Positions 1 to 30,006 of a DNA stretch of 30,006 nt are shown piece by piece (position 1 is the stretch's first letter; each line of letters opens with the position of its first letter). The notes below the pieces were generated by a model. It did no database searches, was not told the origin of the DNA, and worked only from the letters and a program-made list of their open reading frames with translations. The stretch is from positions 1-30,006 of the IMG/VR virus record IMGVR_UViG_3300042891_000941, one strand, 5' to 3'. Source of the stretch: a virus. The translations under genes were made by a program, and so were the position numbers.

Positions 1-1
1 T

Positions 2-3000
2 GGGAATGGCAAATGGGCATCATGGCAACATTCTGATATTTATTCAGGTACTATGATACCAAATCCTTATAAAGATACTAAATCAAATTTTGGTAGAGCG
101 ATTGCGTATAGTAAAAATAATTTAATAATGGCGGTTTCAACCACCAATGGTGAAATTTATGTCTATGATGTCATTAGACGGTTGTCTCAAGTAATTTCTA
201 GACCATTCATATCACATAATGATATTAATAAACTTATCACATTTGGATCTACTATTGCTGTTTCTGATGATGGTCAATGGTTAGTTATTGGTTCACCGAT
301 GGTTGGTCAAGCTGCATCTATTGATAATCAACAAGAACCATCGGTTGACAATCATGTAGTTATGAAGTCATTTGTCAATTCTTCATATTCAAATCAAGGT
401 GTTGTTTCAATATATGGTAAAGATGTACGTGGGAAATATTATATTAAAAATACATTCACAAGCCCAGAACCTTCTGACAATGAATATTTTGGTTCTGCTA
501 TAGAATTTAGCGGTAATACATTATATGTTGGTGCAGCTGGTAATTCTAATAAAGCTGGTAAAGTATATTCTTTGAATTATAATGCAACAGTACATGTGGA
601 AACATCATTTAATGTAATTGGAAATAACGAAACTAGTATTAAAGTTGCAAGTACTGACGGTATTGAATTTGGTATGTATATTGTTGGAACTGGATTTAAT
701 AGTAATCAATATGTGTCGTCTGTTGATATTGATGGATATTCATTGACTATTAGTGCACCACCTGATACACAACCGAGTGGCATTTTGCAATTTGTAACTT
801 ATGGATGGGAACATTCAAATGTTAATTATTCTGTACCAAATACATCTAATTTTGGGTCATCTATTATAGCTACAGAAGATACCACAACAATAGTAATTGC
901 ATCTAACGGTAACGTGTATGTCTATAAAAATAATACGTTGTTTCAGACAATAACAAAACCTTCTCCATCGTTTGGACGAAGCATAGCTGTATCAGACACT
1001 GGTGAATATATTGCCATATCTGATATGTTAGCATTAGATGAATTTGTGCACGAGGGAAGTGTTTACATTTATAAATTACAAGGGAATTCATATGTAGAAT
1101 ATCAAAAAATTCTGAATAGATCTCCGGTGGTAAATGAACAATTCGGGACAAACATAGCTTTTATGAATGATTATGCAACATTGGTAATATATAGTGGTGA
1201 TACTGATAATCCATATGGCAGAGTTGAAATTTATGATCGATATGCATCAGAGTGGATTTATGCGGAACGTCTTTCACCTCTAACCTTCCAAGCTGGAAAA
1301 TTTATTTCAGGTAATTCATATACTATCATATCAGTTGGTTCTACAGATTTTACTACAATTGGCGCATATAGTAATTTAGTTGGTGAATCATTTGTTGCAA
1401 CTGGATCTGGCTCGGGTTCCGGCGTGGCATCATTGTATTTGGGAAATACATCCATTAAACAAGCTGGGTCATTTGATAAAGGAAATACTTATACTATTGT
1501 TTCAATTGGTAATACTGATTTTACGGCAATCGGGGCAGCAAGTAATACGGTGGGTACTGTTTTTATTGCATCTGATATTGGGTCTGGAACAGGTACTGCT
1601 TCTTTTAATCTAGGATTTGCAGTTTCAACAAATAGAATTGCAATAGGAGAACCTGTTGATGCTGATAAAAAAACGAATACTCAGTTTATCGAATCTGGAT
1701 TAGTATTTGAATATAAAAAACCAACCGACAGTTATAGTTGGATTAAAAAATATTCTGAATTAGACAAACCTGATATTTCAAAAATTAAAAAAGCATTTTT
1801 ATACAATAAAGTCACTAATAAATTTGTAAAATATGTGGATATTATTGACCCAATACAAGGGAAGATTCCTGGACCAGCAGCACAAGAATTAACATACAGA
1901 ACATTCACTGATCCAGCGGTGTATTCAGTGGTTGAATCATCGTTGTTGAGTTCAGTTGACTATGATGCAGAATCAGCATGGACTACTGCACAAACTGGTC
2001 AATTGTGGTGGGATTTGAGAACTACTAAATTTGTTGAATGCTATGACGATGAAATCATGTATAGAGCAAATAACTGGAATACGTTGGCACATGGTGCATC
2101 TATTGACATTTATGAATGGGTTGAATCAGATGTGTTGCCATCTGTGTGGGATATTCAGGCAGATACAGCAACTGGCTTGGCACTTGGTATTAGTGGCACA
2201 TCTCTATATGGAAACACTGTATACAGTATTAGACAAACTTATGACAATATAAGCAAAACCACAAAAAATACCTATTATTTCTGGGTTAAAAATAAAACAA
2301 CTGTTCCAAATAATTCTTCAAGAACTATTTCAAGTGCAAGTATTGCTGGATTGATTACTAATCCTAGTGCATATGGATATCAACACATTTCGATTACTGG
2401 TGGTAATTCATTTATGATATCCAATATGGCAAGATTATTGAATAAGGATGATATAGTCTTGTCCATTCAGTATTGGTTAGTTGACAATAAGAATTTCAAT
2501 ACTCATTCTCAATGGCGACTGATAAGCAATGATATTACCACCATTATTCCAGACCGTATTCAAACAAAATGGATTGATAGTTTATGTGGTAGTGATTTGA
2601 AGGGTAGATTAGTACCAGATACAAGTTTGCCACCTAAATTATTATATGGTGTTGAAAACAGACCACGACAAAGTATGTTCGTGAATCGATTTGAAGCATT
2701 AAAACAAATCATTGAGCATGTTAATTTAGTATTGGAAAAAAATCAAATATCAACTACCAAAGATTTAACAATGCTACAATCATTTGATGCCGCAGCAAAC
2801 GTTTCTGCAAATTTATACGATATTGAAGTTGATACAGAATTAGATTTGACATTTGTAAATTCTAGTATATTTAAAAAACCTGCATTATCCCCATATATCA
2901 TAGATGGCAAAATTATTGGAGTCGAAATTATAAATTCTGGGGTTGGGTATCAAAATTCGCCAATGGTCGAAGTAATTGGATCAGGCGTTGGTGCAATTAT

Positions 3001-6000
3001 ATCCACCAATTTAAATAGCAAAGGTCAAATCATATCATGTAATATTGTTAATGGCGGATATGGATATACCGATGAAACCAGTTTAATTGTTAGAAATTAT
3101 GCCGTACTTGTTAATAGTGATGCCGAATCTAATGGATCATGGTGCTTATATTCCTATGATCCAGATAAAGATTTGTTAACTAGAAGCTTGGTTAAATCAT
3201 ACGATACTACCAAATATTGGTATTATGTCGATTGGTACCTTTCTGGGTATAGCAAATTTACGGTGATTAATTACATTGTCAATTTAATTGATGATATTCA
3301 GCAAATAGGTGTGCAAGCAGGCGATATTGTAAAAATAAAAACAAATAGTTCTGGTGAATGGACAATAATTAGAATTGATTCAGTTGTTAACTACATACAG
3401 TATACCACAGTTGGAATTCAAAATGGTACTATTCAATTAAGTTCAGGATTATATGAATCAGCACAATATGATTCATCATTCTATGCAAGTGCTGGGTATG
3501 ACAACTACCCAACTACTGAATTAAGAATAATTTTAGAATCATTAAAAAATGATATTTTTGTGGATGATTTATACAGCGAATATTTAAATTTATTTTTTTC
3601 AAGTGTTAGATATGCATTGAGTGAACAAAATTATTTAGATTGGATTTTTAAAACTAGTTTTATAAAAGCTAAACATACGGCAAGTCCGTTGCACCAACCA
3701 GTTACATACAGAAATGATAACTTATCAGATTTTGAAAAATATGTATCAGAAGTTAAGCCATATAGAACTCAAGTTCGTGAATATATAAGTACATACAATG
3801 GATTAGACAACAGTAATACCATGGTTTCTGATTTCGATTTGCCATCCGTGATAACAGATGGCGTTAATACACCAATTAATATTACCATTGTTGATGGTGA
3901 AATTCGATCAGATAATGCTGTTGTCAATCAATATCCATGGAAGTCGTGGCTAGATAATGTTGGTTTTCAAATTGTTGATATTCTAATTTCGATACCTGGT
4001 AATAATTATGATGAAGCACCAACAGTACTCATTGAGAGTGATTCTGGATCTGGTGCTACTGCGATTGCAACAGTTGAAGGTGGAAGAGTTACAAATATAA
4101 CTATTACTAATCCTGGATCTGGCTATATTACTACTCCACGAGTAGTAATTCAGCAATCTCCTACTGGGGCATCTGCGGTTGCCACTGCTATTCTTGGTAA
4201 CAGTGTAGTACGAACAAGCAAAATCAAGATGAAATTTGATAGAATTAATTATGATTATGTGCTTAATACATTAGAAGAATCTGAAACCTTTATAGGAAAT
4301 GGGCTTCAAACAACGTTCCCACTAAAATGGTCACCAGATATTAGAAATGGATATACTGTAATCAAAATTGACGGAATAGTTATATTCAGTCATCAATTCA
4401 CAATTTCTAAAGTCGAAACTCCAGTTGAGTATGAATATTATACTCAACATACCGGCGAGATTGTATTTAATGAAGCACCATTGCTTAATTCTATAATCGA
4501 AGTTATGTATACTAAAGATAGTGAAATATTAACAGAAACCGATAGAATTCAATTCTACTATAATACAAAAGTTGGTGAATTAGGTAAGGAATTGCCACAA
4601 CTATTGACTGGGATCGATTATGCTGGTGTAATAGTTGATGGTATTTCATTTGATATTAATAAAGGTTGGAATAGTCTTGCCTATAACTCTGGTAGATGGA
4701 ATAGTTATGATCCAAATTTTACAGATTATACTAAAACAATTTCAGTTGATGATATCACTAATAATACTGATCATGAAATACTGCTCCCATATATTCCAAC
4801 AATTGGTGAATTGCTGACCATTTATAAAAACGAAATACGATTGGATGATTTATTATTTTCAACACCTGATCAAATCAATGTTGATGCAATCATGCAAACG
4901 CCACAGGTTATGGCAGAATCAACTGATTCTGTAGTTATTAATCAAGATGGCTCAGTGACTATTGTATTGCCATCATCATTATCTGTAGTAGTAAATGATG
5001 TATTTGTTGTACGGAAATTCGATAGTGATGGATCAGTATCGCCTGATTATGAAGATATTGATACCGTATTACTTGGTGGCAATCTGCCGTATACAACGGC
5101 GACTGGATACGCACCATCTGATATAATTGTTGATGGAGATGGTTTTGTAACACCAACTACCAGTCCAGCACCAGAGGAATTAATTGCTGGACAATTAATT
5201 GATACATTATCAATTAAAGTAACACAGCCTGGCATTGGTTATCGTCAATTCAAAGACATGTTGAATAAAACTCGTTATACAGTATTAAATGCTGATAAAA
5301 AAACCACTTTAGCTGCACCATTGCGTTGGTATGATACCGAGATTTATGTAAATGATCCGTCTGTCTTGGACGAACCAAGTCCAGCAAATAATCAACCAGG
5401 AGTGATTGAAATTGGGAGTGAGCGTATTGAATATTTTGTTATTAATAATAATGCACTATCCCAGTTAAGACGAGCTACACTAGGAACTGGAGCAAGAACT
5501 GAATATGTGATTGGAACAGATGTTCAAAATATAGGATATAGTCAAGAAATTATATATTCTGATAATACAATTACAAAAACAATTATTGTTTCTGACGATT
5601 CAAATTTAATTGATTTAGATTTCATTCCACGAAAGTCGTTATTTGACCGTGATATATGGGCAAATGATCCATTCAGACCAAGCACATTTGAAACATCTAT
5701 TCCACCGGAATATGGACAGACCAATGATATTGAATTATTTGTCGGTGGATATACTCATACGCAATGGGAAAGCGATACAATTTATTATACTGATCAAATC
5801 ATTACTCATAATGGATTTTTATATAGAATTAATGCAAAACATTTATCTGGTGAAGGATTTGAAGAACAGGTATCATTATTAGATTTGAATGATGATGTTA
5901 TTGAGGAGAACGTGCCGTATAATACTGTTTATTCCATTTTTGATATATCTTCTAATACTGCATGGATGGTAAATACGATATATGATGTAAATCAAATAGT

Positions 6001-6352
6001 TTACCATAATAGCCAGCTTTATAGAATAAAATCAAGACATCGTTCTGGGTCTACATTTGAAAGTGACGTTACTACATTGGCATTGGATGAAACCGTTATT
6101 AGTGAAGGTGTAAAAGCATCGGCAGTTCGTGAGATTTGTGGAAATCAATCTAGATTGAAAAAATCACCATATATTATGCATGATCAAAATGTGTCATTAT
6201 ATAGCCCAACCGGTGATGTGTACTTTGATGCAGATTTTTCAGTAGATGGGGTTAATAAACAAGTTAGATTAACCCATAAACTACCAGTTGGTACAATTAT
6301 TACCATTGTGAAACAAACTGGGGTTGAATGGAATAATCAATATACGATTTAA
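2..6352 (+). CDS. Giant virion structural protein (tail/baseplate type), 5' end cut by window
   Basis: The first ATG is at 53, but the frame is open back to base 2 and reads sensibly (GNGKWASWQHSDIYSGT), so the gene probably begins outside the window. At least 2116 codons are visible. Numbering from the ATG at 53, residues 1-420 carry repeated FG(S/R)-I(A)-VS-G motifs like FG-GAP/beta-propeller blades. Two tandem copies of a YTI-S-G-TDFT-IGA module follow (nt about 1297-1602). Further on are two G-GY---P-V-I modules (nt about 2900-3090 and 3960-4170), a QTTFPL module (about nt 4305) and an IGSERIEYF module (about nt 5415). Near the C-terminus are two W----IY---QI--HN--LYRI repeats (nt about 5764 and 5960) resembling carbohydrate-binding module 5/12. 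Such modules are common in tail proteins of T4-like environmental phages. The inferred role is a tail or baseplate component that may contact the host surface; the exact identity is not known. Confidence 0.75.
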   Translation, partial: GNGKWASWQHSDIYSGTMIPNPYKDTKSNFGRAIAYSKNNLIMAVSTTNGEIYVYDVIRRLSQVISRPFISHNDINKLITFGSTIAVSDDGQWLVIGSPMVGQAASIDNQQEPSVDNHVVMKSFVNSSYSNQGVVSIYGKDVRGKYYIKNTFTSPEPSDNEYFGSAIEFSGNTLYVGAAGNSNKAGKVYSLNYNATVHVETSFNVIGNNETSIKVASTDGIEFGMYIVGTGFNSNQYVSSVDIDGYSLTISAPPDTQPSGILQFVTYGWEHSNVNYSVPNTSNFGSSIIATEDTTTIVIASNGNVYVYKNNTLFQTITKPSPSFGRSIAVSDTGEYIAISDMLALDEFVHEGSVYIYKLQGNSYVEYQKILNRSPVVNEQFGTNIAFMNDYATLVIYSGDTDNPYGRVEIYDRYASEWIYAERLSPLTFQAGKFISGNSYTIISVGSTDFTTIGAYSNLVGESFVATGSGSGSGVASLYLGNTSIKQAGSFDKGNTYTIVSIGNTDFTAIGAASNTVGTVFIASDIGSGTGTASFNLGFAVSTNRIAIGEPVDADKKTNTQFIESGLVFEYKKPTDSYSWIKKYSELDKPDISKIKKAFLYNKVTNKFVKYVDIIDPIQGKIPGPAAQELTYRTFTDPAVYSVVESSLLSSVDYDAESAWTTAQTGQLWWDLRTTKFVECYDDEIMYRANNWNTLAHGASIDIYEWVESDVLPSVWDIQADTATGLALGISGTSLYGNTVYSIRQTYDNISKTTKNTYYFWVKNKTTVPNNSSRTISSASIAGLITNPSAYGYQHISITGGNSFMISNMARLLNKDDIVLSIQYWLVDNKNFNTHSQWRLISNDITTIIPDRIQTKWIDSLCGSDLKGRLVPDTSLPPKLLYGVENRPRQSMFVNRFEALKQIIEHVNLVLEKNQISTTKDLTMLQSFDAAANVSANLYDIEVDTELDLTFVNSSIFKKPALSPYIIDGKIIGVEIINSGVGYQNSPMVEVIGSGVGAIISTNLNSKGQIISCNIVNGGYGYTDETSLIVRNYAVLVNSDAESNGSWCLYSYDPDKDLLTRSLVKSYDTTKYWYYVDWYLSGYSKFTVINYIVNLIDDIQQIGVQAGDIVKIKTNSSGEWTIIRIDSVVNYIQYTTVGIQNGTIQLSSGLYESAQYDSSFYASAGYDNYPTTELRIILESLKNDIFVDDLYSEYLNLFFSSVRYALSEQNYLDWIFKTSFIKAKHTASPLHQPVTYRNDNLSDFEKYVSEVKPYRTQVREYISTYNGLDNSNTMVSDFDLPSVITDGVNTPINITIVDGEIRSDNAVVNQYPWKSWLDNVGFQIVDILISIPGNNYDEAPTVLIESDSGSGATAIATVEGGRVTNITITNPGSGYITTPRVVIQQSPTGASAVATAILGNSVVRTSKIKMKFDRINYDYVLNTLEESETFIGNGLQTTFPLKWSPDIRNGYTVIKIDGIVIFSHQFTISKVETPVEYEYYTQHTGEIVFNEAPLLNSIIEVMYTKDSEILTETDRIQFYYNTKVGELGKELPQLLTGIDYAGVIVDGISFDINKGWNSLAYNSGRWNSYDPNFTDYTKTISVDDITNNTDHEILLPYIPTIGELLTIYKNEIRLDDLLFSTPDQINVDAIMQTPQVMAESTDSVVINQDGSVTIVLPSSLSVVVNDVFVVRKFDSDGSVSPDYEDIDTVLLGGNLPYTTATGYAPSDIIVDGDGFVTPTTSPAPEELIAGQLIDTLSIKVTQPGIGYRQFKDMLNKTRYTVLNADKKTTLAAPLRWYDTEIYVNDPSVLDEPSPANNQPGVIEIGSERIEYFVINNNALSQLRRATLGTGARTEYVIGTDVQNIGYSQEIIYSDNTITKTIIVSDDSNLIDLDFIPRKSLFDRDIWANDPFRPSTFETSIPPEYGQTNDIELFVGGYTHTQWESDTIYYTDQIITHNGFLYRINAKHLSGEGFEEQVSLLDLNDDVIEENVPYNTVYSIFDISSNTAWMVNTIYDVNQIVYHNSQLYRIKSRHRSGSTFESDVTTLALDETVISEGVKASAVREICGNQSRLKKSPYIMHDQNVSLYSPTGDVYFDADFSVDGVNKQVRLTHKLPVGTIITIVKQTGVEWNNQYTI
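1297..1602 (+). repeat. Tandem pair of a phage virion module within the giant protein
   Basis: Two adjacent copies of a roughly 45-residue module (about nt 1297-1441 and 1465-1602) share AG-F--GN-YTI-S-G-TDFT-IGA-SN-VG--F-A---GSG-G-AS. DNA identity is partial, so the duplication is not recent. The same module type recurs in unrelated tailed-phage structural proteins, so it is probably a small exchangeable surface or linker domain. Confidence 0.7.
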
Positions 6353-6378
6353 TCAACTACAGTAATATTAATCATAAA

Positions 6379-6407
6379 AATACCCAATGATAATATCATT
6401 GGGTATT
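6379..6407 (+). terminator. Hairpin after the giant structural gene
   Basis: A perfect 12-bp stem (AATACCCAATGA / TCATTGGGTATT) with a 5-nt loop starts 27 nt after the stop codon at 6352. The + strand lacks a clear T-run after the stem; the - strand has one (ATTTTT). It may act as a bidirectional or processing hairpin. It separates the giant gene from a late promoter immediately downstream. Confidence 0.6.
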
Positions 6408-6429
6408 AAATTAGTAGTTAATGATTATT

Positions 6430-6437
6430 GATAAATA
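6430..6437 (+). promoter_or_regulatory. T4-type late promoter box (GATAAATA)
   Basis: GATAAATA differs at the first base from the T4 late consensus TATAAATA, which is read by RNA polymerase with gp55/gp33/gp45. It lies 20 nt before the ATG at 6458, leaving a short leader containing the GAGAG ribosome-binding site. The same 8-mer precedes two other genes in this window (18703-18710 and 28830-28837, - strand) at similar distances. Confidence 0.65.
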
Positions 6438-6457
6438 CATTAATATGAGAGATTACT

Positions 6458-7054
6458 ATGCAAAGTAAAGAAAGAACTGGAATTCAACTTGAAGGACATA
6501 TAAAAATTTGGGATCCTACTACAACTGAAGTGTTTGTAGATAAACGTAATGCAATTCATTATGAAAATTTTAGTATTGCACTAGCAAATTCAGTTGCGAA
6601 TAAAAATAAAGATTTTGTATATCAAATGGCATTTGGTAATGGTGGAACTTTTGTTGATCCAACCGGTATTATTACATATTTAACTCCAAACAGTTTTGGT
6701 TCAAATGCTAGTTTATATAATGAAACATATACCAAGGTAGTTGATGATACATCTGAAAACAATTTAGATAGATCTAGAAATTATATTGAAGTATTACATA
6801 CAACTGGTAATAATTATTCTGATATACTTGTTACTTGTTTGCTGGATTATAGTGAACCGTATGGTCAAAGTGGTACGGACACACCAAATGGCGAACAAGC
6901 GTATATTTTTGATGAGTTGGGTCTTCAAAGTTATGATCCACACGGTAATCCATTGTTATTGACTCATGTTATATTTCATCCAGTTCAAAAATCATTAAAT
7001 CGTTTAGTTCAAGTTGATTATACTGTAAGAATACAGAGCTTATCTGGAGTTTAA
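6458..7054 (+). CDS. Conserved T4-like virion structural protein, 198 aa
   Basis: The protein opens with a QLEGHIKIWDPTT beta-rich segment. It carries NAIHYENFSIALA (residues about 31-43), an MAFGNGG motif (about 58-64), a LDYSEPYGQ segment and a C-terminal LLTHVIFHPVQKSLNRL motif followed by VDYTVRIQSL. I recognise this pattern from tail/virion proteins conserved across T4-like cyanophages and their relatives, where it sits among baseplate and fibre genes; that is memory, not a search. It has its own late promoter box at 6430 and a GAGAG Shine-Dalgarno, and the next gene starts 2 nt after its stop. The precise virion location is unknown. Confidence 0.7.
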   Translation: MQSKERTGIQLEGHIKIWDPTTTEVFVDKRNAIHYENFSIALANSVANKNKDFVYQMAFGNGGTFVDPTGIITYLTPNSFGSNASLYNETYTKVVDDTSENNLDRSRNYIEVLHTTGNNYSDILVTCLLDYSEPYGQSGTDTPNGEQAYIFDELGLQSYDPHGNPLLLTHVIFHPVQKSLNRLVQVDYTVRIQSLSGV

Positions 7055-7056
7055 TC

Positions 7057-9069
7057 ATGGGATATCAAATTAGATTTACGGAAAACAACAATTCGAATAA
7101 AAGAGCAATTACTGTTGATGATAAAACAATCAATACTGAAACAAGTTTGAATTTAGTTGGTAATAATTATCCGAATTATGCATCGTATATCGGTAGTGAT
7201 TTATTGCATATTTTAGAAAATTTTGCAAATCCAACCTCCCCTCCTAATCCAGTACAGGGACAATTGTGGTATGACAATGTAAACAATCAATTGATGGTAA
7301 ATAGTGACGCAACAGAAACTAATTGGATTTCGGCTGGCTCAGTTATTAAGTCAGCATCACAACCATCCACCGCACGAAGTGGTGATTTATGGGTGGATAA
7401 TATTAGACAGCAATTGTTTTTGTATACTGGAACTGCTTGGTTATTAGTTGGTCCACAGTATAGTCAAGATACGTTGACTGGGCAAGTCATTGAAACCATT
7501 TATGATAATACTGATAATTTGCGTGGTATTATTTCTGTTTACTCAGAAAATAATAGAGTTGCTATTATAAGTTCTGAAACATTTACTCCAAAATTGGCTA
7601 TCCCGGGATTTTCTACAGTACATGCTGGATTTACCTTGATTAATACGGACTCAGACAATACTGCATTAACTGGACAAACTTTATCGACACATAGATATTA
7701 TGGAACATCAACTAATAGTGAACGTTTGGGTGGTGATTTAGCTTCTAGTTATGTGTTGGCTACATCAAATTTAGTATCTTTTATTGGGGCAGTAAAAGCT
7801 TCACAAATTTCGGTTGGTAGTGATAGAAATTTATCAATTAGTGATGATCCATCATCACCTGATACCACCTATTTGATATCTACTAATACTAGCACTTCTA
7901 AAAAAATAGAAGTGAAAATGAATTCTAATACTATTTTATCTCTCTCCCCGAATGGCAGAGTTGGAATAGGAACAAAAACTCCATCTACCGAATTAGATGT
8001 GAATGGAACAACAACATCTAATAAATTGATAGTAGATGGTACAAATGATGTTGTATATACTGGTGCACAAACGGCAAGTACACAATTAAGTGGGGGGTTG
8101 TATCTAGCTAAAAGTTTATTATTAGGTGGAAATATTACTGTAAATTCTGGCACTATTACATTGGCTAATAGTTCTACTAATGTGGTAATTACACCTAAAT
8201 TAACAAATGTATATGATATAGGATCATCAGATGCTCGCTTTAGGAATATTTATTCACAATTTTATTATGGAAATCTTGAAGGTAATGTAATAGGAAATTT
8301 AGCCGGTAACGTATCTGGTGATGTGTCTGGTAATGCAGGATCATTAAGAACATCTGCCACCTTCAATTTGATAGGTGATTTAACTAGTAATAGTATAGTA
8401 TATAATGGTACTCAAACTTCAATGGTATTTACCTCTATATTGAGTGATACATCAATTGCATCGAAACCAGAATTGGCTGCTATTCCTAATTCTAATATAA
8501 TACCAACTGCAAATACAGATAAAATTCTAGTATATAGATCGCAGGGTGAAGAATCAGCAACATTCACAGGTTATATCTCTGGAACTACATTACATGTAGT
8601 ATCAGTTACGTCTGGTGAAATAACAGTTGGTGCAACAATAAGTGGAACTGGTGTATTAACAGCGACAAAAATACTCAGTGGTTCTGGATCAGTATGGATT
8701 GTCAATAATTTACAATTAACTGGTTCACTTCAAAGTCCAATATCAATCACTGCTAGATCAAAAATATTTAAAACAACAAAAGATACCTTATTGTCAGATG
8801 TTCCAACTGTGAAACCTGGATCAATTATATTGCATTCATTACATCCAGTCGGTGATGTAAAATATCCTAATGGAATACCAGAGGGGTATTTATTATGTGA
8901 TGGAACTGAATATTATCAATCACATTATCCAGATTTATTTGAAGCATTGGGTGCGGCATCTGCTGCTGGTGTTACAATTGATAAATTTGTTGTACCAAAT
9001 ATTGAGGCACCGCAATCATTTGGCAATATGATTGTATTAGCATACATTATTTACACAGGAAAAATATAA
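7057..9069 (+). CDS. Tail fibre-like protein with C-terminal tail-collar domain, 670 aa
   Basis: The N-terminal ~130 residues (LLHILENFANP, GQLWYDN, SGDLWVDN, LFLYTGTAW) match the start of the next gene, so the two are tandem paralogues. The middle has fibre-type motifs: VGIGTKTPSTELDVNG (about residue 305), a VYDIGSSDARFRNIY block (about 387) and a run of G-V-GN-AGNVSGDVSGNAGS repeats typical of trimeric fibre shafts. The C-terminus (LLCDGTEYYQSHYPDLFEAL ... FVVPNI) is a phage tail-collar domain (Pfam Phage_Collar type). The start follows a GGAG Shine-Dalgarno located inside the end of the previous gene. Likely role: a distal fibre or short tail-fibre component in host attachment. Confidence 0.75.
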   Translation: MGYQIRFTENNNSNKRAITVDDKTINTETSLNLVGNNYPNYASYIGSDLLHILENFANPTSPPNPVQGQLWYDNVNNQLMVNSDATETNWISAGSVIKSASQPSTARSGDLWVDNIRQQLFLYTGTAWLLVGPQYSQDTLTGQVIETIYDNTDNLRGIISVYSENNRVAIISSETFTPKLAIPGFSTVHAGFTLINTDSDNTALTGQTLSTHRYYGTSTNSERLGGDLASSYVLATSNLVSFIGAVKASQISVGSDRNLSISDDPSSPDTTYLISTNTSTSKKIEVKMNSNTILSLSPNGRVGIGTKTPSTELDVNGTTTSNKLIVDGTNDVVYTGAQTASTQLSGGLYLAKSLLLGGNITVNSGTITLANSSTNVVITPKLTNVYDIGSSDARFRNIYSQFYYGNLEGNVIGNLAGNVSGDVSGNAGSLRTSATFNLIGDLTSNSIVYNGTQTSMVFTSILSDTSIASKPELAAIPNSNIIPTANTDKILVYRSQGEESATFTGYISGTTLHVVSVTSGEITVGATISGTGVLTATKILSGSGSVWIVNNLQLTGSLQSPISITARSKIFKTTKDTLLSDVPTVKPGSIILHSLHPVGDVKYPNGIPEGYLLCDGTEYYQSHYPDLFEALGAASAAGVTIDKFVVPNIEAPQSFGNMIVLAYIIYTGKI

Positions 9070-10347
9070 ATGTCATATATTATAAGAACATATAATGGGA
9101 CACAATTAGCAATTGTTGCAGATGGAACGGTTGATATTACTACTGATTTGTCATTAGTTGGCAGAAATTATTCTGGGTATGGTATTCCACAAAATGAAAA
9201 TTTTTTATATTTGTTAGAAAATTTTGCGAATATAACACCGCCATCTAAACCACTTGCTGGTCAATTATGGTTTGACAAAGATTCAAATAAATTGAAATTT
9301 TATGATATCAATTCTGAATGGCGAACTGCAAACGGTGCCGATATTTCTTCAACTAGACCAAACTATTTAACGCCTGGTGATTTTTGGTTTGATGGAACAG
9401 AAAATGTATTATATGTATATTCATTAACAGGTAGTACTAATAAAACTCCAGGATACATTAGAATTGGACCACTTGAATCATCTACCTCTGGTGATACATC
9501 TAAATTTGGATTGGTGAGCGTAAAAGATACCGACGGTGGTGATCACAATATTTTTGAAGCAATTTTAGAAGGTACTACAATTTTTACAGTGAGTAAGGAT
9601 GCTGAATTTACCTTAAGCTCAACCACTCCAATTGCTGGGTTTGAAACAATTAATACTGGTATTACCATGATTAGTGATAACAAATCTAAAGTTTGGGGTA
9701 CTTCACTAACATCAGAAAACATGGCAGTGTTGGTTGATGAAACTTATATTAATTATCCACCAGCATTGAGTAAGGTGGCGGATACCGTTGCATTGCGCGA
9801 TAGTACAGGCACCATTTTTGCAAATATTAATGGAATTTCGACGAAGGCTGATACTGTAAAAGTTGGTTCGGATTATTTTAGTGCAACGACGAGCATGTTA
9901 TCAAGTGGTAATAAAACATCGATTGTTGCCAGAGATACTAATGGTGATTTTACGGCTAACTTAATAACTGCTACTGCAACTCAAGCTAGATATGCTGACT
10001 TGGCGGAAAAATATTTGTCGGATTCCGAATATGATGTGGGTACTGTTATGATGGTTGGTGGTGACAAAGAAGTAACTGCTAGTAAATTGGGTAGTAGAGC
10101 AATTGGTGTTATTTCTGAAAATCCGGCATATATGATGAATTCAGAATTAGTAGATGGAGTGTATATTGCATTGAAAGGCCGAGTGCCAGTAAAGGTAATA
10201 GGCCCTGTTGCTAAAGGAAGTCGGTTAATTGCTGGAGACGATGGGACTGCACGGGTTCCTGGAATATCATTTGATAATGTATTTGCAATTGCATTAGAGA
10301 CGAGTACCGATGATGGTATTAAAATAATTGAAGCGATAATTTTATAA
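9070..10347 (+). CDS. Tail fibre-like protein, paralogue of the preceding gene, 425 aa
   Basis: The gene begins immediately after the previous stop (TAAATG). The first ~120 residues repeat the preceding protein's layout: LSLVGRNYSGYG, FLYLLENFANI, AGQLWFDKDSN, PGDFWFDGTENVLYVY. The C-terminus differs: instead of a collar it has an ARYADLAEKYLSDSEYDVGT segment (about residues 310-330), then IGVISENPAY, ALKGRVPVKV and GSRLIAGDDG. This end-domain is widespread at the tips of phage fibres and resembles peptidase G2/intramolecular-chaperone-like tips. The shared head suggests both attach to the same virion partner while presenting different tips; this is inference. Confidence 0.7.
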   Translation: MSYIIRTYNGTQLAIVADGTVDITTDLSLVGRNYSGYGIPQNENFLYLLENFANITPPSKPLAGQLWFDKDSNKLKFYDINSEWRTANGADISSTRPNYLTPGDFWFDGTENVLYVYSLTGSTNKTPGYIRIGPLESSTSGDTSKFGLVSVKDTDGGDHNIFEAILEGTTIFTVSKDAEFTLSSTTPIAGFETINTGITMISDNKSKVWGTSLTSENMAVLVDETYINYPPALSKVADTVALRDSTGTIFANINGISTKADTVKVGSDYFSATTSMLSSGNKTSIVARDTNGDFTANLITATATQARYADLAEKYLSDSEYDVGTVMMVGGDKEVTASKLGSRAIGVISENPAYMMNSELVDGVYIALKGRVPVKVIGPVAKGSRLIAGDDGTARVPGISFDNVFAIALETSTDDGIKIIEAIIL

Positions 10348-10360
10348 GGAATAATGACAT

Positions 10361-12256
10361 ATGTCAGCAGGTGTGGGAAATTTAATTGAAGCTAGTGATT
10401 ATACTAGTATAAAAGCAAAGGTTGATGCAGTATTTGGATCTGGTGCTAGTGATAGCGGGTATGGACAGTCAATCACATCTCCTGTGAAAGTCCAAGGTGA
10501 TTTGATTTCTCATTCTGAATGGGTTAATTTACGCAATGATATGGCAAAGGTTCGTCAACATCAGATAGGTGGACTAATTGGGTCATCTACTGCATTAGAT
10601 GGTGGGAATTTAGTTATAGTAACCACCGGGGCATCAATTACTGAAGCTATCAGAAATCAATATAATAATTTTTCAAATGTAATTACCACTGATAGATTTG
10701 TAATCGACATCAATAATAAATCAACGTCTTCTGGGACATCAGCAACGTATACATCTGAATGGAATGGTGAACTAATCCATACACTTGCCATGATTGGTGC
10801 ATCATCTGGTGATGGTTCTGCGAATAATATCAGATATTTTTTTAATAGCGGCGGGGTGCTGAATTTTAGTGCGACTAGAACTGGTGCCGGGATTGTGATT
10901 GGAACAGGTTCTAATAATGAAAAATATACAGCATGGTCTACCCTGTTAAATGGATTAGGTACTATTAGTTTTGGATATACCGAAACTTCTACGACTGGTA
11001 GTGGTACCGGGTCTTCAATCGGGTGGTATGATTTAACTACTTCTGATCAATTAATATACCAAATACTTGGTAATAATATACCTAGTTTATCTGGGACAGA
11101 ATATTCTAGCAACGCATATCAAATTTATGCAAAACGTGATGTAAATAGTACAACCGTTATATTTAGTATTAAATTCTGTGATTTTGATGTAGTAGGGACG
11201 GACATTAACGTCGGTGGAACATTAACTAGCGGATTAGTACAAGTGCATGCCACTGGTGGAAATGTTACAGTATTGCCGTTAAATGTAAGTGGTATAGGTG
11301 GAAATAACACGTTTAGTGGTGGATCACCAAATCCTCAATACTTTATTTCACCATCGATCACTACAGTGTCACAGGGTGAGTTAATTACAGTTACTGTTAC
11401 TACGCAGTATGTGAATGATTCTACAACGCTTTATTGGGCCAAAACACCAGGAAGTGTTGCCGGTGATGCTAGATTAACGACAGCAAGTGGATCGGTTATT
11501 GTGGATAATAATACTGGATCATTTACTGTTACAATAGCCACGGATGAATTATCACACTCGAATGAAACATTTCAATTACAATTATATACTGATGCTGGGC
11601 ACACAATTTTAGCTGGTGTACCTAGTTCTATTATTACGATCCTTGGTACAAATAGTATAGTAACCGTGAATACCTATACACTTGGTTCTTCATATTTTAT
11701 TGGCAGTAGTTCTTACTCAATATTCTCAGCAGGTGCTAACAAAATGCTATCAAAAGTGACTGTCACAGAAACCTTGACTAGTATTGGTACTGCAGATGAT
11801 GGAACGCAATGGCAAAATGGATATTCTACATTTACAGGAACTTCTTCATCTATAGATTCTTCACCCAACAGCGGTAATATATCTATTGGAACAAGTATTG
11901 CAACATCGGCTGTTAGTAATGGGGTTACAATGACAGTTCCTGCCAACTATGTTATTACCGGAATCGCAGCAGCAGGATATTTATATGGTACAGGTAATCA
12001 AGCTGTTACGCTCACTTCTTATATACTAATAGCGCCATTATTAGATTCGACCGGAAATATTATACCAGAGGATAAAATAGTGCATAGTGGTGCAACAACT
12101 GATACCTTGGTGACATCATGGAATACTTCAGATACTACTGGACCAATTCCTGAAGGAACTGTTATTAGATCAGTAACATTATCTGCAGCAGCAGGAGCTC
12201 ATTACATGACATGCTACGCGACAGTTGTTTACGAAACAATTAAAATACGACAATAA
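10361..12256 (+). CDS. Fibre/virion-associated protein, 631 aa
   Basis: The N-terminus (LIEASDYTSIKAKVDAVFG, then GYGQ, SPVKVQGDLIS and W--LRNDM) is a conserved head seen on many T4-like environmental phage virion proteins. The remainder is Ser/Thr/Gly-rich beta structure. A SITTVSQGELITVTVTTQYV ... NETFQLQLYTD region (about residues 330-420) looks like a Calx-beta/Ig-like repeat. The C-terminal ~180 residues form an unrecognised beta-rich domain. The Shine-Dalgarno AAGGA precedes the ATG. Its place directly after two fibre genes supports an adhesin or decoration role, but receptor and function cannot be read from the sequence. Confidence 0.6.
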   Translation: MSAGVGNLIEASDYTSIKAKVDAVFGSGASDSGYGQSITSPVKVQGDLISHSEWVNLRNDMAKVRQHQIGGLIGSSTALDGGNLVIVTTGASITEAIRNQYNNFSNVITTDRFVIDINNKSTSSGTSATYTSEWNGELIHTLAMIGASSGDGSANNIRYFFNSGGVLNFSATRTGAGIVIGTGSNNEKYTAWSTLLNGLGTISFGYTETSTTGSGTGSSIGWYDLTTSDQLIYQILGNNIPSLSGTEYSSNAYQIYAKRDVNSTTVIFSIKFCDFDVVGTDINVGGTLTSGLVQVHATGGNVTVLPLNVSGIGGNNTFSGGSPNPQYFISPSITTVSQGELITVTVTTQYVNDSTTLYWAKTPGSVAGDARLTTASGSVIVDNNTGSFTVTIATDELSHSNETFQLQLYTDAGHTILAGVPSSIITILGTNSIVTVNTYTLGSSYFIGSSSYSIFSAGANKMLSKVTVTETLTSIGTADDGTQWQNGYSTFTGTSSSIDSSPNSGNISIGTSIATSAVSNGVTMTVPANYVITGIAAAGYLYGTGNQAVTLTSYILIAPLLDSTGNIIPEDKIVHSGATTDTLVTSWNTSDTTGPIPEGTVIRSVTLSAAAGAHYMTCYATVVYETIKIRQ

Positions 12257-12267
12257 AAGGATATTTT

Positions 12268-12579
12268 ATGACATTAGACCAATTACAATATATAATAGAA
12301 AGAAAATATAATAACATCATATTTGGATCGGATGTTATTATAGCATGTACGTTATCCAGATCAGAAGATGGTCGAAGATTGATTAATAATCAAGATGCTT
12401 TTATAGTTGAGTGGAATATAAATTATATCGAAAAACCATCAGAAAAAGAGCTCGACGTATTGTGGTGCAAATTGTCAGAACAATATCACTCAGATCCAGC
12501 AAGAGTTGATTCTGATATGTTCAAACACATTAATAATATAGATAGTAAAGTTTTGGATGTCACAGTTAATGATATATGA
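12268..12579 (+). CDS. Hypothetical protein in late structural operon, 103 aa
   Basis: A small protein with an AGGAT Shine-Dalgarno 12 nt after the previous stop. The visible features are QDAFIVEWNINYIEKPSEKE (residues about 48-67) followed by a helix LDVLWCKLSEQYHSD. A helix-beta arrangement with a PS/T-EKEL-LW pattern is common in small phage tail-associated or fibre-assembly proteins, but I cannot assign a family. It overlaps the next gene by 4 nt (ATGA), implying translational coupling with the oxygenase-like protein. Confidence 0.55.
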   Translation: MTLDQLQYIIERKYNNIIFGSDVIIACTLSRSEDGRRLINNQDAFIVEWNINYIEKPSEKELDVLWCKLSEQYHSDPARVDSDMFKHINNIDSKVLDVTVNDI

Positions 12580-13187
12580 TTACTAAAATTATATTACCAA
12601 CTATAATTGAGAATTCTCTAACCGAATACGCTAATAATGTACTATCAAATCCGTTATTATACATTGATAACATTCGTAGTAAAAAACATAATGGCCGAAT
12701 GATAGATCAATACTCATATAAAAACCCAGGGGTAGCGGACCAATTTATATTAAATAAAGATTTGAAATCAATTCAGTGGAATAATGAAACATTAGAAACC
12801 TGTTTTCATTCAAAATTAGAATATATATCATTACCACCGATTAACGTGGCAATTCCATTGATGAAATTTTTAGAAGAAACAGTTGGGAAAAAAATAAAGG
12901 AACCATCTGGAAACTTTTTGTACCAAGTTGGTGGTTATATGGGATGGCATACGAACAGTAATTCTCCTGGGATACGGGCATATGTCGCATATTGTTCCCA
13001 TGATTCTGGATCATATTTTAAATATGTAGACATGTCGTCTGGCTCACCTAAAATTATAACAGATTGGGATACTTTTGGATGGAATGTCAGAATTTTCGAT
13101 ATATCCGATGACTGCGATAATTATTTATGGCATTGTGTGGATTCACCTAATGCCATAAGAATAAGTTTTGGTTATAAATTTAAATAG
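12576..13187 (+). CDS. 2OG-Fe(II) oxygenase-like double-stranded beta-helix protein, 203 aa
   Basis: The C-terminal half has the layout of phage 2OG-Fe(II) dioxygenases: a first metal motif GWHTNS (H125, N127), a distal His in LWHC (H186) and an Arg nine residues later (R195) that would bind 2-oxoglutarate, ending in ISFGYKF. The standard first motif is HxD; here Asp is replaced by Asn, so iron binding may be altered or lost. I recall related T4-like phage proteins with the same GWHTN, so this may be a family trait. The gene is coupled to the preceding 103-aa gene and ends the late operon at a strong terminator. A substrate, possibly a virion protein, is speculative. Confidence 0.6.
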   Translation: MITKIILPTIIENSLTEYANNVLSNPLLYIDNIRSKKHNGRMIDQYSYKNPGVADQFILNKDLKSIQWNNETLETCFHSKLEYISLPPINVAIPLMKFLEETVGKKIKEPSGNFLYQVGGYMGWHTNSNSPGIRAYVAYCSHDSGSYFKYVDMSSGSPKIITDWDTFGWNVRIFDISDDCDNYLWHCVDSPNAIRISFGYKFK

Positions 13188-13213
13188 AAAATGCCGGGAA
13201 TTCCCGGCATTTT
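13188..13213. terminator. Bidirectional rho-independent terminator between convergent blocks
   Basis: A perfect 26-bp palindrome (AAAATGCCGGGAA / TTCCCGGCATTTT) fills the gap between the + strand oxygenase-like gene and - strand thyX. It has a GC-rich core and T-runs on both strands, so it should stop transcription from both directions. Confidence 0.9.
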
Positions 13214-13214
13214 A

Positions 13215-14009
13215 TTAAGTTCTCTTAAATAAGTTAATAAAAGATTTGAGTAATGATCCAGAAGTTTCTTTCGGTTCATTACTTTCTAGTCTTATTTCAG
13301 ATTGTGGTGGGATCGGAGGCTCTGGTGCTTTATAAACATATGAATCGGCCATTGGGAATATTTTAGTAATGGCTTTAGCACATTCTAATGCCAATTCTCG
13401 ATGTTCCTTTTGTGTAGATTCTTCTGTACGAACTTCAATAAAATGCACCCAACTACGAATGGTTCCATTGACATATAATCTACTTTCTGTTAATCCTTCT
13501 GGTAATACTGCCCTTGCTTGTTCTTTAGCAATTCCGTTAGCGATTGCCCATTTGTAAGCGCATGTTGCCAAATCAATTACCTGTAATTGATAACTCTGCC
13601 AGGTATCATCCATACTTTTATATTGAGCATCGGTAAGATCGACTTGTAATGAATTCTGACGATTTTTTAAATCTTGCAATCTTGTTTCACGAGTTACAAA
13701 ATTTAAATCTTTAGTTGGGTCCGCATATCTTTGACTGAATTCTTGGAAACTGAAACTTCTATGACGCAATAATTGACGAGCAATATCCCTTGTCGTTTCA
13801 ACTTCAATACAAGCACTTACCATTTCTAATGGACTAAAGTGCTTATGTTTGATTAGATACTTGATTAATTTATCACTCGTGTCTGTGTTATATTGATTTG
13901 AAGGATTTGATACCCTAGCGCAAAATGCAATCAATTCCTGTGCATCTTGGATACCATTATTAGCAAATTCCTCTGTTGGTTGAGAGTATGATACTAACTT
14001 AACTGTCAT
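13215..14009 (-). CDS. thyX: Flavin-dependent thymidylate synthase ThyX, 264 aa
   Basis: ThyX makes dTMP from dUMP using FAD, NADPH and methylene-tetrahydrofolate. The signature RHRxxSxxExSxRY is present as RHRSFSFQEFSQRY at residues 82-95. The downstream dUMP/FAD-binding layout GTIRSWVHFIEVRT ... Q-EHRELALECAKA is also intact. The protein exceeds the usual ~210-250 residues because of a proline-rich C-terminal tail (APEPPIPPQSE) ending in SFINLFKRT, which is not part of the fold. It is the last gene of a - strand unit and overlaps the upstream 106-aa gene by 4 nt. It supplies dTTP for replicating an AT-rich genome. Confidence 0.95.
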   Translation of the reverse strand: MTVKLVSYSQPTEEFANNGIQDAQELIAFCARVSNPSNQYNTDTSDKLIKYLIKHKHFSPLEMVSACIEVETTRDIARQLLRHRSFSFQEFSQRYADPTKDLNFVTRETRLQDLKNRQNSLQVDLTDAQYKSMDDTWQSYQLQVIDLATCAYKWAIANGIAKEQARAVLPEGLTESRLYVNGTIRSWVHFIEVRTEESTQKEHRELALECAKAITKIFPMADSYVYKAPEPPIPPQSEIRLESNEPKETSGSLLKSFINLFKRT

Positions 14010-14326
14010 AAATTTATTTTCCTTAACATTTTTTTAATTGATTTTTCGACATCTTTTCTAACGCGAGAAGTGTCAATTTTAACATCAATATGATCAATAT
14101 GATCCTCGTATGCATCTAAAATTTCAAATAACCCATCTTTGAATTCATTCAGCTTTTTACGAGGGCTTTTTGGAGCAATACCAATTTCCCACGATTTTCC
14201 ATCTTTGAAGTTTATTAAGACTTTTTGAACGTAATCAACTGGTAACACATTAAGTGTTACCTCGTTGAATACTTTGTCCCAGTCATCTATTTCCTCAAGT
14301 GGGGTAGATTTCTGAAAATGCATCAT
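14006..14326 (-). CDS. Conserved hypothetical protein, 106 aa
   Basis: No enzyme motif is seen. The N-terminal half is EEIDDWDKVFNEVTLNVLPV followed by VQKVLINFKDGKSWEI, a strand-rich segment. The C-terminal half is charged and helical (DVEKSIKKMLRKINL). I recall similar proteins in T4-like cyanophages with no known function. It is coupled by ATGA overlaps to both neighbours: the 208-aa gene upstream and thyX downstream. Confidence 0.65.
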   Translation of the reverse strand: MMHFQKSTPLEEIDDWDKVFNEVTLNVLPVDYVQKVLINFKDGKSWEIGIAPKSPRKKLNEFKDGLFEILDAYEDHIDHIDVKIDTSRVRKDVEKSIKKMLRKINL

Positions 14327-14949
14327 ACCGCAGTTTTTTGTTTTCTAGGTTTTTTAACAATAGGCACCAGTTCTTCGGCCATTCGTCTAAAATTTGCAGC
14401 TTCCTTCGCTAATCTATCGGCTTCTGAACGATATTTTTTAGCTTGTTGTTCTGGGGTCAACTGTTCAACTGGTGATTCCACCGCTGGCTCAACATTGACT
14501 GATGCTGAAGTTGTTTTAGATGGGTCATCTACTGGTTGAGTTGTTTCAGGTTTTTTATCACCGGATTTCAATGCCAACTCATCTAGTGAAATTCCACGTT
14601 GATCAGCGATGATTTGATTCAATTCAGATAATAAGATGGAATATGCTGGTCGTGGGAGCATTTCAATCTTATCAGTGCCAACTTTTATAAGTTTTCCTCG
14701 TGCATGCAATGCTGATAACATAATGCTACCATCTGAAAAATTAGTTCTAGCTAATGATTCTGCAAATTCATATGATGATTGTCCTGAAGGACTTTCAACT
14801 AAATTAATTAATGCATCATGATATTCATCAGGTAGGCTTTCAGTTGGTATGATTAGGCAGCTATATGCATCACCAGGAATTGTTCTATATGCGACTATGC
14901 ATTTCTTGCCGGTTGATTTGATTCTTCCGATGTGTTTTAAATTACTCAT
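14323..14949 (-). CDS. Conserved T4-like hypothetical protein with coiled-coil tail, 208 aa
   Basis: The N-terminal ~130 residues (LKHIGRIKSTGKKCIVAYRT, IIPTESLPDEYHDALI, LVESPSGQ, LNQIIADQRG, LDELAL) form a compact conserved domain. I recognise it from T4-like environmental phages, but its function is unknown. A Thr/Pro/Ser-rich linker (about 133-163) leads to a charged helix (LTPEQQAKKYRSEADRLAKE, 164-183) that is probably a coiled coil, ending in a basic tail (KKPRKQKTAV). The start codon follows the previous gene's stop directly (TAAATG) with an AAGG ribosome-binding site. Confidence 0.65.
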   Translation of the reverse strand: MSNLKHIGRIKSTGKKCIVAYRTIPGDAYSCLIIPTESLPDEYHDALINLVESPSGQSSYEFAESLARTNFSDGSIMLSALHARGKLIKVGTDKIEMLPRPAYSILLSELNQIIADQRGISLDELALKSGDKKPETTQPVDDPSKTTSASVNVEPAVESPVEQLTPEQQAKKYRSEADRLAKEAANFRRMAEELVPIVKKPRKQKTAV

Positions 14950-15174
14950 TTACACACCTTCAGGATTGTTAGCTGTAGCTTGTTTTGACACTTGCTCTAA
15001 AAATGCAGCCAATTTGTTGTAAACGTTCCCAACAGCTGCCATTTCTTCTGCTTTGTACGCACCGCGAGTGGCAGCTAAATCGACTGCTGCTTTAAGAGTT
15101 GCTAGGTCGTTGATGTTCAACTCAGCAGTAGGCTGAGTTGAAGTTTCGGTTGTGTTTTCACTTTGTTCTGTCAT
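14950..15174 (-). CDS. Conserved small T4-like protein, 74 aa
   Basis: A Thr/Gln-rich N-terminus (MTEQSENTTETSTQPTAELN) precedes a helical domain LNINDLATLKAAVDLAATRG ... KAEEMAAVGNVYNKLAAFLE. I recall near-identical small proteins beside the same 208-aa partner in other T4-like phages; no function is known. An AAGGA Shine-Dalgarno lies 7 nt upstream. It is the first gene after the sigma70-type promoter at 15274-15302 and heads the unit that ends with thyX. Confidence 0.65.
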   Translation of the reverse strand: MTEQSENTTETSTQPTAELNINDLATLKAAVDLAATRGAYKAEEMAAVGNVYNKLAAFLEQVSKQATANNPEGV

Positions 15175-15201
15175 GTTATTTCCTTATAACGTGTTATTTA
15201 C

Positions 15202-15486
15202 TTATGCATGTACAAATGGACATGCAATCAAGAAAAAGCTCATCTCTTTCTCTTCTTCGAATCCAATTTGTGTATTATACACGAATGAATTCTTGTTGTC
15301 AAGCATTATTCCTTGCCCGACGTAATATCTATTATTTAAATTCAATTCAATCCACTCACTAATATTTTTTACAGTTTTTGGATTATACGAAGATAGTGAG
15401 AAGTATTTGAAATGCGGGGGCGCATATTCAACCCTCCGCATTTTGAAATAATTCAAGGGATTTGGCTTGCCGTTTTTCAACGCCAT
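15202..15486 (-). CDS. Conserved hypothetical protein, 94 aa
   Basis: A basic, aromatic-rich protein (NYFKMRRVEYAPPHFKYFSL, then ISEWIELNLNNRYYVGQGI). No known domain is recognised. Its start overlaps the VWA gene's stop by one base (TAATG), so it belongs to that unit. The C-terminal third of its coding sequence also contains a perfect sigma70-type promoter facing the next genes: the residues LDNKNSFVYN are encoded by the -35 to -10 stretch. Confidence 0.6.
   Translation of the reverse strand: MALKNGKPNPLNYFKMRRVEYAPPHFKYFSLSSYNPKTVKNISEWIELNLNNRYYVGQGIMLDNKNSFVYNTQIGFEEEKEMSFFLIACPFVHA
15274..15302 (-). promoter_or_regulatory. Sigma70-type promoter inside the 94-aa gene
   Basis: On the - strand: TTGACA (15302-15297), a 17-nt spacer, then TATAAT (15279-15274), both full consensus. 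Transcription would begin near 15267 and serve the 74-aa, 208-aa, 106-aa and thyX genes. Confidence 0.85.
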
Positions 15487-16679
15487 TAGTCAGTGCCCTT
15501 TACATCATCATAGTAAGCATATTCGCCGAACGGTGGAACAATTGAAGTAGTTCCGTGACCAATGAAGACGGTGTCACAATAATCTGCATCACCCCATGAT
15601 CCACATGGATACATGTCTGTAAACATAATGAATTTTTTAGGAACAATATCTCTATCTTTCATATATTCCCAATTTACTTCGAAATCGGTGCCACCGCCAC
15701 CCATTGGCTGATAATGGTCGAATTCATCCATTGTATATCCGTCAAAGTCGGCTTCATTATAGATGCTTGTATCAAAACACCATAATTTAATTTTGAAATC
15801 TTGATATTCTTGCATAATACCTTTGATTTCGCTTAAAAAATCTTTGGCTTGATCATTACTAATTGAACCTGACATATCAATACTTACACAAATATCAATA
15901 GTATCTTTCAAATTTGAACCTGGTAAAATAGCAGACAAATGCCAGCTTTTTCTACTTGGACGCATCCAAGAATAATCTTCTTTGATTACACTTTGAATTT
16001 GTTGACGCAAAATTTGACGCCAGTTCATTTTCGGTTCAGTTAATTCTTGAATCAACCGTTGTACACTTGCTGGGATATTTCCAGCGCCGGATGCTTGTGC
16101 TGCCGCCATTACTGCTTCACGAACTTCATCACGAATGCCACGCAGTTCATCTTTTGTGTAAACTGGTCTATCAGGATTATTTGGATCTTCTTGTTCCCAG
16201 TCGATGTGTTGGTCGAGTAATTCACCCAATTTATCCAACATTTCGTCATTATGATCTTTTAAGAGATCATAAATTTCTTCAGCTCCCATACCGTAGTATT
16301 TTTGGTCGTGTAGAATATTGATTCCTGGAATTTGCCAATCACCAATTTTATCACGAACAATTTGACCATTAACACAATAGTCAGCAGCCCAATTGAACAA
16401 TTTTGGATGGCGACCTTCACGACGACTCATATGGTCGAATACGTTGTGCATGATTTCATGCGCCAACACGAATTCAATTTGGGGAACTGTCAATGGTTCA
16501 AAAAAATCTTTATTGAAAAAAATGTGTTTGCCTTCGGTTGATGCTGTTTTACACCATTCACCACCTTCTTTAATAATCAGGCGTGTTGCTAGATTTCCAA
16601 AAAATGGATGACGTAATAACAAACCAACCCTAGCAATGATGATATTGTCTTTAATCTTATCTAATACTGGATCTGACAT
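15486..16679 (-). CDS. VWA-domain protein with HExxH metallopeptidase-like region (CobT-like partner), 397 aa
   Basis: Residues about 15-110 hold a zincin-like region with HEIMH at 74-78 and a following FNWAADYCVN, the pattern of the putative VWA-associated metallopeptidase family (DUF2201 type). The C-terminal half is a von Willebrand A domain with the MIDAS motif DMSGS (268-272), GGGGTDF (about 327-333) and TDMYP (about 354). The ATG at 16679 is preferred: it has an AGGA Shine-Dalgarno 6 nt upstream, while the more upstream in-frame ATG at 16757 lies inside a terminator hairpin. AAA+ ATPases of the MoxR/CobS type work with VWA partners (CobT-like), and that ATPase gene is directly upstream. 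Whether the peptidase site is active and what it acts on are unknown. Confidence 0.8.
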   Translation of the reverse strand: MSDPVLDKIKDNIIIARVGLLLRHPFFGNLATRLIIKEGGEWCKTASTEGKHIFFNKDFFEPLTVPQIEFVLAHEIMHNVFDHMSRREGRHPKLFNWAADYCVNGQIVRDKIGDWQIPGINILHDQKYYGMGAEEIYDLLKDHNDEMLDKLGELLDQHIDWEQEDPNNPDRPVYTKDELRGIRDEVREAVMAAAQASGAGNIPASVQRLIQELTEPKMNWRQILRQQIQSVIKEDYSWMRPSRKSWHLSAILPGSNLKDTIDICVSIDMSGSISNDQAKDFLSEIKGIMQEYQDFKIKLWCFDTSIYNEADFDGYTMDEFDHYQPMGGGGTDFEVNWEYMKDRDIVPKKFIMFTDMYPCGSWGDADYCDTVFIGHGTTSIVPPFGEYAYYDDVKGTD

Positions 16680-16732
16680 TTGTATTCCTAGTAATTTGAA
16701 AAGGACTATTAATCCCTGGATGTTAAACTTAA

Positions 16733-16759
16733 GGTTGGGGGCTGAAACAACCCCCAACC
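16733..16759 (-). terminator. Hairpin between the AAA+ and VWA genes
   Basis: A perfect 9-bp GC-rich stem (GGTTGGGGG / CCCCCAACC) with a 9-nt loop begins 7 nt after the ATPase stop. Only a weak TTAAGTTT follows on the - strand, so it probably attenuates rather than fully stops transcription into the VWA gene. This would set more ATPase than VWA protein; that is inference. Confidence 0.65.
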
Positions 16760-16766
16760 CTATATG

Positions 16767-17852
16767 TTACTGCTCAGTTGCGCTTGAAATGTATTTTCCA
16801 TATTTTTTATGGAAATCCAAGAAGCATTTGATTTCATCGATGTCAAATGGCAATTTGTAAGACGACAGCGCGATTTTGGTACCCATGATAACCAACTCAG
16901 TTTCAAAGTTGTCCATCATAAACTCGAAGAAGCAGTTAGCTTGGTCGTTCCAATCTTTATCTTTGCGGTCAGCACCATCTTTCAATTCGTAGCACAACCC
17001 AACGGTAAGAGCGTACATCGCTGAAATTTCTTTATAGTCAAGTTTTTTGACTTTACCTTTCAGTACATCAGTTGGGTTTGGCATTTTACCAGCCAATTTT
17101 TGGTATGCACCGAACTTAATCGCGGTACCTTCGCCAACTGAACCAGCCATCAAGTTCATCAAGGTTTCGTCATCGCAGTCGTTTTCTGTCAACAATTCGC
17201 TAACGAATGACCAAGAACGAGGTGTCGCAAATGCACGTGAGCTTGATTTAGGATCAAAGTTGTTCAAATCACCTTTTGACCAGTTCAAGAAACCCACGAT
17301 ATCTTTGTCGATTTTATTTTCGGTTGCCCAATCAAACCAATCATCAAATGAGTGGGTCATTTCCAAATGGATAAAACGATTTGCTAATGGTGCTGGCATG
17401 CGATAGGTAACACCTTTATCACCTTCGCGGTTACCTGCCGCAACGATTACTACATTGTCAGGTAATGAATAGGTACCAACTTTACGGTTCAATACCAACT
17501 GATATGCCGCAGATTGCACTGATGGAGCAGCTGAGTTCATTTCATCCAAAAATAAGATGATACGGTCGTACTGTTCAGCCATTTTCATGCCAGGTAATTC
17601 AGATGGTGGAGCCCATTTCATAGTACCTTCTTTATCGTCGAAATATGGTACACCTTTAATGTCAGTTGGATCCCATAATGATAAACGCACGTCAATGACT
17701 AAATCATTAGCACCGTCATCACCGATTTGTTTGATCAAATCAGATTTACCAATACCTGGTTGCCCCCAAATAAAAATTGGTCTTTTAACTTTTAAGGCTT
17801 TGATGATTGCTTTTTTTGCTGATTTTGGGCCTACTGCGCGAGATTCACTCAT
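16767..17852 (-). CDS. MoxR/CobS-like AAA+ ATPase, 361 aa
   Basis: Walker A is GQPGIGKS (30-37), Walker B ILFLDE (99-104), sensor 1 is the Asn of AAGN (141) and a sensor-2-like ATPRSW lies at 209-214. The segment WDPTDIKGVPYFDD after Walker A is the beta-hairpin insert typical of MoxR/CobS-type ATPases. T4-like cyanophages carry a core gene called cobS of this general class; there is no CobN here, so a cobaltochelatase role is not supported. With the VWA-metallopeptidase gene just downstream it forms a two-gene AAA+/VWA module, likely a chaperone or remodelling machine. Two tandem consensus promoters precede it, and AGGAAA lies before the ATG. Confidence 0.88.
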   Translation of the reverse strand: MSESRAVGPKSAKKAIIKALKVKRPIFIWGQPGIGKSDLIKQIGDDGANDLVIDVRLSLWDPTDIKGVPYFDDKEGTMKWAPPSELPGMKMAEQYDRIILFLDEMNSAAPSVQSAAYQLVLNRKVGTYSLPDNVVIVAAGNREGDKGVTYRMPAPLANRFIHLEMTHSFDDWFDWATENKIDKDIVGFLNWSKGDLNNFDPKSSSRAFATPRSWSFVSELLTENDCDDETLMNLMAGSVGEGTAIKFGAYQKLAGKMPNPTDVLKGKVKKLDYKEISAMYALTVGLCYELKDGADRKDKDWNDQANCFFEFMMDNFETELVIMGTKIALSSYKLPFDIDEIKCFLDFHKKYGKYISSATEQ

Positions 17853-17887
17853 GTTTGTTTCCTATTGTGTGTTTAAAGAAAGAATAA

Positions 17888-17916
17888 ATTGTAACGTATT
17901 AAATATACATTGTCAA
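17888..17916 (-). promoter_or_regulatory. Sigma70-type promoter (proximal) for the AAA+ gene
   Basis: On the - strand: TTGACA (17916-17911), a 17-nt spacer, TACAAT (17893-17888). The leader to the ATG at 17852 is about 30 nt. It lies 71 bp downstream of a second promoter. Confidence 0.8.
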
Positions 17917-17958
17917 TTGTTTTTCAAATCCATCTGTTAGTGCGTCCATTTCCTGTGT

Positions 17959-17987
17959 AGTATACTACTAGGATTTTCGTTTGTCAA
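17959..17987 (-). promoter_or_regulatory. Sigma70-type promoter (distal) for the AAA+ gene, -10 inside a palindrome
   Basis: On the - strand: TTGACA (17987-17982), a 17-nt spacer, TATACT (17964-17959). The -10 sits within a perfect 12-bp palindrome GTAGTATACTAC (17957-17968), a possible operator. Confidence 0.8.
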
Positions 17988-17996
17988 CTAAATTTT

Positions 17997-18389
17997 TTAC
18001 TTTTGTAAAGATCGTTGACGCTCGTTTAATGATTTTATTATACCATATTTTCTAATATCATCTGAAAATAAATGTAGTTCAAAACTCTTTATTTCAGAAA
18101 ACACCGTAATACTTTGATTGGTGAGAAAATATGGACAATCAATAAATCGAGATAAGTATATCACTGTTTGAGGGCTCTTGTCAATAGGTTCCGTAAACGG
18201 AATTTTATATGCTTTAAGACCCAACGTGTTAACCAAGAAATCCAATCCTTCACCAGACAATCTGTATGAATTATTTGAAGATCTATTACTATGCCACCAT
18301 TGCCTTGAGTAAAACTTCAAGTTGGCGTCATCCGTACTTTTACCCCATTGAGATAGGAATATCTTGGTTAATGAAGTTCTATCTATCAT
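17997..18389 (-). CDS. Conserved hypothetical protein, 130 aa
   Basis: No enzymatic motif is identified. Visible blocks are YRLSGEGLDFLVNTLGLKAY (about residues 42-61), TVIYLSRFIDCPYFLTNQSI (about 75-94), a FELHLFSDDIRKYG segment and a basic C-terminus. The pattern recalls conserved small proteins of T4-like environmental phages with no known role. It overlaps the upstream 96-aa gene by 4 nt (ATGA). The 144-bp gap downstream contains the AAA+ promoters and no gene. Confidence 0.6.
   Translation of the reverse strand: MIDRTSLTKIFLSQWGKSTDDANLKFYSRQWWHSNRSSNNSYRLSGEGLDFLVNTLGLKAYKIPFTEPIDKSPQTVIYLSRFIDCPYFLTNQSITVFSEIKSFELHLFSDDIRKYGIIKSLNERQRSLQK
18155..18184 (-). promoter_or_regulatory. Possible sigma70-type promoter inside the 130-aa gene
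   Basis: TTGACA (18184-18179) and TATACT (18160-18155) on the - strand are separated by 18 nt, one more than in the other promoters here. It lies in coding sequence, so it could be chance. Confidence 0.35.
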
Positions 18390-18676
18390 TTTTTCGATGC
18401 CTTCATTGTTAATTTTACAACATTAAACGCCTCTGTGTCAAACTGTAAATTTAACTTTTTTGCTAAATTGTGAGCATGCCCTGGATTAGAAAAACTGGTT
18501 TTTTTATATTTTGGGCCAGGGTGACTCACTAAACTATTAAACGATTTCAAATTGAAGGCGGCTGATTCATAGAACACTGCCCATATTGCATTGTCCTCGG
18601 CTGCCAATATTTGATCCGTCTTATATGATGTTTTATCGGTGTATTCTAATAATACATGCGGTTTTGGTCTACTCAT
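18386..18676 (-). CDS. Hypothetical protein, 96 aa
   Basis: The start at 18676 (MSRPKPHVLLEYTD) is chosen because AAAGGA lies just upstream; a longer frame starting at 18721 would run through the late promoter box and has no ribosome-binding site. The protein contains NAIWAVFYESAAFNLKSFNS and PGPKYKKTSFSNPGHAHNLA, and ends in a basic tail. No family is recognised. Its own GATAAATA late box at 18703-18710 suggests late expression of this gene and perhaps the next one, unlike most of the - strand block. Confidence 0.55.
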   Translation of the reverse strand: MSRPKPHVLLEYTDKTSYKTDQILAAEDNAIWAVFYESAAFNLKSFNSLVSHPGPKYKKTSFSNPGHAHNLAKKLNLQFDTEAFNVVKLTMKASKK

Positions 18677-18702
18677 TGAGGTTCCTTTATTAACTACGCA
18701 TA

Positions 18703-18710
18703 TATTTATC
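18703..18710 (-). promoter_or_regulatory. T4-type late promoter box (GATAAATA)
   Basis: GATAAATA on the - strand lies 26 nt before the ATG at 18676 and just after the upstream glycosyltransferase stop. It is identical to the boxes at 6430 and 28830. Confidence 0.55.
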
Positions 18711-18720
18711 AAAAAATGCA

Positions 18721-19515
18721 CTACTGATTTTTGCTGTAGAATTTTTTATAGTTATGAATTATTTCAACATGTTCTGGAATACCTTTGGAAATGGCAAACG
18801 TAGTTGGGTAGTCGTAATGACTATAATAATCATACTCGTTTGTGCCCTCTGGGTCGAATACATTGACAATATTAGGATTCTTTACAAAAGCCTTGCCGGA
18901 AAGCAAGAAAAAATATGTATTAAATGAATCTTGCCAACCAGTTTTTTCATATATATTATTACGAACATAATTAAAATTTTGTTCAACCCATCGTTTAACA
19001 TGAAAATAATTATCTAAAAAAGTTTTTACTTTGATGATAGTACCACCCTGTGCACCATAACCATTGATATTTGGACGGACGCCAGAATATTCTTCTATCA
19101 TATTCATAAATTCATCAGTAAACCCATTTGGAAATCGTTCACCATTCGCAAAGGAGGTATCAAACCCATATACATCAACATCTGGACATGTAATTGGTTT
19201 TAATATTTTAATATCATCTTCTAAATATACTAAATGAGTGGTATTCGCTCGAAAACATGCAATATACATTCTTTCCCAAAATTCTAACACAATTTCCATA
19301 TCATAACCATATGGTTCTTGTGGATAACCAAGTTTCCGTTGGGACTGGTAATATTCTACATTATATTTTTTACAAGCATCAAGACGATCATCACCTGCAT
19401 CACCTAATGCAATGTAATAACTATCTGGATAGAATTCTCGTACATTTTTCATAAGTTCTTCACCGGCAATATGTTGTCCTGGTGAGCAAAACTGTGCAAA
19501 CCCTATTGATGTCAT
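18721..19515 (-). CDS. Glycosyltransferase-like (GT-A fold) protein, 264 aa
   Basis: The protein begins with a beta strand and loop (TSIGFAQFCSPG) and has a LVYLEDDIKI motif (residues 95-104), matching the acidic DxD-type metal/nucleotide-sugar site at the end of a strand in GT-A glycosyltransferases. Later TGWQDSFNTYFFLLSG and HNYKKFY resemble acceptor-side elements. No signal peptide or membrane segment is seen, so it should act in the cytoplasm. Possible targets are phage DNA bases, virion proteins or host surface-glycan precursors; the sequence does not decide. An AAGGA Shine-Dalgarno precedes the ATG. Confidence 0.6.
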   Translation of the reverse strand: MTSIGFAQFCSPGQHIAGEELMKNVREFYPDSYYIALGDAGDDRLDACKKYNVEYYQSQRKLGYPQEPYGYDMEIVLEFWERMYIACFRANTTHLVYLEDDIKILKPITCPDVDVYGFDTSFANGERFPNGFTDEFMNMIEEYSGVRPNINGYGAQGGTIIKVKTFLDNYFHVKRWVEQNFNYVRNNIYEKTGWQDSFNTYFFLLSGKAFVKNPNIVNVFDPEGTNEYDYYSHYDYPTTFAISKGIPEHVEIIHNYKKFYSKNQ

Positions 19516-19523
19516 AAATTTCC

Positions 19524-19766
19524 TTATTGTTTATCGAATCCACCACCGTCCATACTAACAGTGATCGAATCCGTATTTTTGTTCTTTAACTCATCGTACA
19601 ATCGTGAATAATCCGTATTGATTTTATCAAGCATTTCATTCAACGCCATAGAAATTAGTCTTGCTTGTTGAATTGGAATTTTAATTTCTTTTTGTTGAGA
19701 TAATTCAGCTGCACGTAATAATTGCGTATACAATGTAATTGGTGTTAAATTTATTTGATGTTGCAT
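19524..19766 (-). CDS. Conserved small helical protein, 80 aa
   Basis: The protein is mainly helical (LTPITLYTQLLRAAELSQQK, then PIQQARLISMALNEMLDKIN), probably with a short coiled coil, and ends in a flexible SMDGGGFDKQ tail. No function is recognised. It overlaps the end of the 156-aa gene by 16 nt and has only a weak ribosome-binding site, so it is probably translationally coupled to that gene. Confidence 0.55.
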   Translation of the reverse strand: MQHQINLTPITLYTQLLRAAELSQQKEIKIPIQQARLISMALNEMLDKINTDYSRLYDELKNKNTDSITVSMDGGGFDKQ

Positions 19767-20221
19767 TTTACTTCTGCCGCTTTTGCTTTGGTCTTAAATG
19801 GACCAAGTGTTTCATACCGATCAACTGTAATTAATTTTGGACAAAATGCTATAACCCATGTTTTGAATTTTATTGCATACCAACCTGCACAATGGAAACA
19901 TTTGCTTTTTGGTTGTTTCGTAAACATTGGTAATTTTCTACGAACATCATACATTGAATTATATGGTTTTGTTTTAGTTGGATAACCGTGACATTCCGTA
20001 TCTTCTGATAAATTAACTGGTAGTGAATTTTCTGGTAGGAAAAATTTACTACCAAATGTATTGATGATTTCTTCCTTTTCATCAAAACGAATTTCACCAT
20101 CTATATTGGATAAAATGAATTTGTTATTTTCTTGTTTATGCAATGTTGCAATTTTATCACCATCTTGTTCAACAATCCAGAATTTTCCATCGACAATTGG
20201 TATTGCATGAATTTCGGTCAT
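19751..20221 (-). CDS. Conserved T4-like hypothetical protein, 156 aa
   Basis: It opens with EIHAIPIVDGKFWIVEQDGD, a strand-rich segment I recognise from proteins conserved in T4-like cyanophages. A DVRRKLPMFTKQ segment leads to CFHCAGWYAIKF (a CxxC), then WVIAFCPKLITVDRYETLGP. The CxxC and the later Cys might bind zinc, but relatives as I recall them do not all keep the pair. Function unknown. The strong GGAGGA Shine-Dalgarno is the best in this stretch, suggesting high expression. It overlaps the upstream 72-aa gene by 4 nt. Confidence 0.65.
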   Translation of the reverse strand: MTEIHAIPIVDGKFWIVEQDGDKIATLHKQENNKFILSNIDGEIRFDEKEEIINTFGSKFFLPENSLPVNLSEDTECHGYPTKTKPYNSMYDVRRKLPMFTKQPKSKCFHCAGWYAIKFKTWVIAFCPKLITVDRYETLGPFKTKAKAAEVKCNIK

Positions 20222-20436
20222 GATTCCTCCTGATAAACCATGTTTAAAACTTCATCAATCGATAGAGGTGTTGCATCTGCATAAAATTTATCGTTATTTC
20301 TAAATTTGAAATCAGATAATGGGTGATCATTATATCTAGTAATGATATCTATTCTATATTGATCACCGGTTTTTGTGTACTTGCATTTGCATAGAATACC
20401 ATCCTTTGGTATGTTATTGAACCATTCCTTTGTCAT
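20218..20436 (-). CDS. Hypothetical protein, 72 aa
   Basis: A small soluble protein (EWFNNIPKDGILCKCKYTKT, then FKFRNNDKFYADATPLSIDE). The centre looks like a small beta domain followed by a helix. No family is recognised. It follows the 165-aa gene by 11 nt and overlaps the next gene through ATGA. Confidence 0.5.
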   Translation of the reverse strand: MTKEWFNNIPKDGILCKCKYTKTGDQYRIDIITRYNDHPLSDFKFRNNDKFYADATPLSIDEVLNMVYQEES

Positions 20437-20447
20437 ACAAACTCCGT

Positions 20448-20945
20448 TTATTTTTCTAAAAGTACTTCGATTGTTGCTAAAAAGATAGCCATACCTGATC
20501 GGCCATCCATGAAAGATTTTTCTACAATTTTGTTTGCTGTTTGGATAGCATATTTGTGTTTTGGATCAAATAAGCTAATAGCAATATTGTATTTTTTGTT
20601 GTACATCACCCTTGAAAATCCTTGGAATAATTCTTCATCGGGATAACCAGTTAGTTCAATAAAACCAATTCTAGTAAGTTTCGCTGACAACTCTTTGGTG
20701 TCTTCAAGGAAAAGTTCTTGTTGAAAAATGATATAATCAAGTTCCAATGAATTTGCAAACACTTCTGCATGATCGTGATTTCTGTAAGCCCAAACTCTAG
20801 CAAGTTTATGATTGTCAACTCGTTGTTTGAGATTCAATTTGTCTAACCATGAAACTTGTTTACGAGTATTTTTAACTCGTTGAACATTGTTTTTAGAACG
20901 AATGTTTTCGATAATTTCTGATTTTGTATCAATGATTTCAGTCAT
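20448..20945 (-). CDS. Hypothetical protein, 165 aa
   Basis: The N-terminal ~50 residues are basic and helical (IRSKNNVQRVKNTRKQVSWL). The rest alternates helix and strand (ELDYIIFQQELFLEDTKELS, FIELTGYPDEELFQGFSRVM, NIAISLFDPKHKYAIQTANK). No family is recognised; the basic head could contact nucleic acid, but that is speculation. It has its own sigma70-type promoter at 20981-21009 whose -10 lies in a large inverted repeat, so it may be separately regulated. Confidence 0.55.
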   Translation of the reverse strand: MTEIIDTKSEIIENIRSKNNVQRVKNTRKQVSWLDKLNLKQRVDNHKLARVWAYRNHDHAEVFANSLELDYIIFQQELFLEDTKELSAKLTRIGFIELTGYPDEELFQGFSRVMYNKKYNIAISLFDPKHKYAIQTANKIVEKSFMDGRSGMAIFLATIEVLLEK

Positions 20946-20959
20946 AATAATCTCTATGT

Positions 20960-20996
20960 GTTAGTGTTTTAAGTTTGATAACTATAAAACACTAAC
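20960..20996. repeat. 12-bp inverted repeat spanning a -10 element
   Basis: GTTAGTGTTTTA (20960-20971) and TAAAACACTAAC (20985-20996) are perfect reverse complements separated by 13 nt. The right arm overlaps the -10 box at 20981-20986 and there is no T-run, which fits an operator or leader hairpin better than a terminator. Confidence 0.7.
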
Positions 20997-21009
20997 TGTT
21001 AAAAGTCAA
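20981..21009 (-). promoter_or_regulatory. Sigma70-type promoter for the 165-aa gene
   Basis: On the - strand: TTGACT (21009-21004), a 17-nt spacer, TATAGT (20986-20981). It lies just after the stop of the 219-aa gene and about 35 nt before the next ATG. Confidence 0.7.
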
Positions 21010-21012
21010 GTT

Positions 21013-21672
21013 TTATTTTTCAACCAAAATTAAATCAAATTCGATACCCTTCCCAGTAGTGTCGTATTCAACCGTGTCAATGTATTCGCCATCGTATTGG
21101 ATACTCGATAACAAACTCCATCCTTCGATATCACTATACTCAATTTTAATTTTTGTTGGATCAAATTCATCTTTGATTGTGAATTCTCCACCAAAAAATA
21201 AACCTTTTTCGACAGATTGTCCAATAAATGCCACCTCGCCATCTTCCAGCTTATCAGTGATATAACATTCCTCAATTTCTTCAATCCCAATTTCATCATC
21301 TTCGAGAGAAGTGATGTCTAAAGAATGTCTCCATACTTCCTTACCCTTTTCATCGTAGACAAATATTTCACTGAGATCATCAATTGTTGCACCATTTTCA
21401 TGAGCAATATCATCCAAATCATACCAGTTGCCTTCTTCAATGAAACGATATTCTTCTGGTACTTCTAACTCATTATCTTCATCATCGATGAAATCATTGA
21501 TATCTATATCATTATCTTCAAGATAATCATATGCATCACGGTCAACTTTGCCGATTACAATTTCACCACCTCTGCCGGATACTTCTACTTTGTATTTTCG
21601 TGGTGGGAATTTAATGGTTTGTAATAATGTACGTTGTTCATCCGGTGTTGGATCTTTAATTTCTTCACTCAT
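21013..21672 (-). CDS. Conserved acidic hypothetical protein, 219 aa
   Basis: A strikingly acidic protein (YLEDNDIDINDFIDDEDNEL around residues 50-70, then IEEIEECYITDKLEDGEVAF). The N-terminus RKYKVEVSGRGGEIVIGKVD looks like a small beta domain. I recall similar acidic proteins in T4-like cyanophages without assigned function. Acidic phage proteins are sometimes DNA mimics, but nothing here proves that. It begins 1 nt after the rnh stop (TAAGATG) and so is co-transcribed with the nuclease. Confidence 0.6.
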   Translation of the reverse strand: MSEEIKDPTPDEQRTLLQTIKFPPRKYKVEVSGRGGEIVIGKVDRDAYDYLEDNDIDINDFIDDEDNELEVPEEYRFIEEGNWYDLDDIAHENGATIDDLSEIFVYDEKGKEVWRHSLDITSLEDDEIGIEEIEECYITDKLEDGEVAFIGQSVEKGLFFGGEFTIKDEFDPTKIKIEYSDIEGWSLLSSIQYDGEYIDTVEYDTTGKGIEFDLILVEK

Positions 21673-21673
21673 C

Positions 21674-22660
21674 TTATTCTCCTATGTATTTTGCTTGAAA
21701 CGGTTCAGCAAATTGCTGAATATTTTCCATCATTCGTTTCATATCATATGATTGACAGAATTTTAACATTCTGATCCCAACCTGTGTTATTTCTTTTGGT
21801 TTAGAATTGGTACTTATTGTTTCGTTTATCACTTCTCGGATATGAGTTGGCTGTGCAGTTAAATCGATTAATTGACGATTTCTTTCATAATCATCTAATA
21901 CTCTATGCTCAACTCCATCATGATCAACCCAGCGTTGTAGCATTAGATTGTTCCAATTATAGCCTTTACAATTTCTGTCATTAAATGCTTCAGTTAGCCC
22001 AACTTTATTTTTGGTACCTTTTGTTCTAACCCCTGGATATGCGGAGAAAACATTATCGCTAGTATCACCGCGCATACATTTCTCAAAAAGCATCCATTCA
22101 GGATCAATTGGTAATTTTACTTCACCTGTTTTTTTGTCTTTAATTGGTTTACCTTTTGCATCAAAATAACCAGTATGGGTAATGTGGTGATCAGCAATGC
22201 CATTGTATTGGCTTACATTAGGCGCAATTAATTGTAAAAAGTCACTATCAGATGAAATAATGACATGATTAGAGTTAGGATGTGATTGAATGAATCCAGC
22301 AATTAAGTCATCCGCTTCTAATTGCGGGTGTTGTAAAATGGTGCAATTAGTTTTATCTGTTAAAAATGTTTTGAATTCATCGAACGCTTCCCAAAACAAT
22401 TTTTCTTCTTCTTGTTCTTTTACATTCATGGCAGACCGCATGTCTGCCCGATTTCGTTTATATGGTACATAATATTCTTTGCGCCATGATTTCCCTTCCA
22501 AACATACAACAACATGTTTACCACCAAAGTCTTGCCATGCTTTTTTGATGCTATTAAATGTTATATGAAATGCCATACCCAGTTTTAATTCAGCATTACC
22601 TTGTATGGCATGTCTAGCACGATAGAATGTGTTAGACAGATCGACTAAAATATAAGTCAT
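21674..22660 (-). CDS. rnh: T4 RNase H-type 5'-3' exonuclease (FEN/PIN family), 328 aa
   Basis: It removes RNA primers and flaps during lagging-strand synthesis. Metal-binding acidic residues are all present: D7 in YILVDLSN, EADD at 115-118, SSDSDF with D138 and D140, and GDTSDN at 198-203 (helix-hairpin region). The basic YKRNR at 67-71 matches the YK-NR segment of T4 RNase H. T4 RNase H is 305 residues; this one is slightly longer through a KGKPIKDKKTGEV insert around 169-181. The ATG has AGGA 7 nt upstream. It is grouped with polymerase-side genes on the same strand. Confidence 0.92.
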   Translation of the reverse strand: MTYILVDLSNTFYRARHAIQGNAELKLGMAFHITFNSIKKAWQDFGGKHVVVCLEGKSWRKEYYVPYKRNRADMRSAMNVKEQEEEKLFWEAFDEFKTFLTDKTNCTILQHPQLEADDLIAGFIQSHPNSNHVIISSDSDFLQLIAPNVSQYNGIADHHITHTGYFDAKGKPIKDKKTGEVKLPIDPEWMLFEKCMRGDTSDNVFSAYPGVRTKGTKNKVGLTEAFNDRNCKGYNWNNLMLQRWVDHDGVEHRVLDDYERNRQLIDLTAQPTHIREVINETISTNSKPKEITQVGIRMLKFCQSYDMKRMMENIQQFAEPFQAKYIGE

Positions 22661-22684
22661 TATTCATCCTTGAATAATGGTGAA

Positions 22685-22704
22685 CTGAGGTTATTTTACC
22701 TCAG
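22685..22704 (-). terminator. Hairpin overlapping the stop of the 148-aa gene
   Basis: A CTGAGGT / ACCTCAG stem with a 6-nt loop lies across the stop codon and ends 24 nt before the rnh ATG. No T-run follows, so it is more likely an attenuator or RNA-processing hairpin than a full terminator. Confidence 0.4.
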
Positions 22705-23137
22705 CTTTTCCACCGGTTAATTTCGTAACATTGATATAACCAGTTTCCCGATTATCCATATCAACCCCTTCTGCGGCAGCTGCATTAATGCAGATATCTC
22801 TGAACCAACGAGCTACTATTTCTTCATCTGGGTCACCATCAAACCCATAGCCTTCTTGCTTTAATTCAGTAATGAAATATTCATTCCAATCCAATTCATA
22901 AAAACCATTTCTGATATTATCTTTATTGACTTTAAATCCGATAACATCAACCCATGCTTCTTTGCGCTTGTTTGCTATTTCTTTTGGTGAGAGTTTTGCC
23001 TCTGCTTCTTTTTCTTTTTTAGCTTTGCGTTTAGCAGCTGCACGAGCAGCTTTTTCTTCTTTTTCAAGAATAGCAATTCGTGCAGCTTCTTCCCTAGCAG
23101 TTACGCCAGTTATATCTTTAAAAAATTTTTTAATCAT
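22691..23137 (-). CDS. Conserved T4-like hypothetical protein with Lys/Ala-rich helix, 148 aa
   Basis: Residues about 15-55 form a long charged Ala/Lys/Glu helix (EEKAARAAAKRKAKKEKEAE), likely a coiled coil or nucleic-acid-contacting arm. The C-terminal domain contains AWVDVIGFKVNKDNIRNGFY and ELDWNEYFI, a motif I recognise as conserved in T4-like environmental phages. Function unknown. It precedes rnh in the same transcript. Confidence 0.65.
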   Translation of the reverse strand: MIKKFFKDITGVTAREEAARIAILEKEEKAARAAAKRKAKKEKEAEAKLSPKEIANKRKEAWVDVIGFKVNKDNIRNGFYELDWNEYFITELKQEGYGFDGDPDEEIVARWFRDICINAAAAEGVDMDNRETGYINVTKLTGGKAEVK

Positions 23138-23155
23138 TGGATCCTTCCAGTTATT

Positions 23156-23623
23156 TTAGCAGCCTTCTGAAATATCTTTTGCTTGCATGCGTTCTTTACG
23201 GAACGTTTTAACATCTTCAATTGCATTAATTAAAGTATGTGCGTAGTTAAGTGCTTGTTGTTCACTCATTATGGTAGTTTGTGAGTACTTCAGATAGCCA
23301 GATGTCCACAATGCGTATGAAATTTTAATCCGATGAGCAAATCCATTTATAAAACTGCGAATAGATTCGTCAACGCTATACAGCCAAGAACTTTCAAATC
23401 TGGGAGTATGATTTTCTTCAACTACGCGATTCCACCAGTCGGTCTTTGGATGAGTCCAAGTATTAACATTAATATTAATTCCAAATTCATCTGCTTCCAC
23501 TTCAAAATGAATATCATCATCTTCATTTCCGCATTTACATCCTATTTTATAAAACTTGCTGTCTCCATAGTCGCCGGTTTTCATAATGCCTTCTGCTGGT
23601 TTTTCTGGTACTAATACTGACAT
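23156..23623 (-). CDS. Conserved hypothetical protein, 155 aa
   Basis: The N-terminal half is a beta-rich domain (YKIGCKCGNEDDDIHFEVEA) with a CxC pair, followed by W-rich strands (NTWTHPKTDWWNRV). The second half is helical (ESIRSFINGFAHRIKISYAL, then SEQQALNYAHTLINAIEDVK). Similar proteins occur in T4-like phages as far as I recall; no role is known. GGAAA precedes the ATG. Confidence 0.6.
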   Translation of the reverse strand: MSVLVPEKPAEGIMKTGDYGDSKFYKIGCKCGNEDDDIHFEVEADEFGININVNTWTHPKTDWWNRVVEENHTPRFESSWLYSVDESIRSFINGFAHRIKISYALWTSGYLKYSQTTIMSEQQALNYAHTLINAIEDVKTFRKERMQAKDISEGC

Positions 23624-23630
23624 AAATTTC

Positions 23631-23810
23631 CTACAGTTTAATTTCGATTACTTGGTCGAATTCACCACCGAATGTGATGGATGTTGTATTGGCTAATAAA
23701 GTTCCGTCATTCACCATCGTCGCTAAAGTTGTGACGATACTTTCCAGTTCTTGATATGTCCCATCAAATGTATTAATGAATTCTTCTGAAAATTTAATTG
23801 TTTTACTCAT
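23631..23810 (-). CDS. Small hypothetical protein, 59 aa
   Basis: A complete reading frame with ATG at 23810 and TAG at 23633-23631. It reads MSKTIKFSEEFINTFDGTYQ and ends with a strand-rich SITFGGEFDQVIEIKL. It fills the only gap between the 155-aa and 112-aa genes, begins by a 4-nt ATGA overlap with the latter and ends 7 nt before the 155-aa gene, which is strong positional evidence that it is real. Function unknown. Confidence 0.7.
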   Translation of the reverse strand: MSKTIKFSEEFINTFDGTYQELESIVTTLATMVNDGTLLANTTSITFGGEFDQVIEIKL

Positions 23811-24145
23811 GTTGACTCCTTAATAGTGTCCCAAGATTTAAGTGCTTCCAAAGTTTCTGTGTATTCTTTCCACAATAACTTCAGTTTTTCGTATTTCTGT
23901 TCCATTATAACATCCCGTCGTGGAATATGCAACAAACTTTCAATGCGACTTAATCTTTCTTCGAGGTTGTCCCCATTAAGATTAACCTTGCCAGTGATAT
24001 TCAATGTTGCATCTTCTGTCGAAGGGATTTCCATTACCATGTTTCCTGTACCACTTATGAAGCGTGTGCTAGGACTAGAAAACGTTATTTTATCGTAGTT
24101 TATTGAGTTTGTAAAAATTCTGTTAGTTAATTGTGTATTAGCCAT
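23807..24145 (-). CDS. Conserved hypothetical protein with coiled-coil end, 112 aa
   Basis: The start at 24145 (MANTQLTNRIFTNSINYDKI) is chosen for its AAGGA Shine-Dalgarno; the longer open frame upstream to 24322 runs through a terminator and the preceding gene. The N-terminal half is beta-rich (ITFSSPSTRFISGTGNMVME, LNITGKVNLNG). The second half is helical (LEERLSRIESLLHIP, then YEKLKLLWKEYTETLEAL), probably a coiled coil. No family is recognised. Confidence 0.6.
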   Translation of the reverse strand: MANTQLTNRIFTNSINYDKITFSSPSTRFISGTGNMVMEIPSTEDATLNITGKVNLNGDNLEERLSRIESLLHIPRRDVIMEQKYEKLKLLWKEYTETLEALKSWDTIKEST

Positions 24146-24161
24146 TATATTCCTTGATAAA

Positions 24162-24181
24162 GGTGGGGATAAATCCCCACC
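24162..24181 (-). terminator. Hairpin after the 81-aa gene
   Basis: GGTGGGGAT and ATCCCCACC pair in a 9-bp GC-rich stem with a tiny loop, followed on the - strand by TTTATC. It lies 8 nt after the stop of the 81-aa gene and before the Shine-Dalgarno of the 112-aa gene. Confidence 0.65.
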
Positions 24182-24188
24182 ATCTACA

Positions 24189-24434
24189 CTACTTTTTAAC
24201 AAATTTTTGTTTGTTAGTATTATTCCAAGGTTTATTACCTTGATATGGTTTACGTGGACGTTTGCTCGCCAAATATGCACCATATGATTTCGAATCCTTC
24301 CGGTAGAGTTCTGCTGGATCAAATTTTCTCATCTCCATTCGGCAAAAGTCATGAAATGCTTCTAAATCTTCGAAGATTTTTACAACATCTGGGCGGTTTT
24401 CAAAATATGAATATGTTTTGTAGTTTTTAGCCAT
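24189..24434 (-). CDS. Conserved T4-like small basic protein, 81 aa
   Basis: It begins with NYKTYSYFENRPDVVKIFED, followed by FHDFCRMEMRKFDPAELY. The C-terminal ~25 residues are basic and Asn/Lys-rich (RPRKPYQGNKPWNNTNKQKF), suggesting nucleic-acid or RNA polymerase contact. I recall the same N-terminal pattern in T4-like cyanophage proteins of unknown role. An AGGAA Shine-Dalgarno lies upstream. Confidence 0.65.
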   Translation of the reverse strand: MAKNYKTYSYFENRPDVVKIFEDLEAFHDFCRMEMRKFDPAELYRKDSKSYGAYLASKRPRKPYQGNKPWNNTNKQKFVKK

Positions 24435-24465
24435 GATAGCTTCCTTTCTTTATGGTTTGAAAAAT

Positions 24466-24480
24466 GCTACTTCCTGTAGC
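24466..24480 (-). terminator. Short terminator-like hairpin
   Basis: A 5-bp stem GCTAC/GTAGC with a 5-nt loop, then ATTTTTC on the - strand, lies 9 nt after the stop of the 120-aa gene. The stem is short, so termination may be partial. Confidence 0.4.
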
Positions 24481-24488
24481 GGTTAAAA

Positions 24489-24851
24489 TTAATTTAATTT
24501 AAATGTACTTGTTGCACCAGAGAATGGTGGAACATAACCACTACCATAATTAGTACCAGTAGTGGTCCATATTGGTGGTGTATTGTAATCGATGCCCATA
24601 TCATTGTACACGTATGAATTTGTGTGCACCATTGCTTTTTCAATAGTAGCCATCCTGCTATTTAACTCGGTTACATCATTTACTAATTTTCGTAATGGAC
24701 CGAGCTGTTTTTCTTTATCTTCGGCATGTGCTAAAGCCACTACCATTAATAAATTATTAAAACATCGTTTAACTGCTGGGTTATCTGAATTCATCGCAGT
24801 ATCAAACATATCAACGAATTTTTCTAAATCAATTTCTTCTGGTTTACTCAT
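24489..24851 (-). CDS. Conserved T4-like hypothetical protein, 120 aa
   Basis: The helical N-terminal domain has EIDLEKFVDMFDTAMNSDNP, CFNNLLMVVALAHAED and a heptad-like LRKLVNDVTELNSRMATIEK (coiled coil). The C-terminus is Tyr/Gly/Thr-rich and probably disordered. The pattern is familiar from T4-like environmental phages, function unknown. It starts 9 nt after the clamp-like gene and shares its promoter. Confidence 0.6.
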   Translation of the reverse strand: MSKPEEIDLEKFVDMFDTAMNSDNPAVKRCFNNLLMVVALAHAEDKEKQLGPLRKLVNDVTELNSRMATIEKAMVHTNSYVYNDMGIDYNTPPIWTTTGTNYGSGYVPPFSGATSTFKLN

Positions 24852-24860
24852 AATTTTTCC

Positions 24861-25595
24861 TTAAATTATTAGTCCTTTAAATGTATAATTATATACGGCC
24901 AATCCACTATCAATTGTTATTTGTAATGCACCTTGATCGTTGATTCTAATAGTTTTATCACCCGCTAGATTTAACACACTGATAACATATGACTTTGGCC
25001 AATTCCATGCTTTCCGTAAACTCCCAGATACTCCTGCTTGAAATACAAAACTGCCAGCATGTCTATTCATTTCGCCAAAATTGATCAACAAGTTTTTGTT
25101 TGCATCAGTAGTTGTACTAAAGAATGTCTCCTCTGTGTGAGCAGCCGCCTGAAATTTCAACCGTTGAATGCTAGTTTGTGCTGGTTCAAACTCGATGTCC
25201 CAAGTGGTTCCTAAAAAATCCGCATCTTTAAATTTTAAATCTACAATGTGTTTGTGTAAGAATCTAAAATCATTTTGATAATCACCTGCTTGATTTTGGA
25301 AATGGATACCAGATGGTATCACTTCATCATTTCTTGTATCAGTGATGATAGAAATACCTGCATTTTTATCGTATTCCGGGCACTTCAAATGTAGGTCCAA
25401 TTTATGGAGATTGTTCATGCCAAAACTACCATTTATATTTGGTACAGGTGTTTTAGTGATCCCTGAGAATAACATTTTTCTATCTTCAGTCACAGCGTCG
25501 ATATATGTCCGTGTATCAGACGCATTTATTCTTAAAAGTGGGATAAATCCCAACGAATGAGTATGTGATACCAAGTCCTGTAAAAAGTCTTTCAT
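24861..25595 (-). CDS. Possible sliding clamp-like (PCNA/gp45-type) protein, 244 aa
   Basis: The start at 25595 (MKDFLQDLVSHTHSLGF) has AAGGA 7 nt upstream; the longer frame to 25646 would run into the promoter. At 244 aa it is close to T4 gp45 (228 aa). The layout suggests a two-domain clamp: NINGSFGMNNLHKLDLHLKC may match the gp45 'DLNGFLGIL' helix, and the C-terminal GALQITIDSGLAVYNYTF resembles the last strands of clamps. It lies immediately downstream of polymerase under its own promoter. I recognise the family as conserved in T4-like environmental phages, but the clamp assignment is inference and could be wrong. Confidence 0.4.
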   Translation of the reverse strand: MKDFLQDLVSHTHSLGFIPLLRINASDTRTYIDAVTEDRKMLFSGITKTPVPNINGSFGMNNLHKLDLHLKCPEYDKNAGISIITDTRNDEVIPSGIHFQNQAGDYQNDFRFLHKHIVDLKFKDADFLGTTWDIEFEPAQTSIQRLKFQAAAHTEETFFSTTTDANKNLLINFGEMNRHAGSFVFQAGVSGSLRKAWNWPKSYVISVLNLAGDKTIRINDQGALQITIDSGLAVYNYTFKGLII

Positions 25596-25617
25596 TGTAA
25601 TTCCTTTATTTTTAAAT

Positions 25618-25646
25618 ATTATACTACTATTAATAGATCTTGTCAA
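25618..25646 (-). promoter_or_regulatory. Sigma70-type promoter downstream of polymerase
   Basis: On the - strand: TTGACA (25646-25641), a 17-nt spacer, TATAAT (25623-25618), full consensus. It sits between the polymerase stop (25652) and the clamp-like ATG (25595), with a leader of about 15-20 nt. Confidence 0.85.
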
Positions 25647-25651
25647 GTTTT

Positions 25652-28108
25652 TTAGAATCTAAAAAGAGCATTTGATGATGTCTGTTCATTGGTACTCATT
25701 AGATCCCATTCTAATACACCGATCAAATTTGACACTTTTTTATCAATAATAACAGCTTCCATTGCTGAATGTTCAAATGGTAGTTCTTTAAACCACTGTG
25801 GTAATCTCAGTTCATCAACAGGGTAAGCAACACTGGTAAATCCTAATGGATTATCTTTCAGTTTACATACAATTACTTTAGCACCATCAGTAATATTCAT
25901 TGAATATTTGTCAGAAAATACCGATTTTAAAGTATTCCAATTCAGACTAGCTCGAACATGACCAGGCATATTTGCTTTACCAGTGTTATCTTCTAATGCT
26001 CGATATTTGGTGATATTATTAGCTCGTTTCGGGCTACCTTTTTCCCAGCCTGGTCTTGCTTTGAATAAAGATCTAAATTCTGATATTCGATTCAAAACTT
26101 CTTTTTCAGGAGAACCAGTTAATACCATTTCTAATATTTCACTCAAGAAATTTTGCATGAATTCAGGGGTATCTGATCGTTTCAAATCTAATCCCATTGC
26201 TTTTATCTCACCAGGTTTGCCATCTTTATCTTTGCGTTTCCCTTCTTTATCGTACACTAATACCGCATATCGTTTTTTTGTAATGAACAATGCTTTACTA
26301 CCAACAATTTCTCGTCCAGCTTTAATAACTTCACCTCTAATTGGTGGGCAATGAAATGCTGATAACATGAATGGAGAGAATGTTTTGTTTACGTCTTCAC
26401 CTATCTGATCGTATAATGCAGATACATCTTCTTTCTCCCATGGGATATTTCCAGCTTCTATTTCTTTTTTGAAGATTGGATATGCAGAAAAATAAACCGA
26501 GTCTGTATCACCATAAATAACAGCCTTGCCAATATGATTGTATTCACCTGTTACAATTTGATTAACAGTTCCAGCCATATGTTTAGCAATTTGTCTACCA
26601 GTCAATGTTACCGATTGACCAATACGTTTATCGTAAAATCTACAACCGGCATTTAAAATAGCACCGTATAAACTGTTCAAATTAATTTTTTTAACTAATT
26701 GTCTTTTATCCCAGTATTCTTCCTGTTCTTTATCACCTGCTGCAATAGCTTCCTTGAGTTTCTTTTGCATATCTTTACGTTCAGCATACCATCGTTTTAA
26801 TAATCCTGGAATGATTGCTTCATTTTCATATGTAAAAATAGTACCATTTGCACTTAACATCCATGGCTGTTTTGATTCAAAGATCATTTGATAAATGCGA
26901 TCAGCGCTCGCAACATCAGACCCACCATCTTCCCAGTCAATAGTAATCTGCTTATCGTATTCTTTATTCATAACAGCAGTGTATTCTAATGTGCCAAATA
27001 CACCTTCCCAAGATGCGGTAATTGATCGACCGTTTGCCATCTCAGATTTAAGAAATGCATCGGTCATATCAGGACGAAGCTGACCAACAATAGTTTCTGG
27101 GCCCATATTGAGAGCACGAATTACTGATGGATATAGTGAATTGATGTCTAATGAGCCAACCCAATCATGCAATCCTTCTTTTGGGTTTGCTACATAAGCA
27201 CCAGCTGCCATGTTTTCTGATGTGCTATCAGATTTGAGTCTAGTTGGTACTTGAAACCCGCGTTGATGCGCTTCATTAATAATAGCTTGCTCGGTTACTG
27301 CTACTGCACCCATAGTGGTTTGTAGTAATACCGTATTTTCATGTGCTAATGTATTAGCTAGATCTAAAAACTTTAATTTTTTATCTAGCTTTTCCAACAG
27401 CATAGTATCTTGTCTGTTATATTCAATAAATGTTCTAAAATCATTATTATATAACTGATCAAGTGTTCCCTCATATGCTGTTTTATGCTCACCTAACTCA
27501 TATTCAGCAATTGCATCTAGGCGATAGCTATGACGCTCTTCGTAAGTATATTTGCGATAAAGTTCCAAACTATCCATATGAACTCTACCCACAAAATCAT
27601 AGGTTGATGCTGTCTTACCATATCTTTCATATTCACGTTTTTTCGGGAATTGATTGAATAGACAGAAACGTCTAGTATCATCTTTGCTTAATACTTTGGT
27701 AACCCGATTAACGGTGTATGGAATATCAAAACCTTCTGAATTCCAGCCACTTAATACATCGGCATCTTTTATTAAATCCAAAAATGTATCTAATAGTTCT
27801 GCTTCAGTATTGAATAATATAGTGTTTGGAAATTCTTTGACAATTTCGGTTGCTTCCTCCATTGACAAGGTTTTTGGAGGGATTGCAAGACATACCAGAG
27901 TGTTTAACCATTGTAAGTGAACTGCAATCGCAGTAATTGGCATAAATGCATCATCTGGTGATGCATATCCTGGTCCAGGTTTTAAATAGCTACAATCTGC
28001 AATATTAACCCATTTTTTTAATGTTTCATCGTAAACTTCATACTCATCTTTATTTTGTATGTTACTTAATTCAAATACTGATATTTCTTTTTCTTCCAAT
28101 ATTCCCAT
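25652..28108 (-). CDS. 43: DNA polymerase (family B, T4 gp43-like), C-terminal fragment, 818 aa
   Basis: It carries all polymerase motifs and most of the proofreading exonuclease: Exo II WNSEGFD (122-128), Exo III YNRQD (230-234), motif A SLDINSLYPSVIR (319-331), motif B KKINLNSLYG (473-482), motif C YGDTDS (532-537) and thumb KKRY. The C-terminal SSNALFRF resembles the clamp-binding tail of gp43. Exo I is missing because it lies in the separate fragment at 28861-29250. The first ~7 residues (MGILEEK) overlap the homing endonuclease's 3' end in another frame and are probably not ancestral; homology is expected from EISVFELS. A GAGG Shine-Dalgarno precedes the ATG, so the piece can be translated on its own and would need to assemble with the N-terminal piece. 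Confidence 0.93.
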   Translation of the reverse strand: MGILEEKEISVFELSNIQNKDEYEVYDETLKKWVNIADCSYLKPGPGYASPDDAFMPITAIAVHLQWLNTLVCLAIPPKTLSMEEATEIVKEFPNTILFNTEAELLDTFLDLIKDADVLSGWNSEGFDIPYTVNRVTKVLSKDDTRRFCLFNQFPKKREYERYGKTASTYDFVGRVHMDSLELYRKYTYEERHSYRLDAIAEYELGEHKTAYEGTLDQLYNNDFRTFIEYNRQDTMLLEKLDKKLKFLDLANTLAHENTVLLQTTMGAVAVTEQAIINEAHQRGFQVPTRLKSDSTSENMAAGAYVANPKEGLHDWVGSLDINSLYPSVIRALNMGPETIVGQLRPDMTDAFLKSEMANGRSITASWEGVFGTLEYTAVMNKEYDKQITIDWEDGGSDVASADRIYQMIFESKQPWMLSANGTIFTYENEAIIPGLLKRWYAERKDMQKKLKEAIAAGDKEQEEYWDKRQLVKKINLNSLYGAILNAGCRFYDKRIGQSVTLTGRQIAKHMAGTVNQIVTGEYNHIGKAVIYGDTDSVYFSAYPIFKKEIEAGNIPWEKEDVSALYDQIGEDVNKTFSPFMLSAFHCPPIRGEVIKAGREIVGSKALFITKKRYAVLVYDKEGKRKDKDGKPGEIKAMGLDLKRSDTPEFMQNFLSEILEMVLTGSPEKEVLNRISEFRSLFKARPGWEKGSPKRANNITKYRALEDNTGKANMPGHVRASLNWNTLKSVFSDKYSMNITDGAKVIVCKLKDNPLGFTSVAYPVDELRLPQWFKELPFEHSAMEAVIIDKKVSNLIGVLEWDLMSTNEQTSSNALFRF

Positions 28109-28811
28109 CGTTCCCTCGATATTTTGAAATATATGTTACACAAGCACCATTTTCTAATAATCCATTATAATGTTGTAATCTATACTTTATTTGTCTATAA
28201 GTATATCCAGTTATAGACAATACATCATCATATGATGAAAATTCAATTGTTTCATTGTTGACTGTAGTCATCAAAAATGTAGAACTTTTCCCCTTTTTGA
28301 TAGAATCACCACGTTTTTTATGATCACATTTTTGAACTGAATTTTTCATTCGTAAATCCATGTCTTCTTTAGACATTAATGATAATGTAGATTTTAATGT
28401 ATTCCTTACCTTATCATAATCGTAGTTATAAACTCCGGATTTATGATTTTGCAAAAACTTTTTTTTACGGTCTATGCATTTATTAGGATTATTTTCAGAA
28501 AATTTGATTCTAGCCGCTGAATATGAATGACTAGTAACCCGATATTCATTGTATCCTTTTCTAGTTTTTGACATCCACCATAATGCATATATCATTTTTT
28601 TATAAAATATAGGTGTATCTTTATATATTTTAACCAATAATAAATGGCATATAAAATGTTCACGGGTGGTTAACAATACTAAATTTTCTTTACTATTATC
28701 ACCACCACAACTACGTGGTATTATATGATGCTTTTCTAACAATATATTTTTAGTTCTATTTTTTAATTGTGCGGATTTAATTATATCGTTGTATATTTTT
28801 AAATAATTCAT
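28071..28811 (-). CDS. HNH homing endonuclease inserted in the polymerase gene, 246 aa
   Basis: The HNH site is LEKHHIIPRSCGGDNSKENL (25-44) followed by REHFICH (50-56). H28/H29, N43 and H52/H56 fit the metal- and DNA-cleaving positions. The C-terminal part (SSYDDVLSITGYTYRQIKYR, about 193-212) looks like a NUMOD-type helix-turn-helix for DNA recognition. Basic residues dominate and the gene appears more AT-rich than its neighbours, consistent with transfer. It has a GGAG Shine-Dalgarno and its own GATAAATA late box. Its last 38 nt overlap the start of the C-terminal polymerase fragment. T4-like phages are known to carry such freestanding endonucleases that break essential genes. Confidence 0.9.
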   Translation of the reverse strand: MNYLKIYNDIIKSAQLKNRTKNILLEKHHIIPRSCGGDNSKENLVLLTTREHFICHLLLVKIYKDTPIFYKKMIYALWWMSKTRKGYNEYRVTSHSYSAARIKFSENNPNKCIDRKKKFLQNHKSGVYNYDYDKVRNTLKSTLSLMSKEDMDLRMKNSVQKCDHKKRGDSIKKGKSSTFLMTTVNNETIEFSSYDDVLSITGYTYRQIKYRLQHYNGLLENGACVTYISKYRGNDGNIGRKRNISI

Positions 28812-28866
28812 AGTATTCTCCTTTAGAATTATTTATCATTATTACTTCGATATCAAACAATCATTG
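28088..28866 (-). mobile_element. Homing-endonuclease insertion splitting DNA polymerase (about 779 bp)
   Basis: Joining the codons before 28866 to those from 28087 restores a continuous HMVKIRKK + EISVFELS reading, giving an intact protein of about 939 aa (T4 gp43 is 898). Both junctions are A-rich (AGAAAAA on each side). The insert is not a multiple of three, shifts frame and is almost filled by the HNH gene. The exact ends are uncertain by a few bases. Confidence 0.65.
28830..28837 (-). promoter_or_regulatory. T4-type late promoter box before the HNH gene
   Basis: GATAAATA on the - strand lies 18 nt before the HNH ATG, with GGAG between them. It would drive late transcription of the endonuclease and, by read-through, the C-terminal polymerase fragment. 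Confidence 0.6.
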
Positions 28867-28935
28867 TTTTTTTCTGATTTTAACCATGTGCTGGGATGAT
28901 ACTGCAAATGCTTGCATATCAACCTCAATATCAAA
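28837..28935 (-). repeat. Imperfect duplicated Exo I coding segment flanking the polymerase N-fragment end
   Basis: On the - strand 28935-28915 encodes FDIEVDM (real Exo I). After the stop, 28857-28837 in the same frame would encode FDIEVIM. Three codon differences are synonymous third-position changes and one codon differs. The copies are 78 nt apart. Confidence 0.45.
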
Positions 28936-29250
28936 CCATGCTACATTAAGCTTTGGTGCATCTTGGTTTATGTAATGTTCACTGAGACAAACAAATATTG
29001 GGTTTAGATCGGCTTCAAAAAGTTTTTTGTTACCATTGACAGCTACTTCTTTACGAAAATCTCGTGTATTTTTACATACAACTTTCGTTAATGGTTTGCC
29101 ATATATTGATCGGTATTTTCCTTTAGTATCACCATAATAAAATGTAGGTTTTACTGGGAAATCTCGGTATTCTCTACCACCTGCTTTATTGCGTTCAACG
29201 ACTTTTACAATATCAGCAGTTTTATCAAAAAATGCATCTACATAGCTCAT
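28861..29250 (-). CDS. 43: DNA polymerase (family B, T4 gp43-like), N-terminal fragment, 129 aa
   Basis: The sequence matches the N-terminal domain of gp43: KPTFYYGDTKGKYRSIYGKP (about 34-53) aligns with T4's PTMFRHCKEESKYKDIYGKN. VAWFDIEV at 103-110 is Exo I, with catalytic D107 and E109. The frame then runs through MQAFAVSSQHMVKIRKK and ends at a TGA created by the downstream insertion. On its own it can have no polymerase activity; it would have to bind the 818-aa fragment to restore proofreading. It overlaps the upstream Cys-rich gene by 4 nt (ATGA). Split gene 43 is known from some Aeromonas T4-like phages, though this break lies unusually near the N-terminus. Confidence 0.88.
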   Translation of the reverse strand: MSYVDAFFDKTADIVKVVERNKAGGREYRDFPVKPTFYYGDTKGKYRSIYGKPLTKVVCKNTRDFRKEVAVNGNKKLFEADLNPIFVCLSEHYINQDAPKLNVAWFDIEVDMQAFAVSSQHMVKIRKKQ

Positions 29251-29408
29251 TCTGAATCCCCCATTAAAGAGGTTTCGTCTTCACCACGTTGTTTTGCTAC
29301 ATCTTCTGATAGCATTTCTTCAATTTTGCATGAACATCTAGCTTCACAATCGTGAAGTGACGGACATGTTTCACATACTTCAAATTCGAAGTCTTTGTTA
29401 ATTTCCAT
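29247..29408 (-). CDS. Small Cys-rich, possibly zinc-binding protein, 53 aa
   Basis: The start at 29408 (MEINKDFEFEVCETC) is preferred because GGAG lies just upstream; an alternative ATG at 29450 would add 14 residues. Five cysteines occur as C-x2-C-x5-C-x3-C-x-C (VCETCPSLHDCEARCSC), a spacing that could hold a zinc ion. The C-terminus is acidic. No family is recognised. It is coupled to the polymerase N-fragment by an ATGA overlap, so a link to replication is possible but unproven. Confidence 0.55.
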   Translation of the reverse strand: MEINKDFEFEVCETCPSLHDCEARCSCKIEEMLSEDVAKQRGEDETSLMGDSE

Positions 29409-29494
29409 ATTATATTCTCCATTTATGATTTCCGGCTCATAAGCACCCATCTATGCGGTTTATGGCCCAGCCTACCTTTCCAATAACTATTAAA

Positions 29495-29749
29495 TTAAAT
29501 ATTTTTAGTAATATCTAAAATAGCTTCAACTTCTTGCCAATCTTCATTATGATTGTTCCAATCACCTTTATATGCAATTTTAATTGCTTTATTAATGATT
29601 GCAGGTTTGATGTCTAATTCATCAGCAATACTTTTTACAGTTTCTTTCAAGCTTTCACGTAGATCATCAATTTCCCGCATGACTGTGCCGCCTTCGGTAA
29701 TGATTTTTTCTAGTTTAGCTTTTTCTTCTGGTCCATACGAACGACTCAT
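29495..29749 (-). CDS. dsbA: DsbA-like double-stranded DNA-binding protein, 84 aa
   Basis: The helical protein EIDDLRESLKETVKSIADEL / DIKPAIINKAIKIAYKGD / EVEAILDIT follows the pattern of T4 DsbA (89 aa), whose middle reads I--A-DELGV----FN-LL-LYHKDN followed by an acidic E--EVVELYD tail. DsbA binds DNA near late promoters and aids transcription in vitro. The match is by eye and covers ~55 residues; a general small helical phage protein is the alternative. It has a strong AAGGAGA Shine-Dalgarno and a full-consensus promoter just upstream. In T4 dsbA neighbours rnh; here the two are 7 kb apart on one strand. Confidence 0.5.
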   Translation of the reverse strand: MSRSYGPEEKAKLEKIITEGGTVMREIDDLRESLKETVKSIADELDIKPAIINKAIKIAYKGDWNNHNEDWQEVEAILDITKNI

Positions 29750-29782
29750 GATATCTCCTTATATGAGTGATTAAAAAAATTT

Positions 29783-29811
29783 ATTATACAATAATGCAGG
29801 ATAGTTGTCAA
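29783..29811 (-). promoter_or_regulatory. Sigma70-type promoter for the dsbA-polymerase region
   Basis: On the - strand: TTGACA (29811-29806), a 17-nt spacer, TATAAT (29788-29783), full consensus. It lies between the terminator at 29826-29847 and the DsbA-like ATG at 29749. Confidence 0.88.
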
Positions 29812-29825
29812 GTGATTTAGAGGAA

Positions 29826-29847
29826 AATGGCGGGAAATCCCGCCATT
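29826..29847 (-). terminator. Rho-independent terminator of the right-edge gene
   Basis: AATGGCGGGA / TCCCGCCATT pairs in a 10-bp stem, followed on the - strand by TTTTCC. It starts 1 nt after the stop of the partial gene at the right edge. Confidence 0.85.
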
Positions 29848-29848
29848 A

Positions 29849-30006
29849 TTATTTCTTTAATTGATCCCATTGACTTTTTAAGCTGGATAGCTCTTGAGCC
29901 AATGCTGGTGATGTGTCAGTACTTGCATACTTAATCAACCAGTCAATTTGTGACGAAAGTTGTGATAATTCTGGTGTATTACCACCAATTCCTGGCGGAT
30001 TAGTAG
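29849..30006 (-). CDS. C-terminal end of an unidentified gene (51 aa visible)
   Basis: An open frame enters from the right edge and ends at TAA (29851-29849), just before a strong terminator. The visible end is Ser/Gln/Leu-rich and helical (TPELSQLSSQIDWLIKYAST, then LAQELSSLKSQWDQLKK), probably a coiled coil, after a Pro/Gly-rich linker (NPPGIGGN). Too little is present to identify it. Confidence 0.6.
   Translation of the reverse strand, partial: TNPPGIGGNTPELSQLSSQIDWLIKYASTDTSPALAQELSSLKSQWDQLKK

Follow-up and report, generated by a model that had tools for sequence, protein, structure and literature searches.

A MoxR-type ATPase and a zincin-like/VWA protein encoded side by side in a viral genome fragment and in many phages: a possible protein-remodelling machine

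The window analysed here is a stretch of 30,006 nucleotides, positions 1 to 30,006 of the IMG/VR virus record IMGVR_UViG_3300042891_000941, and comes from a lake-type phage; the features given with coordinates below lie on its minus strand. A preliminary description of this DNA had placed a complete ATPase followed by a zincin-like/VWA protein at positions 15486-17852, and both open reading frames were found there. The first (16767-17852) codes for a MoxR-type AAA+ ATPase of 361 amino acids in phrog_1297, the family of N4 gp24. The second (15486-16679, ATG start) codes for a zincin-like/VWA protein of 397 amino acids (DUF2201_N and DUF2201) in phrog_1314, the family of N4 gp25. As judged from sequence profiles, the family matches of both are far beyond chance: the ATPase matched phrog_1297 over nearly its full length (2e-101, residues 3-356), and the VWA-gene product matched phrog_1314 (1e-108, residues 31-417 of the reading frame begun at TTG), PF13203 (8e-38, 131 bits; gathering threshold 23.2) and PF09967 (6e-13, 49.4 bits; gathering threshold 26.4). 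Pfam scores for the ATPase were 21.7 for PF00004 (cut-off 21.2) and 26.3 for PF07726, just below the cut-off of 27. An alternative TTG start for the VWA gene at 16757 (+26 amino acids) was rejected, as it sits within an RNA hairpin and relatives begin near the ATG. RefSeq records and PHROGs list the VWA family as 'HNH endonuclease', and under this label the pair is easily overlooked; a domain search with the window protein gave the label no support.

The motifs reported in the preliminary description are all intact. The Walker A motif of the ATPase, GQPGIGKS, spans residues 30-37 and includes K36 (17742-17765), and the Walker B region, placed by sequence and alignment, ends with D103-E104 (17541-17558). 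Along with these, sensor 1, arginine finger and sensor 2 of the MoxR class were identified, with roles assigned by position, and the AlphaFold2 model (pLDDT 91) contains the helix-2 insert as a predicted hairpin of strands 68-72 and 77-81 (pLDDT about 90). In the second protein (model pLDDT 86.4) the zincin-like domain is N-terminal and the VWA domain C-terminal. The former carries the zinc-binding and catalytic motif HEIMH at residues 74-78 (H74-E75-H78; 16446-16460), followed by D100 and N104 (16368-16382), a candidate further metal ligand and a putative structural Asn. The latter has a full MIDAS, in which DMSGS at residues 268-272 (D268, S270, S272; 15864-15878) is completed by T331 and D355. 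Directly before the MIDAS strand lies a segment of residues 216-260 (PKMNWR...RPSRK...LPG; 15900-16034), a candidate pore 'finger' by its position in comparison with NorQ-NorD-type VWA proteins, as described in the available text of PMC9976466 and PMC13036017. The segment is conserved in relatives, where P216 and D268 are separated by 48-66 residues, and the model has low pLDDT (53-59) around residues 231-260.

Among 50,697 phage records, 821 contain relatives of phrog_1297 and 769 contain relatives of phrog_1314. Both genes were present in all 30 related records inspected (22 phage genomes and 8 IMG/VR contigs, some possibly incomplete), each of which had been chosen via one of the two genes or as N4 itself; the VWA gene of PALS_2 was found with our own HMM (9.5e-14). 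In 138 of 145 clusters at 90% identity, the ATPase gene is upstream of the VWA gene and in the same orientation; 120 of these 138 have gaps of at most 150 nt. The distance trees of the two proteins correlate (r=0.852 for 51 pairs; the highest value in 999 permutations was 0.198), which in part reflects shared ancestry.

Conservation of the motifs is close to complete. Of 130 aligned ATPases, 128 have K36 and two are gapped at this position; N141, R159 and R212 are present in all 130. H74, H78 and the five MIDAS residues were present in 145/145 clusters and E75 in 144/145. The zincin metallopeptidase signature is accompanied by a conserved residue, D100, that may serve as a further metal ligand; D100 and N104 were each seen in 144/145, the single miss in both cases being PALS_2 (L155), whose protein aligns poorly downstream of HExxH. 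Part of the loci were found by peptide patterns, some with HE-x-x-H or GGGGT, so their motif counts are partly circular. From this near-invariance of residues we consider both proteins probably active, in agreement with the earlier argument from the intact motifs. The 22 annotated phages were found by tblastn or accession; 19 are in the alignment and 19, not the same ones, in the cluster set, and each set contains 18 proteins with HExxH and one, from Atu_ph07, with HQxxH. The Atu_ph07 motif reads HQILH, so cutting may be dispensable in this phage; its relative Phosso retains HEVLH.

The pair is already known and is not a new system. According to the available text of PMC2784036, gp24 and gp25 of N4 had been named AAA ATPase and vWFA protein by 2009; a description of the pair in jumbo phages dates from 2021 (Iyer et al., PMC7824862, as far as its text was available). 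N4 and its Schitoviridae homologues share the two families, the gene order and both motif sets with the window, and N4 has a ThyX-type gene about 1.5 kb downstream of the pair, resembling the window block. However, the N4 proteins are only 28% (ATPase) and 26% (VWA) identical to those of the window, the junction is 167 nt in N4 although it is tight in several relatives, and no counterparts of the 74- and 208-amino-acid companions (p74/p208) of the window pair were found at the N4/Schitoviridae locus. The group 2.2 jumbo-phage pair has the same architecture, with the vWA domain fused to an N-terminal metallopeptidase, according to the available portion of PMC7824862. Among the matches listed, the nearest isolates include 30-3 for both proteins, together with Atu_ph07, PBECO4 and GAP32 for the VWA protein and SCTP-2 for the ATPase.

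The preliminary description had called the ATPase MoxR/CobS-type. The MoxR part holds, whereas closer comparisons than CobS exist: the match to the CobS-like phrog_249 reached only 4e-5, and in a Foldseek search the top PDB matches of the model were NorQ and NorQ-NorD (E 3e-9), with CbbQ2 at rank 21; RavA-ViaA was compared by Foldseek ranking only. The best PDB match by sequence was midasin (4.6e-9). For the VWA protein, the predicted VWA fold covers residues of about 257-394 (Z about 13) without a large insertion, and MDN1-MIDAS was found at Foldseek ranks 5-6. Midasin (Rea1) is one giant eukaryotic chain and is not known to contain a zincin. None of the PDB matches listed by VIA-align and Foldseek covered the N-terminal half of the VWA protein, but this is not evidence of a new fold.

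A MoxR-VWA plan and the weak phrog_249 match are what the pair has in common with a CobS-CobT-like cobaltochelatase or Mg-chelatase feeding host B12 synthesis. No CobN had been noted earlier in the window, and in relatives there was no sign of it either: none of the 30 records, some possibly incomplete, contained CobN above the family cut-off (one had a sub-threshold match of 15.2 bits), and none of the larger proteins examined in the window, a 30-kb fragment, was annotated as CobN. A MoxR-VWA pair with no sign of CobN in relatives is not an ordinary cobaltochelatase, although a host CobN is possible. With the ATPase nearer to NorQ and midasin and the zincin domain at the N-terminus, a chelatase function is largely refuted and in our judgement highly improbable; the filing under CobS/chelatase was given up after the CobN search and the fold comparison.

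The pair lies in a block of genes. A gene for a 94-amino-acid companion (15202-15486), which has no Pfam family above threshold, overlaps the VWA stop codon; such a gene follows the VWA gene in most near relatives among the matches listed, and 30-3 has one weak match elsewhere. As a universal third partner it was rejected, since at the corresponding position none of the 22 annotated phages showed a clear homologue. Next come the 74- and 208-amino-acid companions (14323-15174), which likewise adjoin the pair in PBECO4 and GAP32 but in 30-3 and Atu_ph07 lie further off within the same region, and the block ends with the flavin-dependent thymidylate synthase ThyX (13215-14009; PF02511, 9e-44). 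Upstream of the ATPase gene are genes of 130 and 111 amino acids (17997-18721) that are conserved in the block and gave no Pfam match. PolB and an exonuclease are also encoded in the window; the split PolB gene gave no Rfam match to a group I intron. Two sigma-70-like promoters, called by consensus match only (11/12 each), precede the ATPase gene: TTGACA-17-TATACT at 17959-17987 and TTGACA-17-TACAAT at 17888-17916. A T4-type late promoter before the pair was rejected, since the sole exact match to TATAAATA is at 11978-11985; matches are below chance expectation and therefore permit no statement on timing.

In annotated relatives the pair is found beside genes for RNA polymerase, helicase, DNA polymerase, dCTP deaminase or a thymidylate synthase. 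This context of replication, transcription or nucleotide genes, shared by the window and many annotated relatives, speaks against a virion-assembly chaperone with a maturation protease that folds or trims head or tail proteins, the role proposed for the group 2.2 jumbo-phage pair (Iyer et al. 2021; available text of PMC7824862). In PBECO4 and GAP32 the pair does come directly after virion structural genes; S-TIM61, PhAPEC7, RHph_X2_28B and RiverRider have single structural genes nearby. Moreover, the available text of PMC4124505 assigns the virus-encoded, interacting MoxR-VWA pair of ATV, p618 and p892, to tail development, with p618 as a major virion component; from what is available of PMC7824862, the ATV pair is without a peptidase domain, unlike the phage VWA protein. 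The 26 virion proteins found in phage CB7 bear the numbers CB7_4 to CB7_37, CB7_55 and CB7_251 and thus include neither the MoxR protein CB7_108 nor the VWA protein CB7_110. The available text on virion proteins of rV5 names no MoxR, and that on RaK2 and KP8 names neither protein. Unlike p618, the phage pair is thus probably not a virion component where this has been looked at in the available sources. Absence from virions is compatible with an assembly chaperone, which we nevertheless regard as fairly unlikely.

The thymidylate synthase suggests another reading, in which the pair inserts a cofactor or metal, in the manner of NorQD, into a phage enzyme of nucleotide synthesis, such as thymidylate synthase or a ribonucleotide reductase branch, and the zincin-like domain carries or senses metal rather than cutting. 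In 16 of the 30 records a synthase gene is found no more than 10 kb downstream, in the same orientation (that of R7L had a profile match below the cut-off and is annotated as thymidylate synthase). The enzyme is either ThyX or ThyA, which are unrelated; in PBECO4 and GAP32 it is ThyA that occupies this position of the block, and in RHph_X2_28B, too, ThyA comes after the pair. The closest ATPase fold, NorQ, and the Q-for-E substitution in Atu_ph07 would also fit. On the other hand, the synthase is elsewhere in 10 of the 30 records and was not found in 4, the linkage is seen in 8 of 18 assessable 50%-identity clusters (six seed proteins only) and may be inherited gene order, ThyX and ThyA have no common fold, and we know of no requirement for metal insertion in either. 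We consider this reading unlikely and keep the linkage as a lead only, not as proof of function.

MoxR-VWA pairs had also been noted to occur in conflict systems. A cellular relative (L194) is located in a defence-like island with RT, methylase, MoxR, VWA, DUF499 and DUF3780, and rIIA/rIIB genes are near the pair in N4 and EdH4, as might be expected of a machine that counters defence or attacks the host by taking apart or cutting one of its complexes. PADLOC gave no match of weight for the two phage proteins themselves, and no effector of the VMAP-type MoxR-vWA systems was found C-terminal to the vWA domain, where the fold reaches residue 394 of 397. Near-invariant motifs kept across many phage groups would be less typical of patchy counter-defence genes, and such a role appears to us quite improbable.

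We propose instead, with about even confidence, that the pair is a phage MoxR-VWA remodelling machine with its own zincin-like domain that acts in takeover and genome replication, as suggested by the replication and nucleotide genes that accompany it and by the sigma-70-like promoters ahead of its genes. The model is the NorQD mechanism as given in the available text of PMC13036017. By analogy with relatives, the ATPase would form a hexameric ring and the VWA protein would dock in the pore of this ring by means of two parts, the segment ahead of the MIDAS strand and the C-terminal end. Through its MIDAS metal the VWA protein may grip an acidic residue of a client protein, and ATP turnover would twist the VWA domain against the N-terminal zincin-like domain and so reshape the client, which would most likely be cut, or have its metal handled, by the zincin-like domain. 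NorD likewise has a C-terminal VWA domain with a complete MIDAS, whereas no zincin domain is named for it in the available text of PMC13036017 and PMC9976466. Two points count against the proposal: the NorQ motif GRxLL/IxxxxT was not seen in the phage helix-2 insert in the consensus of residues 56-95, read by eye, and the VWA domain lacks a large insertion, the candidate finger being placed solely by its position.

The near-invariant motif residues suggest that the machine matters, and the pair most likely reshapes or cuts some protein during infection. About 800 phage records, coliphages of K-12 among them, contain relatives of N4 gp24/gp25, and the growth of N4 on E. coli K-12 makes the machine directly testable. 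No function for gp24/gp25 was found in the PMC literature searched. The available CRISPRi-ART text mentions N4 and EdH4 in connection with capsid and rII genes, describes transcriptome-wide screens of T4, T5, SUSP1 and PTXU04, and contains no fitness data for gp24/gp25 of N4 or EdH4.

Folding predicted a 15-bp RNA hairpin between the ATPase stop and the VWA start codons (16730-16762). The whole 96-nt junction had an MFE of -30.7 kcal/mol (z -3.86), and 0 of 200 shuffled sequences were as stable. The window's gene junction has this strong hairpin but no promoter. In relatives, a 29-nt promoter is often present at the junction, and its spacer forms a covarying hairpin. Of at least 120 matching stretches 80 were examined, and 43 of 49 distinct junction promoters were compared, the 6 omitted each being identical to an included one over the first 23 nt. 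Of 71 such junction promoters 58 had a spacer hairpin, compared with 2 of 200 promoters at other positions of these loci. In ten contigs picked for size, only the copy number is informative, since all except L125 have loci already known to hold a hairpin promoter. Junctions were also classified by gap and hairpin, counting hairpins without a shuffle control; the window's twin (L015) fell under 'tight gap, no hairpin' because the ORF caller took the TTG start, and L136 under 'no hairpin' because its loop is longer than the limit set. A tentative extension of the proposed machine, which we think would sooner prove wrong than right, is that a NorQD-like twisting machine with a zinc peptidase serves takeover or replication with subunit amounts set separately: the 29-nt junction element of the window clade, a promoter with a stable RNA hairpin as its spacer, would blunt read-through from the ATPase gene and start a separate VWA message, fitting a six-to-one ring. 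This hairpin-promoter element may be the newest feature described here; it can be compared with the intercistronic CUUCGG hairpins of T4 and with MerR-type promoters.

Both open reading frames and their domains were found on the minus strand of the window, a 30,006-base IMG/VR record, in agreement with the preliminary description of an ATPase/VWA-metallopeptidase module. The AAA+ ATPase (361 aa; ORF and domain search) is encoded at 16767-17852 and the zincin-like/VWA protein (397 aa), with a DUF2201_N domain followed by a C-terminal DUF2201/VWA domain, at 15486-16679. Profile matches placed them in phrog_1297 and phrog_1314, respectively, and the residues singled out earlier, K36 in the ATPase and E75 and DMSGS in its partner, are correct. 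The VWA gene likely starts at the ATG at 16679, which is preceded by AGGA; an upstream TTG sits inside a hairpin.

The two genes belong together. Each of the 30 records analysed (22 phage genomes and 8 IMG/VR contigs, picked via either gene or as N4 itself) contained both, the ATPase being detected in 30 and the VWA gene by PF13203 in 29 and by an HMM of our own in PALS_2. A broader set of 285 loci yielded 257 complete VWA proteins, which grouped at 90% identity into 145 clusters. In 138 of these the ATPase was located upstream and on the same strand; it was missing from the locus in three (KpS8, VBP32, where it is present elsewhere in the record, and L184), the loci of another three were too short to score its position, and in EdH4 it lies on the opposite strand, 3.7 kb from the VWA gene. 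The distance matrices of the two proteins were correlated at r=0.852 (51 pairs) versus 0.198 for the best of 999 permutations, a correlation to which shared ancestry contributes.

The pair is known and widespread rather than a new system, and the window's phage adds a new member. Relatives of the VWA protein and the ATPase were identified in 769 and 821 of 50,697 phage records, respectively (tblastn, E up to 1e-3), among them N4-like Schitoviridae, Vequintavirinae, jumbo phages and a cyanophage. A 2009 paper recognises N4 gp24 as an AAA ATPase and gp25 as a vWFA protein (PMC2784036), and a 2021 paper describes the jumbo-phage pair, including the metallopeptidase fusion (PMC7824862). The function of the pair is directly testable in phage N4. 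The VWA/zincin family is labelled 'HNH endonuclease' in phrog_1314 and in many records, such as NC_008720 gp25 and NC_019401 GAP32_211; a Pfam search of the window VWA protein found no HNH domain. CB7 has a gene annotated as HNH between the two, and in KpS8 one immediately follows the VWA gene; these neighbours are a possible source of the mislabel.

To judge from their motifs, both proteins look active. In a set partly collected with patterns containing HExxH or GGGGT, H74 and H78 of the zincin motif were present in all 145 clusters and E75 in 144, as were D100 and N104, for which both misses fall on the poorly aligned PALS_2 protein. The MIDAS residues D268, S270, S272, T331 and D355 were invariant (145/145), as were N141, R159 and R212 in 130 aligned ATPases, while K36 was found in 128, the remaining two being gapped. 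This near-complete conservation is consistent with the active function previously suggested from the intact motifs. Among 19 aligned VWA proteins from annotated phages, 18 had HExxH; the sole exception is Atu_ph07, with HQILH. The Phosso protein, 49% identical to that of Atu_ph07, has HEVLH, so HQILH is not common to both.

The predicted model of the ATPase (pLDDT 91) had its nearest folds in NorQ and NorQ-NorD complexes; CbbQ2 ranked 21st, and the best PDB match by sequence was midasin. The model of the partner (pLDDT 86.4) contains a VWA domain at about residues 257-394 (Z about 13). For NorQD, one paper describes a finger of the VWA domain that inserts into the ring pore, contacts between the VWA C-terminus and the post-sensor-1 loop, and a twisting of the VWA domain relative to the N-terminal part, proposed to be driven by ATP turnover (PMC13036017); in another, the finger is connected to the MIDAS site through one strand (PMC9976466). 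The phage VWA protein has a conserved segment of 48-66 residues at the position matching this finger, and its chain ends 6-21 residues past the glycine of a conserved PPFG. It may dock in the ATPase ring in the manner of NorQD, and the extra zincin domain would be the tool delivered to the client protein. Because the NorQ-specific insert motif is absent from the phage ATPase, the pair would work like NorQD at most and is not classed as NorQD.

The junction between the two genes holds, in relatives, an element that looks unusual. In the window this junction contains a 15-bp hairpin (junction z -3.86), and two sigma-70-like promoters (11/12 match) are located upstream of the ATPase. Promoters of this kind matching at least 11/12 number 9 in the whole window, versus 2.8 (sd 2.0) in 30 shuffles. 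Junctions of relatives, such as the loci L232, L010, L273 (8933) and L261 (8931), often carry a 29-nt sigma-70-like promoter, TTGACA-17-TATAAT, with a covarying hairpin as spacer; the window's own junction does not contain this element. Using a pattern blind to base pairing, all five inner spacer pairs were complementary in 58 of 71 clusters with a 17-nt-spacer junction promoter; outside the junction, these loci gave 2 of 200. Hairpin-bearing promoters matching at least 10/12 numbered 77 versus 4.0 in shuffled sequence, and a stricter pattern gave 64 elements, 62 of them in the junction or just 5' of the VWA gene and two in the locus L049. For 43 distinct junction sequences, with or without hairpin, covariation was 0.436 versus 0.120 in shuffles (slid versions 0.083-0.221) and 72 cells versus 26.5 had changed on both sides, with the caveat that related sequences may score above shuffles even without structure. 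Two further measures were not clearly separated: of 500 shuffles, 34 reached the observed number of both-side-changed pairs and 174 that of additional pair types. A UNCG loop was present in 23 of 36 distinct fully paired elements, all with a C-G closing pair.

The strict pattern was found in 8 of 10 large contigs picked for size, all but one already known to hold the element, with one copy in seven and two in one. Searching IMG/VR by DNA pattern alone, the next gene downstream was VWA in 57 of the 80 matches listed, another gene in 21 (L287, L301, L302, L305, L308, L326, L339, L344, L353 and others), with no room in 2; because of these 21, the element is not exclusive to the pair. Where the gap exceeded 12 nt, 87 of 94 clusters had a hairpin of some sort (a raw count), and 25 clusters, mostly cellular, S-TIM61-like and N4-type pairs, had a tight junction. 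We infer that the element separates the output of the two genes, though not across all lineages.

The window pair is grouped with genes for PolB, an exonuclease and ThyX, with genes having tail-type matches on the opposite strand. This context argues against a role in virion assembly, as does the absence of CB7_108 and CB7_110, the MoxR and VWA proteins of phage CB7, from its 26 virion proteins (PMC7344957 Table 4). In favour of such a role are the precedent of ATV, an archaeal virus with a MoxR-VWA pair, and the structural genes that neighbour the pair in PBECO4 and GAP32, with a single one nearby in S-TIM61, PhAPEC7, RHph_X2_28B and RiverRider. The order p111-p130-ATPase-VWA-p74-p208-thymidylate synthase is partly kept into jumbo phages. 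The positions of the small genes around the pair (window 14006-15486 and 17997-18721) are kept in near relatives, and p111, p130, p74 and p208 are also present in some distant jumbo phages. The thymidylate synthase at the block end is ThyX in the window clade (13215-14009 in the window), whereas in PBECO4 and GAP32 this position is taken by the unrelated ThyA. The cyanophage S-TIM61 has both, ThyX following the pair by about 2 kb and ThyA preceding it by about 16 kb. Of the 30 records, 16 had a thymidylate synthase gene <10 kb downstream on the same strand (one, R7L, by a sub-threshold match plus annotation) and 10 had it elsewhere, while none was found in 4; at 50% identity, the linkage held in 8 of 18 assessable clusters.

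The PolB gene of the window (25652-29250, minus) is apparently split, and an Rfam search gave no match to an intron there. An N-terminal ORF (28861-29250), ending near DIEVD, and the rest of PolB (25652-28108) are separated by an HNH homing-endonuclease ORF (28071-28811), all on the minus strand.

Of the loci, 31 lie in bacterial genome contigs; given their high identity, some of these contigs probably stem from phages and were drawn into metagenome bins. On a Spirochaetales contig (L194, 432-10930), a cellular MoxR-VWA pair lies amid genes for a reverse transcriptase, a DNA methylase, DUF499 and DUF3780, surroundings that are defence-island-like. In another locus (L187, 3033-11076), the cellular pair is flanked by a Na/Ca exchanger gene on one side and complex I/Mrp-type antiporter genes on the other.
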